This document shows, in pieces, positions 1 to 64,000 of a DNA stretch of 64,000 nucleotides. Made by a program: the position numbers and the translations under genes. Each line of letters opens with the position of its first letter. The first letter of the stretch is position 1. Below the pieces are notes generated by a model. That model saw only the letters and a program-made list of their open reading frames with translations, was not told where the DNA came from and searched no databases. This DNA is from Pontibacter ramchanderi. GTDB taxonomy: Bacteria; Bacteroidota; Bacteroidia; Cytophagales; Hymenobacteraceae. The stretch is taken from contig NZ_PJMU01000001.1 of assembly GCF_002846395.1 (NCBI RefSeq), forward strand, positions 1,178,001 to 1,242,000, read 5' to 3'.

Positions 1-1646
1 TCAAGTTTGCGCATGGCTTCGGCTTTCTCTTCTATACCTTTGGCATCTACGGTGAACTTCTCTCCAATCACGCGGGCCTCTGCCAGACCGCGCTTCTCTT
101 CGGCTGATGCCATGTTCTCCACCACAGTCGCCTCGGCTATACCTTTCTCTTTGGTCACTTTGGCGGTTACCATACCTAGTTTTTCGTCGGCTTCGGCCTG
201 TGCATTGGCCTTGGCTTTGATCACCAGCGCCTCGGCCTCTCCCTCTTTCTGACGGGCATGGGCTTTGGCTTCCATCACCTGCGCTTCTGACAAGCCAATG
301 GCTGCAGCCTGTGCCGCCTCAGCCTCGGCCATGGTCTTGATGGCCTGTGCACGGTTATTCGAAGACACCTGCTCCGCTTCCGCGTCGATCAGCATTTGCT
401 TGGCTCGGAACTCCGCCGCCTGACGGGCCGCCTCAGCGCTCTTGATCTCTTTCACCAGCGACTCTTCCGCTTCTTTCTCCGCGTTCTTGATCGCCACTGC
501 TTTGGTACGCTCTGCCTCCGCAAATGCCTTGGTGTCCTTGATTTTCTCTTCTTCTTCCACCACGGCTTTCTCCACGGTCACACGCTCGCGGATGATGCCC
601 TGAATGTTTTTGCGCTCTTCTTCAATGGCTTTTTCTTTCTCGATCTGCGCCAGTGCTACAATACGCTCTTTCTCGTTCTCCTCGAGCAATCTTGCTTGCT
701 CCACTCGTTCCGTTTCGATGGCGTCGGTACGCTGCTTGCTGCGCTCTGCCACCAGGATCTGGCGGTCTTTGTTCTGCTCCGCGATCTTCACTTCCTCGTC
801 GGTCGCAATGCGGGCTTTCTCTGCTTTCAGGCGCTCTTCGTGGCGCACTTTCTCCATCTCGGCGAACTCACGCGATTTGATGTTGGCAATCTCGCGCTTC
901 TGCTTTTCCTCGTTTTCAGCCAGTTGCTTTTCGAGCTCCAGGATGGTTTCCTGCGCTTCTACGTCCTGCTTCTTTATCGTCTTCTGCTTCTCGCGCTCGA
1001 TCAGGTTGGCCTGCACTTTCTGCTTCGCCGTCAGGTCGATGATCTTCTTGATACCCTCGGCGTCGAGGATGTTGTTCTCGTTCAGGTTCTGGATCGGGGT
1101 CTGCTCCAGGTAATCGATGGCGCAGTCGTCCAGGATGTAGCCGTTCAGGTCGGTGCCGATCGTTTGGATGATCTGGCGCTTGAAGTCATCGCGGCTGTTG
1201 TAGAGCTCCACGAAATCGAAATGCTTACCCACGGTTTTCAGCGCTTCCGAAAACTTCGCATCGAACAGGCTTTCGAGTGCCGAGTGGTCAGAGGCACGCT
1301 TACAGCCAATGGATTGCGCCACCTGTATCACGTCTTCCGGCGTTTTGTTTACGCGCAAAAAGAAGTTCACCTTGATGTCGGCACGCAGGTTGTCTTTACA
1401 GATCAGACCTTCCGAACCAGTACGGGAAATCACGATGGTTTTGAGGGTGATGTCCATCACTTCCAGTTTATGGATAACTGGTACGACGAATATACCTGAG
1501 AACGACACTTTCGTATCGCCCAGACCGGTGCGCACCATGGCCTCGCCCTGGATGGCCTTCTGGTACATTTTGATAACGATGGCAATAAAGCCAATGGCGA
1601 CTACCGCCAGAATAGCGACGATAGACCAGGATAAAGATTCTAACAT
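1..1646 (-). CDS. Flotillin family protein (YqiK/FloT-like), C-terminus cut by window edge
   Basis: Membrane-anchored SPFH/flotillin scaffold protein. Read on the minus strand from ATG at 1646, it starts MLESLSWSIVAILAVVAIGF, a single N-terminal membrane segment. An SPFH (prohibitin-like) region follows to about residue 200. The rest is a very long charged coiled coil rich in EA/AE repeats (EAEAAQAAA, AKANAQAEA), typical of flotillins. The frame stays open for 548 codons and runs off the left edge, so the stop is not seen. The YqiJ/NfeD-like gene lies 5 bp upstream, giving the usual two-gene flotillin operon. Flotillins organise membrane microdomains; the role here is inferred from family and pairing. 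Confidence 0.93.
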   Translation of the reverse strand, partial: MLESLSWSIVAILAVVAIGFIAIVIKMYQKAIQGEAMVRTGLGDTKVSFSGIFVVPVIHKLEVMDITLKTIVISRTGSEGLICKDNLRADIKVNFFLRVNKTPEDVIQVAQSIGCKRASDHSALESLFDAKFSEALKTVGKHFDFVELYNSRDDFKRQIIQTIGTDLNGYILDDCAIDYLEQTPIQNLNENNILDAEGIKKIIDLTAKQKVQANLIEREKQKTIKKQDVEAQETILELEKQLAENEEKQKREIANIKSREFAEMEKVRHEERLKAEKARIATDEEVKIAEQNKDRQILVAERSKQRTDAIETERVEQARLLEENEKERIVALAQIEKEKAIEEERKNIQGIIRERVTVEKAVVEEEEKIKDTKAFAEAERTKAVAIKNAEKEAEESLVKEIKSAEAARQAAEFRAKQMLIDAEAEQVSSNNRAQAIKTMAEAEAAQAAAIGLSEAQVMEAKAHARQKEGEAEALVIKAKANAQAEADEKLGMVTAKVTKEKGIAEATVVENMASAEEKRGLAEARVIGEKFTVDAKGIEEKAEAMRKL

Positions 1647-1651
1647 GGGAA

Positions 1652-2278
1652 TTAAATGGTTTGGTAAGGTTCTATAAGGTAAAATTTGTTTTCAGCATTG
1701 TACTCGAGCACCAGTGCCGTCTCGCCTTTCTGCACGGCGGAGCCATGCGTGGTTCTGACATTGAGCAGCAGCGGCGCACCTGTTGTCTTTACAGCGGCTT
1801 GTCCCATTTCGGAGCTGCTGGCTGGTAAGAGCACGGTGCATACCTGCCCGATGATGTTGGCGGCCGATTCGTGCTCTTTTTCGAGCGCGGCAAAAAGCCT
1901 CACAAATGGGGTTGTCAGGATTTTGGAAACGAACAGCGCCGCAAAGAAAGACGGGACAAGGTATAGCAGCCCCAGTAGCGCATAGTCGTTGTTGAAATAG
2001 TAGTTGAGCAGGATAGAAATTACCCAGAACGGCAGGGCCAGAAAGGACAGAAACACCATAAAAGGCACCTTGCCCAGGTTGAAAAAGGCCAGCACGGAAT
2101 TGAGCCAGGTCAGCGATGACACCCCGTCAGCATCCACTTCCGGCTCCACCTCCACATCGAAGAAGTCGAGGTCCAGAAAGCCGAAGATCACCGCCAGCCA
2201 GTACAGCAGCACAAAGACGAGCAGTGCCGTTGGGATGATGTTGACGCCGGAAAAAGCAGCTTGTAAAAGTTCGTTCAT
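1652..2278 (-). CDS. YqiJ/NfeD-like membrane protein with C-terminal OB fold
   Basis: Partner of the flotillin 5 bp downstream. I chose the ATG at 2278 (MNELLQAAF) over an upstream in-frame ATG at 2341, because the extra 21 residues are an AT-rich, non-conserved stretch. The 208-residue product has hydrophobic segments near residues 14-36, 75-95 and 102-125, with an acidic loop (DVEVEPEVDADG) between the first two. The soluble C-terminal third (about 140-205) resembles the OB-fold domain of NfeD/YqiJ proteins (VQKGETALVLEYNAENKFYL). These proteins are encoded beside flotillins in many bacteria and probably act with them in the membrane. Pairing and topology are clear; the biochemical role is unknown. 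Confidence 0.8.
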   Translation of the reverse strand: MNELLQAAFSGVNIIPTALLVFVLLYWLAVIFGFLDLDFFDVEVEPEVDADGVSSLTWLNSVLAFFNLGKVPFMVFLSFLALPFWVISILLNYYFNNDYALLGLLYLVPSFFAALFVSKILTTPFVRLFAALEKEHESAANIIGQVCTVLLPASSSEMGQAAVKTTGAPLLLNVRTTHGSAVQKGETALVLEYNAENKFYLIEPYQTI

Positions 2279-2391
2279 AGGCAAAAGCAGGTATAGTGTG
2301 TATTGTGCTATAAATATAATAGAATATTCATAACAATACATACACTTTCCTGATTCCTAGCCCTAAAAAAGAAGAAATTACCACGTTCAAT

Positions 2392-2399
2392 TATCTTTG
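2392..2399 (+). promoter_or_regulatory. Candidate Bacteroidetes -7 element TATCTTTG
   Basis: TATCTTTG fits the TAnnTTTG -7 consensus of the Bacteroidetes primary sigma factor. No clear TTG -33 box is seen at the usual distance. A transcript starting about 7 nt downstream would begin at the first ATG (2408), which favours the later start at 2447 for the acetyltransferase gene. Confidence 0.5.
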
Positions 2400-2446
2400 C
2401 GTTTTAGATGACAAACAGACAGGCGACTAAGCGTTGCCTTATATAC

Positions 2447-3097
2447 ATGCAAGACCGTTACAACAAAGAAATCATCCCTATCGAAGGATGGGAGCGCGAA
2501 GAGACCTTCCGCTTTTTCAGCACTTTCACCCAGCCTTTTTTCAATGTACACACCGAAGTAGACCTCACCCCCCTCTACCGCTACTGCAAACAGCACGGAC
2601 TTTCGATATCATTGGCCTATATGCATGCCACCACACAGGCTGCACGCAACACCGAAAGCTTCCTGCTCCGCATCCAAAACGGGCAGGTAGTTAAATTCAG
2701 CGGGCTCGATATGTCCACCACGATCTTAAAGGATAATAAGCAGATCGCTTTCACCCACTTTCCTTTTGTTGAAAACCTGGCCGACTTCTGCGCCGAGGGT
2801 GCCCGCATCATTGCGGAGGTAAAGAAAAGCCCCAAACTCTTCAACGGCCATCAGGGGATAGATCTGCTGCACATGACTACCCTGCCCTGGTTTACTTTCA
2901 GAGGGATGGAACATGCTTTCTCCATTTGTCAGGAAGACCCGGGCGTGCCGAAGATCGGCTATGGTAAACTGGAGATGCGCGGCGAGCAGGTATACCTGCC
3001 GATCAGCATCGGCCTGCACCATGCGCTGGCCGACGGTTATCACATGCATTTGTTTTTGGAGGAACTCGGCCGGGTGATCCAAGGCTATACCTTGTAG
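2447..3097 (+). CDS. Chloramphenicol acetyltransferase (CatA)-like protein
   Basis: CAT-fold acetyltransferase of about 216 residues, close to the usual length of type A CATs. The active-site signature HHALADGYH lies near the C-terminus (catalytic His at about residue 192, followed by the structural Asp). The N-terminal part follows the CatA pattern of aromatic residues (FRFFSTFTQPFFNVHTEVDLT). An upstream in-frame ATG at 2408 exists, but the promoter-like box at 2392-2399 and alignment with CatA both favour 2447. Chromosomal CatA-like proteins in Bacteroidetes are often not proven resistance enzymes, so the substrate is open. It diverges from the flotillin operon. Confidence 0.83.
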   Translation: MQDRYNKEIIPIEGWEREETFRFFSTFTQPFFNVHTEVDLTPLYRYCKQHGLSISLAYMHATTQAARNTESFLLRIQNGQVVKFSGLDMSTTILKDNKQIAFTHFPFVENLADFCAEGARIIAEVKKSPKLFNGHQGIDLLHMTTLPWFTFRGMEHAFSICQEDPGVPKIGYGKLEMRGEQVYLPISIGLHHALADGYHMHLFLEELGRVIQGYTL

Positions 3098-3261
3098 AAT
3101 TCCACGTATTTGTTGCGCTATACCTGACATCGGTACAAAGTGCTATAATGTTTAAACATTTTCGATGGATTTCTCTTGCCCTATATAGTGGTAATCAATA
3201 TATTGTGTAGCTGTAGGGGCCTGTCCCTGCCTGAAATTTCTTCACCTTTCAACCTACCAAT

Positions 3262-4335
3262 ATGTGGCGATCCGTTATCACTGGCACGGGCAGTTATATC
3301 CCGACTGAAGTAAAGACCAACCAGGATTTTACCTCTCACGATTTTTACACGGAACAGAACGTCCCGATCGGGGTTTGTCCGAATGTGGTCGTCGAGAAGT
3401 TTAAGAAGATAACAGGTATAGCCGAGCGCCGCTACGTGGCCCCACACCTTACCACTTCCGACATCGCCACCCTGGCCGCTGAAGAGGCTATACGCGACAG
3501 CGGCATCGACCCCGAAACGCTCGACATGATCATTGTGGCCCACAACTTCGGCAACGTGATCGAGGGCACCATTCAGTCGGATGCTGTGCCCGCACTGGCC
3601 AGTCGCGTGAAGCACAACCTCAAAATTAAGAGCCCTAACTGTGTGGCTTACGACATTCTGTTTGGCTGTCCGGGCTGGGTGCAGGGCATGATCCAGGCCG
3701 ACGCTTTTTTTAAGGCAGGTATGGCCCGAAAGGCGCTCGTGATCGGGGCTGAAACCCTCTCCCGCGTCATCGACCCCTATGACCGCGACAGCATGATCTT
3801 CAGCGATGGGGCCGGTGCCTCGGTGGTGGAATACAAAGAAGTTCGTGAAGACGGCAGTGGCATGCTGGCCAGCTGCGCCCGCAGCCACAGCGTGGAGGAG
3901 GCTTATTACATCAACATGAACAAGTCCTACATGCCGGACGGCGACCCGCGTGTGCGCTACATCAAAATGAAGGGCCGCAAGGTATACGAATACGCCATTA
4001 CACTCGTGCCTGAAGCCATGAAGGCGTGCCTGGACATGTGCGGCGTGGACATCAAAGACCTCAAAAAAGTATTCATTCACCAGGCCAACGAGAAAATGGA
4101 CGAGGGCATGATCCAGGCGCTGTACAAACTCTACGGCCGTCGCGACATTCCGGAGGATATCATGCCGATGAGCATCCACTACCTGGGTAACAGCTCCGTG
4201 GCTACGGTGCCCACGCTGTATGACATTGTAAGCAAAGGCAAAGATGAGCAGCACGAACTAAACACTGGCGACATTATTTTGTTTGCATCCGTAGGGGCTG
4301 GCATGAACATCAATGCCATCTGCTACAGGGTATAG
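3262..4335 (+). CDS. 3-oxoacyl-ACP synthase III (KAS III / FabH-like)
   Basis: Thiolase-fold condensing enzyme, 357 residues, slightly longer than classical FabH (about 320). The catalytic triad is visible: Cys136 in LFGCPGW, His273 in FIHQAN and Asn310 in YLGNSSVATVPT. It starts GTGSYIPTEVKTN, the usual FabH opening. The enzyme would join an acyl-CoA starter to malonyl-ACP. The extra residues before the Cys and the GCPGW motif place it in the divergent KAS III-like group, so the role may be in a special lipid or starter-unit pathway and not in bulk fatty acid synthesis. It is monocistronic with a strong terminator right after it. Confidence 0.88.
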   Translation: MWRSVITGTGSYIPTEVKTNQDFTSHDFYTEQNVPIGVCPNVVVEKFKKITGIAERRYVAPHLTTSDIATLAAEEAIRDSGIDPETLDMIIVAHNFGNVIEGTIQSDAVPALASRVKHNLKIKSPNCVAYDILFGCPGWVQGMIQADAFFKAGMARKALVIGAETLSRVIDPYDRDSMIFSDGAGASVVEYKEVREDGSGMLASCARSHSVEEAYYINMNKSYMPDGDPRVRYIKMKGRKVYEYAITLVPEAMKACLDMCGVDIKDLKKVFIHQANEKMDEGMIQALYKLYGRRDIPEDIMPMSIHYLGNSSVATVPTLYDIVSKGKDEQHELNTGDIILFASVGAGMNINAICYRV

Positions 4336-4356
4336 CCCCAGATTGATATCAAACCC

Positions 4357-4388
4357 AAAGGCCCCGTAACCATTGTCGGGGCCTTTTT
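4357..4388 (+). terminator. Intrinsic terminator after the KAS III gene
   Basis: A 10-bp stem (AAAGGCCCCG / CGGGGCCTTT) with a 10-nt loop, followed by a T run, lies 22 bp after the stop codon. Because of the A run on its other side it may also serve the convergent Mut7-C gene. Confidence 0.85.
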
Positions 4389-4408
4389 CTTACACGGGTA
4401 GCTGCAGC

Positions 4409-5134
4409 TCAATAAGTTTTTATTTGTTGAATCGACACCTGCATGCGCTCATAGTGCGAGCCCTTCCAGTACACCCTTTTACAATCCCTGCACTGGTAAA
4501 AATCTTCAAAGTATAGCCGAGTTTTAGGCGGCAGCTGCTCCTGCACAGCCTCTTTTGAAACCGCTTTGATCTCCCCGTTACACACCATACAGCGGGTAAA
4601 TGGCCGGAGCCAGTCAATCAGCCGGAAGCGGCGGATCACCTCTGTCAGCTGCTCCTTGGTGTGCTGTGAGCGCAGCCAATACCCGGCAGGTATAGCCTTG
4701 TTTTTGAGCAGGTCCACGTCCCGCGTCAGCAGGATGCGCTGCTCGGTACTGGCAATTTGCACCAGTGCCGGGTCGTGCAGGTCGTTTTGGTATACCGTGT
4801 CAAAACCCAGCATGCGCAGGTGGTGGGCGAGTGTGCCCAAGTGCACGTCCAGCACAAAGCGTCGCTCTGCTATACCTGCCAGCAGTTCTTCTTCTCTTCC
4901 ATCGTAGGGGTATACCGCCACCCTGTCCTCCGGCTGCAGGCGGTATGTGGCCCCAACCTGCTGCCCGTTCACCAGCACCTTCCGCACTTCCAGGTATGGC
5001 ACCCCGTTGGCTTCGATCATGTCTTTCACTGATTGGTGCACTGCAAAGGTATATATGATGTTCGTGTTGCGCTGGCGTGGACGCAGGAAATCATTTAGGG
5101 AGCCGTGAAATTGGAAATGGGCAATGAGGGGCAT
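4409..5134 (-). CDS. Mut7-C RNase domain protein with N-terminal ubiquitin-like domain
   Basis: Two-domain protein of about 241 residues from ATG 5134. I rejected the longer frame from 5272 because its extra residues cross the preceding terminator. Residues 1-85 match the Mut7-C ubiquitin/MoaD-like fold (VLVNGQQVGATYRLQPEDRVAVYP). Residues about 95-240 match the Mut7-C PIN-like RNase domain: RFVLDVHLGTLAHHLRMLGFDT with the leading Asp, then RILLTRDVDLL. A zinc-ribbon pair follows, CMVCNG and CRDCKR. The family is predicted to cleave RNA; the cellular substrate is unknown. It is convergent with the KAS III gene. Confidence 0.87.
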   Translation of the reverse strand: MPLIAHFQFHGSLNDFLRPRQRNTNIIYTFAVHQSVKDMIEANGVPYLEVRKVLVNGQQVGATYRLQPEDRVAVYPYDGREEELLAGIAERRFVLDVHLGTLAHHLRMLGFDTVYQNDLHDPALVQIASTEQRILLTRDVDLLKNKAIPAGYWLRSQHTKEQLTEVIRRFRLIDWLRPFTRCMVCNGEIKAVSKEAVQEQLPPKTRLYFEDFYQCRDCKRVYWKGSHYERMQVSIQQIKTY

Positions 5135-5174
5135 GAGGTACAAGGTATAGCAAAGGTATACGGCCCTCAAAGCA

Positions 5175-5203
5175 AAACCGCCCGGACAAGGCCCGGGCGG
5201 TTT
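5175..5203 (-). terminator. Intrinsic terminator for the TonB-dependent receptor gene
   Basis: An 11-bp perfect stem (5175-5185 with 5193-5203, AAACCGCCCGG / CCGGGCGGTTT) with a 7-nt loop. On the minus strand it is followed by TTTTGCTTTG. It lies 38 bp past the stop of the minus-strand receptor gene. Confidence 0.83.
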
Positions 5204-5240
5204 AACAATTAACAAAAACCAGTCTTTACAGTATTGTCGT

Positions 5241-7706
5241 TTAGTTTGCTCTTCTTGTTTCTTCCTCGGCACTGCCTGTGCGGCGGCGCGACGGACCAGA
5301 CTGCGCCTGCCCGAAACGGTAGTTGAAGCTGAGGGTGGCCACCTGCGTGTCGCGGCGCTGGAAGAAGTTCTCTTCGTACCGGGCCAGGGCGGTGTAGCCG
5401 TTTACTTTATTTGTAAAGAACACATCCGACACGTTCAGTTTTACACTCGCTTTTCGGTCCCAGAACTGTTTCTGCACCCCCATCGACATAAACCACAGCG
5501 GGTCCACTTCCAGGAAGCCGTATACCTCGCGGCTGCGGTAAACCCCCACCAGTTCCGCCGACCAGTCGTTTGGCAGCTTGATCGTGTTGTTCGAGTTCAG
5601 GTTAAAGGTCGGGATGCCGTTGCTCAGGTCGGTATCGGCCACGTAGCCTTTGTAGTGCCCGTAGTAGAAGGTCGCGTTGTTCACGCTGTTGAACCAGTTG
5701 CCGATCGAGAAGGGCGCTGTCAGGGTCAGGCCATAGTAGTCGAGCGAGGCCAGGTTACGGAAGGTCTGCACCACCAGTTTCTCACCTTCCTCGGCTGGCG
5801 AGAGCACCTGCACCATCACATCGGTGGTGCGGCTGTAGCTCAGCTTGGTGATGAAACGCTGATCGAAGGTATGGGTGAGTTCGAAGGAGTAGGAAAGCTC
5901 GGGTTTCAGGAAAGGGTTGCCTGCTGCGTAAGTGCTCGGGTCGAGGAAGTTCTTGAAGGGGTTGAGTTGGTTGTAGGACGGACGGTTGATGCGGCGGCTC
6001 ACCGACACACCCAGGTCGTGCTTCTTGTTGAGGCTATAGTTTACAGCGGCACTCGGGAACAACTGGGTATAGTTGCGGTCAAATTTCTGGCCGTCGGTCA
6101 GCTGTCTGCCCTTGGCGATGGTGTTCTCCAGTCGTAGCCCCAGTTGCAGCCCGGTTTTCGACCACTTTTTGTTCGCATTCACATAGGCTGCATTGATGTT
6201 CTCGTCATACAGAAAATGGTTGCTCTTGTCGGTGTCCGGCACGTTGCCGCCGTTGCTGCGGTCGAAAAAGGCCAGGTCGTTGTCTGCTTTCACCAGGCTG
6301 CTTTTCAGGCCTGCCTCAAAATTGCCTCCGATGGCACGCAGCGGCTGTCGGTAGTCGGCGCGGGCAGACCGGATGGTGAGTTCGCCATCCAGCGTACCAT
6401 ACAATAGGTAAGGGTCGCGGATCTGCTCGTTGCTCAGGTTGTAGTAATTGGTGGTGAAGTTCTGCTCGTCGGTGTTGCGGTAAGCAATGTAGTCGAGGTC
6501 GGCGGATATTTCGCGGCCCAGGCTGTCGAGCGTGTGCTTCAGGTTGAAGTTGTAGGCTTGGTTACGGCGACCGTGTTCCACATCGGCGCCCGTCACGAAA
6601 GAAGACTCTGTCTGTCCAGCCGCGTTGATCACGGCGGAGCGGTTATTAGTACCGCGGTCCAGGTCCGAAGCAAAGCCACTGGCCACCACGCCCAGCACTG
6701 TTTTAGGCGACAGGAAGTAATCGGCCCCCACCCGGCCGCTGTGGTTGTTCATGGTAAAGTCAAACCGGTTCTGCTGATCGTAGGCTCCTATGAAGGCGCC
6801 GTTTTCGTCCAGGAAGCGGCGGTAAATATCCAGGTCGTTATAATCTTTGCGCAGCACATAATTGTAGCTGCCGAAGAAATTAAACTTTTTGGTGCGGTGG
6901 TTCAGCTGCACGCCCTGGTTCGACTTGGCAAAGCGGCCCTGACCGTAAGAGGCGCTGAAGGTGCCGTTGGTGCCCAGGCTTTTGTCGCGCTTCAGGCGGA
7001 TGTCGATGATGCCAGAGTTACCAGCCGCGTCGTATTTGGCCGAGGGATTGGTGATCAGCTCGATCTTCTCCACACTGTTGGCCGACATGCCGCGCAGCAT
7101 ATTGGCCAGTTCGGAGCCTGACATGGGCACCGGCTTTCCGTCTACCATCACAATCACGCCCTGGCGGCCGCGCATGCTGATGTTGTCGTTCTGGTCGATC
7201 ACCACTCCCGGCGCTTTTTCGAGTACTTCCAGCGCTGTGTTGCCCGCCGACACAATGCTGTTCTCCACATTCAGCACTGTTTTGTCGAGGTGCTGCTCTA
7301 TAAACGGCTTCTGCGCTTCAATCACCACCTCTTTCAGTGCTGTGGCGGACTGGCTCATCAGAATGGGACTCAGTTTCAGCGCTTCAGCTTCTGAAGTCAC
7401 GTTCGCCTCCATCGCTTTCGATTTGCCCAGGCCCACCATGCTGGCTACCACTTTATACCTGCCTACGGCTATACCTTCAAACAAAAAGGCACCGCTTTCA
7501 TCCGACAGGGTGCCTTTTACCAGAGAAGAATCGGCGGCTTTGAGCAGGAGCACGTTGGCATAGCCCAGCGGCTTATCGGCTGTCTCCAGCACCTTGCCCG
7601 CGATGGTTGCCTGCTGTGCCGACACAGTGGTGCAGAAAAAGAAGAAGAAAGGTAACAGCAGGTATAGCTTGCTGCATGAAGACTGGTGAGTTAGAGAATT
7701 TTTCAT
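5241..7706 (-). CDS. TonB-dependent receptor, outer-membrane beta-barrel family
   Basis: 821-residue outer-membrane receptor. A signal peptide (LYLLLPFFFFFCTTVSAQ) is followed by a carboxypeptidase-regulatory-like domain at about residues 33-110 (ATIAGKVLETADKPLGYANV). A plug domain follows at about 125-215 (NTALEVLEKAPGVVIDQNDNISMRG, then GVIVMVDGKPV). A long beta-barrel (OMP_b-brl_3 type) reaches the C-terminus. No SusD gene is adjacent, so this belongs to the solitary receptor class and not to a SusCD pair. The ligand cannot be told from sequence. The C-terminal tail after the barrel is unusually basic and charged (SRRRTGSAEEETRRAN). It is a single-gene unit with its own terminator. Confidence 0.9.
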   Translation of the reverse strand: MKNSLTHQSSCSKLYLLLPFFFFFCTTVSAQQATIAGKVLETADKPLGYANVLLLKAADSSLVKGTLSDESGAFLFEGIAVGRYKVVASMVGLGKSKAMEANVTSEAEALKLSPILMSQSATALKEVVIEAQKPFIEQHLDKTVLNVENSIVSAGNTALEVLEKAPGVVIDQNDNISMRGRQGVIVMVDGKPVPMSGSELANMLRGMSANSVEKIELITNPSAKYDAAGNSGIIDIRLKRDKSLGTNGTFSASYGQGRFAKSNQGVQLNHRTKKFNFFGSYNYVLRKDYNDLDIYRRFLDENGAFIGAYDQQNRFDFTMNNHSGRVGADYFLSPKTVLGVVASGFASDLDRGTNNRSAVINAAGQTESSFVTGADVEHGRRNQAYNFNLKHTLDSLGREISADLDYIAYRNTDEQNFTTNYYNLSNEQIRDPYLLYGTLDGELTIRSARADYRQPLRAIGGNFEAGLKSSLVKADNDLAFFDRSNGGNVPDTDKSNHFLYDENINAAYVNANKKWSKTGLQLGLRLENTIAKGRQLTDGQKFDRNYTQLFPSAAVNYSLNKKHDLGVSVSRRINRPSYNQLNPFKNFLDPSTYAAGNPFLKPELSYSFELTHTFDQRFITKLSYSRTTDVMVQVLSPAEEGEKLVVQTFRNLASLDYYGLTLTAPFSIGNWFNSVNNATFYYGHYKGYVADTDLSNGIPTFNLNSNNTIKLPNDWSAELVGVYRSREVYGFLEVDPLWFMSMGVQKQFWDRKASVKLNVSDVFFTNKVNGYTALARYEENFFQRRDTQVATLSFNYRFGQAQSGPSRRRTGSAEEETRRAN

Positions 7707-8026
7707 GTGCGCTTCGTATTAATTTTTCATAGTTTCCGTTTTGTTTATCCTAAATGCATGCCACATAAATAAATTATTGATTTTCAGATAGTTATAATAA
7801 AAATGATAGCTATAGCTAATTCAAAAGTGTCTGATAATGAACACCTTTTTATAATTCCGGACACCTAAGGCAGCAGGTATAAGCAAAAGAGAAAGGCGGC
7901 GGGAAAAGGGTTGCTTGGAAGCTGTGAAATTGAGGTGAAGAAATGGGACTTTAACATTTTGTTAAGACATCTCCGTATAAATTGCCTAATATTAGCCTGC
8001 CATTATTTTCTAACCCACTTCCGAGC
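7707..8026. other. Divergent intergenic region with a 12-bp palindrome
   Basis: 320 bp between the minus-strand receptor and the plus-strand permease. It is AT-rich and holds a perfect palindrome TAGCTATAGCTA at 7807-7818, which could be an operator. No convincing -7/-33 pair, riboswitch or small gene was seen. Confidence 0.45.
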
Positions 8027-9337
8027 ATGGAGTCCTACTTCGAACTGAAAAAGAACAACACCACCATCCGTACAGAAGTCCTGGCGGGGCTCACCTCTTT
8101 TCTGGCAACGGCCTATATCGTGGTCGTAAACCCGTCTATTTTGAGTCAGGCGGGCATGCCTTTTTCGGGAGCGCTGACGGCCACGGTGCTGGTATCTTTT
8201 TTCAGCAGTCTGATGATGGGCCTCTATGCTCGCAACCCGATTGTGGTGGCGCCAGGTATGGGGCTCAATGCCTTCTTCACGTTTTCGGCAGTGCTGGGCA
8301 TGGGCATTACGTGGCAGGTGGCGCTGGGCGCTGTTTTCTGGTCAGGCATCGTGTTCCTGCTGCTCTCCGTTTTTAAAGTGCGCGTTTTGATCGTCAAAGC
8401 CATACCGCGTCCGCTGCGCTATGCCATTGCCGCAGGTATAGGCTTGTTCATCACCATCATCGGGTTTGCCAACGCCGGTTTTATTGTCCCCAACGAGGCT
8501 ACCACCACGGGTCTGGGTCCGCTTTCTCCGTCTGTGCTCACGTTTCTGGGCGGTTTGTTTTTGATGGCCATCCTGATTGCGCGAAACGTGACGGGGGCCA
8601 TACTGGTAGGTATAGTGCTCACCACACTGGCAGCCTACCCGCTCGGGCGCTGGTGGGCCACGGATGCGGCACCCCTCATCAGTTGGCAGGGCCTGCTTGC
8701 TGCCCCTGACTTCAGCCTGATCTTTCAGCTGGATCTGATCAACTCGCTGCAGTTTGCGGTTTTCCCCGTCATCTTCGCCTTCGTTTTCACCGATCTGTTC
8801 GATAGCCTCTCCACCTTCGTGGGGCTGGCCGAAGCCGCTAACCTGACTGACGAGCACGGCGAGCCGCGCAACGTGGGCCGCTCGCTCACAGCCGATGCCG
8901 TGTCTACCACCATTTCGGGTTTGCTGGGTTCGAGCCCGGGCACCGCTTACGTGGAGTCGGCGGTAGGTATAGAGGCGGGTGGTCGCACGGGTCTGACAGC
9001 GGTTGTGGCCGGTGTATTGTTTCTCCCCTTTCTGTTTCTGGCGCCGCTGTTGTCTATGATTCCGGCCATTGCCACCGCGCCTGCCCTGGTGCTGGTGGGC
9101 GCGTTCATGGTACGCCCGATCGTCCGCATCAATTGGCTGAAAATGGATGAGGCTATACCTGCTTTTCTGGCCATGGTGCTGATTCCCTTCACGCACTCCA
9201 TTTCGCAGGGCATTATCTGGGGCTTCCTGAGCTGGGCGGTTTTAAAGGTAGCCACCGGGCAGGGCCGCAGCATTTCGCCTACTTTGTGGGTCATTGTCGC
9301 GTTTTGTGTGCTGGCGCTTGTCATGCAGTCGCATTAA
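8027..9337 (+). CDS. NCS2 family purine permease (AzgA-like)
   Basis: Inner-membrane nucleobase transporter of the AzgA branch (adenine/guanine/hypoxanthine uptake), about 436 residues with 12-14 hydrophobic segments. I chose ATG 8027 (MESYFELKKNNTTIRTEVLA), which matches the normal AzgA N-terminus; the frame opens 45 bp earlier at a TTG. Family signatures are GMGLNAFFTFSAV, FVFTDLFDSLSTFVG and the QSP-like loop GSSPGTAYVESAVGIEAGGRTG. The gene stands alone between a receptor and a tricorn-like protease, so context does not narrow the substrate. No xpt/PurR-type riboswitch was seen upstream. Confidence 0.92.
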   Translation: MESYFELKKNNTTIRTEVLAGLTSFLATAYIVVVNPSILSQAGMPFSGALTATVLVSFFSSLMMGLYARNPIVVAPGMGLNAFFTFSAVLGMGITWQVALGAVFWSGIVFLLLSVFKVRVLIVKAIPRPLRYAIAAGIGLFITIIGFANAGFIVPNEATTTGLGPLSPSVLTFLGGLFLMAILIARNVTGAILVGIVLTTLAAYPLGRWWATDAAPLISWQGLLAAPDFSLIFQLDLINSLQFAVFPVIFAFVFTDLFDSLSTFVGLAEAANLTDEHGEPRNVGRSLTADAVSTTISGLLGSSPGTAYVESAVGIEAGGRTGLTAVVAGVLFLPFLFLAPLLSMIPAIATAPALVLVGAFMVRPIVRINWLKMDEAIPAFLAMVLIPFTHSISQGIIWGFLSWAVLKVATGQGRSISPTLWVIVAFCVLALVMQSH

Positions 9338-9400
9338 GGCAATTACCTGTATTTATTAAGCGCATCTTGCTTAACTTAGGGGCTTTCAATCCGAACCCCT

Positions 9401-12400
9401 ATGATCAAAAAATTTGCTCTTGCAGCGTTGCTGGCCGCCGGATCGGCGTTTTCAGCTGCTGCGCAAGACGCTCCTTCCTGGATGCGTTACCCGGCCATCT
9501 CGCCCGATGGCAAAACCATTGTGTTCACGTACAAAGGTGACCTCTATACCGTACCCGCGGCAGGTGGCACTGCTACGCCGCTCACGGTGCACGAGGCGCA
9601 CGACTTTATGCCGGTATGGAGCCACGATGGCAAGTCCATTGCTTTTGCCAGCGACCGCTATGGCAACTTCGATATTTTTGTGATGCCGGCCACTGGTGGT
9701 GCCGCCCAGCGCATCACCTTCCACTCGGCGCACGAGTATCCCTACGAATTCAGCCACGACAACAAGACGGTATACTTTGGCTCTACCCGCCATGATGCTG
9801 CCAGCAACCGACAGTTCCCGACGGCCTACCAGCCGGAACTGTACCAGGTGGCCGTATCGGGTGGCCGCGTGAAGCAGGTACTGACAACGCCGGCTGAAGA
9901 AGTAAAACTGAGCCACGATGGCAGCAAGATGCTGTACCAGGACCGCAAAGGCGGCGAGAACCAGTGGCGCAAGCACCATGTGTCTTCCGTTACGCGCGAC
10001 ATCTGGACCTACGACACCAAAACAGGCAAGCATACCAAACTGACGACCTACGAAGGCGAGGATCGCAGCCCGGTGTTTGCCGACAACGACAAAACGATCT
10101 ACTACCTGAGCGAGGCGAGCGGCACCCTGAACGTGCACAAAATGGCCGCGCAGGGTCCTGCCAAATCAGAGCAAGTGACGAGTTTCGAAAAGCACCCGGT
10201 TCGATTCCTGACTGCCGCCAACGACGGAACACTCAGCTTTAGCCAAAATGGTGAGCTCTATACCAAAAAGCCAAACGGACAGGCGCAGAAAGTAAACATC
10301 CACATCGCTACAGATGCCAAAACGAACAACGAAAGCATCCTGAAAGTGAATGGTGGCATCAGCGGGCTGGCCGTGTCGCCGAATGGCAAAGAGGTGGCCT
10401 TCATTTACCGCGGAGAGGTTTTCGTGAGCGCTGTGGAAGGTTCTGTGACCAAGCGCATTACCAATACGCCGGAGCAGGAGCGTAGCGTGAGCTTCTCACC
10501 GGATGGCAAGTCGTTGCTTTATGCCAGCGAGCGCGGCAAAAACTGGAAGATCTATAAGACGGATATCGTACGCCAGGAGGAGCCCTATTTCTACGCCTCT
10601 ACCCTGCTGAAGGAGACCCCGCTGATCGAAAACGAAAAGGAGAACTATGACCCGCAGTTTTCACCGGACGGCAAAGAGGTCGCCTTCCTCGAGGACCGGG
10701 TTACCCTGAAAGTACTCAACTTAGCCAGCAAGCAGGTGCGCACGCTGCTCAACACAAACGAGCTGTTCTCGATGCGCGACAACGACCAGTACTTCACCTG
10801 GAGCCCGGACAGCAAGTGGATCTTGTTTGAGTACTCGGAGCCCGGCTTTGCCAATGGCGAAGTGGGCATCATTGCGGCGGACGGCAAAGGCAAAAAGATC
10901 AACCTGACCGAAAGCGGTTACAATGACTTTGCCCCGAAATGGATGATGGGCGGCGAAATGATGATCTGGAGCAGCACCCGCGACGGCATGCGTAGCCAGG
11001 CCAACAGCGGCGGCTCACAGGCCGACGTTTACGCCCTCTTCCTGACACAGGACGCCTTTGACAAGTACAGACTGAGCAAGGAGGACTATACCTTGTTGAA
11101 GGAGCAGGAAGAAAAACTTGCCAAGGAAAAAGAGAAAGCCCAAGAGCAGGAGAAAAATAAAAAGAAAGCCAAGAAGGACGAGCCGAAGATAGAGGAGTTT
11201 AAGATTGACTGGGATGGCCTGACCAACCGCAAAGCCAAACTCACGCTGCACTCTTCCAGCCTGTCCGACGCCCTGGTGTCGAAAGATGGCGAGACGCTCT
11301 ACTACCTGGCCAAGTTCGAGAAAGGCTTTAACCTGTGGTCGACGAACCTGCGCAGCAAAGAGACCAAAATGCTGGTGTCGCTCAATGCCAACCGTGCCCG
11401 CATGGTGTGGGACAAAGAACAGAAGAACCTGTTCCTGGAATCGGATGGCAAGATCGTGAAGCTCGACCCGAGCAACAGTAAGCAGGAGACCGTGAAAGTG
11501 GACGGAGAGATGAACCTGGACATGGCGGCAGAGCGTGCCTTTATGTTTGAGCACGTATGGCGCCGCACCAAGCAGACCTTCTATACGGCCAACCTGCACG
11601 GCACCAAGTGGGACGAACTGAAAGCAGACTACGAAGCCTACTTGCCGCACATCAGCAACGAACATGAATTCACTGAAATGCTGAGCGAACTGCTGGGTGA
11701 GTTGAACGTGTCGCACTCCGGTGCCAGCTACAGCAAAAACGACCCGAACGGCGACGCCACGGCCTCCCTCGGCATCTTCTACGACCAGACCCATACCGGC
11801 AACGGCATCAAGCTGGATGAAGTGATTGTAGGCGGTCCGCTCGACAAAGCCGGTTTAAACCTGAAACCAGGTATGGTGATTGAGAAAATCGACGGCGAAA
11901 CGATTACCCCAGACAAAGACCTGGCGCAGTTCCTGAACCGCAAAGCGGGCAAGAACACCCTCTTGACGGTAGTGGATGGCAAAAACCGCCGGGACATCAC
12001 AGTGAAGCCAATTGCGCAAAACGAGGAGAACCCGTTGCTCTACAAACGCTGGGTGCGCCGCAATGCCGAAGAGGTGGACCGCCTGAGCAACGGCCAGCTG
12101 GGTTATGTGCACATACCGGGCATGAACGACCCAAGCTACCGCACCGTGTACGAAGAAGTGATGGGCAAATACGCCAACCGCAAAGGCATGGTAGTGGACA
12201 CCCGCAACAACGGCGGCGGTGACCTGGTCGCCGACCTAGCCATGTTCCTGAGCGGCCAGAAGTTCCTGGACTACACCACCGACACCCGCTCGACCGGCTT
12301 TGAGCCATCCTTCCGCTGGACCAAGCCGAGCATCGCGCTGGCCAACGAAGCCAACTACAGCGACGGCCACTGCTTCGCCTACAGCTACATCGACCTGAAA

Positions 12401-12667
12401 CTGGGCAAGCTGGTCGGTATGCCGGTGCCGGGTACCTGTACCTTTGGCGGTTGGGAAATGCTACAGAATGGCAACGTGCGTTGGGGTGTGCCACCGCTGG
12501 GCGTAAAAGACATCAAAGGCCAATACCTGGAGAACCTGCAGACAGAACCGGATGTGTTGGTAGCCAACGAATACGAGCTGGTAAGCAAAGGCAAAGACCA
12601 GCAGTTGGAAGCAGCCGTGCGCGAACTGCTGAAAGACATCGAAGCACAGGGGCAGGCGCAGAAATAA
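9401..12667 (+). CDS. Tricorn-like S41 family protease, exported
   Basis: 1088-residue protease of the tricorn/tail-specific type. Signal peptide MIKKFALAALLAAGSAFSAA. Residues about 25-560 contain WD40-like PD40 repeats (AISPDGKTIVF, FSPDGKSLLYASERG, WSPDSKWILFEYS) that form a propeller. A Lys/Glu-rich linker lies around 570-600, then a C1-type domain, then a PDZ-like domain at about 795-865 (GGPLDKAGLNLKPGMVIEKIDG). The S41 catalytic domain has its nucleophile Ser987 in NYSDGHCF. The role is degradation of periplasmic or secreted peptides. It is monocistronic with a strong terminator. Confidence 0.93.
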   Translation: MIKKFALAALLAAGSAFSAAAQDAPSWMRYPAISPDGKTIVFTYKGDLYTVPAAGGTATPLTVHEAHDFMPVWSHDGKSIAFASDRYGNFDIFVMPATGGAAQRITFHSAHEYPYEFSHDNKTVYFGSTRHDAASNRQFPTAYQPELYQVAVSGGRVKQVLTTPAEEVKLSHDGSKMLYQDRKGGENQWRKHHVSSVTRDIWTYDTKTGKHTKLTTYEGEDRSPVFADNDKTIYYLSEASGTLNVHKMAAQGPAKSEQVTSFEKHPVRFLTAANDGTLSFSQNGELYTKKPNGQAQKVNIHIATDAKTNNESILKVNGGISGLAVSPNGKEVAFIYRGEVFVSAVEGSVTKRITNTPEQERSVSFSPDGKSLLYASERGKNWKIYKTDIVRQEEPYFYASTLLKETPLIENEKENYDPQFSPDGKEVAFLEDRVTLKVLNLASKQVRTLLNTNELFSMRDNDQYFTWSPDSKWILFEYSEPGFANGEVGIIAADGKGKKINLTESGYNDFAPKWMMGGEMMIWSSTRDGMRSQANSGGSQADVYALFLTQDAFDKYRLSKEDYTLLKEQEEKLAKEKEKAQEQEKNKKKAKKDEPKIEEFKIDWDGLTNRKAKLTLHSSSLSDALVSKDGETLYYLAKFEKGFNLWSTNLRSKETKMLVSLNANRARMVWDKEQKNLFLESDGKIVKLDPSNSKQETVKVDGEMNLDMAAERAFMFEHVWRRTKQTFYTANLHGTKWDELKADYEAYLPHISNEHEFTEMLSELLGELNVSHSGASYSKNDPNGDATASLGIFYDQTHTGNGIKLDEVIVGGPLDKAGLNLKPGMVIEKIDGETITPDKDLAQFLNRKAGKNTLLTVVDGKNRRDITVKPIAQNEENPLLYKRWVRRNAEEVDRLSNGQLGYVHIPGMNDPSYRTVYEEVMGKYANRKGMVVDTRNNGGGDLVADLAMFLSGQKFLDYTTDTRSTGFEPSFRWTKPSIALANEANYSDGHCFAYSYIDLKLGKLVGMPVPGTCTFGGWEMLQNGNVRWGVPPLGVKDIKGQYLENLQTEPDVLVANEYELVSKGKDQQLEAAVRELLKDIEAQGQAQK

Positions 12668-12687
12668 GACTCCCCTACTTTACAAAC

Positions 12688-12717
12688 AAAAAGCCCCGGC
12701 CATCGTCGGGGCTTTTT
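12688..12717 (+). terminator. Intrinsic terminator after the tricorn-like protease
   Basis: An 11-bp stem AAAAAGCCCCG / CGGGGCTTTTT with an 8-nt loop lies 20 bp after the stop. Confidence 0.88.
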
Positions 12718-12853
12718 GTTTGTAACTGGCTCCGGTGTGGGCCTAGCAGTTCAGGTATACACTGAGAGCATTGAATCACTTGCTATACCTGATAAATGTA
12801 AAACGCCATTATTAACTTAACATAACATAGCAACTAAAAAACACTGCTATACC

Positions 12854-13618
12854 TCAGGCGGGGTGCACATCCAACTCCTTGATTTCATTTTTATAAGCTG
12901 GCGGAAGGATGAGTGCTTTGATCAGCCAATCGGCATTCAGGTGCCGGCTTAGCTTATACACGCGCAGGACAGGCTGCAATGCCGACCATTTGCCAAAGCC
13001 CAACTGCTCGCGAACAGTAGTTGGTACGATCAGCTTCTGCCCTTCCAGCAGCAGTTTATACCTGATCGGCCCCAGGTGCTTGCGGTATTGCCTGTAGAGA
13101 TCGGTGGTAAAGCTGCTTGGGGCCAGATTCTCCGCTAAGTGCTGCTGCCGCATCTGCAGCCAGGCTTGGTAGTTGTCGGGCAGGCCCGTCAGGCCCATGC
13201 GGGAGCCTACCCGCCAGAACACCTCAAACACGCTTTCCTTCTCAGCTTCAGTTAGTGCACGCTCCAGCAGTTCAAAGGAGCGGATGGAGTAGTCGATGAG
13301 CATGAACAGCACATCGCGGTAGGCCCAGTCAGGTATAGCCATGCCACGCTTCGCTTCTACACCGGCGTGTATCTTGGCCATGGTATCGATTGCTTTGTGG
13401 GCTCCTTCCCTGCTCGAAAACACGATTTGGCGCGCATAGCCTACCGTCGAGAACAGGCGGCCCAGCGGGTCGGACGGAAGGCGGCCGGTGAAGTAGAGCC
13501 AGTCCACCGCCTTGTTGAGGGCAAATTCGGCGGAGGCGCCTGCAAAGATGAAGAGGATGGTGTCGCCCTTTCCCCAAATCTCGCGCACCACACTGCCTTG
13601 TTTCACAAAATAGTCCAT
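12854..13618 (-). CDS. MpaB/latex-clearing-like oxygenase family protein (DUF2236)
   Basis: 254-residue protein resembling the MpaB/rubber oxygenase catalytic domain (DUF2236), a haem-binding helical fold. Visible are the opening VVREIWGKGDTILFIFAGAS, the bulky segment PLGRLFSTVGYARQIVFSS, and WAYRDVLFMLIDYSIRSFELL in the middle. The family includes fungal MpaB (mycophenolate side-chain cleavage) and bacterial latex clearing protein, but most members have no known substrate. At 254 residues it is at the short end of the family. There is no signal peptide. The neighbours are unrelated, so the function stays open. Confidence 0.68.
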   Translation of the reverse strand: MDYFVKQGSVVREIWGKGDTILFIFAGASAEFALNKAVDWLYFTGRLPSDPLGRLFSTVGYARQIVFSSREGAHKAIDTMAKIHAGVEAKRGMAIPDWAYRDVLFMLIDYSIRSFELLERALTEAEKESVFEVFWRVGSRMGLTGLPDNYQAWLQMRQQHLAENLAPSSFTTDLYRQYRKHLGPIRYKLLLEGQKLIVPTTVREQLGFGKWSALQPVLRVYKLSRHLNADWLIKALILPPAYKNEIKELDVHPA

Positions 13619-13763
13619 GGAAAGAGAACAAAGGCAAAGGTTAAAATGTGCTGATCGGGCTGCTGTTTTGGCATTTTGTTGGTCAAGCTTACGCCTTTAA
13701 AGTATATACAACTGATCTTCAGTTACATAAATAAATCAATATATTTATTTATGAAGACAAGAC

Positions 13764-13795
13764 TTGCACGCTAAATTTTTTTGTGCTTATCTTTA
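13764..13795 (+). promoter_or_regulatory. Candidate Bacteroidetes promoter for the bestrophin leader
   Basis: TTG at 13764-13766 and TATCTTTA at 13788-13795, separated by 21 bp. This fits the -33/-7 spacing of the Bacteroidetes primary sigma factor with one mismatch in TAnnTTTG. Transcription would begin near the first hairpin of the leader. Confidence 0.5.
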
Positions 13796-13870
13796 GGTTC
13801 AACTTTTAGCCAAATTGAACCCCGCTTAGCCTGCCCGTACACTCTGGGACGGGCTAAGCGGATTTCTTTT
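13796..13870 (+). promoter_or_regulatory. Two-hairpin structured leader / attenuator before bestrophin
   Basis: Hairpin 1: GGTTCAA (13796-13802) pairs with TTGAACC (13815-13821). Hairpin 2 follows without a gap: CCGCTTAG (13822-13829) and CCCGT (13834-13838) pair with ACGGG (13849-13853) and CTAAGCGG (13854-13861), with a 4-nt bulge. It is followed by ATTTCTTTTT and then the ATG at 13872. Hairpin 2 plus the T tract has the form of an intrinsic terminator placed directly before the start codon. It could be an attenuator, a riboswitch expression platform, or the 3' end of a roughly 75-nt small RNA. I do not recognise a known riboswitch class. Confidence 0.6.
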
Positions 13871-13871
13871 T

Positions 13872-14732
13872 ATGATCAACTACAATCCCAAAGACTGGTT
13901 TGTTTTCATCTTCCGCTTCTCGAAAGCGGACACTTTCCGGAAGCTGCTGCCGCTTATGTTCGGCGTGGGTGTCTATGCCGGTATAGTGGCTTACGTAGAG
14001 CTGAATTTTCTGCATCTTTCTGAAACGCAGTACATCCGCAACGTCGGGATGATGCACAGCGTGCTGGGCTTCGTGATTTCCCTGCTGCTGGTGTTCAGAA
14101 CCAACACGGCATACGACCGCTGGTGGGAAGGCCGCAAAATATGGGGCGGCATTACCAACAGCTCCCGCAACCTGGCCATCAAGCTGCAGGCCATCGCCAC
14201 CGACAAAGAGGACCGGCGCTTTTTCAGGCTGATGGTTCCGAACTACGCCTTTGCCACTAAGTGCCTGCTGCGCGAGAATGAGGACTTCCATGAACTGGAC
14301 CCTGTACTGGATCTGAAAAAAGAGAAGCACCTGCCCAACCAGGTTGCCACCGCCATGTACGGCCGCCTGAATACCATGTATACCCAGGGCCGGATTGACA
14401 TGCCCCAAATGCTGGTGCTCAACGAAGAACTGAGGGCCTTGACGGAACATTGCGGCGCCTGCGAGCGCATTAAAAACACCCCTATACCTTATACCTACAG
14501 CGTCTTTATCAAGAAGTTCATTTTCTTTTATGTCATGACCCTGCCCTTTGGCTGGGTTTTCAGCCTGAGCTACTATGTGATACCAGTGGTGATCCTGATC
14601 CTGTATGCGCTGGCCAGCCTGGAGCTGATTGCAGAGGAAATTGAAAACCCGTTCGGCACCGACCCCAACGACCTGCCCGTTGACCAGATCTGCCACAACA
14701 TACGCAAGCACGTAAGCGAAGTGCTCGCTTAA
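13872..14732 (+). CDS. Bestrophin family ion channel
   Basis: 286-residue membrane protein of the bacterial bestrophin (UPF0187) family. Bacterial members assemble as pentameric channels. The core signature is present in the first third: VISLLLVFRTNTAYDRWWEGRKIWGGITNSSR is covered by residues about 75-105, with the diagnostic RTNTAYDRWWEGR. Hydrophobic segments are near residues 25-45, 65-80, 215-235 and 238-255. The C-terminal half contains the NPFGTDPNDLPVD motif (about 260-272) that is strongly conserved in the family. It starts at the first ATG after a two-hairpin leader, so expression may be controlled at that structure. Confidence 0.92.
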   Translation: MINYNPKDWFVFIFRFSKADTFRKLLPLMFGVGVYAGIVAYVELNFLHLSETQYIRNVGMMHSVLGFVISLLLVFRTNTAYDRWWEGRKIWGGITNSSRNLAIKLQAIATDKEDRRFFRLMVPNYAFATKCLLRENEDFHELDPVLDLKKEKHLPNQVATAMYGRLNTMYTQGRIDMPQMLVLNEELRALTEHCGACERIKNTPIPYTYSVFIKKFIFFYVMTLPFGWVFSLSYYVIPVVILILYALASLELIAEEIENPFGTDPNDLPVDQICHNIRKHVSEVLA

Positions 14733-14783
14733 AAGACAAGCTTTTCAGCTGCAGGTATAGCACCGGGCCAGCCGTCTATACCT

Positions 14784-14791
14784 TATCTTTG
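14784..14791 (+). promoter_or_regulatory. Candidate Bacteroidetes -7 element TATCTTTG
   Basis: TATCTTTG matches TAnnTTTG. The predicted transcript start is near 14798, which argues for the DUF3820 start codon at 14810 or later. Confidence 0.5.
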
Positions 14792-14809
14792 GGAATAATG
14801 AACACGCCT

Positions 14810-15040
14810 ATGCAACCCGACTCCTCCATGCTCACAGAGCTGGTTCGTATGAAAATGCCTTTCGGCAAATACAAAGACACGGTGCTGTGCTACCTGCCGG
14901 TCTCATACCTGGAGTGGTTTGCCCGCGAAGGTTTTCCGCCTGGCAAGCTTGGCATGCTACTGGCCACGCTTTACGAGATCAAGATCAATGGGCTGGATTA
15001 TCTGCTGGAGCCACTCAAGCGCCAGGCCCGGCAGCGCTGA
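14810..15040 (+). CDS. DUF3820 family small protein
   Basis: Small soluble protein of 76 residues matching DUF3820: MKMPFGKYKDTVLCYLPVSY, then WFAREGFPPGKLGMLLATLYE and the closing INGLDYLLEPL. In-frame ATGs lie at 14798, 14810 and 14828. I prefer 14810 because the -7 box just upstream predicts a transcript start near 14798 and relatives begin with a similar short PDS leader. The family has no assigned biochemical function. It ends 8 bp before the convergent DUF4268 gene. Confidence 0.82.
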   Translation: MQPDSSMLTELVRMKMPFGKYKDTVLCYLPVSYLEWFAREGFPPGKLGMLLATLYEIKINGLDYLLEPLKRQARQR

Positions 15041-15048
15041 GGCTATAC

Positions 15049-15510
15049 CTAGCGCAACTCGTCGAAGCTGTACTTGGCGTCGCTCCAGAAGGCGTCGAGG
15101 GCAATAATGCGGGGTTTGAAAAAAGAGATCAGCGCGGGCCAGTCGTCCTGGTTAAACACGTTTACCCCTCGCAGCTCGGTGTGGATCCGGCTTATTTCTT
15201 TTCCGTATTCGTCTGTGGTGTACAGGTCCCAGGTCCACTCCTCGCCTACTGTGCCGTGCAGCAACTCCCTCAGGGCCTCAAACTGCTCAAAAAACATCTG
15301 CTGAATTTCCGGGTCTGGTTGCGTCATCTCGATGGCGATGGAGGCCAGTTTCTTGTCAGCCTGCATCCGGAAGTACACGTTCTTCAGGCCGGTCTTGTAA
15401 TTGATCCAATTGGTGGGCATACCTTCTGCTGATAGCACTGGGGCCATGTATTGCCCGAATGCCGTCCAGAATGCCTGCTTTAGTTTTGATGCCTGTTCGC
15501 GTGTATACAT
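15049..15510 (-). CDS. DUF4268 domain-containing protein
   Basis: About 153 residues from ATG 15510 (MYTREQASKLKQAFWTAFGQ); an alternative ATG at 15570 adds 20 residues. The sequence follows the DUF4268 pattern: an N-terminal helix REQASKLKQAFWTAFG, then NWINYKTGLKNVYFRMQAD, and the ending VFNQDDWPALISFFKPRI with LDAFW. The domain is found alone and at the C-terminus of nuclease-like proteins; a role is not established. No catalytic residues can be named. The gene is convergent with the DUF3820 gene. Confidence 0.75.
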   Translation of the reverse strand: MYTREQASKLKQAFWTAFGQYMAPVLSAEGMPTNWINYKTGLKNVYFRMQADKKLASIAIEMTQPDPEIQQMFFEQFEALRELLHGTVGEEWTWDLYTTDEYGKEISRIHTELRGVNVFNQDDWPALISFFKPRIIALDAFWSDAKYSFDELR

Positions 15511-15795
15511 ACCGTAAAATTGGTGATTGCCCGGGTAATTAGCAAAGTATACGATTGGGCTAAGGGGCATGCGCGGCAGGCATGGAGGCTGCAGGCCGAT
15601 GCTTTCAGAAGGAGCAAGGATAGCACACAGGGACTATTCACACCTGCTAGTACTCCTTTACAAATGGGGCTTGGTAGTACAGGAAAGGCTCTTTCCGCAA
15701 CTTAAAAATTGTATTATCGTTGCTTGTTACATATTCAGCCTCTGCCATATACCTGCCCAATTGGTTGAGAAACAGAGGCCTAAAAAGACAAAACG

Positions 15796-17250
15796 ATGAG
15801 AAAGAAAATCATATCCGGATTAGTGGCGTCTGTGTTCCTGATCAGCAGCTCCTGCCAGACCAACCCGGTAACGGGCAAAAAAGACGTCATGTTCATGTCG
15901 GAGAGCCAGGAGATTGCACTCGGCAAGGAAGCGGACCCTCAGATTGTGGCGCAGTTTGGACTATACGAAGACCCGAACCTACAGCGCTTTATCAACGAAA
16001 AAGGCCAGCAAATGGCTAAGATCTCGCACCGCAACAACCTCAACTACGAGTTCAAGATCGTGGACTCACCTGTGATCAACGCCTTTGCCGTGCCGGGCGG
16101 TTACGTTTATTTCACGCGTGGCATTATGGCCCACTTCAACAACGAGGCGCAGTTTGCCGGGGTGCTCGGCCACGAAATCGGCCACATCACAGCGCGGCAC
16201 TCGGCACAGCAGCAAAGCAAGTCCATTCTGGCGCAGGGCGGCCTGCTGCTCGGCATGATCCTGTCGCCTACCATCGCACAGTACGGCCAGGAAGTGTCGC
16301 AGGGACTCGGCCTGCTGATGCTCAAGTATAGCCGCGACGCAGAGCGGGAATCGGACAAGCTGGGCGTGGAGTACTCGACCAAGATCGGCTACGACGCCTC
16401 CGAAATGGCTGATTTTTTCACCACGTTGCAGCGCAAGCAGGAGGAAGGTGGACAGGCGATTCCCTCTCTCCTTTCATCACACCCCGATCCGGGCGACCGC
16501 TACAATACCGTACACCAGCTGGCAGATGAAGAGCAAAGAAAGCAGAACCTGACCGACCCCAAAGTGGGCCGCAACAGCTACCTGAAAATGATCGACGGCA
16601 TGATCTACGGCGAGGATCCGAAGCAGGGCTTTGTTGAGAACAGCGTGTTCTACCATCCTGAGCTGAAGTTCCAGTTCACGATACCGACCAACTGGGGCTA
16701 CCAGAACACCCCGCAGCAAGTGCAGATGGGTCCGAAGGACGGAAGTGCCGTGATGGGGCTGACCCTGGTACCAGGTAACAGTCTGCAGGAAGCTGCCCAG
16801 CAATCGCTGCAGAACTACGGCCTGCAGCCTGTTGAAAGCAAGCAGGTAACTGTGAACGGACTGCCCGCCATTGCCGTAGTGGCAGACCCGCAACAACAGC
16901 AGCAGCAACAGCAACAGCAGCAACCGTTGCGCACACTCACTTACTTTATCCAGCACGGTGGTAATATTTACAGCCTGATGGGCATTACCACGGTACAGAA
17001 CTTCAACAACTATTTTCAGGTTTTCAGTGGCAGCATGCAAAGCTTCCAGGTGCTGTCGGACCCGGACAAGCTGAACCGCAAGCCCGAGCGCATCAGCATT
17101 GTGACGGTGCCAAAAGCCTCCACACTGGCCCAGGCGCTGCGCAGCCACAACATGCCCGACAACCGCCACAACGAACTGGCCGTGCTCAACGGCATGCAGC
17201 TAAGCGACCAGCTACCAGGCGGCACGCTGATCAAAGTCGTGAAAAAATAG
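15796..17250 (+). CDS. M48 family metalloprotease lipoprotein with C-terminal LysM-like region
   Basis: 484-residue lipoprotein (lipobox ISSSCQ, Cys at about residue 20) of the BepA/LoiP-like M48 group. The zinc motif HEIGH is at residues 126-130 and the third ligand Glu lies in DAERESDKLGVEY. The family degrades or helps assemble outer-membrane proteins in the periplasm. After the protease core comes an extra domain (about 280-430). It is interrupted by 11 consecutive Gln residues encoded by CAA/CAG at 16891-16923, a length-variable-looking tract. The last 60 residues (KASTLAQALRSHNMP, then LPGGTLIKVV) look like a LysM-type module. Monocistronic. Confidence 0.9.
   Translation: MRKKIISGLVASVFLISSSCQTNPVTGKKDVMFMSESQEIALGKEADPQIVAQFGLYEDPNLQRFINEKGQQMAKISHRNNLNYEFKIVDSPVINAFAVPGGYVYFTRGIMAHFNNEAQFAGVLGHEIGHITARHSAQQQSKSILAQGGLLLGMILSPTIAQYGQEVSQGLGLLMLKYSRDAERESDKLGVEYSTKIGYDASEMADFFTTLQRKQEEGGQAIPSLLSSHPDPGDRYNTVHQLADEEQRKQNLTDPKVGRNSYLKMIDGMIYGEDPKQGFVENSVFYHPELKFQFTIPTNWGYQNTPQQVQMGPKDGSAVMGLTLVPGNSLQEAAQQSLQNYGLQPVESKQVTVNGLPAIAVVADPQQQQQQQQQQQPLRTLTYFIQHGGNIYSLMGITTVQNFNNYFQVFSGSMQSFQVLSDPDKLNRKPERISIVTVPKASTLAQALRSHNMPDNRHNELAVLNGMQLSDQLPGGTLIKVVKK
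16891..16923 (+). repeat. CAA/CAG trinucleotide tract encoding poly-Gln
   Basis: Eleven glutamine codons in a row inside the M48 protease gene, mixed CAA and CAG. This could change length by slippage without a frameshift. Confidence 0.95.
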
Positions 17251-17265
17251 GGATAATAACTCCAC

Positions 17266-17304
17266 AAAAAAGCCCTGCCTCCATTTCAGGAAGCAGGGTT
17301 TTTT
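17266..17304 (+). terminator. Intrinsic terminator, probably bidirectional
   Basis: AAAAAAGCCCTGC pairs with GCAGGGTTTTTT across a short loop, between the convergent M48 protease and GH13 genes. A and T runs flank it on each side. Confidence 0.82.
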
Positions 17305-17333
17305 ATATTACGCTATACCTGTTGTTCTATCGC

Positions 17334-20153
17334 CTATTCGTTTACCTTGAGCAGTTTGTGTACCGACTTTTTGCCGCCCTGCTCTACCTGCATGTAGTAC
17401 AGGCCAGCTGGCACCCGCTGCAGCCTTAGCTGCTCCTGGTGGCTTTGCTGGTGCTTGAGAAAACGAACCTGCTGCAAGGATCGACCCGTCATATCCACTA
17501 GCTGCACCTGCACCGGCCCACGGTAATCGCTTTCCAGGTGCAGCAAGGTGGCTTCCTGCAAGGGGTTAGGGTATACGGATACGCCTCGTTCGGCCAGTTC
17601 TTCCTCCGCTGAGAGCACCAGCCCCTGCCAGGGCACTAGACCAGGTTGCGGCGTGGTGAGCTTTTTAGTAGTGTAAATGTGAAACTCGCCTGGCTGCAGT
17701 TCCATGACCTGACCCGGGTCCTCAATCTTGTTTTCGCGACCGGTAAAGTAGTCGTACCAAACACCGGTCGCCGGGAAATTAGTGTTCACCTGCTGCGCCC
17801 GCACGTCAAAATTACCAACTATGAACACATTCATGTCGTCATGGAAGAGGAAGATGCGCTTCACCTGGCCATTTAACTGCAGCTCGAAATCATCGGTTGT
17901 GAAGGCCGGTTCGCTTTGTTTGAGTTTGATCAGTTCCGCGTATACCTGGTACAGTTTCTGGCGGTCCGGCTGCTGCTGGTACTCCCACCGGATCGGCTTT
18001 TGGCCGGTGCGCCCATTCTGATCGATGGACACGTCATAGCCCAGCTCTCCGAACTGCCAGATCATCTTCGGACCCGGTATAGGCAGGAAAAAGGCAGCCG
18101 CCAGTTTAGCACGGTTGAGGGCCGTGGCCAGCGTGCGGGTGTTGTAGCTGCCGTTCCGGTTGCCGTTGGTGAGCACATCGTACAGAATGCGCTCCTCGTC
18201 GTGGCTTTCCATGTAGCCAATCAGGTAGGGTTGCTCCCACTCCCGTACTTTGTAAGAAATCCCTTGTGGGTTGGCCTGTACGCCTTTGGCCAGGTTGCGG
18301 TAGTCGTGGTTGTGGTTGCCCCAGAACAGCATGCCGTAGTTAGCCAGCTCCTTTTCTTCCTGGTTATCGGCAAAGTGCTCCAGTATGACATAGGCCGTTT
18401 CGTCGTAGCTCCTGATTTCGTCGTAAATGCGCTTCCAGGTGGCCACGCGGCTGGCATCGTAGGCGCTCCAGGCATTCACGTTATCACTGGTGTTTTTCTG
18501 AGTGAACCCTTTAGACAGGTCGAAGCGATAGCCGTCTATGTTGTATTCTTCCAGCCAATGGCGGTTCACGCGCTCCACCAGTGCTTTGGTAGCTTCGCTC
18601 TCGTGGTTGAAATCAAAAAACACACTAAAAGGATGCGTGGCCCGCTGGTTGAAGAACGGATTGTCGGTTGCCGGCTGGTTGCCGTCCCAGTACATTTTCA
18701 CATAAGGGTATTCGTAGTCGGCCTGGTTGAGCACAATGTCCAGAATCACGGCGATGCCCATTTCGTGTGCCTTGTCGATGAAAGCCTTCAGGTCGTTTTT
18801 GGTGCCGTAAGCTTTGTCGGGCGCAAAAAAGAAGATCGGGTTATAGCCCCAGGAGTCGTTACCGGAGAACTCCATCACCGGCATCAGCTCAATGGCATTC
18901 ACGCCAAGGCGCTTCAGGTAGGTGAGCGTATCGGCCAGCACCTTGTAGTTGCGGGCCTCGATGAAATCGCGCACATGCAGCTCGTAGATCACCAGGTTCG
19001 CCGGGTCCGGGCGCTCAAAATCCGTCACTTCCCAGGTATAGACAGGCTGGTTTGTCTGCAGGATCGACACGATGCCCTCTGCGCCTGCCGGGTAGGCCTT
19101 CAGGTTAGGGTAGGTACTACCCGGTATGTACTGGTCCATGGCCGGGTCCAGAATCTTTTCGGTGTAGGGGTCGGCCACGGCCAGGGTGCCATCTACCAGG
19201 TACTGATAGGCCACCTCCTGCCCGGCTGGCAGATTGCTCAATTCAATCCAGTAGCGGTTGCCGTCGGGACTGCGCTTCATCAGGTATTCCGGTGAAGTCT
19301 GCCAGTTGTTAAACTCTCCGATGGCGTAAACAAAACGCTTGTGCGGGGCATAGAGGACGAGCACAGCACTGGTGGCGCCGGTATAGTTCACGCCGTCCCG
19401 CATACCAGCCGGAAGCGCTGCCACCACCGGCTGGGGCCTTACCTGAAACGTGAAGCTTTCGGAAGCAGTCTCCTGGCCCAACTTTGCTTCGATGGTAACG
19501 GTGCGCATCATCCCTTGCTGGTTTCCGGCATTGATGTTCGTCTGTATCTCATCGGTGTTGCTGGCACTGTAAACAACGGTGTTGTCCAGCTTCACTGTTA
19601 CATTGGCTTTGGCAGAAACAACAGCCCGCACAGGTATAGCAGTATTGGCCTCCACAAAAAAGTTGCGCTGTTGCGGTTCGCGCAAAGCCACTTGCAGGCT
19701 TGCGTCATACAGCTGAATGATGAAGTCCTCTGTTTGGGCAGTGCCGTTGCCATTTTTGAGCAGCAGGCCCATTTTGTCGATGGTCTGCCCGGCCGGTACG
19801 CCGTAGTAAGTGCGTGGCGTGAGCTTGATCTGCCAGCGGTCGTTGCCGAGTGAGGTCATTTTGCCCGGCGTAAAAGGCTGGTTGAAATTCGTTTGACCGG
19901 CCGGCTGGTACTGAAAGGCATTGCTGTTGCCCACCACGCCCGCACCCGACCACAGGTATACATCGTCCGTTTTGCCCAGCAGTCCGGCCGCCCGGCCGTC
20001 TTTAGCTTGCTTCAGGTCGAAAATGAGTGTAATTTCCTGATCGCCGTTCGGAAATTCAGGTATGGTTTGGACAACTTGTGCCTTTGCCTGCCAGGCTATA
20101 CCTAACAGAAAAACAACGAGCACCAGAAAACGGGAGAAGTAATGGTTTGCCAT
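17334..20153 (-). CDS. GH13 alpha-amylase family enzyme with type IX secretion C-terminal domain
   Basis: About 939 residues from ATG 20153 (MANHYFSRFLVLVVFLLGIAWQ, a signal peptide ending AKAQ). An N-terminal starch-binding or early-set region spans about 25-390, including FVYAIGEFNNW like CBM48. The GH13 barrel shows region II GYRFDLSKGF (nucleophile Asp near 542), region III VILEHFAD (acid Glu) and region IV ESHDEERI. Region I reads DIVLNQ, with Gln where GH13 enzymes normally have His. The end (SVYPNPLQEATLLHL, then GLYYMQVEQGG and KLLKVNE) is a type A T9SS sorting domain, so the enzyme should be secreted or attached at the cell surface. It diverges from the sus-type regulon. Confidence 0.9.
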   Translation of the reverse strand: MANHYFSRFLVLVVFLLGIAWQAKAQVVQTIPEFPNGDQEITLIFDLKQAKDGRAAGLLGKTDDVYLWSGAGVVGNSNAFQYQPAGQTNFNQPFTPGKMTSLGNDRWQIKLTPRTYYGVPAGQTIDKMGLLLKNGNGTAQTEDFIIQLYDASLQVALREPQQRNFFVEANTAIPVRAVVSAKANVTVKLDNTVVYSASNTDEIQTNINAGNQQGMMRTVTIEAKLGQETASESFTFQVRPQPVVAALPAGMRDGVNYTGATSAVLVLYAPHKRFVYAIGEFNNWQTSPEYLMKRSPDGNRYWIELSNLPAGQEVAYQYLVDGTLAVADPYTEKILDPAMDQYIPGSTYPNLKAYPAGAEGIVSILQTNQPVYTWEVTDFERPDPANLVIYELHVRDFIEARNYKVLADTLTYLKRLGVNAIELMPVMEFSGNDSWGYNPIFFFAPDKAYGTKNDLKAFIDKAHEMGIAVILDIVLNQADYEYPYVKMYWDGNQPATDNPFFNQRATHPFSVFFDFNHESEATKALVERVNRHWLEEYNIDGYRFDLSKGFTQKNTSDNVNAWSAYDASRVATWKRIYDEIRSYDETAYVILEHFADNQEEKELANYGMLFWGNHNHDYRNLAKGVQANPQGISYKVREWEQPYLIGYMESHDEERILYDVLTNGNRNGSYNTRTLATALNRAKLAAAFFLPIPGPKMIWQFGELGYDVSIDQNGRTGQKPIRWEYQQQPDRQKLYQVYAELIKLKQSEPAFTTDDFELQLNGQVKRIFLFHDDMNVFIVGNFDVRAQQVNTNFPATGVWYDYFTGRENKIEDPGQVMELQPGEFHIYTTKKLTTPQPGLVPWQGLVLSAEEELAERGVSVYPNPLQEATLLHLESDYRGPVQVQLVDMTGRSLQQVRFLKHQQSHQEQLRLQRVPAGLYYMQVEQGGKKSVHKLLKVNE

Positions 20154-20369
20154 AAAGGAACAGGGTAAGTGGTAGGGATTTAACTTGCTGGCCGAAAACA
20201 CAAAGCAATGGGTACAGGTTATACCTTGGGATGAAAACCTGGCTCCGGCACCGCCTTACATGTTATAACACCAGATATGATTGCATATTTTTCAGTGCCT
20301 AAAGGTATGATTTCAAATTAAATTCTAATATAATTGTTGTACTCCGTTTCTAAAACGGTGCAATCGCGC

Positions 20370-20933
20370 ATGGACGAGCAGGAAATTTGGGGCAGGTTTA
20401 AAGCAGGAAGCGAGGATGACTTTTCGCTGCTGTACCATCATTTTGCTCCCATGATGCTGCGCTACGGCAACCGGATCACACCCGACAAAGAGCTTATACG
20501 CGATTGTTTGCAGCAGGTGTTCTTTTCGCTCTGGAAAGGTCGCGCCACGGTCGGCACCCCTACCAACGTGCAGCACTACCTGCTCAAAGCCATCCGGAAC
20601 GAGATCATCAAACGAGGCAACCGCGACAAAGTGCACGAGGAGCTGCCCGAAGATTACCACTCCGAACTCGAGGATTCGCACGAACAGACCCTGATTCAGC
20701 TGCAGACGGCCGAACTGACCCGCCAGCGAATCGCACACCTCCTCTCGCAGCTTCCGGCACGGCAACGGGAGGTTATTTTCCTGAAATACTACGCCAATCT
20801 CAAATACGACGAGATCGCCGCCATCATGGACATCGGCCAGGACTCTGTTTACAAAACCACTTACAAGGCCATTGCACGTTTGCAGCAGTTGCTCCACAAC
20901 AGCACCCTCCTCCTATTGGCCCTTTTCTTTTAG
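20370..20933 (+). CDS. ECF RNA polymerase sigma-70 factor
   Basis: About 187 residues from ATG 20370 (MDEQEIWGRFKAGSEDDF); the frame opens earlier at 20334. Sigma region 2 is at about 25-90 (LRYGNRITPDKELIRDCLQQVFFSLW), and region 4 at about 125-180 (LPARQREVIFLKYYANLKYDEIAAIM, helix-turn-helix). The C-terminal end is a run of Leu/Ala/Phe. It belongs to the Bacteroidetes ECF group that pairs with FecR anti-sigma factors. The FecR gene and an STN-bearing SusC gene follow directly, so it should direct transcription of the alpha-glucan locus on ligand binding. Confidence 0.92.
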   Translation: MDEQEIWGRFKAGSEDDFSLLYHHFAPMMLRYGNRITPDKELIRDCLQQVFFSLWKGRATVGTPTNVQHYLLKAIRNEIIKRGNRDKVHEELPEDYHSELEDSHEQTLIQLQTAELTRQRIAHLLSQLPARQREVIFLKYYANLKYDEIAAIMDIGQDSVYKTTYKAIARLQQLLHNSTLLLLALFF

Positions 20934-21066
20934 CAGCTATCTATCCAGCTTGCTTTCAAGCATTTACAAATCATGTAATTTTTTTTCTAAAACAAGGGAT
21001 AATTTTTGAAGGATCGGGCTCTTGTATATAGCGTGTGCCTATACGCTGAAACCGCAACCCATAGTG

Positions 21067-22110
21067 ATGCCCGACATGAACCACGAAACAGCCACTGCAA
21101 CCGAACTGGCAGCCGACCATGACTTTATACAATGGATCAAATATCCTACGCAGGAAAGCACCCTGTACTGGACCCAGTTTGCAGCGCAGCATCCTGACAA
21201 GGCTCCCCAGTTGGCGGAGGCGCGTCGGCTGGTGTTGCTGCTATCGCAGGAGCAGGCCGAGGACCGTAGTTGCGACGAAGATGCCGCACTGGTTTGGGCG
21301 CACCTGCAGGATGCGGTACGGCAGGACCGGGAGCGCGGCGCAGCGGGCGGACCGGTATTTGCGCTTTGGGGCTACTCCCGCAAAACCTGGTTGTCTGCCG
21401 CAGCGGTCATCCTGGTTCTGCTCGCTTCAGTAGCCCTGCTCTTCAACCTCAATAACTCAAAACCAGTCACTTACGCCACTGCATTCGGAGAGAAGCGCAT
21501 TATCCAACTTCCTGACAATTCCGTAGTAGTACTTAACGCCAATTCCAGTATAACTATTCCTGAAAAGTGGAATACTGACGCGCCCCGAAGTGTGCAATTG
21601 CAGGGAGAGGCTTTCTTTACGGTAACACAGCAGGCTAACGGACAGCAGTTTATCGTGAGGACCAGCAAAGGCACTGAAATAAACGTACTGGGAACGGAAT
21701 TTAACGTATACGACCGCGGCCTGGAAGACCGGGTAGTGCTGGCGAGTGGCAAAGTAAGGCTGAGCACCATCCAGAACGGTGAGACCAGGCAGATGGAGAT
21801 GCAGCCCGGCGACCTTATAACAGTATCTGCAGCAAACGGCCTTAGCCACCGGCGCGTAGACCCGAGCCTTTACACGTCCTGGCAGCACAACCAGGTCTAT
21901 TTTGACAATTATACGCTCCGTGAGGTGGGTTCGCTGATCGAGGAGCAATACGGCTACAAGGTAGAATTCAGTGGCTCGGAGCTATCCGGCCAGCGCATTA
22001 CCGCCTTCCTGGAAGTAAAACGCCCGGAGGACATCCTGAATACGCTGGCAGAGACCTTTGATCTGAAAATTACTCAACAAGAAAACACTATTAACATAAG
22101 CTCACTATAA
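21067..22110 (+). CDS. FecR family anti-sigma factor / sigma regulator
   Basis: About 347 residues. Starts at 21067 or 21076 are both possible; the frame opens at 21022, in the leader. The N-terminal cytoplasmic region contains DFIQWIKYP, usual for FecR in Bacteroidetes. One membrane segment is at about residues 113-135 (TWLSAAAVILVLLASVALLF). The periplasmic FecR domain follows (KRIIQLPDNSVVVLNANSSI, GEAFFTV, GTEFNVY). The last 75 residues form a secretin/STN-like DUF4974 domain (LREVGSLIEEQYGYKVEFSG). Known role: it relays occupancy of the STN-carrying receptor to the sigma factor encoded upstream. Confidence 0.93.
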   Translation: MPDMNHETATATELAADHDFIQWIKYPTQESTLYWTQFAAQHPDKAPQLAEARRLVLLLSQEQAEDRSCDEDAALVWAHLQDAVRQDRERGAAGGPVFALWGYSRKTWLSAAAVILVLLASVALLFNLNNSKPVTYATAFGEKRIIQLPDNSVVVLNANSSITIPEKWNTDAPRSVQLQGEAFFTVTQQANGQQFIVRTSKGTEINVLGTEFNVYDRGLEDRVVLASGKVRLSTIQNGETRQMEMQPGDLITVSAANGLSHRRVDPSLYTSWQHNQVYFDNYTLREVGSLIEEQYGYKVEFSGSELSGQRITAFLEVKRPEDILNTLAETFDLKITQQENTINISSL

Positions 22111-22126
22111 ATTAACCTCTTATTCT

Positions 22127-25100
22127 ATGTCAAATAAATCTACTAAGAGACTAGGTTCCCTTGGCTTGGCAGTAGCCCTGTGCTGCTTTCAGGTACCGGG
22201 CACCGCTCAGGGGTATCCGGGCCCGGGTCCGAACCTTGCAGTGAACCACACCTCCGGACAGGCCCTGACGGCGAAGTCGCTCAAGGATTTGCTCAACGAT
22301 CTCAAAAACACACACGGCATACAGTTCTCGTACCAGGCCAGTCTGGCCGATGACCTGCAACTGATTGTGCAGGAGCCGAAAAGCGGTGTGCAGAATGTGG
22401 ATGAATTCCTGGGCACCACGCTGGCCAGCAATAACCTCGCTTACAAAAAAGTGCGGGGAGTATACATTATTTCGAAAGCCGCCCAGCCCGCTCCTGCCAC
22501 AACTACCGCCGCTGCTATACCCAGCCCATCTGCCAAAGTACGGCAGGACCAGGCCGTGAGCGGACGTGTAACAGATGAAAACGGAAGCGCCCTGCCCGGC
22601 GTGACAGTTGTACTGAAAGGCACCACACGCGGCACAGCCACCAATGCCAATGGCGAGTTTACACTGCCTGCGCCAGCCGAGGGCGGTACCTTGGTTTTCT
22701 CTTACATCGGTTATGCTACCCAGGAGGTTGTGATCGGTGGCCAGACGAACATTTCCATAACCATGCGCACTGATGCCCGCGCACTGCAGGAAGTAGTGGT
22801 GGTAGGCTATGGTACCCAGGAGCGAAAAGACGTGACAGGTGCTGTTACCACCATCTCAGAAGAAGATTTCCAGGATGGACAGGTAACCACTGCCGAACAG
22901 CTCATTACTGGTAAGGTAGCCGGTGTGCAGATCACCTCAAACGGTGGGGCGCCTGGTGCGGGTAGCCGTATCCGTATACGTGGTGGCGCCTCCCTGAACG
23001 CCAGCAACGACCCGCTCATCGTAATCGACGGTGTGCCCATCGACAACCAGACCATTGCCGGTTCTGCCAATCCGCTAAACTTCATCAACCCGGATGACAT
23101 CGCTTCGATGAACATCCTGAAAGACGCTTCTGCGACAGCCATCTACGGCTCACGTGCCTCCAACGGTGTGATCATCATTACAACCAAAAGAGGCCAGACT
23201 GGTCAGAAAACACGCGTTAACTTCAGCACCCTGCACTCCCTCTCCACCAACACCAAGCAGGTGGACGTGATGGACGCCGATGAGTTCAGGAGAACAGTAA
23301 TAGCTCGTGGCAACCAGGAGCAGATCAACCTGTTGGGCACTGAAAATACCAACTGGCAGGATCAGATTTACCGCAACGCCTACACCACCGATAACAACGT
23401 GAGTGTGAGTGGTGCAGTGAAGGAACTGCCTTACCGTGTGTCGCTAGGTTACCTCAACCAGGACGGTGTGCTCAAGACCTCTAGCTTTGAGCGCGTAACA
23501 GGTAGTATCAAACTGACCCCTACTTTCCTGGACAACCACCTGAGCGTGGATGTGAACTGGAAAGGTGCCCTGACCAACAGCCGCTTTGCGGAGGAGGGTG
23601 CCATAGGCGCCGCCGTTGGCTTCGACCCGACGCAGCCGGTTTATTCCGAGAACAATTTCGGAGGCTATTTCGAGTGGCTCGACCCAACAGACAGAAGACC
23701 GATCACGATTGCCACCCGCAACCCGCTTAGTATGCTGGAGCAGCGTCGCAATGAGGGCGAGGCCCGTCGTAGCATTGGCAACATACAGCTCGACTACAAA
23801 TTCCACTTCCTGCCGGAGCTGCGTGCTAACCTGAACGTGGGCTACGACAAGTCTGACAGCGAGGGCAATAACAATGCGCCTGTTACACTGGCATCGGAGT
23901 CGTTTGAGGGTGGTTCCTTCCAGCGTTTTGAGGAGAAGCGCACGAACAAACTGCTCGATTACTACATGAACTATACCAACGATTTCGAGGGCCTCCGCAG
24001 CCGGATCGACGTGACCGGTGGTTATTCATACCAGGACTGGGTAACAGAGCGCCCGGCCTTCCCGCTGTTGAGAGAAAACGGTGATGTGCGCAGAGCTGCC
24101 GCCCCTTTCCCATTCAAAACACAGAATACGCTGGTATCTTTCTTCGGACGCGTGAACTATGCGCTGATGGATCGTTATATTTTAACCGCCACTGTGCGCC
24201 GCGACGGTTCTTCCCGCTTCAGAGACGGGCAGAAATGGGGCACTTTCCCATCCCTGGCTTTTGCCTGGAGAATCAACGAGGAGGCTTTTCTGCGTGACAA
24301 CCCGGTTGTGTCGGACCTGAAACTGCGTGTTGGCTACGGTGTGACCGGTCAGCAGGACGTGGGCAACGACTTCCCATACCTGGCCCGCTATACCTCCAGC
24401 GACAGTGCCGCCATGTACCAGATCGGCAACCAATACTATCTGCTGCTTCGCCCGGAAGGATATGATGCGAATCTGAAGTGGGAGGAAACAAAGACCTGGA
24501 ACGCGGGTATTGACTTTGGTTTCCTGAATAACCGCCTGTACGGTAGCCTCGACGCCTTCCAGCGTAACACAAAAGACCTGCTGAGCGTGGTGCCGGTACC
24601 TGCCGGCACGAACCTGACCAACCTGTTGCTCACCAACGTTGGAAGCATCGAAAGCAAGGGTCTGGAGGCTGTGTTGAATTATGTGGTTGTTGACCGGGAG
24701 AATTTCACCTGGTCTGTCGGCATCAACGGCTCGGTGATCCGCAACAAGATCACTAAACTGAACACAGTGGATGAAGACAACTCGGTAGGTGTACCGACTG
24801 GCGGTATTGCCGGCGCCACGGGCCGTAACATACAGGTGCACACAGTGGGCTACGCTCCGAACACCTTCTATGTGTACAAGCAGGTATATGGCCAGGATGG
24901 CCGCCCAATTGAAGGCCTGTATGCTGACCTGAACCAGGACGGCATCATCAACGAGCAGGACAAATACCGCTACAAAAACCCGAATGCACGCCTTTTCTCA
25001 GGCTTCAACACACAGCTGAACTACAATAACTGGTCGCTGGGACTGTTGATGCGCGGCAACTTCAACAACTACGTGTACAACAACGTGCATTCCAACACAG

Positions 25101-25423
25101 GCGCTTACGAAGTAACCTCTGTGAGCAACTGGCTGTCCAACATGTCGCGCAACGTGAACGAGACGGGCTTCAACATCCGCCAGTACGAGTCGGACTACTA
25201 CATTGAGAATGCCTCTTTTGTGCGCATGGAAAACATCAGCCTGGGCTACAACTTTGGCAGGATCATGAACGATCGTGCGGCCCTGCGCCTGAACGCCAAC
25301 ATTCAGAATGCCTTTGTAATCACCGACTACAAAGGCCTGGACCCAGAGATCGCAAGTGGTATCGACAACAATTTCTATCCAAGACCGCGTGTATTCAGCC
25401 TTGGCCTGAACCTTGAACTTTAA
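22127..25423 (+). CDS. SusC/RagA-type TonB-linked receptor with STN signalling domain
   Basis: 1098-residue outer-membrane transporter. After a signal peptide (AVALCCFQVPGTAQG) comes an STN domain at about 45-115 (LKDLLNDLKNTHGIQFSYQA), which contacts FecR. A carboxypeptidase-regulatory-like domain is at about 143-215 (VSGRVTDENGSALPGVTVVL). The SusC plug begins with EVVVVGYGTQERKDVTGAV and contains IRIRGGASL and ATAIYGSRASNGVIIITTKR. The beta-barrel ends VFSLGLNLEL. It lies 16 bp after fecR and 13 bp before susD, clearly one operon. Substrate inferred as malto-oligosaccharides from neighbouring GH13, SusE and epimerase genes. Confidence 0.95.
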   Translation: MSNKSTKRLGSLGLAVALCCFQVPGTAQGYPGPGPNLAVNHTSGQALTAKSLKDLLNDLKNTHGIQFSYQASLADDLQLIVQEPKSGVQNVDEFLGTTLASNNLAYKKVRGVYIISKAAQPAPATTTAAAIPSPSAKVRQDQAVSGRVTDENGSALPGVTVVLKGTTRGTATNANGEFTLPAPAEGGTLVFSYIGYATQEVVIGGQTNISITMRTDARALQEVVVVGYGTQERKDVTGAVTTISEEDFQDGQVTTAEQLITGKVAGVQITSNGGAPGAGSRIRIRGGASLNASNDPLIVIDGVPIDNQTIAGSANPLNFINPDDIASMNILKDASATAIYGSRASNGVIIITTKRGQTGQKTRVNFSTLHSLSTNTKQVDVMDADEFRRTVIARGNQEQINLLGTENTNWQDQIYRNAYTTDNNVSVSGAVKELPYRVSLGYLNQDGVLKTSSFERVTGSIKLTPTFLDNHLSVDVNWKGALTNSRFAEEGAIGAAVGFDPTQPVYSENNFGGYFEWLDPTDRRPITIATRNPLSMLEQRRNEGEARRSIGNIQLDYKFHFLPELRANLNVGYDKSDSEGNNNAPVTLASESFEGGSFQRFEEKRTNKLLDYYMNYTNDFEGLRSRIDVTGGYSYQDWVTERPAFPLLRENGDVRRAAAPFPFKTQNTLVSFFGRVNYALMDRYILTATVRRDGSSRFRDGQKWGTFPSLAFAWRINEEAFLRDNPVVSDLKLRVGYGVTGQQDVGNDFPYLARYTSSDSAAMYQIGNQYYLLLRPEGYDANLKWEETKTWNAGIDFGFLNNRLYGSLDAFQRNTKDLLSVVPVPAGTNLTNLLLTNVGSIESKGLEAVLNYVVVDRENFTWSVGINGSVIRNKITKLNTVDEDNSVGVPTGGIAGATGRNIQVHTVGYAPNTFYVYKQVYGQDGRPIEGLYADLNQDGIINEQDKYRYKNPNARLFSGFNTQLNYNNWSLGLLMRGNFNNYVYNNVHSNTGAYEVTSVSNWLSNMSRNVNETGFNIRQYESDYYIENASFVRMENISLGYNFGRIMNDRAALRLNANIQNAFVITDYKGLDPEIASGIDNNFYPRPRVFSLGLNLEL

Positions 25424-25436
25424 TTAGCGCAACATC

Positions 25437-27026
25437 ATGACATCAAGATATCTTAAAACCATACTCTGTGCAGGGCTAATGGCCGTGGCTGCTACCTCCT
25501 GCGTCAACGACCTCGACAGAGAGCCTTTTTATGAGGCTACTTCGGCAAGCGTTTACCGCGATTTTGCCAATTACAAACCTATTCTGGCTAAACTGTATGC
25601 TGGTTTTGCCCTGACAGGCCAGCAAGGCCCTGCCGGACGCCCTGACGTGGGCGGTATCGACGAAGGTGCCTCCAACTATGTGCGCACCTACTGGATGCTG
25701 CAGCAGGTGCCGACCGACGAGGCGGTAATCGCCTGGAACGACCCGGGCCTGCCGGCCCTCAATACCCTGACCTGGTCATCGAACAACGACGTGACCACGG
25801 CCATGTATTACCGCATTTTTTACCAGATCACGCTGGCAAACGAGTTTATCCGGGAGATGGAAGATGCCAAGCTGGATGAGCGCGGCATTACAGGCGCTAA
25901 CCTAGAGGAGGCTAAAAAATTCCGTGCGGAAGCCCGCTTTCTGCGCGCCCTCAGCTACTGGCATGCCTTGGATCTGTACGGAAGCGTACCGTTTGTGACC
26001 GAGGCAGATTTGATCGGCAAGTTCTTTCCGGAGCAGGCCTCCAGAGCAGAGCTTTTCGCTTACGTAGAGTCTGAGCTGCTGGCCATTGAGAACGAGCTGG
26101 CAGGCGCCCGCCAGAATGAATATGGCCGTGCCGATCAGGCCGCTGCCTGGACACTGCTGACCAAATTATACCTGAACGCTCAGGTATACACCAATCAGGA
26201 AAAGTATACAGAGGCCATTACGTATGCCTCCAAGGTAATCAACGCTGGCTATACCCTGGAAGCAGATTACGACCACTTGTTCATGACGACGAACCATACC
26301 TCGAACGAGATCATTTTCCCGATCGCTTTCGACGGTCTGCGCACACAGTCTTATGGGGGTACGACCTTCCTGACGCACGCCGCCGTGGGGGGTAACATGT
26401 CTGCCACGGCCTTTGGTATCGACTCAGGCTGGGGAGGTATACGCTCCACTCCTTCTGTGTATAACCTGTTCTCCAGCACGGCGCTCACTAGCGACGACCG
26501 TGCCAACTTCCATACAAGTGGTCAGGAGAAAGAGATCAACACGATTGCCACCTTTACGGATGGTTACCCGATCACGAAGTGGCGCAATACCAACCCTGCC
26601 GGTCAGGCTGGTTCCAACCCTACTTTTGTGGACACCGACTTTCCGATGTTCCGACTGGCGGATGTATACCTGATGTATGCAGAGGCTGTGTTGCGTAATG
26701 GTTCTGGCGGCGATCGCTCCTTGGCGCTACAGTACGTGAATGCTCTCCGTACGCGTGCCTACAATGGCAGCACGGCAGGTAACATTGCAGCCAACCAGCT
26801 GACGCTTGATTTTATACTGGATGAGCGTTCCCGCGAACTGAACTGGGAAGCACACCGCCGTACCGATCTGATCCGCTTTAACCGCTTTACAGGAGACAGC
26901 TACCTGTGGGCTTGGAAAGGCGGCATGATGGAAGGCACCAGCGTAGCTGACTTCCGTAGGCTGTATCCGATTCCGGCCAACGACCTGGTGGCAAACCCTA
27001 ACCTGACACCAACGCCAGGTTATTAA
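25437..27026 (+). CDS. RagB/SusD family nutrient-binding lipoprotein
   Basis: 529-residue surface lipoprotein (AVAATSCVNDLDRE, lipobox Cys at about 22) that forms the lid of the SusC transporter. TPR-like helices typical of SusD are visible: EEAKKFRAEARFLRALSYWHA, and DQAAAWTLLTKLYLNAQVY. The C-terminal RagB signature is FILDERSRELNWEAHRRTDL with IRFNRFTGD. It ends LYPIPANDLVANPNLTPTPGY, a normal SusD ending. It follows the SusC gene with a 13-bp gap. Confidence 0.95.
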   Translation: MTSRYLKTILCAGLMAVAATSCVNDLDREPFYEATSASVYRDFANYKPILAKLYAGFALTGQQGPAGRPDVGGIDEGASNYVRTYWMLQQVPTDEAVIAWNDPGLPALNTLTWSSNNDVTTAMYYRIFYQITLANEFIREMEDAKLDERGITGANLEEAKKFRAEARFLRALSYWHALDLYGSVPFVTEADLIGKFFPEQASRAELFAYVESELLAIENELAGARQNEYGRADQAAAWTLLTKLYLNAQVYTNQEKYTEAITYASKVINAGYTLEADYDHLFMTTNHTSNEIIFPIAFDGLRTQSYGGTTFLTHAAVGGNMSATAFGIDSGWGGIRSTPSVYNLFSSTALTSDDRANFHTSGQEKEINTIATFTDGYPITKWRNTNPAGQAGSNPTFVDTDFPMFRLADVYLMYAEAVLRNGSGGDRSLALQYVNALRTRAYNGSTAGNIAANQLTLDFILDERSRELNWEAHRRTDLIRFNRFTGDSYLWAWKGGMMEGTSVADFRRLYPIPANDLVANPNLTPTPGY

Positions 27027-27094
27027 TTGATGAGCGGTGGCGGCAGGTGCCATACCTGTCGCTGCCTTTTCCAACTGTTTAAAAATCGTTTTTT

Positions 27095-28159
27095 ATGAAA
27101 AACTGGTTAAATAAATCGCTGCTCTTCGTAGTTGCCTCTCTCACGCTGATGAGTTGCGAGAAAGACGAAGAGAAATTGATCCTCCGCGAGGGCACCCCAC
27201 CGATGCTCTCTACCAGCTCAACCAATGTGGTACTGACAGAGGAGACCGCTGAAGGCACCGCCCTCACGCTCAGCTGGAGCGAAGCCGATTTTGGCTTCGA
27301 TGCAGCCACGGAGTACTCGCTGCAGGTTGACACCGCTGACAACAACTTTGCAACCCCATACACTGTTTCGCTGGGCAACAAAGTCATAAACAGAGCTTAT
27401 ACAGGCCAGGAGCTTAACACCCTGATGACCCGACTGAAGTACGCGCCAGAGGAAGCGCACCCAGTAAAATTCAGGATCAGAGCCATTGTATCGGAGTTTG
27501 TGGACCCGGTTTACTCTAACCCGGTTACCGTGAACATCACCCCGTACAATACCTACATTGAGCCTACTTTTATTTATGTGCCCGGCGACTACCAGGGCTG
27601 GAACCCAGGCACAGCGCCAAGCCTGATCTCGGTAGAGGCCAACAACATCTACAGCGGAGTGATCAGTTTTATAGACACAAAAAGCCGCATGTTTAAGTTT
27701 ACAGAAGGACGCGATTGGAGCGTAAACTGGGGTAATGGTGCCACTGCTGGTACATTGGCGCCCGGTGGTTCCGACTTGTCTATACCGCTGGATGACCCTA
27801 GCAAGCCGGCGCCTGCAGTAGAAAGCTACATGATAACCGTAAACCTGAACACCTTGACCTGGAGCCACGCCAAACACTCGTGGGGCGTTATTGGCAGCGC
27901 CACGGCAGGCGGTTGGGATTCAGACCAGAACATGCGCTATATCAACGAGGAGGATATTTGGAAAGCAACCCTTGACCTAAAAGTAGGTGAAATCAAGTTC
28001 CGTTTCAATGATGGCTGGGACATTAACTATGGTGGTTCAGGCGGTAACCTAACCCTCGGGGGCAGTAATATTGCCGTGCCAACAGCAGGCAAGTATGAGA
28101 TCACCCTCAAAATAAACGAGGAGGAAGGAACTGCCACCTATACCCTGGTGAAGTTGTAA
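27095..28159 (+). CDS. SusE/SusF-like outer-membrane starch-binding lipoprotein
   Basis: 354-residue lipoprotein (LTLMSCEKDEE). Residues about 25-150 match the SusE N-terminal immunoglobulin-like domain (LTLSWSEADFGFDAATEYSL, typical of SusE). Two tandem carbohydrate-binding modules follow. The first starts FIYVPGDYQGWNP (about 160-250); the second starts WGVIGSATAGGWDSDQNM (about 265-354) and ends in TATYTLVKL. The aromatic residues in GDYQGW and GGWD are typical starch-contact positions. This is the third component of the SusCDE set and supports alpha-glucan as the substrate of the whole locus. Confidence 0.9.
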   Translation: MKNWLNKSLLFVVASLTLMSCEKDEEKLILREGTPPMLSTSSTNVVLTEETAEGTALTLSWSEADFGFDAATEYSLQVDTADNNFATPYTVSLGNKVINRAYTGQELNTLMTRLKYAPEEAHPVKFRIRAIVSEFVDPVYSNPVTVNITPYNTYIEPTFIYVPGDYQGWNPGTAPSLISVEANNIYSGVISFIDTKSRMFKFTEGRDWSVNWGNGATAGTLAPGGSDLSIPLDDPSKPAPAVESYMITVNLNTLTWSHAKHSWGVIGSATAGGWDSDQNMRYINEEDIWKATLDLKVGEIKFRFNDGWDINYGGSGGNLTLGGSNIAVPTAGKYEITLKINEEEGTATYTLVKL

Positions 28160-28183
28160 TCGAACCTAAATTAAACATATCAG

Positions 28184-28217
28184 AAACCCGACAGGCAGTT
28201 CCGCTCTGTCGGGTTTT
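28184..28217 (+). terminator. Intrinsic terminator ending the SusCDE operon
   Basis: AAACCCGACAG pairs with CTGTCGGGTTTT over an 11-nt loop, 25 bp after the SusE stop. Downstream genes therefore probably have their own promoter or depend on read-through. Confidence 0.83.
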
Positions 28218-28309
28218 CTATGTAAAGCCCTCCTGAACCAAAGCTAAAACCCTGGACACACAGCCACAAGATTATCGTCACTGGCTATTATGGCTAAACA
28301 TACACAAAC

Positions 28310-29896
28310 ATGAAAAAACGAAACCTGCATCAACTCCTGCTTATACCTGCGCTATACCTGGCGACAGGTTGCAGCACACCTACCGTAGTCGACGGTGAGT
28401 CCGGAACTAAGACCGAAGCCAAAGCCAGCGAATGGCCGCGCACCGTAAGCTATGAGATCTTTGTGCAGTCCTTCTGCGACTCCGACAACGACGGCATCGG
28501 CGACATCAAAGGCATGACCTCCAGGCTCGATTACCTGGCGGAGCTGGGGATAGAGAACATCTGGCTGATGCCGATGAGCCCCTCTCCTTCCTACCACAAA
28601 TACGACGTGACGGATTATACAGGCATTCACCCCGATTACGGCACGATGGAGGATTTTAAAGCCTTCGTGAAGGAGGCACACAAGCGCAATATCAAGGTAG
28701 TGATCGACCTGGTGGTGAACCATTCCAGCAACCAGCATCCCTGGTTTTTAGAGGCGGCAAAAGACGAAAAGAGCCCTTACCGCGACTACTACGTGTGGGC
28801 GCATAAAGACGATCCGCAGACCAAAGGCGAGGGCAAAACCACCGGCGACGACTCCCACAACGTGCAGCACTGGCACGAGGTGCCGGGCAGCGATTACAAA
28901 TACTTCGGCTACTTCTGGGGCGGTATGCCCGACCTCAACTTCGACAATCCGAAAGTGCGGCAGGAGGTGTACAAAATCGGTCGCTACTGGCTGGAGGAGG
29001 TGGGTGTGGATGGCTTTCGTCTCGATGCGGCCCGCCATATTTTCCCGGACGACCGCCCGGAGGACAACCACCAGTTCTGGCAGGAGTTCAGGGCTGAGAT
29101 GCAGCAAGTGAAACCGGATGTATACCTGGTAGGCGAAGTTTGGGCCGAGGCCGATGTGGTGGCGCCTTATACCAAAGGCTTACCCGCCCTCTTTAACTTT
29201 GAGATGAGCTGGAAAATACTCGATGCCCTGAAGTCTGGCAACGGCGACTCACTGGCGATCCACCACGACCGCATCACCAATACCTACCGCCAGGTGACCC
29301 CCGACTTTGTGGACGCCACCATTTTGAGCAACCACGACCAGAACCGCATCATGAGCGAAGTGAACGGCGATGTGAACAAGGCGAAAGTGGCAGCAGCCTT
29401 GCTGTTTACCTTACCAGGCGCCCCTTATGTGTATTATGGCGAGGAGATCGGGATGCAGGGCAAAAAGCCGGACGAGCAGATTCGGGAGCCCTTCCTATGG
29501 GATACGAAAACCAACGACGCGTGCAGAACAACCTGGTTGAAGCCCGAATACAGCACTGAGCAAAAGGTGCAGCCAGTGGCACAGCAATTACAGGACCCCA
29601 ACTCCATCCTCAACCATTACAAGGCCTATATCCGGTTGCGCAACAACAGCAAGGCGCTTACTCTTGGTGAGTTGGAGCCCGTGAACGTGAATAACAGGGC
29701 CGTTAGCGCCTTCCTGCGCACCCAGGATGCTGAGTCGGTGCTAGTGCTGCACAACCTCTCAGGCAGCGAAGTGAGCGTGGCTATACCTGCTGGCTTGAAG
29801 GAGCACACGCAGCTAATGCACCAGCACAATGGCGCAAGCCTAAACAAAGGTGAGGCAATGATGCCGCCATACAGCTCTCTTGTCCTTCGGAAATAA
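28310..29896 (+). CDS. GH13 alpha-amylase family lipoprotein
   Basis: 528-residue lipoprotein (LYLATGCSTPTVV) with a complete GH13 catalytic site. Region I is DLVVNHSSNQH, region II GFRLDAARHI with nucleophile Asp239, region III YLVGEVW with acid/base Glu276, and region IV LSNHDQNRI with Asp343. Domain layout and length match alpha-glucosidases and oligosaccharide-acting amylases of SusB/SusG-type loci. The C-terminal beta domain is present (AVSAFLRTQDAESVLVLHNL). Unlike the divergent GH13 enzyme it has an intact region I His. It would cut imported or surface-bound malto-oligosaccharides; whether it faces the periplasm or the outside cannot be told. Confidence 0.92.
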   Translation: MKKRNLHQLLLIPALYLATGCSTPTVVDGESGTKTEAKASEWPRTVSYEIFVQSFCDSDNDGIGDIKGMTSRLDYLAELGIENIWLMPMSPSPSYHKYDVTDYTGIHPDYGTMEDFKAFVKEAHKRNIKVVIDLVVNHSSNQHPWFLEAAKDEKSPYRDYYVWAHKDDPQTKGEGKTTGDDSHNVQHWHEVPGSDYKYFGYFWGGMPDLNFDNPKVRQEVYKIGRYWLEEVGVDGFRLDAARHIFPDDRPEDNHQFWQEFRAEMQQVKPDVYLVGEVWAEADVVAPYTKGLPALFNFEMSWKILDALKSGNGDSLAIHHDRITNTYRQVTPDFVDATILSNHDQNRIMSEVNGDVNKAKVAAALLFTLPGAPYVYYGEEIGMQGKKPDEQIREPFLWDTKTNDACRTTWLKPEYSTEQKVQPVAQQLQDPNSILNHYKAYIRLRNNSKALTLGELEPVNVNNRAVSAFLRTQDAESVLVLHNLSGSEVSVAIPAGLKEHTQLMHQHNGASLNKGEAMMPPYSSLVLRK

Positions 29897-29916
29897 ACCT
29901 AATCTGCCATTCGTTT

Positions 29917-31092
29917 ATGATGAAACCTAAAGCCTACTGTTCCTTGCGCTTCGTAACTTTGTTGGGCAGCCTGGCTACCGCTACTTTAATGGGCTGCGGT
30001 GGCAAGCCGGGCCTGCCCGGGCATAGCTATAGTTCTGAAAATGCAATTAACATGGAGATAAAATCTGAGCCATTCGGCACCGCACCCAACGGGCAGCAAG
30101 TGCAGCTCTATACCTTAACCAATGCCAGTGGCATGACCGTGAAGGTCACCAACTACGGCGCCATCGTGACGTCTATCCAAACACTAGACCGGGATGGCAA
30201 CTTTGGCGAAGTAGCCCTCGGCTTTGACAGTGTGGACGGCTATATCCCTAACGATCCGCATTTTGGCGGCATTGTCGGGCGCTACGCCAACCGCATCGCC
30301 AAAGGCAAGTTCACTCTGGACGGGCAAGAGTATACCCTGGCGGTAAACGACAAGCCCAACCACCTGCACGGCGGCATCACGGGTTTCGACAGGGTGGTGT
30401 GGCAGGCCGAGCCGCTGCAAAAGCAAAACGCCATCCGGCTAACCTACGTGAGCAAGGACGGCGAAGAAGGCTACCCCGGCAATCTAACCGTCGTGGTCAC
30501 CTATACCCTGACCGGCTTCAACGCCCTGAAGATCGACTACGAGGCCACTACCGACAAGGCTACACCGGTTAACCTGACCAATCACAGTTATTTCAATCTG
30601 AGTGCGGGCAAGGAAAAGGACATCCTCAACCACATCGTGAAGATCAATGCCGATCAGTTTACAGCCTCTGACGAAACGCTTATACCTACCGGCGAGCTTG
30701 CTCCAGTGAAAGGCACGCCCTACGATTTCACGACGTCCACCCGTGTTGGGGACCGCATCGAGAACCTGCAGGGCTACGGTTATGACCTGAACTACGTGGT
30801 GCGCAACGGAGGTGACAAACTGGTACATGCTGCCACGGTAGAGGACCCAAGCACAGGCCGCGTCATGCAGGTGCAGACCACGCAGCCCGGCATCCAGTTC
30901 TACACCGCCTACCACCTCGACGGTACCCTGACCGGCCACAACAACACGACCTACAACCGCTACGCCGGCCTCTGCCTCGAAGCCCAGCACTTCCCCGATT
31001 CCCCGAATCAGAAGAGCTTCCCTTCGACAATACTCAGGCCAGGAGAGAAGTATAGTGAGACAACGGTTTATAAGTTTGAGGTGAAGGAGTAG
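29917..31092 (+). CDS. galM: Aldose 1-epimerase (mutarotase) lipoprotein
   Basis: 391 residues: a lipoprotein signal (ATLMGCGGKP) and then a complete galactose-mutarotase domain from about residue 50. Signatures are VKVTNYGAIVTSIQTLDRDG, GGIVGRYANRIAKGKF, PNHLHGGITGFDRVVW with the first catalytic His region, and VNLTNHSYFNL with the second. The catalytic Glu lies near the end in GLCLEAQHFPDSPN. It interconverts anomers of aldoses released by the GH13 enzymes next door. The lipoprotein signal places it in the envelope, as is common for GalM in Bacteroidetes sugar loci. It lies 20 bp after the GH13 lipoprotein gene, likely co-transcribed. Confidence 0.93.
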   Translation: MMKPKAYCSLRFVTLLGSLATATLMGCGGKPGLPGHSYSSENAINMEIKSEPFGTAPNGQQVQLYTLTNASGMTVKVTNYGAIVTSIQTLDRDGNFGEVALGFDSVDGYIPNDPHFGGIVGRYANRIAKGKFTLDGQEYTLAVNDKPNHLHGGITGFDRVVWQAEPLQKQNAIRLTYVSKDGEEGYPGNLTVVVTYTLTGFNALKIDYEATTDKATPVNLTNHSYFNLSAGKEKDILNHIVKINADQFTASDETLIPTGELAPVKGTPYDFTTSTRVGDRIENLQGYGYDLNYVVRNGGDKLVHAATVEDPSTGRVMQVQTTQPGIQFYTAYHLDGTLTGHNNTTYNRYAGLCLEAQHFPDSPNQKSFPSTILRPGEKYSETTVYKFEVKE

Positions 31093-31176
31093 GTGCTGGA
31101 ATGGAGCAAGGTGCCCTGACCTCGCAGCGTCTTCCAGACCTGCGAGTGTCTTAATTGCTACACAGGAGTAGTTGGC

Positions 31177-31651
31177 TGAATCAGGATTTTCAGGATTAGA
31201 AGATTTACAGGATTCCGGTGCAAGGTCAACATCCACCTGCCCCCTTCGAAGGGCAGGGCCGTTAAGTTCTGCAAAAACTATCCCCTTGAGGGGATTATAG
31301 GGGTGTCAATTCGGTGCTATAATGCCATTGATTGTCTTGTTTGAGATTCGTCCGCAGCAAGAACACCCCTCTGCGCTCCCCTCAAGGGGAGAATTTGGTA
31401 GAACTTAACGGCCCTGCCTTCAAAGGGGGACTTGCTGTTACTGCCATTTGAAGGTATAAGCTTTGTTGTTTCTGTCACAGACCACTGGCAGGTATAGCAA
31501 GACTAACTTGCACGTCTACTACGCAGCAGACAGCAGTGCCAGGTGCGCTTTTTGACGCTCCACTGTTTGAGCGGTCAGCGAGTTTGGAGCGTCTTGATTT
31601 TTTTGCTTACTGGGGGTAGGGGCCCTCTTTCTTTTCATCAAGGAAAAAAGT
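31177..31651 (+). repeat. Composite dispersed repeat, copy 1
   Basis: Shares ordered blocks with 58786-59095 on the opposite strand: TGAATCAGGATTTT (31177-31190), GCAGGTATAGCA..ACTAA..TTGC (31488-31511), GCCAGGTGC, GTTTGAGCGGTCAGCGAGT (31565-31583), GGGGTAGGGGCCCTC (31613-31627) and TTTTCATCAAGGAAAAAAGT (31632-31651). Block order is identical, with different spacers. Copy 1 is longer because it contains the inverted repeat at 31240-31429. Confidence 0.85.
31240..31429. repeat. 67-bp imperfect inverted repeat with 56-bp loop
   Basis: Left arm 31240-31306 and right arm 31363-31429 are near-identical in inverse orientation. Each contains the block GGGCAGGGCCGTTAAGTTCT or its near-copy and an internal short palindrome (CCCCTTGAGGGG / CCCCTCAAGGGG). 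It resembles a miniature palindromic element, REP/BIME-like or MITE-like. No coding capacity. Confidence 0.85.
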
Positions 31652-31740
31652 AAGGCCCGCCCGGCCAGGGCAAAAGCCAGCTATGCAATAGCAAAATCCG
31701 CTATACCTGCAACAAACACAGGTATAATACATTACAAAGA

Positions 31741-34476
31741 TTGACCATGAAAAAACACTATTACATACATACCCTGGGCTTGGCAGCACTGCTAACGGCA
31801 ACAGCCTGCAAAACACAGCAGCCTGACTTAGGCGTTTCGGAATCACAGGTAGTCACAGCAGCTATTTGGGAATCAAACAGCTACAACGTATTCCACGACG
31901 CCATTACCCAAGGCAGCTACATAGCAAAAGCCATTTCCCCAACCGAGATCACCTCTAGCTACCAAAGCCCGGCCAATGAGTTCCAGTCGCCGGAGGTGCT
32001 CTTCAAGTTCAGCATCAACAGCAAAGACAACGAGATGCCACCGGGGATGGACCACCAGTTCATCTGCCTGGCCGAGGAAGGCGGAAGCTGCGAAACACCG
32101 ATCATTAAATTTGGGCAGCAGCTGAAGGCCACAGCCCCAGCACCACCAAAAGCTTTTTTGCCTCCGAACACGCCGCTGACCGTGCGCGTGGACATGCGGG
32201 AAGTGCTGGCCGCCTTTGAGAAAGACGGTTTCTACACGGCTTACAATGGGAGTAAGGTATACAAAGATGATTTCAAGGGCGTCTACATTGCGGGCAACTC
32301 CTCCCCTCTCTCCTGGGATTTCGACAACCTGGCGAGTCGCGAAGGGATGCAGCTGGAGGACCCGGATGGGGATGGCATTTACGAAGTGACGCTCACCATG
32401 AACGCCCACCGTGAGGAGAAATTCACGGCTTCGCACTGGAAGTTGAGTTCAAAGATCGACCACTATCCGCAATACAAATCGGATTACCTGCTCACCGATG
32501 CCCTTTACAACATGACGCTGGAGGAAGTGGTGAAGAACATCGAGTCTGACAGTACGTTCCGGACCGGAAAAGAATGGGCCGGTGTGTGGACCCGCGACAT
32601 CAGCTATGCCCTGGTGTCAGGGCTAGCCGCCATTGAGCCGGAGGTAGCCCGCAAAAGCCTGATGCGCAAAGTGAAAAACAAGCGCATCATCCAGGATACC
32701 GGCACCGGCGGTGCCTACCCGGTGTCGACGGACCGCATTGTGTGGGCTACCGCTGCCTGGGAAATCTATACCGTGACCGGCGACCAGAACTGGCTGCGCC
32801 AGGCCTACGAGATCACCCGCAACTCGATGGAAGATGATTTGCTCAACGCCTTCGACCAGAAGACGAACCTGATGCGCGGTGAGTCGTCCTTCCTGGATTG
32901 GCGTGAGCAAACTTACCCGAAATGGATGCAGCCAGCCGACATTTACGCTTCGCAGAACCTGGGCACGAACGCCGTTCATTATCAGGCCAATGTACTACTG
33001 AGCCAGATGGCGACGATGCTAAACGACAAACGGGCAGCCGACAGGTATAGCCAACTAGCCCAGCGCATCAAGGAAGGTATAAACGAGCAGCTTTGGCAAG
33101 AGGATAAAGGCTATTACGGGCAGTACCTGTACGGCCGCAACTACCTGTCACTCTCCCCGAGATCTGAGGCGCTGGGTGAGGCGCTGACCGTGCTCTTTGG
33201 CATTGCCGATGGCGACAGGGCTAAACAGATCGTGGCCAGTACGCCGGTTTACGAGTTTGGTGTCCCAAGCATTTTCCCGCAAATCCCGAACATGCCGCCA
33301 TACCACAACAACGGTATCTGGCCCTTCGTGCAGGCTTACTGGACGCTGGCCGCCGCCAAAGCCGGCAACGAAACCGCTACTGTGGAGAGCCTGAATGCCA
33401 TGTACCGTCCGGCTGCCCTGTTCCTCACCAACAAGGAAAACTTTGTTGCCAGCAACGGCGACTATGCCGGCACCCAGGTTAACTCCGACCGCCAACTTTG
33501 GAGCGTGGGCGGCATGCTGGGCATGGCGTATAAACTGTTTTTCGGGATGGATTTTCAGGCTGACCAACTGGTGTTCAAGCCCTTTGTGCCCGAACTCTAC
33601 AAAGGCAAGCGCAGCCTCAGCAATTTCAGGTATCGGAACGCCATGCTCGACATCGAGATGGAAGGTTTCGGCAATAGTATCCGGAGTATCACGATGGAGG
33701 GACAGGCACTGGAAGGAGCCGCTATACCTGCCTCGCTCACGGGCCGCCATACGGTAAAGATCGTGCTGAGTGATGCAATTGATGACAAAGGAAAGCAGAA
33801 CAAAGTAGCCCACCATGTATCACCGCCAACTCCTACCGCCACCTTTGCTAAGGGCAGGTATAGCTGGCAGCCAGTGGAAGGCGCGGTGAGCTATACCGTG
33901 TTCAGAAACGGCAAGCCGCTGCAGCAAACCACTGAGACAGGTATAGCTGTGCAGCCAGACGGCTACGCCGAGTACCAGGTAATAGCGACCGATGCAGCTG
34001 GTTTCGGTTCTTTTGCCAGTGAGCCAGTGGCGGTCTACCCAGCCGCGCTCGAACAGGTATACGAAGCCGAAGCTGCTGCTACACCAGCCAAACAATCTTA
34101 CAAAGGCTACACCGGCAAGGGCTTTGTGGAAGTGAGCCAAAAAACCAACGCGACCATCAGCTTCAAAGTGAACGCGCCACAGTCCGGCCTTTACGCCATC
34201 GACTTCCGCTATGCTAACGGCAACGGCCCGATCAACACCGACAACAAAGCCGCTCTTCGCACCCTTCGCAAGGGCAAGGAGTTAGCAGGCACCATCGTGC
34301 TGCCGCAGCGCGGCATTGGCGAGTGGAGCGACTGGGGTTACAGCAACAAGGTATGGGTGCAGCTCAACAAAGGCACTAACCAGCTATCGCTCAGCTTTGA
34401 GCCACAAAACGAGAACATGAACGGCGAAGTGAACCAGGCCATGATCGACCACCTGCGCCTTATTAGGGTGCAATAG
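31741..34476 (+). CDS. Putative (alpha/alpha)6-barrel glycoside hydrolase lipoprotein with C-terminal CBM
   Basis: 911-residue lipoprotein (lipobox LTATACKT). Residues about 30-230 form a beta-rich N-terminal domain of unknown type. Residues about 240-640 form a helical barrel of the trehalase/GH63/glycogen-debranching kind. Candidate catalytic regions are GVWTRDISYAL, TGGAYPVSTDRIVWATAAW, GESSFLDWREQTYPKWMQ and HNNGIWPFVQAYWTLAAA. Residues about 690-770 look like a fibronectin-type domain (YTVFRNGKPLQQT), and the last 140 a CBM35/CBM6-like module (YEAEAAATPAKQSYKGYTG, FRYANGNGPI). The exact GH family is not certain. It closes the alpha-glucan locus and likely releases glucose from branched or alpha-linked oligosaccharides. 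Confidence 0.72.
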   Translation: MTMKKHYYIHTLGLAALLTATACKTQQPDLGVSESQVVTAAIWESNSYNVFHDAITQGSYIAKAISPTEITSSYQSPANEFQSPEVLFKFSINSKDNEMPPGMDHQFICLAEEGGSCETPIIKFGQQLKATAPAPPKAFLPPNTPLTVRVDMREVLAAFEKDGFYTAYNGSKVYKDDFKGVYIAGNSSPLSWDFDNLASREGMQLEDPDGDGIYEVTLTMNAHREEKFTASHWKLSSKIDHYPQYKSDYLLTDALYNMTLEEVVKNIESDSTFRTGKEWAGVWTRDISYALVSGLAAIEPEVARKSLMRKVKNKRIIQDTGTGGAYPVSTDRIVWATAAWEIYTVTGDQNWLRQAYEITRNSMEDDLLNAFDQKTNLMRGESSFLDWREQTYPKWMQPADIYASQNLGTNAVHYQANVLLSQMATMLNDKRAADRYSQLAQRIKEGINEQLWQEDKGYYGQYLYGRNYLSLSPRSEALGEALTVLFGIADGDRAKQIVASTPVYEFGVPSIFPQIPNMPPYHNNGIWPFVQAYWTLAAAKAGNETATVESLNAMYRPAALFLTNKENFVASNGDYAGTQVNSDRQLWSVGGMLGMAYKLFFGMDFQADQLVFKPFVPELYKGKRSLSNFRYRNAMLDIEMEGFGNSIRSITMEGQALEGAAIPASLTGRHTVKIVLSDAIDDKGKQNKVAHHVSPPTPTATFAKGRYSWQPVEGAVSYTVFRNGKPLQQTTETGIAVQPDGYAEYQVIATDAAGFGSFASEPVAVYPAALEQVYEAEAAATPAKQSYKGYTGKGFVEVSQKTNATISFKVNAPQSGLYAIDFRYANGNGPINTDNKAALRTLRKGKELAGTIVLPQRGIGEWSDWGYSNKVWVQLNKGTNQLSLSFEPQNENMNGEVNQAMIDHLRLIRVQ

Positions 34477-34500
34477 AGCCTCTCAGTGTTCCAGATTTGA

Positions 34501-34537
34501 AAATCCCCGCTTGTAGCGCACAGGCGGGGATTTTTTT
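34501..34537 (+). terminator. Intrinsic terminator after the GH lipoprotein gene
   Basis: AAATCCCCGC pairs with GCGGGGATTT, followed by a run of seven T, 24 bp after the stop. Confidence 0.87.
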
Positions 34538-34596
34538 GCACTTGCCGTACCCTATTTCTCCAATTCCAGTATAGTCTATACCTTAAAACACGAACG

Positions 34597-34842
34597 ATGA
34601 CCCAAAGAGAAGTAACTGACAACGAAAACACCACCTGGACCTGCGTGCAGGCCTATGGCACCATTTCAAAAGAAAATGCCGACAAGGCAGCCGAGCTGAC
34701 CGAAGACACAAACGGCGAGGTAACGGTGGTTTGCACCCCAAGCGGCGGCGCCCAGACCGTGCGGCTGCAGCTGCCCAAGGACTGGCTGGAAGCTGTTAGC
34801 GACGAAGAATTGGTCAACCAGATCACGGCACAACAGCAATAA
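34597..34842 (+). CDS. Small hypothetical protein
   Basis: 81-residue soluble acidic protein that I do not recognise. It starts MTQREVTDNENTTWTCVQAY and ends in NQITAQQQ, with a central ELTEDTNGEVTVVCTPSGGA and RLQLPKDWLEAVSDEELVNQ. Two Cys residues (16 and 46) are present. No membrane segment or signal peptide. Codon use is like that of its neighbours, and it sits between a terminator and the LysR gene, so it is probably a genuine monocistronic gene. Function unknown. Confidence 0.6.
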   Translation: MTQREVTDNENTTWTCVQAYGTISKENADKAAELTEDTNGEVTVVCTPSGGAQTVRLQLPKDWLEAVSDEELVNQITAQQQ

Positions 34843-34901
34843 GGCCCACTTCCAAACCACAAGGCATTTCGTTATACTTGCATACACGCTAACGAACAGG
34901 T

Positions 34902-35807
34902 ATGCTTTCTCACAGGCACGAGATTTTTATGGAAGTGGCGCGGCTGCTGAGCTTCACCAAAGCCAGCCAGACGCTCTTTATCAGCCAGTCCGCCATCAGC
35001 AAGCACATCAAGGCGCTGGAGGAGTTCTATAAAACCGGCCTTTTTGAGCGACTTGGCAACAGCGTGGTCCTGACTCCGGCTGGCAAGCTGCTGTACGATA
35101 AACTTTTGGCTGCCAAACAACTGCAGCACGAGCTTTACCAGGACTTCAAACAGCTCAGCGAGAGTTTCTCGCCACAGGTGAACATGGTGCTGGGGGCCAG
35201 TACTACCATCTCGCTCTACATCCTGCCACCAGTGCTCTCGGCCTACCTGCAGAAGAACCCCAACGTGCAACTCGACCTCAAGAACCGGAACAGCGAGAAC
35301 ATCCTCAAAGCGCTCCTCGACCACGAAATCGACCTGGGCATTGTGGAGGGCATCAACAAGGTGAGCAACGTGACCTATATCCCTTTCCTCACAGACGAGG
35401 TGATCGCGGTCTGCTCATCCCGTAATCCGCTCAAAAAGCAACAGCTCGAGATACGCGACCTGTACGACATTCCGCTGGCGCTGCGCGAGCGCGGTTCGGG
35501 AACCCTGGCCGTGCTGGAGCTGGCTTTGGAGCAGAAACAAGTGAAGCTCAACGAACTTCCCATCAAAATAAGGTTGGGTGGCACGGAGGCCCTCAAAAAT
35601 TTTGTGCGGGTTGATACCTGCCTTTCCTTCCTACCCCGGCAGGCAGTGATCAAGGAGCTGCAGTCGGGTGAATTGGTACAGGTGCCGATAAACGGACTCA
35701 CCATCAAACGGAGCTTCAACTTCATTCAGCGTAAGGGCACGGAGAACAATTTCCCTTACAAAAATTTCATTCAGTTTACCAAACGCTACTATTCCAAAAT
35801 GGAATAG
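34902..35807 (+). CDS. LysR family transcriptional regulator
   Basis: 301 residues. The N-terminal winged helix-turn-helix (about 1-65) shows EIFMEVARLLSFTKASQTLF and SQSAISKHIKALEEFYKTGL, the standard LysR DNA-binding motif. The C-terminal effector domain (about 90-300) shows PQVNMVLGASTTISLYILPP and DLGIVEG. It looks most like the CysL/CbbR-type subgroup, but the ligand cannot be read from sequence. The next gene on the same strand, 62 bp away, is threonine synthase; LysR regulators often control adjacent genes, so amino-acid control is possible. A near-consensus TATACTTG box lies at 34873-34880. Confidence 0.9.
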   Translation: MLSHRHEIFMEVARLLSFTKASQTLFISQSAISKHIKALEEFYKTGLFERLGNSVVLTPAGKLLYDKLLAAKQLQHELYQDFKQLSESFSPQVNMVLGASTTISLYILPPVLSAYLQKNPNVQLDLKNRNSENILKALLDHEIDLGIVEGINKVSNVTYIPFLTDEVIAVCSSRNPLKKQQLEIRDLYDIPLALRERGSGTLAVLELALEQKQVKLNELPIKIRLGGTEALKNFVRVDTCLSFLPRQAVIKELQSGELVQVPINGLTIKRSFNFIQRKGTENNFPYKNFIQFTKRYYSKME

Positions 35808-35869
35808 CCTATTCCTTATATCTATTTTGTTTGGTCATATCAGCGGTGCAATTTGCCGTAGATACTGAT

Positions 35870-37072
35870 ATGAAAACGACGCTTCAACCTCTTATAAGTC
35901 ACCTGAGTAGTTTGACCTGCTCCAATTGTGGCGCTCTTTACTCACCTTTCGAAAAACAAACGGTTTCGGCCTGCTGCCAAATGCCGCTACTGGCTGGCTA
36001 TGCGCCCGACGTACTGCCCGAAAAAGAGGCTTTGCTCACCCGCGAAGGCACCATGTGGCGCTACCTCGAAATGCTGCCTGTGCTGCACAAAGAAAACATC
36101 GTGAGCCTGGGCGAAGGCTATACCCCCATCCTGCAACTGGCTAACCTGGCCAGAAAGTACGAGCTGCGCAGTCTGTTGCTGAAAGACGAGGGCCAGAACC
36201 CAACCGGTTCGTTTAAGGCCCGCGGCCTGAGCATGGCCATTTCAAAAGCCAAAGAGCATGGCGTGGAGGGCTGCATTATACCTACAGCCGGTAACGCCGG
36301 CGTGGCAATGGCTGCTTACTGCGCCAAGGCAGGTATGCGCGCCACCGTGGTGATGCCCCGCCACACGCCGAAAGCGTTCCGGGATGAGTGCTACTGGTAC
36401 GGTGCCGAGGTGGTGCAGGTAGACGGACTGATCAATGATTGCGCCGCCAAAGTGAAAGAACTCAACACTGCAGGCGAACTGCTGGACGTTTCGACCTTGA
36501 AAGAGCCTTACCGCCTGGAAGGCAAGAAAACCATGGGCTACGAAATTGCCGAACAAGGCAACTGGCAACTGCCGGATGTGATCCTATACCCTGCCGGTGG
36601 GGGCACCGGACTGATCGGTATCTGGAAAGCTTTCCGGGAAATGAAGAAAATAGGGTGGTTGCCGGAGGACGCCAAACTCCCGCGCATGGTAGCCGTGCAG
36701 GCCGAAAACTGCCGCCCGCTGGTAGAGACATTCTATGGCCGGCAGGCTAACGCACAAAACTACATGGGCAAGCCAACCATCGCCAACGGTCTGGCCGTAC
36801 CACGTCCGCTGGGCGAGCAGCTGATGCTGCAGACGCTGCAGGAATCAGGTGGCACGGCCATCAGCATCAGCGAACAGGAAATGATAACCGGTTTGAAAGA
36901 GCTTGGCTCCAGCGAAGGACTCTTTGTGGCGCCCGAAGGAGCCGCCGTCTGGATGGCCGCCCGCAAACTACTGGACACAGGCTTCATTCAATACGACGAA
37001 GAAATTCTGCTGCTCAACACCGGTTCGGGCCAGAAATACATGGAGAACCTGAGCGGTTTTCAGCCGGAATAA
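35870..37072 (+). CDS. thrC: Threonine synthase (PLP-dependent, thrC-type)
   Basis: About 400 residues from ATG 35870 (MKTTLQPLISHLSSLTCSNC); the frame opens at 35831. It converts O-phosphohomoserine to threonine using PLP. The PLP-binding Lys116 lies in TGSFKARGLSMA. The phosphate-binding loop is PAGGGTGLIG, and the substrate region GEGYTPILQL. A short CSNCG plus CC cluster at the N-terminus resembles the zinc-ribbon-like start seen in one ThrC subgroup. Single gene between LysR and a terminator. Threonine and methionine pathways share O-phosphohomoserine or homoserine, so its closeness to the SAM-riboswitch operon is notable but could be chance. Confidence 0.88.
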   Translation: MKTTLQPLISHLSSLTCSNCGALYSPFEKQTVSACCQMPLLAGYAPDVLPEKEALLTREGTMWRYLEMLPVLHKENIVSLGEGYTPILQLANLARKYELRSLLLKDEGQNPTGSFKARGLSMAISKAKEHGVEGCIIPTAGNAGVAMAAYCAKAGMRATVVMPRHTPKAFRDECYWYGAEVVQVDGLINDCAAKVKELNTAGELLDVSTLKEPYRLEGKKTMGYEIAEQGNWQLPDVILYPAGGGTGLIGIWKAFREMKKIGWLPEDAKLPRMVAVQAENCRPLVETFYGRQANAQNYMGKPTIANGLAVPRPLGEQLMLQTLQESGGTAISISEQEMITGLKELGSSEGLFVAPEGAAVWMAARKLLDTGFIQYDEEILLLNTGSGQKYMENLSGFQPE

Positions 37073-37153
37073 ATGACACACAAACAACTCTGATATCTGC
37101 CACCTTTTAACACAAACGGGATAATAAAAGGCCCCTCCACCTGGGCTTAAATT

Positions 37154-37187
37154 AAAAGCCCCACCGACAGCTGTTGGTGGGGCTTTT
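37154..37187 (+). terminator. Bidirectional intrinsic terminator between thrC and nhaC-like genes
   Basis: A perfect 12-bp stem AAAAGCCCCACC / GGTGGGGCTTTT with a 10-nt loop between convergent genes. A/T runs on both sides allow use in both directions. Confidence 0.88.
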
Positions 37188-37208
37188 CGTTTGGCTAAAA
37201 GTGAAATT

Positions 37209-38543
37209 CTAAGCTGCAACACGGGCAGCAGCAGGTTGTTTACTAAGGAAGCGGTCGACAAAAGGGGTAAAAATGGCCAGCAGGCTAAACAGCAACAGCA
37301 GGTACAGGTACCAGGCATTGGCCCAGATGTCTGCAAAAGAGGCTGTCCCGTTGGTAAAACTAAGCAGGATCAGGATTTGAGCCCCGTAAGGCAATAAGCC
37401 CTGCACCACGCAGGAGAAAATATCCAGCAGGGCAGCAGCTTTGCGTTTATCTACCTGGTAGCTGCGGCTGATTTCTTTGGCTACCGGGCCCGTCACGACA
37501 ATGGAAACCGTGTTGTTGGCGATAGCGGCATTGGTGCCTCCTACCAATGCACCTATACCTAGTTGCGCCGAGCGGTTGCCTTTGATCGCACCTGTGACTT
37601 TCTCCAGCAGGAACTGGATACCGCCTGCTTCACGCACCATTTCAGCCAGGCCACCGGTGAGCATGGAGAGCAGGAAAATCTCGAACATGCCCGTAAAGCC
37701 TTCATATACCTTTTTGCTGAACACCAGCACATCCAGACTGCCATACGCCAACCCTACCACACCAGAAGCGATAGTTCCGATGGTCAGCACCACAAACACG
37801 TTTACGCCCATCACCGCCAGCACGATCACCAACAGGTATGGCGCGATCTGCCAGAACATAAAGTCGCCTAGAACCGCCGGTACTTCCACAGCGGCAGATG
37901 GGTATTGCCCGGCGATTAGTAAGAATAATATGGTGATCAAAGCGGCTGGTCCGGCAATAAGCATGTTCACCCGGAACTTATCTTTCATGCTGCACTCCTG
38001 CGTCTGGGTAGCCGCAATGGTGGTATCAGAAATGAAGGAAAGGTTGTCGCCGAACATGGCACCGCCCAGCAAAGCGCCCAGCAGCAGCGGCAAGGCGATA
38101 TGGCTCTGCTCGGCCAGCCCTACCGCAATGGGTCCCAAAGCCACAATGGAGCCTACTGAGGTACCGGTAGCCGTGGAAAGAAAAGCGGCCAGCAGAAAAA
38201 TGCCCAGTGCCAGGTACTCCACCGGAAGCAGACTAAGCCCCAGGTTAACCGTAGCGTCTACTCCACCTACGGCTTTGGAAACAGTAGCAAAGGCACCGGC
38301 CAGCAGGTAAATCAGGCACATGGTCATGATCCTGGTATCGCCGCAGCCGCGGATCAGGGCCTCCACTTTAGCATTGATAGAGCCTTTCAAAATAAAGAAA
38401 GCGGAGATGATGCCAATGACCACGGCCACGGGAGAAGGCATGGCATAAAAGTCGTCGAGCAAGATGCCGGCTCCTAAAAAAGTAAAAACAAAAATCAGGA
38501 ACGGGACCAGGGCCGTTCCGCCACTCTTCTGAATGTGCTGCAT
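37209..38543 (-). CDS. NhaC superfamily transporter (MetT-like by context)
   Basis: 444-residue inner-membrane protein with about 11-12 hydrophobic segments. The NhaC-family core is visible: FLSTATGTSVGSIVALGPIA, LGGAMFGDNLSFISDTTIAA and GGTNAAIANNTVSIVVTGP. Annotated relatives are called Na+/H+ antiporters, but a branch under S-box control in other bacteria has been named MetT, a predicted methionine transporter. It is the last gene of a SusC-SusD-NhaC run (87 bp after susD). The leader carries a SAM-I riboswitch, so I infer methionine or a related sulfur metabolite as its substrate. Family assignment is firm; substrate is inference. Confidence 0.85.
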   Translation of the reverse strand: MQHIQKSGGTALVPFLIFVFTFLGAGILLDDFYAMPSPVAVVIGIISAFFILKGSINAKVEALIRGCGDTRIMTMCLIYLLAGAFATVSKAVGGVDATVNLGLSLLPVEYLALGIFLLAAFLSTATGTSVGSIVALGPIAVGLAEQSHIALPLLLGALLGGAMFGDNLSFISDTTIAATQTQECSMKDKFRVNMLIAGPAALITILFLLIAGQYPSAAVEVPAVLGDFMFWQIAPYLLVIVLAVMGVNVFVVLTIGTIASGVVGLAYGSLDVLVFSKKVYEGFTGMFEIFLLSMLTGGLAEMVREAGGIQFLLEKVTGAIKGNRSAQLGIGALVGGTNAAIANNTVSIVVTGPVAKEISRSYQVDKRKAAALLDIFSCVVQGLLPYGAQILILLSFTNGTASFADIWANAWYLYLLLLFSLLAIFTPFVDRFLSKQPAAARVAA

Positions 38544-38573
38544 GTTAATGTGTATGAACGAAAAATTGAAGCG

Positions 38574-38612
38574 GAAGGCGCGACATCTCCGTCAAGATGC
38601 CACGCCTTCCAC
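38574..38612 (-). terminator. Hairpin between susD and the NhaC gene
   Basis: GGAAGGCG and CATCT pair with AGATG and CGCCTTCC across a short loop; on the minus strand TTCAATTTTTC follows after a few bases. It may be a partial terminator or an RNA-processing structure that lowers NhaC expression relative to SusCD. Confidence 0.5.
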
Positions 38613-38630
38613 TCCTGGTGTGGAGTAAGT

Positions 38631-39992
38631 CTAGTAACCCGGGTTTTGGTCTTGCGGCCCCAGATCCGGGTCGGCCAGAATCTCGCTGTTCGGGATTGGG
38701 AAGCGGAGCTTGTTCGGGTCCGCTATACCTAGCACCGCCTGTGCCCTGCCCGTCCGGATCAGGTCGAACCAACGGTGCCCTTCAAAGGCCAACTCCACTT
38801 TGCGCTCCTGCTCCACAGCCAGCAAGGCAGCCGCCACGTCGGCTGTCACCAGGGATTGCAAGTCAGCCCGCTTTCGCACCAGGTTCAGGTCTTCCAGGCC
38901 GCCTGCCAGATTGTTTTGTCGCAGTCTCGCTTCGGCCCGGATCAGGTACTGCTCGGCGATGCGCAGGATAAAAGCCCCGTCTTCACCCGTCGCGATTTTG
39001 GTGTACTTCTGCCCGAAAACGGTTTCTGTGCTCCCGTTCACCTGCGATCCGATCAGGGCACTTCTGCTGCCGCCGATGGCCGGGTTGCGCAGGTCCTGCG
39101 TGATGCTGGCTGATGGCTTCCATTCGTAACGGCCGCCGCGGCTGCTGGTGAGCCAATAGTTGGCGTGGGAGTTGCGGTCGGCGTTGTCGTACACTAGTTC
39201 CAGGATGCTCTCCTCGGTCAGCTTGCCGGTATAGAAGGCACTGTAGGGCTGTACCAGACGCGTCTTGCCGTTGTTGAGAACCAGCGTGGCGAATTCCTCC
39301 GCCTTGTCCCAGTTTTGCTGGTACAGGTATAGCCTGGCTTTCAGGGCCCACACCGCTTCTTTTGAGGCCCTGGACCGAACGCTCAAAGTTGGCAACAACA
39401 GCTCGGCCTGCTCCAGGTCGGCCAGCACCTGGGCGTAGGTTTGCTCGAGCGAAGACCGCCCGATACCCTTTCCGCTGTTCTTGTCCTTGGTGGGCTGCAG
39501 CACCAGCGGCACCCCGCCCCAGGCACGGCCCAGGTCAAAGTAAGCGAGGGCACGCAGGAAGTAGGCCTCCCCCAGGATCTTCTGGCGCTGCACCTCCGTC
39601 AGGTTGCGGTCCTGTATGCCCGGCACCTTGTCGATAAGGTTGTTGGAAACGTTCACCACCCGGTAGATCTGGCTCCACACGGACTTGATGGAGCTGTTCT
39701 CGGCAGTGATGGCGTTCAGGTCGAACTGCTGGTAAAAGTTGAAAGAACCGGACCAGTTTACTTCGTCGGCAGAGAGATAGGCCAGCGCCGGGTACTCAAA
39801 GCCGTAGTAGCTGTTACTCTGGAGTTCGCTGTAGGCACCGAGCAGGGCCGCTTCCGCCCCACGCTTGTCGGTGATGGACAGCTCGGAGGAGATGTCGAGG
39901 CGGGGCTGTGGCTCCAGGATGTTGTCGCAGCCGGAGAGTGTTACCAACAGGGCCAGTGCGAGTGCTTTATAGTTATTCAGTAGAAATTTCAT
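38631..39992 (-). CDS. RagB/SusD family nutrient-binding lipoprotein
   Basis: 453-residue surface lipoprotein (LLVTLSGCDNILEPQPR). SusD features: QKILGEAYFLRALAYFDLGR, the TPR-like WALKARLYLYQQNWDKAEEF, and the C-terminal KVELAFEGHRWFDLIRTGRA. It ends in LADPDLGPQDQNPGY, a usual ending. It follows the SusC gene by 89 bp on the same strand. No glycoside hydrolase is nearby and the leader carries a SAM riboswitch, so this pair more likely imports a peptide or sulfur compound than a glycan. Confidence 0.94.
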   Translation of the reverse strand: MKFLLNNYKALALALLVTLSGCDNILEPQPRLDISSELSITDKRGAEAALLGAYSELQSNSYYGFEYPALAYLSADEVNWSGSFNFYQQFDLNAITAENSSIKSVWSQIYRVVNVSNNLIDKVPGIQDRNLTEVQRQKILGEAYFLRALAYFDLGRAWGGVPLVLQPTKDKNSGKGIGRSSLEQTYAQVLADLEQAELLLPTLSVRSRASKEAVWALKARLYLYQQNWDKAEEFATLVLNNGKTRLVQPYSAFYTGKLTEESILELVYDNADRNSHANYWLTSSRGGRYEWKPSASITQDLRNPAIGGSRSALIGSQVNGSTETVFGQKYTKIATGEDGAFILRIAEQYLIRAEARLRQNNLAGGLEDLNLVRKRADLQSLVTADVAAALLAVEQERKVELAFEGHRWFDLIRTGRAQAVLGIADPNKLRFPIPNSEILADPDLGPQDQNPGY

Positions 39993-40081
39993 GTTTATTC
40001 GCTTCGTTAATAGACTCCGGCTATTTAGTTAGCTTACAGTGTGACAGGTATAGCCGACCTCACAGCCGGAGTTTTTATGTT

Positions 40082-43000
40082 TTAGAAAGTTACATTGATG
40101 CCTGCCTGAAAGGCCCTCGGCTGTGGCACTACGGCATGGTCGATGCCGCGCACGTTCTGGTTATTGCCGGCCACGTTCACCTCCGGGTCCAGGCCGCTGT
40201 AGTTGGTCAGCGTCCAGAGGTTGGTGCCGGACACATAGAGGCGCAGGTTGGCAATCTTATACCTGTTGAGCACTTCTGCCGGCACGGTATAGCCCAGCGT
40301 AACGGAGCGCAGGCGCAGGAACGAACCGTCCTCGATAAATCGGCTGCTTGGCAGGTTGTAGTTGTTGCCAACACGGGTCAGGCGCGGCACATCGGTCACA
40401 TCGCCTGGCTGCTGCCAGCGGTCCAGCTGGCCCGGCAAAAACGTGATGGAGCCGTTGCGGGTGCCGCCGTGCTCCATAAAGAAGCGGTTCAGGTTGAGGA
40501 TGTCGTTGCCGTACTCGAAGTAGAACAGGGCCCCCAGGTCGAAGCGCTTGTAGTTGAGCTGGTTGTTCAGGCCGCCGAAGAAATCAGGTGCGGCATTGCC
40601 CGCGATCTGGCGGTCTGCCACGTTGATCACACCATTTTGGTCCACGTCGTCGTACACGGCGTCGCCTGTCTGCGGGTCCACGTAGAGCTGGCGGTATACC
40701 CAGAACGCGTATACCTGGCCGCCCTCCTCCATGCGTATCCAGTCGCGGGAGTGCTGGTTGATCGGGATTGGTAGCTTCTCGATGCGGTTCACGTTGCGGG
40801 CGATGTTCAGGCTGGTTGTCCAGGTGAAGTCATCTTGCGCGATGTTGGTGGAGGAGATGTTCAACTCCACTCCTTTGTTGCTGATCTCACCCAGGTTCTC
40901 GAACACGCTGCTAAAGCCTGTCTTGGCCGCCACCGGCACTTCTAAAAGTAGATCGCGGGTATACTTGTTATAGTAGTTGGCTTCGAGTTTCAGGCGGTTT
41001 TGCAGCAAGGCCAGGTCGAGGCCCACGTTCCATTGGCGGGTAGTCTCCCACTTCAGGTCCGGGTTGGCCAGCTGTTGATGGCTGATGCCGGGCAGCCCGT
41101 CATAGTTGCGGCCGGCACGCCACAAGCCCAGCGAGGCAAAGTCGTTGATGCCGTTCTGGTTACCGGTCAGGCCGATGTTAGCACGGAGCTTTATCAAATC
41201 GAAAGGCAGGTCCTGGGCAAAGGCTTCTTCCGAGACAATCCAGGAAGCACCCAGCGATGGGAATACACCCCAGCGGTTGGCGGCTCCGAAGCGTGAAGAC
41301 GCGTCGGCACGCACACTGCCGTCCACGCTATACCTGTCTTTGTAGGTATAGCCGGCCCGCGAAAAGAAGGATACCAGGCCGTTCTGGCTCGAGTTGGTGG
41401 AGCCGGTTTGCAGCGACGAAGAGGCTATCTCCTGGAAGTCGTCGCTCGGGAAGTTGCGGCCGGTCAGCGACAGCGTGTTATACCTGGTCTGCTGCACAGT
41501 GTTACCCAGGAGCACGTTCAGGAAATGGTCGCTGCCGAAGCGCTTGTTGTAGGTCAGCAACTGTTCGTTCAGCAAAGTCACGAGGCGGGTATCCACACGG
41601 CTGGCATTACCGGCTGGCAGGCCCACACTGATCTGCGTGTTGTTGTATACCTTGTCGGAGTAGTTGTTGTAGTCCAGGCTCCAGCTCGATTTAAAGGTCA
41701 GGCCATCCAGCACTTCGTACTCGCCATACAGGTTCGAGATCAGGCGGCTGCTTTCCCCCTTGATATTCAGGTTATCGATCAGGGCCAGGTGGTTGTCGAA
41801 GATAGAGTGGCGGGCATAGCTGCCGTCTTCGTTAATCACCGGTAGGTAGGTGGGCACGTACAGGGCCGAGTTGATCACCCCCTGGGCACTGTCGTCGTTG
41901 CGGCTCTGGTTGCGCTGGCTGTACGATACGGTGGTGCTGGTGCCGATGGTCAGGCGCTTGTTCACGAGGTGATCGTAATTGAAACGACCGCTGAAGCGCT
42001 CAAAGGCGGCAGGCTTCACGATGCCCTCCTGCTTGAAGTAGCCCCCGCCCAGGAAGAAGCGGTTGGAAGCGCCCCCACCGGAAGCCGACAGGTCGTAGCT
42101 CTGCGTACGGGCCGTGCGGAACACGTCGGGTATGCGTGAATAAGTGGTTTGCTCCTGCGGCGTGCCCAGGCCTCCCTCGCTTCTTGGGCGGAACGGCACC
42201 AAGGCTGGATTGCCCCCATCGTTCAGGAACGTCTCGTTGATGAGCTCCGCTTCCTGCTGTGCATTCACGGTTTCGTAAATCTTGGGAGCTTTCGCTATAC
42301 CTGCGTAGGACTGGAAATTGATCTTGGTCCCGGCATTGGTCTTGCCGCGCTTGGTCGTGATCAGCACCACCCCGTTGGCACCGCGGGCGCCGTAAATGGC
42401 GGTGGCGTTCGCGTCTTTCAGGATTTCGATGCTCTCGATGTCGGCCGGGTTCAGGTCGGCCAGCGGGTTGGTGGTCTGCCCGCCCAGGCTCAATCCTGAA
42501 AGCGACTGGTTATTGATGAAAACGCCGTCCACCACATAGAGTGGCTCGTTGCTGGCGTTGATGGAGGTGTTGCCCCGGATGCGCACAAAGATGCCGCCAC
42601 CTGGCGTACCGCTGGCCGCCGCGATCTGCACCCCGGAGGCCTTGCCCTGCAGCAACTGGTCAGGCGATGGCGCCGGTATACCTTTCAGTTCCTCTGGGTT
42701 CACCGAGGTCACGGCACTCGACACCGCCTTCTGCGACTGCGTGCCGTAGCCGACCACCACTACTTCGCTGAGGGCTTTGGTGTTTTCCTGTAGGCTCACC
42801 TGCACTGTTTCGCCCGCTACTTTCACTTCGCGCAGGGTATAGCCCAGGCTTGAAATCACGAGTGTCTGCCCCTGCTCCACCGGCAGGGAAAAGCTGCCAT
42901 CTACACCGGTCACGGTACCTTTGTCGGAGCCTTTGAGTTGTACGCGGGCGCCTATCAGCGGCTCGCCCGTCTTCGCATCTTTTACGACACCCCTTGTTAA

Positions 43001-43093
43001 GGTGCCCTGTGCGAGGGCCGCTATACCTGTAGCCAGCACCAGGCCAAGCGACAGCAGTACCCGCACGAATCTATTTGTGTTATGATTTTGCAT
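40082..43093 (-). CDS. SusC/RagA-type TonB-linked outer-membrane transporter, SAM-riboswitch regulated
   Basis: About 1003 residues from ATG 43093 (MQNHNTNRFVRVLLSLGLVL, signal peptide); an upstream ATG at 43126 is less likely. A carboxypeptidase-regulatory domain is at about 32-105 (VVKDAKTGEPLIGARVQLKG). The SusC plug follows with EVVVVGYGTQSQKAVSSAV, VRIRGNTSINASNEPLYVVD and ANATAIYGARGANGVVLIT. The barrel ends in AFQAGINVTF. Unlike the SusC at 22-25 kb it has no STN domain, which fits control by the riboswitch leader and not by sigma/FecR. First structural gene of the SusC-SusD-NhaC operon. Confidence 0.95.
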   Translation of the reverse strand: MQNHNTNRFVRVLLSLGLVLATGIAALAQGTLTRGVVKDAKTGEPLIGARVQLKGSDKGTVTGVDGSFSLPVEQGQTLVISSLGYTLREVKVAGETVQVSLQENTKALSEVVVVGYGTQSQKAVSSAVTSVNPEELKGIPAPSPDQLLQGKASGVQIAAASGTPGGGIFVRIRGNTSINASNEPLYVVDGVFINNQSLSGLSLGGQTTNPLADLNPADIESIEILKDANATAIYGARGANGVVLITTKRGKTNAGTKINFQSYAGIAKAPKIYETVNAQQEAELINETFLNDGGNPALVPFRPRSEGGLGTPQEQTTYSRIPDVFRTARTQSYDLSASGGGASNRFFLGGGYFKQEGIVKPAAFERFSGRFNYDHLVNKRLTIGTSTTVSYSQRNQSRNDDSAQGVINSALYVPTYLPVINEDGSYARHSIFDNHLALIDNLNIKGESSRLISNLYGEYEVLDGLTFKSSWSLDYNNYSDKVYNNTQISVGLPAGNASRVDTRLVTLLNEQLLTYNKRFGSDHFLNVLLGNTVQQTRYNTLSLTGRNFPSDDFQEIASSSLQTGSTNSSQNGLVSFFSRAGYTYKDRYSVDGSVRADASSRFGAANRWGVFPSLGASWIVSEEAFAQDLPFDLIKLRANIGLTGNQNGINDFASLGLWRAGRNYDGLPGISHQQLANPDLKWETTRQWNVGLDLALLQNRLKLEANYYNKYTRDLLLEVPVAAKTGFSSVFENLGEISNKGVELNISSTNIAQDDFTWTTSLNIARNVNRIEKLPIPINQHSRDWIRMEEGGQVYAFWVYRQLYVDPQTGDAVYDDVDQNGVINVADRQIAGNAAPDFFGGLNNQLNYKRFDLGALFYFEYGNDILNLNRFFMEHGGTRNGSITFLPGQLDRWQQPGDVTDVPRLTRVGNNYNLPSSRFIEDGSFLRLRSVTLGYTVPAEVLNRYKIANLRLYVSGTNLWTLTNYSGLDPEVNVAGNNQNVRGIDHAVVPQPRAFQAGINVTF

Positions 43094-43198
43094 TTTGTTA
43101 TAAAAATTTGGACAAAGTATTCCCACCCTGCAATTTTTAGGATTGCAGCCATTGGGTAAATCGACAAGAGTTATATTAGATTATTACAAGGCGCAGCG

Positions 43199-43231
43199 TT
43201 AGCAATAACAGCTACGCATGCGCATTCGCAT
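43199..43231 (-). CDS. Mini-ORF 2: cysteine-containing leader peptide MRMRMRSCYC
   Basis: A 10-codon ORF ending SCYC then TAA, about 105 nt before the SusC start. Its DNA begins ATGCGAATG and ends TGTTATTGCTAA, like the end of mini-ORF 1 (ATGCGAATG ... TGTTACTGC ... TGCTAA). The two look like copies of one leader-peptide cassette. Real translation is not shown; support comes from the repeated pattern and position. Confidence 0.45.
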   Translation of the reverse strand: MRMRMRSCYC

Positions 43232-43251
43232 GGTGCGGGGCAAAAAGGTGT

Positions 43252-43291
43252 GGAAGAAAGCAGTGTGCTGCTTCCCGGCGAATAAAGCCGG
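43252..43291 (-). terminator. Hairpin pair with weak T tract in the SusC leader (possible attenuator)
   Basis: On the minus strand CCGGC/GCCGG (43275-43291) is followed at once by GGAAGCAG/CTGC..TTCC (43252-43275) and then ACACCTTTTTG. It lies between mini-ORF 1 and mini-ORF 2, where an attenuator responding to leader translation would be expected. The spacer before the T run weakens it as a classical terminator. Confidence 0.45.
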
Positions 43292-43433
43292 CGTATGGCT
43301 ACGCAGCCTGGGTTGGGGTATAGGATTTCCCATGGTTAAATCAGAAAAAAAAGAATGGGTTAGAAAACGTGTTCAGCAACAACCAGGCACCACTACGGCA
43401 CCAGGAATAACTAAACGAAAAAGAATGAAAGGA

Positions 43434-43532
43434 TTAGCAACAACAGCAGTAACAGCACATTCGCATAGCAGGCGCTACGACAGGGGAAAAGGCTGAAAAT
43501 AAACTGGCTGGGGTGGAGTACGGTGTGTTCAT
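43434..43532 (-). CDS. Mini-ORF 1: leader peptide ending MRMCCYCCCC
   Basis: A 32-codon ORF whose ATG lies 8 nt after the 3' strand of riboswitch stem P1. Six of its last seven residues are Cys (CCYCCCC), then TAA. The position directly behind the S-box suggests the riboswitch controls its translation; the Cys run suggests ribosome stalling when charged Cys-tRNA is scarce. The matching ORF behind the right-hand riboswitch also ends in a Cys run, which makes chance less likely. Confidence 0.55.
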   Translation of the reverse strand: MNTPYSTPASLFSAFSPVVAPAMRMCCYCCCC

Positions 43533-43540
43533 GTGTTTCA

Positions 43541-43647
43541 ATTTATATGTCCCAAAACTGGGCAGGAGTTAGCACCTTTTCCGGCTTGCACCGATGGTTG
43601 CTAGAGGGTCGCGGAGCCTGCTCTCTCACCTCTTCTTTATAAATCTT
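43541..43647 (-). promoter_or_regulatory. SAM-I (S-box) riboswitch upstream of SusC-SusD-NhaC
   Basis: Minus-strand RNA from about 43655. P1: ATTTATA (43638-43644) with TATAAAT (43541-43547). P2a: AGAGG with CCTCT; k-turn region GTGAGA / GCGA; P2b GAG/CTC with loop CAGG; then the invariant AGCAACC. P3: CGG/CCG. J3/4: AAGGTGCTAACTCC. P4: CCC/GGG. The pseudoknot GCAGG (P2 loop) with CCTGC (after J3/4) is perfect. These are the hallmark features of the S-box class that binds S-adenosylmethionine. Confidence 0.88.
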
Positions 43648-43661
43648 CGATAAAGATGCTG

Positions 43662-43693
43662 CAAAGGTAAGGCGACAATTTTTAGGAATGCAA
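43662..43693 (-). promoter_or_regulatory. Bacteroidetes promoter reading left into the S-box/SusC leader
   Basis: Minus strand: TTG at 43693-43691, 21-bp spacer, TACCTTTG at 43669-43662. This is an exact TAnnTTTG -7 box. Predicted start near 43655, just before riboswitch P1. Confidence 0.8.
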
Positions 43694-43875
43694 GTTTTTT
43701 TAGAAAAAAATATTTTCTCCAAAAATAAAATTAGTGATACTCCAGATTTTTCAGCATACTTACTTCAAAGCTTAAAAAGATCAAATTCAGTGTATTTACC
43801 TGCACGCAACACTTGTATAGACAGGAGTAAACTACCTCCTCCCCGACATTTCTTTTCTGTTTTAAAATTTTTTTT

Positions 43876-43908
43876 TTTGCAAGTCTGGCGTATCCGCCTA
43901 TACCTTTG
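43876..43908 (+). promoter_or_regulatory. Bacteroidetes promoter reading right into the second S-box
   Basis: TTTG at 43876-43879, 21-bp spacer, TACCTTTG at 43901-43908, an exact TAnnTTTG box. Predicted start near 43915, the first base of riboswitch P1. Confidence 0.82.
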
Positions 43909-43913
43909 CAGTG

Positions 43914-44012
43914 AATTTATACCGAAGAGGTGAGAGAGCAGGCTCCGCGACCCTCTAGCAACCAGTCTGAGACCAGGTGCTACTTCCTGCCCGTTTTAGG
44001 GACCTATAAGTT
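43914..44012 (+). promoter_or_regulatory. SAM-I (S-box) riboswitch upstream of the M14 peptidase
   Basis: P1: AATTTATA with TATAAGTT (44005-44012, one G-U pair). P2a: AGAGG/CCTCT with the same k-turn and AGCAACC as the left copy. P3: GTC/GAC. J3/4: AGGTGCTACTTCC. P4: CCC/GGG. The pseudoknot GCAGG/CCTGC is kept although P3 and P4 loops differ from the left copy, which is covariation-style support. The start codon of a Cys-ended mini-ORF lies 7 nt after P1. Confidence 0.87.
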
Positions 44013-44019
44013 TAATGAC

Positions 44020-44118
44020 ATGCAACAATCTTTCTGCGCTACTCTATCGCGCCACGACTTCATCTCTACTTTTTTGAATTCCAGTGCATATTCGCTTTCC
44101 TGCTGTTGTTGCAGGTAA
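44020..44118 (+). CDS. Mini-ORF 3: leader peptide ending SCCCCR
   Basis: A 32-codon ORF starting 7 nt after P1 of the right-hand S-box. Its penultimate codons are TGC TGT TGT TGC (four Cys), then Arg and TAA. It mirrors mini-ORF 1 on the other side in position, length (32 codons each) and Cys-rich end, while the rest of the sequence is unrelated. About 200 bp of sequence without an obvious gene separate it from the M14 peptidase start. Confidence 0.5.
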   Translation: MQQSFCATLSRHDFISTFLNSSAYSLSCCCCR

Positions 44119-44315
44119 GTCAGGCTTTGCTTCTCCTGGGTTAATCCGGGTTGCTATACCTGAAAGCCGTCCAACGGAGCAGCTCTCCTATACCTTGGCC
44201 CTGGCATTTTGCTGTGGTTTACTGACCTGAACCAGGGGGTTTTCCTCCCTGCGTACCGACACACCAGCCCGGGCAGGGTTCACGCAAATTTTCTTTCATC
44301 CTATACCTTGTTTTC

Positions 44316-46916
44316 ATGAATTCTACCCTCCGGAAGTCTGCGCAAGCACTTCTCTCGACGCTCTTGTTATGGGCGCTTCTGGTGCTGCCAAGTGTGGCAC
44401 AAAACAGCTACTACTTCCCTAAAACCAAAAATTTCGACCCGGCTATACCTACGCCAGAGCAATTTCTGGGCTACGGTATTGGCGAGCGCCAGACCCGCTA
44501 CGACCGCGTGGTGGCCTACCTGCAGGAACTGGCCCGCTTATCCGACAAAGCCAGCATCGAAATCATCGGCTATACCTACGAGCACCGCCCGCAGGTGATC
44601 CTGACCATCACGGCACCGCAAAACCATGGCAGACTGGAGCAAATCCGGCAAGAGCACCTGCAGTTGGCCGACCCGGCCAAAGCGGCCCCTGCCCTGGCGA
44701 ACATGCCGGTGCTGGTGCACCTGGGCTACAACGTGCACGGCAACGAATCGTCGAGCACCGAGGTGTCGATGCTGACGGCCTACTACCTGGTGGCCAACCG
44801 CGATCCGGAAACGCAAAGGTACCTGCAGGAGTCGGTGGTGTTTATCGACCCCGCGCTGAACCCCGATGGCCGAGACCGCCACACCAACTGGGTGAACATG
44901 CACCAGGGCAACCCGGCCGTGAGCGACCCGGCCGACCGCGAGCACAACGAGGTATGGCCGGGCGGGCGCGGCAACCACTACTGGTTCGACCTGAACCGCG
45001 ACTGGCTCCCGATTGCGCACGTGGAGAGCCAAAACCGACTCGAATTTTACCACAAGTGGCTTCCGAACGTGGTGATCGACTTCCACGAAATGGGCACTAA
45101 CTCGACTTACTACTTTGAGCCGAGCAAGCCCTACAGCTCCGAAAACCGCCTGATCCCGCGCAGCACCTACGATGGGCTGAACGTGCTGCTGGCCAAATAT
45201 CACGCGGAGGCGCTGGATGAACTGGGCTCACTCTACTTCACCAAAGAACAATACGACAACATCTACCCGGGTTACGGCTCTACCTACCCGGACTTTCAGG
45301 GCGGCGTGGGCATTACCTTTGAACAGGCTAGCTCGCGTGGCAACAAACAGGAGAACTCGCTAGGTGTCCTGACTTTTGCCTTTACCATCCGCAACCACCT
45401 GGCCACCGGGTTGGCTACCGTAAAGGCTTCCGTAGAAAACCGCGAAACCCTGCTCAAGCACCAGCGCGAATTTTACCAGTCTGCCATTACAGATGGACGC
45501 AAGAACGGTGTGCGGGCTTATGTGTATGGCGAGAACTACGACGCGACCCGTTTACGTAAATTCACTGAACTACTGCTAGCGCACCGCATCGAGGTATACG
45601 AGCTGGAAAAATCGATCACGGCCGACGGCAAGAAGTTCGAGAAAGGCAAAGCCTATGTGGTACCGACCGAGCAACCACAGTATCGCCTGGTAGAGTCTAT
45701 CTTCGCCAAGACAAAGGAGTTTGACGACAGCGTGTTTTACGACGCCTCTACCTGGACCTTGGCGCTGGCCTACAACCTACCCCATGCGGGTTTGAAGTCA
45801 AAGGCGACTACAGGCAAGCGCGTAACCGAACTCGCAACGGTCAGCCATACCTTACCAGCCCAAAGCCGCTACGCCTACCTGCTCGACTGGGCCGATTACA
45901 ATGCCGCCGGTGCGCTCTACCTGTTGCAGGAAAAAGGCGTGGTCACGCAGACCGTGTTCAAGCCCTTTACGGCCAACACACCCGATGGGCCCAAGGCCTA
46001 CCAACCTGGTGCCATCACGATTCCGGTGGCGTCACAGAAAATCTCCGCCGACTCACTATACAAGGTGATCCAGGAAGTAGCTGAAAAGAAACAGGTGCGC
46101 TTTGCCTCCGTGAAAACTGGCCTGAGTGTGCAGGGCATTGACCTGGGCAGCAACAACATTCACACCCTTAAAAAGCCCGAGGCACTAATTCTCACAGGTC
46201 AGGGCATCACCTCATATGAAGTGGGTGAAGTGTGGTTCCTGCTCGACCAGCAACTCCACATGCCCATCTCTAAGGTAGACCTGAGCGCTTTTGCCCGACT
46301 CAACCTGGCACGCTACAACACCATCGTGCTCGTGAGCGGTGCCTACAACAGCCTCGACAAAACGGCTGTCGACAGGCTGAAGCGCTGGGTTGCCGACGGC
46401 GGCACACTCATCACGTTCAAGTCGGCCTCGGAGTGGGCCATTAAGCAAGGTATAGCGCAGGGCAAGATCGTCCCTGCCCGCGACACAGCCAGCAAAGTCG
46501 CCCGCATCGACTTTGCCAACGCCGCGCCTACTGAGGGCGCACAGTCGGTGGGCGGTTCCATTTACGAAGTGGATCTGGACACCTCGCACCCGCTGGGCTT
46601 TGGTTTCACCAATCGCAAACTGCCGGTATACCGCAACAGCACCACCATCCTGACACCAGCCAAAAACCCCTACAGCACCGTGGCCCAGTATACCAAAGAC
46701 CCATGGTTGAGCGGCTATGTGTCGAAAGGCAACCTGCGCAAGATCAGTAACTCGGCCGCGCTACTGGTGAGCGACCAGGGGCAGGGACGTGTGATTCTGT
46801 TTGCCGACAACCCGAACTTCAGGGGCACCTGGTACGGCACCAACAAGCTGTTCTTCAATGCGATATTTTTCGGATCGGTGATCAGGACACCCGGTACAGG
46901 TATAGCTGCGGAGTAA
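44316..46916 (+). CDS. Secreted M14 family zinc metallocarboxypeptidase
   Basis: 866 residues with a signal peptide (LLLWALLVLPSVAQ). The M14 catalytic domain is at about 50-380. Zinc ligands His141 and Glu144 are in VHGNES, and His257 in DFHEMG; the general-base Glu336 is in GITFEQ. Substrate-pocket segments are PALNPDGRDRH and WFDLNRDWLP. The second half (about 400-860) is a long beta-rich region usual in this Bacteroidetes subgroup, with a glutamine-amidotransferase-like segment (RYNTIVLVSGAYNSLD, RVILFADNPNFRGTWYG). It would trim peptides outside the cytoplasm. It reads away from a SAM-I riboswitch, so it is probably induced by methionine/SAM shortage. Confidence 0.92.
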   Translation: MNSTLRKSAQALLSTLLLWALLVLPSVAQNSYYFPKTKNFDPAIPTPEQFLGYGIGERQTRYDRVVAYLQELARLSDKASIEIIGYTYEHRPQVILTITAPQNHGRLEQIRQEHLQLADPAKAAPALANMPVLVHLGYNVHGNESSSTEVSMLTAYYLVANRDPETQRYLQESVVFIDPALNPDGRDRHTNWVNMHQGNPAVSDPADREHNEVWPGGRGNHYWFDLNRDWLPIAHVESQNRLEFYHKWLPNVVIDFHEMGTNSTYYFEPSKPYSSENRLIPRSTYDGLNVLLAKYHAEALDELGSLYFTKEQYDNIYPGYGSTYPDFQGGVGITFEQASSRGNKQENSLGVLTFAFTIRNHLATGLATVKASVENRETLLKHQREFYQSAITDGRKNGVRAYVYGENYDATRLRKFTELLLAHRIEVYELEKSITADGKKFEKGKAYVVPTEQPQYRLVESIFAKTKEFDDSVFYDASTWTLALAYNLPHAGLKSKATTGKRVTELATVSHTLPAQSRYAYLLDWADYNAAGALYLLQEKGVVTQTVFKPFTANTPDGPKAYQPGAITIPVASQKISADSLYKVIQEVAEKKQVRFASVKTGLSVQGIDLGSNNIHTLKKPEALILTGQGITSYEVGEVWFLLDQQLHMPISKVDLSAFARLNLARYNTIVLVSGAYNSLDKTAVDRLKRWVADGGTLITFKSASEWAIKQGIAQGKIVPARDTASKVARIDFANAAPTEGAQSVGGSIYEVDLDTSHPLGFGFTNRKLPVYRNSTTILTPAKNPYSTVAQYTKDPWLSGYVSKGNLRKISNSAALLVSDQGQGRVILFADNPNFRGTWYGTNKLFFNAIFFGSVIRTPGTGIAAE

Positions 46917-46940
46917 ACCTTATGACCAGCTAAACGCAGG

Positions 46941-46968
46941 AGGCCAGTGCATGTAGTGCTGGCCTTTT
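46941..46968 (+). terminator. Intrinsic terminator after the M14 peptidase
   Basis: AGGCCAG pairs with CTGGCCT over an 11-nt loop, followed by TTTTGCTTTATTTTT, 25 bp after the stop. Confidence 0.78.
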
Positions 46969-47081
46969 GCTTTATTTTTGTGTTAAGTGCATCTGCATTC
47001 GTCCAAAAAATAGTACCTTCACTTATACCATTAGCCGCTCGTTCCGGAGCCGCTAGTAACTAATCATTCTACATTCGAATC

Positions 47082-47453
47082 ATGGAAACCACCATTGCAT
47101 TAATCGCCCACAACAACAAGAAAACCGAACTACTGAACTGGGTAAAAGAAAACCAGCAGGCCCTTCGTCACTATAAACTCGTCGGCACAACGAACACTTC
47201 CAAGCTGATAAACGAATTGCTCGACATGAACGTGGAGCCCTTCGGACACGGCCCGAGCGGCGGTGACATTTTACTGGCTGCACGTCTGCTTCAAGGTCAG
47301 ATCCAAAAGGTGATCTTCTTCATTGATGTAGAAACCCCACACGGCCACGAACACGATATCCAGACACTTATCCGCACGGCAGTACTCAACAACATTCCCA
47401 TCGCCTTGAATCGTGCTTCGGCTGATTTGATTGTGCTGGAGCGTGAGCGGTAG
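47082..47453 (+). CDS. mgsA: Methylglyoxal synthase
   Basis: 123-residue cytoplasmic enzyme that converts dihydroxyacetone phosphate to methylglyoxal plus phosphate, a bypass of lower glycolysis. It starts METTIALIAHNNKKTELLNW, the standard MgsA opening with the phosphate-binding AHNNKK. It carries the catalytic-Asp motif GPSGGD, and FFIDVETPHGHEHDIQTLIR in place of the more common FFRDPL form. It ends with IPIALNRASADLIV. Length is slightly under the E. coli enzyme (152). Monocistronic after the M14 terminator. Confidence 0.92.
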   Translation: METTIALIAHNNKKTELLNWVKENQQALRHYKLVGTTNTSKLINELLDMNVEPFGHGPSGGDILLAARLLQGQIQKVIFFIDVETPHGHEHDIQTLIRTAVLNNIPIALNRASADLIVLERER

Positions 47454-47527
47454 TAGGTCTTTATTTACAGCGCCGATAAGCGTAGGTTTACGCTTTTGAA
47501 CAAGTTATATGGCATGCTAATTAAAAA

Positions 47528-48073
47528 ATGAAAAGAAACTTAAATTTCAAGTTTGATTGCTCCAAGGAAGTTGCTTCACAAAAGGTAAAAGAATACTTCT
47601 TAAGCCAAGGGTTTAAACTACACAGCAACTATAAGGACCAATTAGTTTTCAAAAGGGGCAGTATACTTTTGAATATGGTCACATTCAACCCGTTCCAGTG
47701 GAACAGTACGATAACAATTGAAATTGCTGATTCTGTAATAAATTCTGAATTTGATATTAATACAGACTTTCAGGCTGTAACATTGAAAGAAGAACAGCTT
47801 TGGGAGAATTTTATAGATAATTTTAAAAAATCCATCATAGACAACTTAAACTACTCCTCTATCAACAAAAAGCTCCTTAGGGAGACAAAATATAATAGTT
47901 TGAAGTATGTTAAACCAGCCTTAATAGGTGGACTGGCGGCAGCTATACCTGGTGGAATCATAGCATATTTTACAGGTGCGGGAAGTGTGGTTGCCATAGC
48001 GGCAGCTGGCGGTGCAATGTCTTATGTGATGCATCAAATAGAGCAAGAAAAAAAGAAGAACAACGCCATATAA
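47528..48073 (+). CDS. AT-rich hypothetical protein with C-terminal hydrophobic hairpin
   Basis: 181 residues, not recognised. The N-terminal 120 residues are soluble and rich in Lys, Asn and Ile (FDCSKEVASQKVKEYFLSQG, then QWNSTITIEIADSV). The C-terminal part has two membrane-prone segments at about 134-150 and 151-167 (ALIGGLAAAIPGGIIAYF, SVVAIAAAGGAMSYVM), then a Lys-rich tail. Base and codon use are clearly more AT-rich than both neighbours, suggesting recent horizontal acquisition. No mobile-element gene is adjacent. Function unknown. Confidence 0.72.
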   Translation: MKRNLNFKFDCSKEVASQKVKEYFLSQGFKLHSNYKDQLVFKRGSILLNMVTFNPFQWNSTITIEIADSVINSEFDINTDFQAVTLKEEQLWENFIDNFKKSIIDNLNYSSINKKLLRETKYNSLKYVKPALIGGLAAAIPGGIIAYFTGAGSVVAIAAAGGAMSYVMHQIEQEKKKNNAI

Positions 48074-48228
48074 CACTATACATAAATCAAGTTGTGGCTT
48101 TGCCTTACTCGCTTTATGTATCAACCGTTAGCCCAAAAAGATAAAGCCCAAACGAACAACTGGCTCGCAAGCCCTACCAGCCAGAAATCAATCACTATAC
48201 CTGAGCTAGACCTGAAAGTCGAAATGCC

Positions 48229-48765
48229 ATGACGATCAACATACCACATGTACTCGAAAACGACAAAGCCATCCTCTACCCGCTGCAGGAACCTGACTTT
48301 GAAGATCTGCTGGCCGTGGCCTCCGACCCGCTGATCTGGGAGCAGCACCCAAACAAGGACCGGTGGAAACGTGAGGTTTTCCGCACCTTTTTCGACGGAG
48401 CCCTGCAAAGCAAAGGAGCTTTCAAAATCATCGACAAAGCCACCGGCCAACTGGCAGGCAGCACCCGCATCTACGACTACAACGCCCAGGACAGCACCAT
48501 CCTCATTGGCTATACCTTCTTTGGCCGTGCGTACTGGGGCAAAGGGCTCAATCTCTCTGTAAAAGCCCTGCTACTCGACTACCTGTTCGGTTTCGTGAAG
48601 CAGGTATACTTCCACATCGGGGCCGTGAACGTACGCTCCCAAATAGCCATCGGTCGCCTGGGCGCCACCAAAGTTGCAGAACAGGAAGTTGCCTATTTCG
48701 GCGAAGCACCTAAACTCAATTACGTGTACTGCATCAGCAAGCAGGATTGGCAAGGCCAGGTATAG
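48229..48765 (+). CDS. GNAT family N-acetyltransferase (RimJ/RimL-like)
   Basis: 178 residues with the acetyltransferase_3 layout. It opens LENDKAILYPLQEPDFEDLL. The central strands are FKIIDKATGQLAGSTRIYDY and ILIGYTFFGRAYWGKGLNLS, where the acetyl-CoA loop reads RAYWGKGLN in place of the usual R-G-x-G-x-A. Motif B follows at AVNVRSQIAIGRLGATKVAE. The family acetylates N-terminal amines or small molecules; the substrate is unknown. Stand-alone gene. Confidence 0.87.
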   Translation: MTINIPHVLENDKAILYPLQEPDFEDLLAVASDPLIWEQHPNKDRWKREVFRTFFDGALQSKGAFKIIDKATGQLAGSTRIYDYNAQDSTILIGYTFFGRAYWGKGLNLSVKALLLDYLFGFVKQVYFHIGAVNVRSQIAIGRLGATKVAEQEVAYFGEAPKLNYVYCISKQDWQGQV

Positions 48766-48874
48766 CTCCCAACAAACCGATGCATCGGGCACAGGCAATT
48801 GTAACCTATACCTGTCTGGCTTACGTTGCATATGGCATAAGCTGCTATACCTGTAGCCGCTTCGCCAAAACCCC

Positions 48875-49402
48875 ATGACAGAAAACCTCTTCTTCGACAA
48901 CTGGGATAGCCTTTTGCGCACGTTTGCCGTCACGGTCATGGCGTATCTGGTCATCGTCTTTTTATTGCGCGTGTCGGGCAAGCGCACGCTCTCCAAGATG
49001 AATGCCTTTGACTTTATCGTGACGGTGGCACTAGGCTCGGTGCTGGCCACGGTGTCGCTGAACAAAGATGTAACCCTGGCCGACGGGGCCATGTCCTTTG
49101 GGGTGCTCATTTTCATGCAATACCTGCTTACCTGGCTCTCGGTGAGGTATAAGGCCGTAAAACGCCTGGTCACGTGTCAGCCGGCATTGCTTCTGTACAA
49201 AGGTGAAGTGCTACCCGACGCCCTGCAGCACGCGCGGGTAACCCTGGAGGAACTGCATCTGAGAGCACGCAAAGAGGGCATCGGCGACCTGAAGGAGATA
49301 GACGCCATGGTGCTGGAGGCAACCGGTGAGATCACTGTTATCTCAAAAATAAACACCCAATCGCCTCGTGCCTTGCAGGAAGTGCAAAACTTCCGCGCTT
49401 AA
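48875..49402 (+). CDS. DUF421 (YetF-like) membrane protein
   Basis: 175 residues. Three N-terminal membrane segments (about 15-35 LLRTFAVTVMAYLVIVFLLR, 45-65, 72-92) are followed by the soluble DUF421 domain. Signatures are RVSGKRTLSKMNAFDFIVTV and ALGSVLATVSLNKDVTLADG. The C-terminal part LEELHLRARKEGIGDLKEID leads to an ending with MVLEATGEITVI. Shorter than Bacillus YetF (about 230), as is common for Bacteroidetes members. A role is not established. Monocistronic. Confidence 0.88.
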   Translation: MTENLFFDNWDSLLRTFAVTVMAYLVIVFLLRVSGKRTLSKMNAFDFIVTVALGSVLATVSLNKDVTLADGAMSFGVLIFMQYLLTWLSVRYKAVKRLVTCQPALLLYKGEVLPDALQHARVTLEELHLRARKEGIGDLKEIDAMVLEATGEITVISKINTQSPRALQEVQNFRA

Positions 49403-49608
49403 GCCTACGTCTCTTGTTATACCCGGCAACTTCCTGCCACTGCCCTGCGTACTCACACGAGTTATTTCCGAAATGCATGCAGATTCAACAAAATACCCGG
49501 ACAATCCTCCATCTACAGCTCCCTATACCTGCCCGATTCGCTAAGTTTTCCTAACTTGCATCCTATCACAGGTTCTTATTCACCCTTGCTTAAAACGACG
49601 CACGTTCG

Positions 49609-52600
49609 ATGAACATCATACGCAACCTGAAAATCAGGGACAAGCTCCTGCTCCTGCTGGCCCTGCTCCTCTTCCCGCTTGTTTACTTTGTGGCCACCAC
49701 CGTGCAGCGCGAGATCGAAGAAAACGAGATGCTGCAGAATGAAGTGGTGCAGCTAAACGAGTCTGAAAAAATATCGGCCCTGGTACATGCCTTTCAGCGG
49801 GAGCGCGCCCGCATTCTGGCTGCCTCAGGCGGCGACTCCATTTTCATGCTCGATGCCCGCGCCCAGCGTGGCCTGACGGATGCAGCCGGGCTGGATCTTA
49901 TCAATTTCCTGAGCGAGAACAGCCGCACCCTGCCCGCCATCAACATGCTGCAGAACCTCAACAAATACCGCTCAGAGCTCGACCAGGGCACGCTCGACCC
50001 GCTCGACTTCCGTCGCTATTCCTCGGAATTCATCTTTAGCATGCTCAACCGCATGGATGCCAGCGCCATCGGTGTGAACGATGCAGAAATCAGCAAGCAG
50101 CTAACCAGTTTCAAGAGTTTGTCGGAGGCGAAAGTGCACCTGGCCCGCATGCGCAGTCTGCTCATGAAGGCCCTGCAGGAAGGCGTCTTCTCGTACCAGG
50201 ACTACGCCCAACTGATGGCACAGTACACGGCACACACAAACGCACTCGGCGACTTTTACCGCTACGGCGAACCGGAGGCGGTCAACGCGGTGCAGCAGAC
50301 CGTGGTGTCAGACAAGTACAAGCGCGGCGAAGCCATCCTGAAGACCTTCCAGGACAACCCCGAAACAGACCTGAACGCATTTGATGCGGCCGCCGTGTAC
50401 GCCTTGTTCACCGAGAATATCGAGGCCCTGCGCACAGCGGAGGTTACGCTGATAAACCAGATCCGGGAGGAAGTTGTGAACGAGAGCAAAACGAAGGAAC
50501 GTTATTTACAGGTGCTGTTTGCCAGCCTGGTGCTGATTCTGCTGCTCGTTGGCTTCCTCTCCTATTACATCATCAGCCTGATCTCGAGCTCCCTTGCCAC
50601 CCTTAAAAACGCCGCCGACCGCATCCGCCTTGGCGATACCGACGTGCAGATCGATATCGATAGCTCCGACGAGATCGGCAGTGTGGCGGCATCTTTCAGA
50701 GGTGTGGTGGAGAAAACGGTGATGCTCTCGGAAGTGACCAAAGCCATCGGTGAGGGCCGCTACGACATGGACGTACAACCGCAAAGCGACGCAGACATCC
50801 TCAGCCTCTCCATCCGCAACATGAAGGAGAACCTGTACACGTTTACCACCGAAAATGCCAACCGCAACTGGGTGCTCACCGGCGTGGCCGAGCTCAGCAA
50901 TCTGATCGGGGGTGAGTCCACGCTCGACAATGTATCCAGACATGCCCTCTCCTACCTCTGCAATTACACCGACTCTGAGGCAGGTGTGCTATACCTGCAT
51001 AACAACAACGGAAAACTGGAGCCGGCCGCCAGCTACGGTGTGCAGCAAAACAAGGCGCAACTACCGGTGTTCGAGGTTGGTGCTGGCCTGGTAGGCCAAA
51101 CCGTGCAGGAGCGCAAGGTAAGAGTGCTGGAAGGCGTGCAGGAAAAGTACCTGCGCATCCGCTCAGGCCTTTCCGATATCGAACCGGCCACTGTCATCAT
51201 CATCCCGCTTTACTTTGGCAACACCCTTGTCGGGGCGCTGGAAATGGCCTCGCGCACACCGTACAACGAGGTGCAGCGTCGCCTCCTCGACTCTGCCGCG
51301 GAGCGCATCTCGGTGCTAATTCATACCCTGAAAGCCCACCTGCAGACGCAGGAGCTGCTTTACGAAACACAAAACCAGGCCGAGGAACTGGAAACCCAGC
51401 AGGAAGAGCTGCGCCAACTGAACGCCGAACTGAAGGCCTCGGAAGAAGAGCTGCGCGTGAACCAGGAAGAACTGCAGGAAAAGAACGCCGAGCTCGAAGA
51501 GAAAGCCCAGCTACTGGAAGAGCAGTACGAAGCGCTCGGTGCCAAGAACAAAGCACTGGAAGATGCCCGCGAAGCCATTGAACTGAAAATACAGCAGGTG
51601 GAAACGGTGAGCAAGTACAAGAGCGACTTCCTGGCCAACATGAGCCACGAGCTGCGCACCCCGCTCAACAGCATTCTCATCCTTTCGCGCCTGCTCTCCG
51701 ACAACACCGAGAACACATTGTCGGCAAAACAGATCGACCATGCCCAGATCATCCACAAATCGGGCAACGACCTGCTCCGGCTCATCAACGAGATCCTGGA
51801 CCTGTCCAAGATCGAGTCGGGTATGGTGAAGCTGGAGACGGAGGAACTGAAACTGTCCGACATTTCGATGGAGCCGATGTTCAAGGAGCTGGCCGCCAAA
51901 AAGAAGATCAGCTTCAAAGAACGCCACCTGAACGGTGCATACAACAGCATCGTAACCGACCGCTTCCGCCTGGAGCAGATCCTGAAGAACTTTATCGGCA
52001 ACGCCATCAAGTTTACCGACGAGGGCGGCGAAGTGGAGTTCAAGGTATACCCTGTGACGCAGCGTCCTGCCTTTAAATCGGAGCAGCTCCGCGATACACA
52101 GGACGTGGTGGCCTTTGCTGTGCGCGATACCGGCATCGGTATACCTGCCGACAAGCAGGAGGTCGTGTTCGAGGCCTTCCAGCAAGCCGACACCTCCACT
52201 ACCCGCAAGTATGGCGGCACGGGCCTGGGGCTCACGATCAGCAAAGAGCTGGCAACGCTGCTTGGTGGCGAGCTGATGCTGGAGAGCGAGCCGGGCAAGG
52301 GCAGCACCTTTACGCTATACCTGCCCCGTATACCTGCCGGCGCAGCCAAAACCCCGACTGCGGCTCCTTTGCAACAGCTCGTGCATACCTACAAGGCGCC
52401 AGCGGCGGCAGCTTCTGCAGTTGCCGCAGAGTCGACTCCCCAGAACAAGAGCCGGGGCATGGGCCAGGTTATTCTGAACATGGAGCGCGAAGACAAAAAG
52501 GACATCGGCGTGCTGATCGTGGAAGACGACAAGGGCTTCAGCGACATTCTGGCGGATTTTGCCAAAGCGAAAAACTTCCGGGTACACCAGGCCTTTACCG

Positions 52601-53673
52601 GCCGTGATGGCCTGCGCATGGCCCTTGAGCACAAACCCGACGCCATGCTCCTCGACATTCACCTGCCGGACATGACTGGCTGGGACGTGCTCAAAAAAGT
52701 GCGCGAAGACAAAAACCTGCGCCACATGAACGTGCACGTGATGTCGGCCTACGACAAGGAGGTGATCGGCGAGCATGCCGAAAACGAAGAGTACCTGCCC
52801 AAGCCGGTTACGCTCGAAATGCTCAACAAGGCATTTGGCTCCATCGTGAACAAATCGGGAGCGAACATCGAGAACATCCTGATCGTGGAGGACAACGAGA
52901 TCGAGAACAAAGCCGTGGCGGAGTTGCTGCTGGCCCATGGGCTCAAATCTACTTCGGCCTACTCAGCCGAAGAAGCTGAAAAGGTGCTGGCCAAGCAGAA
53001 AGTGGATTGTATTATCCTTGACCTGAACCTGCCGGGCATGAAAGGCTATGACTGGATGAAAAAGATCAAGTCGCAGACCAAACTCGGCGATATTCCGATC
53101 ATTATTTACTCGGGCAAAGACCTGAGCGAAGATGAGGAGACCAGGCTGAAAGAGTTCGCCAACACGATCATCATCAAAAACGAATACTCGTACCTGCGCC
53201 TGCTCGACGAGGTGCAGCTCTTCCTGCACAAGGTAAACCAGAAGCTGCCACCGGGCAACGAGTTCAAGATGAAGCTGCACGTGCCCGAAGAAGTGCTGCG
53301 CGGCAAAAAAGTACTGCTGGTGGACGACGACGTGCGCAACATCTACTCGCTGAGCAGCCTGCTGGAACTGCACGGTATGCAGGTAATAGCAGCCTACGAC
53401 GGCAGGGAGGCTTTGGAGAAACTTGACTCGGAACCAGGTATAGACATGGTGCTGATGGACGTGATGATGCCGGAAATGGACGGTATAGAAGCGACAAAAC
53501 GAATCCGGAAGGATTTACGTTTTAAGCAACTGCCAATCATTTCACTCACCGCCAAGGCTATGAAAGAAGACAGAGAAAAATGCATAGAAGCCGGGGCTTC
53601 TGACTATATACCAAAACCAGTAGATACCGATAAATTGCTGACCCTGATGCGGGTCTGGTTGTATGAAGCCTGA
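49609..53673 (+). CDS. Hybrid sensor histidine kinase with NIT-like sensor, HAMP, GAF and three receiver domains
   Basis: 1354 residues. Membrane segments are at about 12-30 and 305-328, with a helical nitrate/nitrite-sensing-like periplasmic domain between them (SALVHAFQRERARILAASGG). HAMP is at about 328-380, a second HAMP-like unit to 415, GAF at about 435-577, and a long Glu-rich coiled coil at 577-672. The HisKA phospho-acceptor is His680 in MSHELRTPLNS, followed by an HATPase domain (NAIKFTDEGG, GTGLGLTISKELA). Receivers are at about 965-1085 (LLDIHLPDMTGWDVL), 1087-1205 (ILDLNLPGMKGYDWM) and 1231-1350 (LMDVMMPEMDGIEAT). Its last 11 bp overlap cheR. First gene of a four-gene signalling operon. 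Confidence 0.93.
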   Translation: MNIIRNLKIRDKLLLLLALLLFPLVYFVATTVQREIEENEMLQNEVVQLNESEKISALVHAFQRERARILAASGGDSIFMLDARAQRGLTDAAGLDLINFLSENSRTLPAINMLQNLNKYRSELDQGTLDPLDFRRYSSEFIFSMLNRMDASAIGVNDAEISKQLTSFKSLSEAKVHLARMRSLLMKALQEGVFSYQDYAQLMAQYTAHTNALGDFYRYGEPEAVNAVQQTVVSDKYKRGEAILKTFQDNPETDLNAFDAAAVYALFTENIEALRTAEVTLINQIREEVVNESKTKERYLQVLFASLVLILLLVGFLSYYIISLISSSLATLKNAADRIRLGDTDVQIDIDSSDEIGSVAASFRGVVEKTVMLSEVTKAIGEGRYDMDVQPQSDADILSLSIRNMKENLYTFTTENANRNWVLTGVAELSNLIGGESTLDNVSRHALSYLCNYTDSEAGVLYLHNNNGKLEPAASYGVQQNKAQLPVFEVGAGLVGQTVQERKVRVLEGVQEKYLRIRSGLSDIEPATVIIIPLYFGNTLVGALEMASRTPYNEVQRRLLDSAAERISVLIHTLKAHLQTQELLYETQNQAEELETQQEELRQLNAELKASEEELRVNQEELQEKNAELEEKAQLLEEQYEALGAKNKALEDAREAIELKIQQVETVSKYKSDFLANMSHELRTPLNSILILSRLLSDNTENTLSAKQIDHAQIIHKSGNDLLRLINEILDLSKIESGMVKLETEELKLSDISMEPMFKELAAKKKISFKERHLNGAYNSIVTDRFRLEQILKNFIGNAIKFTDEGGEVEFKVYPVTQRPAFKSEQLRDTQDVVAFAVRDTGIGIPADKQEVVFEAFQQADTSTTRKYGGTGLGLTISKELATLLGGELMLESEPGKGSTFTLYLPRIPAGAAKTPTAAPLQQLVHTYKAPAAAASAVAAESTPQNKSRGMGQVILNMEREDKKDIGVLIVEDDKGFSDILADFAKAKNFRVHQAFTGRDGLRMALEHKPDAMLLDIHLPDMTGWDVLKKVREDKNLRHMNVHVMSAYDKEVIGEHAENEEYLPKPVTLEMLNKAFGSIVNKSGANIENILIVEDNEIENKAVAELLLAHGLKSTSAYSAEEAEKVLAKQKVDCIILDLNLPGMKGYDWMKKIKSQTKLGDIPIIIYSGKDLSEDEETRLKEFANTIIIKNEYSYLRLLDEVQLFLHKVNQKLPPGNEFKMKLHVPEEVLRGKKVLLVDDDVRNIYSLSSLLELHGMQVIAAYDGREALEKLDSEPGIDMVLMDVMMPEMDGIEATKRIRKDLRFKQLPIISLTAKAMKEDREKCIEAGASDYIPKPVDTDKLLTLMRVWLYEA

Positions 53674-54493
53674 GCAGGAAGAATTGTTTGAGCAGGAGGT
53701 AGAGGCGCTCATCAAGGAGATACACACCCAGTACGGATACGATTTCAGTGGCTACGCCCGGGCCTCGGTGTACCGTCGCATCAGGCGTTTTCTGGGGCAG
53801 AAGCACCTGCAGAGCATCGAAGAGCTGCGCAGGTTCCTGTTTACGGACAGCTTTTTCTTCGAGAATTTCCTGCAGGAGATTACCGTGAACGTGACGGAGA
53901 TGTTCCGCGACCCGACTTTCTACAAGTCGCTGCGCGAAAACGTGCTCCCGATCCTGTCCACTTACCCCTTTATCAAGGTATGGGACGCGGGCTGCTCTAC
54001 CGGCGAGGAGCTGTTCTCGCTGGCGATTTTGCTGGAGGAGGAAGGGTTGCTGGGCCGCACCAAGATCTACGCCACCGACATCAACCAAAAGGTGCTGCGG
54101 CAGGCCAAGGAAGGTATTTTCTCGGCATCGCACATGGCGGCCTATACCTCGGCCTATTACGCGGCAGGCGGTAAGCGCGATTTTGCAGAGTACTATACCA
54201 GCAACTACGGCAGCGTGAAATTTAACTCGTCGCTCGTCAGGAACGTGGTGTTTTACCCGCACAACCTGGCCACCGATAGTTCGTTCAACGAGTTTCACCT
54301 GATCGTGTGCCGCAACGTGCTTATCTACTTTAACCGGGCACTGCAGGAGCGGGTATACCACCTTTTCGATGAGAGCTTGGTTAGTTTGGGCTACCTGGGC
54401 CTGGGCAAGAAAGAAACGCTGGCCATGTCAGGCATCAGCGACAAGTATAGTTTTGTAGACAAGAACAACCGCATATACCGCAAAAACTCCTGA
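53663..54493 (+). CDS. cheR: CheR-type protein-glutamate O-methyltransferase
   Basis: 276 residues. CheR_N helices are at about 1-75 (YDFSGYARASVYRRIRRFLG). The SAM-binding methyltransferase core follows: VWDAGCSTGEELFSLAILLE, IYATDINQKVLRQAKEGIF and FHLIVCRNVLIYFNRALQE. It would methylate Glu residues of a receptor. It overlaps the hybrid kinase gene by 11 bp and shares its stop region with cheB (ATG overlap at 54493). No methyl-accepting chemotaxis receptor, CheA or CheW is present in the window, so the methylated partner is probably the kinase itself or an unlinked protein. Confidence 0.93.
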   Translation: MKPEQEELFEQEVEALIKEIHTQYGYDFSGYARASVYRRIRRFLGQKHLQSIEELRRFLFTDSFFFENFLQEITVNVTEMFRDPTFYKSLRENVLPILSTYPFIKVWDAGCSTGEELFSLAILLEEEGLLGRTKIYATDINQKVLRQAKEGIFSASHMAAYTSAYYAAGGKRDFAEYYTSNYGSVKFNSSLVRNVVFYPHNLATDSSFNEFHLIVCRNVLIYFNRALQERVYHLFDESLVSLGYLGLGKKETLAMSGISDKYSFVDKNNRIYRKNS

Positions 54494-55065
54494 TGCACGA
54501 CAATTCCAGACTGATCGTAATGGGTGGCTCCTGGGGCGGCATACAGGCGTCGATGCGCATTTTGCAGGGCTTGCCTGCCGACTATAGCATTCCGATAGTG
54601 CTGGTGCTGCACCGTTTGCGCAACCACGAGGGCAGTCTGCAGGAACTCTACAGCAAAAAGCTGTTGCTGCAGGCCGTGGAAATAGACGATAAAACGCCTC
54701 TGGAAAAAGGCCATGTGTACATTGCGCCTGCCAACTACCACGTGCTGCTCGAAAAAGACCATACCTTCTCGCTCGACGACTCAGAGCTGGAGAACTACTC
54801 CCGCCCTTCCATCGACGTGACCTTTGCCAGCGCAGCCGATGTTTTCGGGAAAAATACGGTGGGCATTTTACTTAGCGGCGCCAGTAAAGACGGAAGTTCA
54901 GGATTAAAGTATATATTTGAAAAAAAGGGCACTGCCATTGTGCAGGATCCCGACGAAGCGGAGATCACTACGATGCCGCTGGCAGCCATCAACAGCACAC
55001 CTGGCTGTAGTATCCTAAATGTCGAGCGCATACAAGCTTATTTGCTAACTTTACATGGACACTGA
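54493..55065 (+). CDS. cheB: CheB-type protein-glutamate methylesterase without receiver domain
   Basis: 190 residues, the catalytic domain only. The triad is visible: Ser in MGGSWGGIQ, His in VLVLHRLRNHEG and Asp in LLSGASKDGSSG. It contains HVYIAPANYHVLLE, standard for CheB. The N-terminal receiver of chemotactic CheB is absent, so activity is not controlled by its own phosphorylation; the receivers of the neighbouring kinases may take that role. It overlaps cheR at its start and the REC-kinase gene by 11 bp at its end. Confidence 0.92.
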   Translation: MHDNSRLIVMGGSWGGIQASMRILQGLPADYSIPIVLVLHRLRNHEGSLQELYSKKLLLQAVEIDDKTPLEKGHVYIAPANYHVLLEKDHTFSLDDSELENYSRPSIDVTFASAADVFGKNTVGILLSGASKDGSSGLKYIFEKKGTAIVQDPDEAEITTMPLAAINSTPGCSILNVERIQAYLLTLHGH

Positions 55066-56260
55066 CCACGACACCTTACCTATTACGACCTTGCCTACAC
55101 CTACCCAACCGGTAAAGATTCTGCTCGTGGACGACAGGGAAGAAAACCTTGTCAGCCTGGCTAGCCTGCTATCGGAAGATGGCGACAATACCGACTACCT
55201 GTTTGCCAACTCAGGTGAGGAAGCCCTGAAAGTGGCGCTTCAGGAAGAGATAGCGCTGATCCTGCTGGACGTGCAGATGCCCGGCATGAACGGCTACGAA
55301 GTAGCCCGCTATCTGCGCGATATCTCCAAAACGCGGGATATCCCGATCATCTTCGTCACAGCCATCCACCAACAGGATGTGCATGTGATCGAGGGATTTG
55401 AGGCAGGCGCCATGGACTTCCTGTTCAAACCGCTTCACCCAGTCATCACCAAAGCCAAGGTAAGTGCTTTTGTGCGCTTCTACCTGCAGAAGAAGGAAAT
55501 CGAACGAGCCCACAAGCGCACCCAGGAAATCAACCGCGAACTGGAAGAGCGTGTGAACGCCCGCACGGCCGAGCTCACCCGCGTAAACAAAGACCTGGAC
55601 AACTTCGTCTATACCGCCTCGCACGACCTCAAAGCCCCGATCAACAACATCGAGGGACTGGCCATCGCACTGAAGGAAGTACTCGATAGCCCGGAACCAG
55701 ACCGCGACGAGCTGAACATCATCATGGCCATGATCCAGGATGCCATCAGCCGATTTAAACATACCCTGATGGACCTGACGGAAGTGGCCAAGCTGCAGCA
55801 CCAGGATGAAACAGCGGCTGAGAGTGTCCGCTTTGAGGAGCTGATCGATGACATCACCCTTAATATTCAGGACCTGATCTTCAAATACGACGCCACGATA
55901 GATACTGATTTCTCGGCAGCACCTGAGATGGTCTTCTCGCGCAAGAATCTGCGCAGCATTGTTTACAACCTGGTGTCGAATGCCATCAAGTACAGCTCGC
56001 CGGAGCGTAAGCCTATTATTGAGGTAAGCACTTACCGGGAGGATGCCTATACCGTATTCCGGGTGAAGGACAACGGGCTGGGCTTGAAGTCAGAGGACCG
56101 CGACAAGGTGTTTGATATGTTCAAGCGCCTGCACGCCCATGTAGAGGGAACCGGTGTGGGACTGGCCATTGTGAAGCGAATTGTGGAGAATTGCGACGGC
56201 AGAATAGAATGCGACAGCGAACAGGGCAAGGGCTCTGAGTTCAGGGTGTACCTGAAATAA
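55055..56260 (+). CDS. Response regulator-histidine kinase hybrid (REC-HisKA-HATPase)
   Basis: 401 residues. The N-terminal receiver (about 20-140) has the phospho-accepting Asp in LILLDVQMPGMNGYEV and opens ILLVDDREENLVSL. A coiled linker follows (RELEERVNARTAELTRVNKD). HisKA has the acceptor His in YTASHDLKAPINNIEG, and the HATPase domain shows NAIKYSSPERKP and GTGVGLAIVKRIVENCDGR. There is no membrane segment. It likely receives phosphate from the large hybrid kinase of the same operon. Overlap with cheB is 11 bp, so the four genes are translationally coupled. Confidence 0.93.
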   Translation: MDTDHDTLPITTLPTPTQPVKILLVDDREENLVSLASLLSEDGDNTDYLFANSGEEALKVALQEEIALILLDVQMPGMNGYEVARYLRDISKTRDIPIIFVTAIHQQDVHVIEGFEAGAMDFLFKPLHPVITKAKVSAFVRFYLQKKEIERAHKRTQEINRELEERVNARTAELTRVNKDLDNFVYTASHDLKAPINNIEGLAIALKEVLDSPEPDRDELNIIMAMIQDAISRFKHTLMDLTEVAKLQHQDETAAESVRFEELIDDITLNIQDLIFKYDATIDTDFSAAPEMVFSRKNLRSIVYNLVSNAIKYSSPERKPIIEVSTYREDAYTVFRVKDNGLGLKSEDRDKVFDMFKRLHAHVEGTGVGLAIVKRIVENCDGRIECDSEQGKGSEFRVYLK

Positions 56261-56302
56261 AAAACTGGTATACCTTAGCTGGAATTATACTTTTAGATCT
56301 GG

Positions 56303-56329
56303 AAGGGGCGTCATAATGGCGCCCTTTTT
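56303..56329 (+). terminator. Intrinsic terminator after the signalling operon
   Basis: AAGGGGCG and CGCCCTTTTT form a short GC stem around TCATAATGG, followed by TTTTTG, 43 bp after the last stop. Confidence 0.75.
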
Positions 56330-56526
56330 GTTTCTCCATAAAAGCCAGGAACAGGTATAAGCCGCTGTAACGTCGGTTGCTGTTCATGAGCTGATTTGTT
56401 GTGCGGTCAGACGATGCGCTATACCTGTTGTATAAACCCCAAACAGAAGCTTCCGTTAAAGAACAGGAATTTATACCTGCGTGCCGCTGCGGCTACTACA
56501 CAGGTATAGCAAACCAACATTCCTGT

Positions 56527-57714
56527 ATGGCAAAAGAAGTTACCAACTGGTCAGGCAGTCTGTGTTTTACCCCAAAGCAGCTGCTATACCCCAAAAACGA
56601 AAAGGAAATAGCCAAAGCCGTCGCAAAATCGGCCAAAGAGGGGCGCAGTGTGCGCGTGACTGGCGCCCAGCACTCCTCCTCCCCCCTCATCGAAACGCAG
56701 GGCACCCTGATCTCACTCGACAAACTGCAGGGACTGGTCTCGCATGACAAAGAGGCAAACGAAGCCACTATTTACGCCGGCATGAAGGTGCACGACGCCG
56801 GGCAGGCGCTTTACAAGGTAGGGCTGGCCATGCACAACACCGGCGACGTGGACGTGCAGAATGTATCGGGAGCCATCGGCACAGGCACACACGGCACAGG
56901 CAAAAAACTGCAGAACCTGTCTACCATGCTCATCGGGGCCAGGCTCATCACTGCGTCCGGCGATATCATTGAAAAGCACATCGAAGACGATCCGGACTTT
57001 ATACGGGCACTGCGCACGTCCATGGGTATGCTGGGCATATTCTCCCAGATCAGGCTGAAGCTGGAGCCGGCTTTCAAACTGCATCGGCGCGAGTGGTGCA
57101 CCCATATTGAGAACTGCCTGGAGCACCTCGACGAACTGGCCGAAAGCAACCGTAACTTTGACTTCTACTGGTACCCCCGCTCCGACATGGCCAAGATCCG
57201 CACGCTGAACAAACCCGGAGACGAAACAGCCGACCTGCCCTACGCCACCTGCGTGAAAGAAGAGGAAGGCTGGAGCCACGAGATTCTGCCACGCAAGCGC
57301 ACCCTGAAGTTCGACGAGATGGAGTATGCCCTGCCTGCTGAGAACGGCCCGGCCTGTTTTGAGGCTGTGCGCAAGCGCGTGAAGGAAAAGCATCGCAAAG
57401 AAGTGGCCTGGCGCGTGCTCTATCGCACCATTGCGCCCGACGATGCCTACCTTAGCCCCTACCCGACCGACTCCGTCACCATTTCGCTCCACCACAATGC
57501 GGGGCTTCCCTTCTGGGATTATTTCAAAGACATCGAGCCGATCTTTCTGGAGCATGGTGGCCGTCCGCATTGGGGCAAGAAGCACACGCTCACAGCCAAA
57601 GAACTACGCCCGCTATACCCTGAATTTGACACGTTTTTGAAGGTGCGCGAAGAAATGGACCCGCATGGCGTATTCCTGACGCCCTACATGCGCCGCCTTA
57701 TGGGCATTGACTAA
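56527..57714 (+). CDS. FAD-linked sugar-lactone oxidase (D-arabinono-1,4-lactone/L-gulonolactone oxidase type)
   Basis: About 395 residues from ATG 56527 (MAKEVTNWSG); the frame opens earlier at 56401, in a region with repeated AGGTATA motifs. The FAD-binding PCMH-type domain is at about 15-190 (EIAKAVAKSAKEGRSVRVTG, then AQHSSSPLIET, and GTGTHGTGKKLQNLSTM at the FAD pyrophosphate loop). The ALO substrate domain follows to the end, with EHGGRPHWGKKH and LYPEFDTFLKVREEMDPHGVF, diagnostic of the aldonolactone oxidase family. It oxidises a sugar lactone or alditol using oxygen; the substrate is uncertain. No signal peptide. Confidence 0.89.
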   Translation: MAKEVTNWSGSLCFTPKQLLYPKNEKEIAKAVAKSAKEGRSVRVTGAQHSSSPLIETQGTLISLDKLQGLVSHDKEANEATIYAGMKVHDAGQALYKVGLAMHNTGDVDVQNVSGAIGTGTHGTGKKLQNLSTMLIGARLITASGDIIEKHIEDDPDFIRALRTSMGMLGIFSQIRLKLEPAFKLHRREWCTHIENCLEHLDELAESNRNFDFYWYPRSDMAKIRTLNKPGDETADLPYATCVKEEEGWSHEILPRKRTLKFDEMEYALPAENGPACFEAVRKRVKEKHRKEVAWRVLYRTIAPDDAYLSPYPTDSVTISLHHNAGLPFWDYFKDIEPIFLEHGGRPHWGKKHTLTAKELRPLYPEFDTFLKVREEMDPHGVFLTPYMRRLMGID

Positions 57715-57738
57715 ACCAGCGAAAGAGAAACATCTGAC

Positions 57739-58119
57739 ATGAAACCACAAAAAATAGGCAGCAAGCAATGGGTGATTCCGGGTGGCCATATTCCCTTTGG
57801 CACCAACGGCAAAGAGCCCGAATTCACAAGTCACGACCGGCTCAGCATCCTGAACACCTCAGGCAAAGAGGCCGATATTGAACTCACCATCTATTACCAG
57901 GACCGAGACCCCGACGGCCCCTACCCCATTTGTGTGGAGGCGCAGCGCATGAAGGAAGTGCGCTTCAACGACCTGATCGACCCGCTGGCTATACCGCTGG
58001 ACACACCCTACGCCTGCGTGCTGCATTCGAGTGTGCCGGTGGTGGTGCAGTTCAGCCGGCAGGATACCCGGCAATCGGCCAACGCTATTGCCACCACCAT
58101 GGCCTTTCCTGTCGCCTAA
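57739..58119 (+). CDS. ASRT family protein (sensory rhodopsin transducer-like)
   Basis: 126-residue soluble beta-rich protein matching the Anabaena sensory rhodopsin transducer family. Motifs are KQWVIPGGHIPFGTNGKEPE, FTSHDRLSILNTSG, RFNDLIDPLAIPLDTPYACV and SSVPVVVQFSRQDTRQS. In Anabaena the homologue binds sensory rhodopsin; in most other bacteria the family occurs without rhodopsin and may bind a small molecule or sugar. No rhodopsin gene is in the window. It lies 24 bp after the FAD-linked oxidase and 18 bp before the DUF2721 gene, so these three may be co-transcribed. Confidence 0.87.
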   Translation: MKPQKIGSKQWVIPGGHIPFGTNGKEPEFTSHDRLSILNTSGKEADIELTIYYQDRDPDGPYPICVEAQRMKEVRFNDLIDPLAIPLDTPYACVLHSSVPVVVQFSRQDTRQSANAIATTMAFPVA

Positions 58120-58137
58120 GCAAGGTATAGCAAACCC

Positions 58138-58617
58138 ATGGACAACCTCTCCTCTGCCCTAACGATCCTTTCGGCCATGATCACCCCGGCCATTCTGATC
58201 ATGGCCAGTGGCTCGCTCATACTCACAACATCGCAGCGGCTAAGTCGCAGCATGGAGCGGGTGCGCAAACTGAACGAACTCTACAGAACCCTAACCAGCA
58301 AGGAAGAACTTACCCAGGCTGACCTGGGAGAGAAGGCTTTTCTGCTGGAGTTGCTCATGCGGGCCACCCGCCGTTGCCGATTGCTGCAACGCGCCATGAC
58401 GAGCCTCTACCTGACCCTCGGTGTTTTTGTGGCTACCAGCATCGCCATTGCCCTGCTGGACGTCTTGAATTTGCCCTACGCCTGGGCCGTAACGTTGCTG
58501 AGCCTGATCGGAGCCGGCTTTCTGTTCTATGCCAGCCTGCTGCTGATCGTGGAGTCCAGGATTGCGCTGCAGGCTGTGGATCGGGAAATGGATTGGGTGA
58601 TGCGGGTGAGTAAGTGA
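58138..58617 (+). CDS. DUF2721 family membrane protein
   Basis: 159 residues with three hydrophobic segments: about 9-30 (ILSAMITPAILIMASGSLIL), 95-118 and 122-142. A charged helix after the first segment, SQRLSRSMERVRKLNELYRT, is the conserved core of DUF2721. No enzyme motif. It follows the ASRT-like gene closely. Function unknown. Confidence 0.87.
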   Translation: MDNLSSALTILSAMITPAILIMASGSLILTTSQRLSRSMERVRKLNELYRTLTSKEELTQADLGEKAFLLELLMRATRRCRLLQRAMTSLYLTLGVFVATSIAIALLDVLNLPYAWAVTLLSLIGAGFLFYASLLLIVESRIALQAVDREMDWVMRVSK

Positions 58618-58676
58618 GGTAATGGCGCTGGTGTCATGGCGCGCTACAGGTATTGTGAAGTCTCTGGCCCAAGTAA

Positions 58677-58715
58677 CCTATACCTATACCTATACCTATA
58701 CCTATACCTATACCT
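58677..58715 (+). repeat. Tandem hexamer tract (CCTATA)x6.5
   Basis: A perfect 39-bp tandem repeat of CCTATA. Each junction recreates CTATACCT, the octamer scattered over the whole window, giving six overlapping copies. Confidence 0.97.
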
Positions 58716-58785
58716 GGCGTAGCTTCTGCATTCCTGCACTCTAAGCCCGTTTTGTTCCATTGCTTCGCCTGTGCGGCGGGCACTC

Positions 58786-59095
58786 ACTTTTTTCCTTGAT
58801 GAAAAAATCGAGGGCCCCTACCCCACTCGCTGACCGCTCAAACAAAAAATCGTCGCTGGTGCACCTGGCTCAAGTTATCTGTTCCATAGCTGGAAGGGCA
58901 AATTAGTCCTGCTATACCTGCAAGTGTTTTTTGCTACAGCGCCTAAACCCATCGTATGGTAGTTACAGCATAGTCCCTCTTGGGGATAGGGGCTCTCGAC
59001 AAAGAAAGGGGCAGGGTATGACAATCGTGCACGGCTTCCTCCCCTGTTTTTAGGGGAGGGCGGGGTGACCCATTTGCTGCGAAAATCCTGATTCA
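58786..59095 (-). repeat. Composite dispersed repeat, copy 2 (inverted relative to copy 1)
   Basis: On the minus strand, in the same order as at 31.2-31.65 kb: TGAATCAGGATTTT (59095-59082), CAGGTATAGCAGGACTAA-like block (58920-58898), GCCAGGTGC (58869-58861), GTTTGAGCGGTCAGCGAGT (58843-58825), GGGGTAGGGGCCCTC (58824-58810) and TTTTCATCAAGGAAAAAAGT (58805-58786). The last four blocks are exact matches. Confidence 0.88.
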
Positions 59096-59156
59096 GACAA
59101 AAAAGGCAACAGTGCAACTTCGAGCATTAACAAACCATCCTAGACGTAAACACAGA

Positions 59157-59190
59157 AAAAAAGCCCTCCCCTATTTCTAAGGAAGGGCTG
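59157..59190 (-). terminator. Intrinsic terminator after pepD
   Basis: On the minus strand AGCCCTTCC pairs with GGGGAGGGCT, followed by a T run, about 30 bp past the dipeptidase stop. Confidence 0.78.
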
Positions 59191-59218
59191 ATTATCTTGT
59201 TAAGCGACATTCAGGGAA

Positions 59219-60682
59219 TTATGCTTTTGCCGGTATCCGCTCCAGGGTATCGAGCAGGAAATCCCAGTATTTCTGAACGGAACTGATCTGCACTTTTTCG
59301 TCCGGGGAGTGGGCACCGCGGATGTTCGGACCAAAGGAGATCATCTCCATTTCCGGGTAATTGGCCCCGATGATGCCGCACTCCAAGCCGGCGTGGCAGG
59401 CGTTCACGTGGGCTTCTCCGTTATACTTTTCTTTGTAAAGGTCGCTCATGAGCTGCACAATGCCAGCACCCGGACGAGGCATCCAGCCCGGATATGAGCC
59501 ACTTAGACTTACCGAGGCACCAGCCAGCTCTAGCGCGCTCTGAATAGCCGCCGCCAGGTCCATTTTCTCGCTGTCCACGGAGCTGCGGGTGAGGCACTGT
59601 ACGGTCAGTTTGCCGTCCTGTACCAGCACACGGGCCACGTTATTGGAGGTCTGCACCAAATGCGCTATATCCGGGCTCATGCGGTATACGCCGTTGTGGC
59701 AGGCATAAAGCGCACGAAGCAGCTTAGCCTGATAATCGGCTGGCAGCACCTGCTGCGGTGCTTCAACCTGCTCTACCGTAACTGTTAAGTTCGGATCGGT
59801 TGTAGCGTGCTCGTTCTTCAGGATAGCGGTCAGTTCTTTCGCAAAATTTTCGAAGGCAGTAGCCTCACCAGCAGGTATAGCCACCACGGCCACCGACTCA
59901 CGCGGAATGGCATTGCGAAGGCTTCCACCGTCAATCGAGCCGATGCGTAGCCCGGCCTTTTCAGCAGCTTGGTGCAGCAAGCGGTTCATCAGTTTATTCG
60001 CATTCCCGCGACCCAGGTAAATGTCCATACCAGAGTGGCCACCGGTCAGGCCTTTGATGCTTATCTTATAACCTTTGTAGTCCCCGCTTATACCTTCGGG
60101 CTGGTAGCTGCCGCTGGCGTTAATGTCTACACCGCCGGCGCAACCGATGGTCAGCTCGGTATCGTCTTCGGTGTCGAGGTTGAGCATGATCTCCGCCTCC
60201 AGCATACCGCCTTTCAGACCGAGGGCACCGGTCATACCTGTTTCTTCGTCCACTGTAAACAGCGCCTCGATAGCCGGGTGTGCAATGTCCTTCGAAGCTA
60301 ACAAGGTCATGATCGTGGCTACACCAATTCCGTTGTCAGCGCCCAGTGTTGTGCCGCGTGCTTTCACCCAGTCACCGTCCACATACATGTCGATGCCCTG
60401 CGTGTCGAAGTCGAAATCGGTGTCGGCGTTTTTCTGGTGCACCATGTCCACGTGGCTCTGGATCAATACCGTCTTGCGGTCTTCCATACCTGCAGTAGCA
60501 GGCTTCTTGATGATGACGTTGCCGATCTCGTCCTGTATGGTTTCAAGGCCGAGCTTCTGGCCAAATTCCATCATAAAGGCGACTACGCGCTCTTCTTTTT
60601 TAGAAGGACGCGGAACGGCGTTCAGATCAGCAAAATTATTCCAGAGGGCTTTCGGTTCGAGTGCTCTTACTTCGGTGCTCAT
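59219..60682 (-). CDS. pepD: Aminoacyl-histidine dipeptidase (Xaa-His dipeptidase)
   Basis: 487 residues, the normal PepD length. M20-family cytosolic dinuclear metallopeptidase that splits dipeptides such as carnosine. Metal-site segments: LIQSHVDMVHQK, GADNGIGVA, VDEETGMTGA with the Glu-Glu pair, LNLDTED, and the C-terminal His in CHAGLECGII. The dimerisation-domain signature LTGGHSGMDIYLGRGNANKL is also present. The start at 60682 (MSTEVRALEPKALWNNFADL) matches PepD. Monocistronic, with its own terminator, and divergent from the PAP2 gene. Confidence 0.94.
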   Translation of the reverse strand: MSTEVRALEPKALWNNFADLNAVPRPSKKEERVVAFMMEFGQKLGLETIQDEIGNVIIKKPATAGMEDRKTVLIQSHVDMVHQKNADTDFDFDTQGIDMYVDGDWVKARGTTLGADNGIGVATIMTLLASKDIAHPAIEALFTVDEETGMTGALGLKGGMLEAEIMLNLDTEDDTELTIGCAGGVDINASGSYQPEGISGDYKGYKISIKGLTGGHSGMDIYLGRGNANKLMNRLLHQAAEKAGLRIGSIDGGSLRNAIPRESVAVVAIPAGEATAFENFAKELTAILKNEHATTDPNLTVTVEQVEAPQQVLPADYQAKLLRALYACHNGVYRMSPDIAHLVQTSNNVARVLVQDGKLTVQCLTRSSVDSEKMDLAAAIQSALELAGASVSLSGSYPGWMPRPGAGIVQLMSDLYKEKYNGEAHVNACHAGLECGIIGANYPEMEMISFGPNIRGAHSPDEKVQISSVQKYWDFLLDTLERIPAKA

Positions 60683-60852
60683 GTATGGTTTTCTATTTTT
60701 TTGATTGAAATGCTAGTGTATACCTGTATGTAGGCGTACAAATTAGTTGGCGCTAAGGTAATTTAATTTTTTTTCAAACCCTTGCGTCTTTCCCCCCGCC
60801 TCGCAGTCATCCTGATGAATTAGAAACTAAAACACTAATAACAATTCATCAT

Positions 60853-61878
60853 ATGGAACCGATCTATCAATTCGCAACACCACAGTCTATCGAAAACCAA
60901 AAAGCCGAACAGCAGAAACGAGCTGCTACGCGGCAAGTAAATACAGGCAAGTGCTGCGAAGCGGCAGAGGCCCAAAAAGTCAACTCCTCTTCTACCCTGC
61001 TTGCCCTTTCCTTTGTTTTACTGACCAGCTTGTTTGCCAACTTCGCAGCTAACGCGCAAACGGCTATGGTTTTGCATAGCAACAACAGCAAAACTTCTAA
61101 GGAAAATAAAGCTGATGTAGCCATTCGCTCCCTGGATGACATCACCTTCCCCGAAGCGGACTTTAAGCGTGGGGCTTACCTGAAGTTGCGCACGGTATAC
61201 GTGGATGTGCCGGTGAGCAAGTTTAAGCTGAAACCTTTCCCGGCTAACAGCTCTGCCGAAACCCGCGCTGAACTCGACTTCCTGCTGCATTTGCAGAAGA
61301 CCCGCAATGCTGAGGCTATTAACCGCACCGAAACCATGGCCAACATTTACTTCGATCCACTGACCACCAACCCTGCAGATGCAGACTATACCCGCAACAT
61401 CAACAGCCTGTTCTATATCGGCCGTGATTTGGGTCCGTGGTTCAATGCAGAAAACCTGCCCGTTACTGCACAAGTGCTGCAAAATGTGATTCAGGACGCC
61501 ACTTATTATATCTTCTCACTCAAAGCTGATTTCAATCGCCCGCGTCCGTACCAGCTCGATGCCCGTCTGGAAAATCTGGAGGCACCGGGCCACGCCTCCT
61601 ACCCTAGCGGACACTCTTCTACCTCCCATGTACACGCCTACATCCTGAGCCACATTTTCCCGGAATATAAAGATCATTTCATGGGAGTAGCCAGCGATAT
61701 GGCCTTTTCACGCGAGACCCGCGGTGTGCATTACCCAAGCGACTCGGAAGCAGGTAAGGAGTTTGCCCGCCAGTTTGTGGAAGAGCTGATGAAGAGCCAA
61801 AAATTCCGCACGGATCTGGAAGCCATGAAAGCTGAGATCGTGCAGGCAAGAGCTGGAAATCAGCTCTCTGAAAAGTAA
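60853..61878 (+). CDS. PAP2 / class A acid phosphatase, exported, with unusually long N-terminus
   Basis: 341 residues. The phosphatase motifs are complete: KADFNRPRP, YPSGHSSTSHVHA and SRETRGVHYPSDSEAG with the catalytic His. The domain spans about 95-320 and hydrolyses phosphomonoesters in the periplasm. The hydrophobic export segment (SSSTLLALSFVLLTSLFANF, cleaved after NAQ) begins only at about residue 46. It is preceded by a charged Gln/Lys/Glu-rich stretch with a CC pair. No later start codon would keep the signal, so this is either an extended signal region or an anchor. Confidence 0.87.
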   Translation: MEPIYQFATPQSIENQKAEQQKRAATRQVNTGKCCEAAEAQKVNSSSTLLALSFVLLTSLFANFAANAQTAMVLHSNNSKTSKENKADVAIRSLDDITFPEADFKRGAYLKLRTVYVDVPVSKFKLKPFPANSSAETRAELDFLLHLQKTRNAEAINRTETMANIYFDPLTTNPADADYTRNINSLFYIGRDLGPWFNAENLPVTAQVLQNVIQDATYYIFSLKADFNRPRPYQLDARLENLEAPGHASYPSGHSSTSHVHAYILSHIFPEYKDHFMGVASDMAFSRETRGVHYPSDSEAGKEFARQFVEELMKSQKFRTDLEAMKAEIVQARAGNQLSEK

Positions 61879-61975
61879 AAATGGTCAGGCTAAAGGGCTG
61901 GTAAATATTTTAGGCCCAGACTAGCAGGAGAGAACAAAACCTGTCGTACTATTGCAGCCTAAAATTTAGAGAATA

Positions 61976-62401
61976 ATGGAATCTTGGTTAGGATATGCAC
62001 TGGTTGCCATGCTCACAGGGGGCGTGGCAATGGTGTTTGCGAAGATGGGAATGAATAACAACGCCAATGAACACCTGGCTTTGGTTATACGCACAGGGGT
62101 GTTGTTTATGATGGTGCTGGGCCACGCCCTCTACGCAGGTGGCCTCAAGACAGCCAGGCTGATCGACAACAAAACGCTGACTTGGTTTATACTGGCGGGC
62201 GCCTGCACAGCCGTCTACTGGATTCTCTATTTCAAAGCCATTAAAACAGCCGATGTGTCGGTGGTGGCCACGATAGACCGGGCAGGTATACTCGTCACGG
62301 TGGGCCTCTCCTACTTTCTGCTGAACGAGCCGCTCACGCCGCGCCTGCTGCTGGGTATGGGCGTGATCTTGTGCGGTACGCTTATACTTATCTGGAAATA
62401 G
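61976..62401 (+). CDS. EamA family half-size transporter
   Basis: 141-residue membrane protein with four to five hydrophobic segments (about 5-20, 31-50, 66-88, 96-112, 118-138), equal to one EamA repeat. The typical repeat core is WFILAGACTAVYWILYFKAI, then KTADVSVVATIDRAGILVTV and a closing FLLNEPLTPRLLLGMGVILC. Full-size drug/metabolite exporters carry two repeats, so this one must dimerise. Substrate unknown. It overlaps nothing but lies 4 bp before the acetyltransferase gene, so both are co-transcribed. Confidence 0.88.
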   Translation: MESWLGYALVAMLTGGVAMVFAKMGMNNNANEHLALVIRTGVLFMMVLGHALYAGGLKTARLIDNKTLTWFILAGACTAVYWILYFKAIKTADVSVVATIDRAGILVTVGLSYFLLNEPLTPRLLLGMGVILCGTLILIWK

Positions 62402-62405
62402 ACAG

Positions 62406-62891
62406 ATGATACACATTGAACCAATGCAAGTGGAGCATGCACACGACGTGCTTCGCATTTACGCCGAAGGACTGGTAACAGGCTTTTCCACTTTCAACAC
62501 CGAAGTGCCTACTTGGGAGGAATGGGACCGCAACCACCTGCCGCATACCCGATTGGTAGCAACCGAAAGTGCTGAGGTGCTGGGATGGGTAGCGCTATTG
62601 CCTGTTTCTTCCAGGAGCTGCTACCGGGGTGTGGCCGAGTTCAGTATTTACATAGCTGCCCGCCACCGGGGCAGAGGTATAGCCGACCAGCTCATGCGCG
62701 CTATGATCGAAAAGAGCGAAGCCAATGGCATCTGGACCCTGCAATCCTCCACCTTCGCCGACAACCTGACCAGCCTGCGCCTGCAGGAGCGGCACGGTTT
62801 CCGGCAGATTGGCTACCGCGACCGCATTGCCCAATTACACGGCGTTTGGCGCAATACCATTCTGCTGGAGCGGCGCAGCGATAAGTTCTGA
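62406..62891 (+). CDS. Phosphinothricin-type GNAT acetyltransferase
   Basis: 161 residues of the Pat/YwnH group. Key segments are IYAEGLVTGFSTFNTEVPTW, LGWVALLPVSSRSCYRGVAE, the acetyl-CoA loop RHRGRGIADQLM and the end GYRDRIAQLHGVWRNTILLE with a conserved His-Gly. The group acetylates phosphinothricin, methionine sulfoximine or related amino-acid analogues; the natural substrate is unknown. It lies 4 bp after the EamA half-transporter, a pairing that suggests joint detoxification or export of an amino-acid-like compound. Confidence 0.88.
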   Translation: MIHIEPMQVEHAHDVLRIYAEGLVTGFSTFNTEVPTWEEWDRNHLPHTRLVATESAEVLGWVALLPVSSRSCYRGVAEFSIYIAARHRGRGIADQLMRAMIEKSEANGIWTLQSSTFADNLTSLRLQERHGFRQIGYRDRIAQLHGVWRNTILLERRSDKF

Positions 62892-62893
62892 AA

Positions 62894-62927
62894 CAAGAAA
62901 GGCCCTGTTTGAACAGGGCCCTTCTTG
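62894..62927. terminator. Bidirectional terminator between convergent genes
   Basis: CAAGAAAGGCCCTGTT pairs with AACAGGGCCCTTCTTG around a 2-nt loop, with one mismatch. It lies 3 bp after the acetyltransferase stop. There is no long T run, so strength is uncertain. Confidence 0.65.
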
Positions 62928-62990
62928 ATATGCCCAGGTACAGTCTTTCGCTAAAACTATACCTGGGATGTGCTTACAGGTGACAGTCGC

Positions 62991-63806
62991 TTAGATCGTG
63001 CGCATGGTCAGTGCTTTGTAATCCCATACCGTGATATCGTGACCATACTGGGTCTGGTCGATGTAGGGTCCGCGGCAGATCTTCTCTTTGGGTGTTTCCA
63101 CGTCATACTGCTCTTTGGCGCGTAGCAGCAATTCGTCCATCAGCCAGCGGGGAATAATATCGCGGTCGGAAGGGTATACGAAGTGAAAGCTCATGAACTG
63201 CGCCAGCACCAGTTGCCAGTGTTGTTCGGTATAAGACCACAGGCGATTCCAATCGAGTTTTTCGCCACAGCGAAGGATCAGGTGATTGATGTCGGAGCCG
63301 TCGTAGCGCTCCCGGTTCTGCACGTACAGCTTGCACCAGATGAGTTCTTCGGGCGGCATGAACTTCACTTTCACGCCGTACAGTTCTCCTTCGGTGGCAT
63401 ACTCAAACCAGCGGTCATCCACGGGGCAGAGGCTGGCTGGGTTGTTGTAAATCAGATCCATCAGGTGATCTCCCTTTTTGGCTTTGGCCAGCCAGCGGGC
63501 GTCTGTCATTTCGGTGTAGTAGCCGCTCTCGGCAAAGGTCTTGAGGATGCGGGGGCACTCCCCTACTTTACAGAAAATGTCGAGGTCTTTCGTGGCTCTG
63601 TTGATGCCGGTGTACATGTCCAGGGCGAGTCCGCCCCCTACCAGAAACTTAGCCTCGCTTTTTACCAGCAGATTCAGCGCTTCTTTGTAAAAGTCTTCTG
63701 CCGATAATTCTCCGGGTGCCTTCTGGCCATTCTTCCCCACGGGCAAAGCAGCTTTTACCGCCGCCGGGGCCTTCTTTATTTTTGTATTATTCAGTTGCTT
63801 GCTCAT
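62991..63806 (-). CDS. Nucleotidyltransferase-fold protein (AbiEii/NTP_transf-like)
   Basis: 271 residues. A Lys/Ala-rich N-terminal tail (NTKIKKAPAAVKAALPVGKN) precedes a minimal nucleotidyltransferase domain at about 40-130: FLVGGGLALDMYTGINRATK, then the metal-binding DLDIF with the GG-DxD spacing. A later acidic segment PPEELIWCKLYVQNRERYDG and DINHLIL follow the pattern of AbiEii-like or tRNA-nucleotidyltransferase-like proteins found outside toxin-antitoxin pairs. No partner antitoxin gene is adjacent. Role unknown. Confidence 0.72.
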   Translation of the reverse strand: MSKQLNNTKIKKAPAAVKAALPVGKNGQKAPGELSAEDFYKEALNLLVKSEAKFLVGGGLALDMYTGINRATKDLDIFCKVGECPRILKTFAESGYYTEMTDARWLAKAKKGDHLMDLIYNNPASLCPVDDRWFEYATEGELYGVKVKFMPPEELIWCKLYVQNRERYDGSDINHLILRCGEKLDWNRLWSYTEQHWQLVLAQFMSFHFVYPSDRDIIPRWLMDELLLRAKEQYDVETPKEKICRGPYIDQTQYGHDITVWDYKALTMRTI

Positions 63807-64000
63807 GTGTTCAATTCAGGCTCTTGGATCTTCGAAATGTTCAGCTGGAGACAGTATGGCCTGAAGACTGTGGTTATGGGCGACAGTCTAAATTGTACTA
63901 CTCCTAAATCTAAAACTGAGGTAAGTGGTTTACTGCTGAAAAGCCGAATTGGTTGTAGCACTTACTAAATAAACAATCAGATAAGTTAAGTTGCGGTTGC

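Follow-up and report, generated by a model that had tools for sequence, protein, structure and literature searches.

Cysteine-ended leader ORFs behind SAM-I riboswitches in Pontibacter: a putative serial two-signal attenuator of sulfur genes

Within the 64,000-nt stretch of Pontibacter ramchanderi DNA analysed here (the window), two divergent SAM-I riboswitches, one on the minus strand facing a SusC-type gene and one on the plus strand facing an M14 peptidase gene, each run directly into a short ORF that ends in a run of cysteine codons. At the sequence level, this anatomy is conserved among related genomes, is absent at metH, and comes apart into its two modules at several loci. Layered control by riboswitch and cysteine leader is supported as far as such evidence allows. 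Under the preferred reading, to which we assign a probability of roughly two in three, each unit would be a serial two-signal attenuator whose gene is expressed only at low SAM combined with low cysteine.

Two divergent riboswitches and their leader ORFs

The SAM-I aptamer of the SusC-SusD-NhaC-type transcript lies at 43540..43645 on the minus strand (cmscan, 71 bits, model positions 1-108 of 108), and that of the M14 peptidase transcript at 43914..44012 on the plus strand (cmscan, 59.2 bits, likewise 1-108 of 108). Both match the model at full length and exceed the curated cut-off of RF00162 (SAM-I), which is 44.4 bits. Directly 5' of each aptamer, at 43662..43669 (minus strand) and 43901..43908 (plus strand), stands TACCTTTG, a match to the TAnnTTTG consensus of the -7 element (PMC9723704).

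The initial annotation had placed an ATG shortly after P1 on both sides, opening a 32-codon ORF with a cysteine-rich end, and retranslation bears this out; the distance from the last base of P1 to the leader ATG is 7 nt at both switches. On the SusC side the 32-codon ORF (43434..43532, minus strand, ATG at 43532, MNTPYSTPASLFSAFSPVVAPAMRMCCYCCCC) ends in CCYCCCC, and its 32-codon counterpart on the M14 side (44020..44118, plus strand, ATG at 44020, MQQSFCATLSRHDFISTFLNSSAYSLSCCCCR) ends in SCCCCR. A third ORF, MRMRMRSCYC, had been proposed ahead of SusC. Its cysteine end is indeed found upstream of that gene, but the peptide is really the C-terminus of a 44-codon ORF at 43199..43333 on the minus strand.

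About 100 nt separate the first SusC leader from the second, and about as many lie between the second and the gene for a SusC/RagA-type TonB-linked outer membrane protein (40082..43093, minus strand, ATG at 43093; TIGR04056, 871 bits, with a query that began four codons inside the ORF). The same transcript carries genes for a SusD-type lipoprotein (38631..39992, minus strand; PF14322 and PF07980) and an NhaC-family transporter (37209..38543, minus strand; PF03553), the latter with a possible MetT-like role. On the plus strand, 197 nt lie between the leader stop and the start of the M14 zinc carboxypeptidase gene (44316..46916; PF00246). The SusC, M14 peptidase and NhaC-type genes fit the cysteine pathway as uptake genes only.

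The first SusC leader has cysteine-ended 32-codon orthologues in 5/5 orthologous loci (own included). In the second, an MGN start and a cysteine-bearing end are kept in 5/5 loci (own included) at lengths of 41-44 codons, so that SusC has tandem cysteine leaders; only the first of them directly adjoins the riboswitch. The M14 leader likewise has 32-codon orthologues in 5/5 loci (own included), ending in SCCC followed by two residues. Such orthologous loci are few: among 50 genomes of the genus, 5 have a close M14 relative (at least 85% identity).

Codons ahead of the cysteine run of the second SusC leader, in the window as at L276-L279, are able to pair with bases just past the stop. All five orthologues are predicted to form a hairpin around the cysteine codons, at -15.2 to -21.0 kcal/mol, seemingly accompanied by compensatory changes as judged by eye.

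The P. ramchanderi genome has five SAM-I matches. Outside the window, a third switch with a cysteine leader precedes metY (ATG at +9, 44 codons, ending in CCSRMCMCSCCC), and the remaining two switches lack a leader. At one of these, the metH ATG lies at +75. At the other, a gene that by its sequence looks Cys/Met-metabolism-like has its own ATG at +10, where leaders begin elsewhere. The cysH match of the genome has neither switch nor leader. The pattern TGYx4-TAR occurs at two places in this genome, one in the SusC leader and one that, by eye, apparently lies within another coding frame.

Conservation and distribution of the leaders

RF00162 has 84 matches in 27 of 29 genomes, and all 84 were inspected. 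A leader was scored where an ATG 2-14 nt after P1 opens an ORF 27-49 aa long whose last eight residues include three or more cysteines. This rule finds a leader at 53 of 60 non-metH matches, compared with 23 of 12,000 dinucleotide shuffles, and at 0/24 matches before metH. The 53 leaders are not independent, since 49 of them stem from Pontibacter, the window's own genus. Alignment in related genomes, which the initial annotation had put forward as a check of in-frame conservation, finds that frame, start position and cysteine end are all preserved, with a body that varies.

By gene class, assigned with rough tags, leaders precede 21/22 metY, 6/6 sulfite-reductase-type, 7/7 NhaC-type, 4/4 SusC, 3/3 M14 and 5/5 RimK-like genes. 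PAPS-reductase-type genes have a leader in 6/6 cases by tag, or in 7/8 with two further PAPS-reductase-like genes tagged 'other', one with a leader (G018) and one without (G019). Pfam backs representatives of four tagged classes and an amino acid permease, and the PAPS reductase, sulfite reductase and Cys/Met metabolism enzyme that it identifies place the regulated genes in the cysteine pathway. Among the seven non-metH misses, two genes start at an ATG of their own at +10, a Pontibacter metY has a leader from which the cysteine run was lost, a PAPS-reductase-like gene follows an ORF ending in HCCRY, and three are further loci.

Pontibacter is placed in the Hymenobacteraceae, Cytophagales (NCBI). 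Outside the genus, 134 loci were surveyed, a non-random set of best-scoring and hand-picked loci among the matches listed, with ATG or GTG accepted as a start; leader rules are not identical among the separate surveys. In another genus of the family, a cysteine ORF lies behind 16/18 non-metH switches of this set. The figure is 12/30 in other families of the order, where the other 18 are switches without a cysteine run. Among the picked non-metH loci of other orders of the class no cysteine ORF is found (0/20), nor among those of other classes (0/34), giving 0/54 outside the order. At metH outside the genus, the survey finds a cysteine ORF at 0/32 loci.

Of 80 named metY loci, 54 carry a SAM motif according to a regular expression that overlooks some true sites (L461, for one, is a SAM match in a separate search), and 46 of these have a cysteine leader. 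Pontibacter contributes 24 and Rufibacter 10, while Botryobacter, Sabulibacter, Imperialibacter, Mongoliibacter and Belliella (weak) have one case each; the rest are metagenome bins. One metagenome bin with the depositor's label Flavobacteriales, a label outside the order, has a switch and a cysteine leader before metY (L380); a mislabelled bin, transfer and wider distribution are the alternatives. In Algoriphagus, the SAM motif is kept and the cysteine run is missing at 4/4 metY loci (L370, L371, L381, L382), and the gene start lies nearer P1, at 133-162 nt, an apparent loss of the leader sensor. Across the order, a strict rule finds a cysteine ORF at 6/60 cysI and cysH loci and none at 54/60, in a sample of 30/42 and 30/31 matches, respectively; this rule misses the GTG-started leaders that the 134-locus survey counts.

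Two further features were noticed at these genes. An ORF with a common CACWFWCC lies upstream of cysI in two genomes of one family (L413, L423), with no SAM motif by the regular expression. At L323-L333 and L340, a stretch some 10-40 nt ahead of the metY ATG carries the inverted repeat GTTCAATT/AATTGTAAC and hardly varies within Rufibacter and Sabulibacter.

Cysteine leaders also occur without a riboswitch. One member of the order (G022) has three cysteine-ended ORFs (L389, L387, L392) with no Rfam match up to E = 1 and hence no riboswitch. The genes behind them, named by eye, encode a sulfite reductase (L389) and a SusC/TonB-type receptor and thioredoxin-like protein (L387, L392). The L389 leader, on the minus strand, is followed by two predicted antiterminator/terminator sets with a second cysteine-rich ORF between them; the antiterminators fold at -13.8 and -16.9 kcal/mol and the U-tailed terminators at -13.2 and -19.3 kcal/mol. 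A terminator scan at L389 recovers the second terminator (2 sites in total vs 1.1 expected), and the same scan at the receptor locus of this genome finds none. On these modelled folds, the sulfite reductase leader is read as classical attenuation. A genome of the same genus (G361) has no leader before cysI. Among 20 TGYx4-TAR places picked from the list, three have an in-frame ATG and resemble stand-alone leaders, all of them in G022, and the other 17 have no in-frame ATG.

Switch-only genes, including those of two genomes in which the main gene's own ATG lies at +10 behind the switch with no leader, and this leader-only relative show, as far as gene arrangement goes, that switch and leader are separable modules. 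Their occurrence apart would also suit an arrangement in which switch and cysteine leader are both real and independent of each other, SAM acting on transcription or RNA stability and the leader being translated at all SAM levels. Geometry argues against it. Of the 53 leaders, 51 have their ATG 6-11 nt past P1, the main-gene start occupies that same place in the two genomes just named, and the ORF takes up the place of a post-aptamer terminator, so that independence seems fairly unlikely.

Signs of translation and the downstream RNA

Counting back from the stop, cysteine frequencies in the leaders are 0.87, 0.74, 0.96, 0.89, 0.81, 0.62 and 0.53, then at most 0.21. Cysteine is thus gathered in the last seven positions, and the bodies are variable. 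Cysteine codons are TGT 193 times and TGC 139 times, and the stops are TAA (31), TAG (19) and TGA (3). Cysteine codons clustered near the stop, with run and frame kept and the body not, are what a cysteine attenuator leader would be expected to have.

The way the codons vary bears on whether the ORFs are read at all. Aligned Cys/Cys codon pairs number 1,060 in 23 Pontibacter metY leaders, and 459 of them show a synonymous difference; pairwise differences by codon position, over all codons, are 0.39, 0.41 and 0.50, a modest third-position excess. If the TGY repeats mattered as RNA only, with the ORFs untranslated, such free exchange of TGC and TGT would be hard to explain, as would stop codons that vary and an in-frame start kept at a fixed distance in 53/60 loci. 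Cysteine-codon third positions are almost fixed in Rufibacter, and the cysteine-codon segment shows excess complementarity to a downstream arm (see below), both of which speak for a role as RNA; such a role on its own is nevertheless very improbable. Least probable of all is that the cysteine-rich peptides act in trans, for instance by metal binding, which is conceivable for cysteine runs. The body is not conserved, the run adjoins the stop, the leaders are linked to sulfur genes behind a SAM switch, and no leader has a Pfam or NCBIfam match but one at E 0.013, far under its cut-off.

Methionine makes up 15.6% of the last 15 residues in 21 metY leaders (including L001), many of which are close relatives. 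The bodies of these leaders have 0.3%, and the tails of 32 other leaders 2.7%. These Met codons sit just ahead of the cysteine run. Since metY is a methionine gene, Met sensing is plausible there, and metY leaders may read Met-tRNA besides Cys-tRNA.

Downstream of the leaders, the clearest structure is seen at metY. Taken over 46 metY leaders, the best hairpin in the stretch from leader stop to gene has a mean of -17.9 kcal/mol, compared with -10.6 kcal/mol for shuffled sequence; it is stabler than the shuffle mean in 43/46 and begins 20-35 nt past the leader stop in 32/46. Its tail is U-rich in Rufibacter (6.5 T in 10), and a terminator scan finds nothing at one Rufibacter locus. Over 78 leaders, the segment of cysteine codons and stop pairs with the 5' arm at -12.3, compared with -9.5 for shuffled arms, and with the 3' arm at a smaller excess (-10.0 vs -8.8); the p values of this test are too small because related loci were counted separately. 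In an earlier version in which the cysteine segment was shuffled instead, pairing stands out at most Rufibacter loci and at a few elsewhere, and Pontibacter gives no 5'-arm pairing signal. A terminator scan of the window finds 2 terminator-like sites vs 2.6 expected. Mutually exclusive hairpins are clear at the G022 cysI leader and suggestive in metY leaders, and the window has no terminator excess.

Several other candidate readouts fared poorly. Consensus folds suggested that the cysteine codons sequester the main start; own pairs do no better than swapped pairs (mean fraction 0.51, 53 loci), and this idea is rejected. A universal hairpin between cysteine codons and the bases past the stop gains -6.0 vs -5.3 kcal/mol for shuffled sequence in 106 leaders (p 0.02); set against other stretches of the same spacer the comparison is -6.0 vs -6.3 (p 0.20), so the hairpin is not general. 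Synonymous-site selection for pairing with the hairpin arm is not supported (own -14.1 vs -13.4, mean fraction 0.42). A terminator right behind the aptamer is set aside as well, the leader ORF filling that place and the window scan giving no excess. C outnumbers G both in leader bodies (ratio 1.7) and in spacers (ratio 1.5), and Rho-dependent termination behind the leaders is therefore possible.

Proposed mechanism and relation to known systems

From this anatomy we infer both SAM gating and cysteine sensing. In the proposed serial attenuator, the SAM-I riboswitch stands at the transcript start. Bound SAM would close P1, usually 6-11 nt ahead of the leader ATG, a geometry expected to block leader initiation; at low SAM, the leader would be translated. 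When Cys-tRNA is charged, the ribosome would read through the cysteine run as far as the stop, and the RNA downstream would adopt its off form. When Cys-tRNA is short, the ribosome would stall at the start of the run and leave the end of the run free, presumably to pair with the 5' arm of the downstream hairpin and turn the gene on, a step best seen in relatives. By analogy with classical attenuators, an untranslated leader would be off too. Because SAM would block the leader, and because charged Cys-tRNA and an untranslated leader would both mean off, expression would be confined to the state of low SAM together with low cysteine. At metY, the Met codons just before the cysteine run offer a possible Met-tRNA input, and SusC in the window would have two such leaders in series. 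Confidence in the mechanism is slightly reduced by the L380 exception, by the relatedness of the loci and by the negative terminator scans.

The logic of the gate might differ, with an untranslated leader meaning on, or with a main gene that needs ribosomes arriving from the leader. The end of the cysteine run is itself able to pair with the hairpin arm, and absent further upstream pairing an untranslated leader would be permissive; the window, with no terminator excess, is compatible with several readouts. Sulfur genes would, however, then turn on at high SAM, and leader-to-gene spacers with class medians of 133-385 nt disfavour simple translational coupling. These variants are distinctly unlikely, and the serial attenuator with an off state for the untranslated leader remains the preferred reading.

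The initial annotation held that no described system combines the two elements. That is too broad, since a B12 riboswitch controlling a translated uORF has been published (PMC11260477). For the narrower pairing, a search of an open-licence library found no SAM riboswitch with a cysteine leader. The arrangement is a new combination of known parts.

SAM-I (S box) riboswitches act through a terminator or a direct start-codon platform. Aptamer and sulfur regulon are the same here, and it is the start of a leader ORF that directly follows P1. Attenuators of the his and trp type have leader codons for the sensed amino acid and alternative hairpins. The present leaders resemble them in codon content, with alternative hairpins clearest in G022; what seems to set them apart is that a riboswitch licenses their translation. 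The enterobacterial mgtA leader joins magnesium sensing to the proline-rich ORF mgtL. As in the present case, a single leader combines a small-molecule sensor with a short, codon-sensitive ORF, although the signals and the order of elements in mgtA are different.

Cysteine-run leader peptides are described in Actinobacteria (PMC1262725) and poly-Cys uORFs in mycobacteria (Canestrari et al. 2020, as cited in PMC9094748). In the accessible parts of these sources they share with the present leaders a short ORF, cysteine codons near the stop, a place before sulfur genes and, often, no obvious terminator; unlike the present leaders, they are described there without a riboswitch (PMC1262725; PMC9094748). 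The mycobacterial uORFs are leaderless, going by the title of Canestrari et al. 2020 (via PMC9094748). In M. tuberculosis, metE and ppe2 have B12 riboswitches with translated uORFs, and at ppe2 a short upstream ORF, translated under riboswitch control, affects the main gene, much as proposed here (PMC11260477). The ligand there is B12, in contrast, and ppe2 relies on stop/start overlap and reinitiation; the same text describes no codon run for a sensed amino acid at metE or ppe2. Such an overlap is absent in the window, with its gaps of 197 nt (M14) and about 100 nt (SusC leaders). Also in print are a suggestion of leader-peptide attenuation of amino-acid operons in Flavobacterium psychrophilum (PMC9723704) and one of leader-like short ORFs in Bacteroides (PMC7366714); related literature includes PMC9373788 and PMC10272879.

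If the serial attenuator is correct, a metabolite riboswitch and a tRNA-sensing leader would act in series, with the riboswitch acting on the sensor and not on the gene. This would account for the long leaders between aptamer and gene and would provide a ready two-input RNA gate. The nearness of P1 as a control of initiation would become testable in bacteria that rarely use Shine-Dalgarno sites. Natural controls exist in metH and two other genes, which have the switch alone, and in G022, which has leaders alone. A bolder formulation, which we favour by a little over even odds, is that of a natural RNA NOR gate in which a SAM aptamer licenses a peptide sensor of Cys-tRNA and, at metY, also of Met-tRNA, reused throughout a regulon. 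One leader would then integrate up to three sulfur pools, and the design, conserved before several kinds of gene in Pontibacter and Rufibacter-like bacteria and found again in other families of the order, would be reused for functions ranging from the uptake of peptides (SusC/D, M14 peptidase, NhaC-type transporter) to the assimilation of sulfate.
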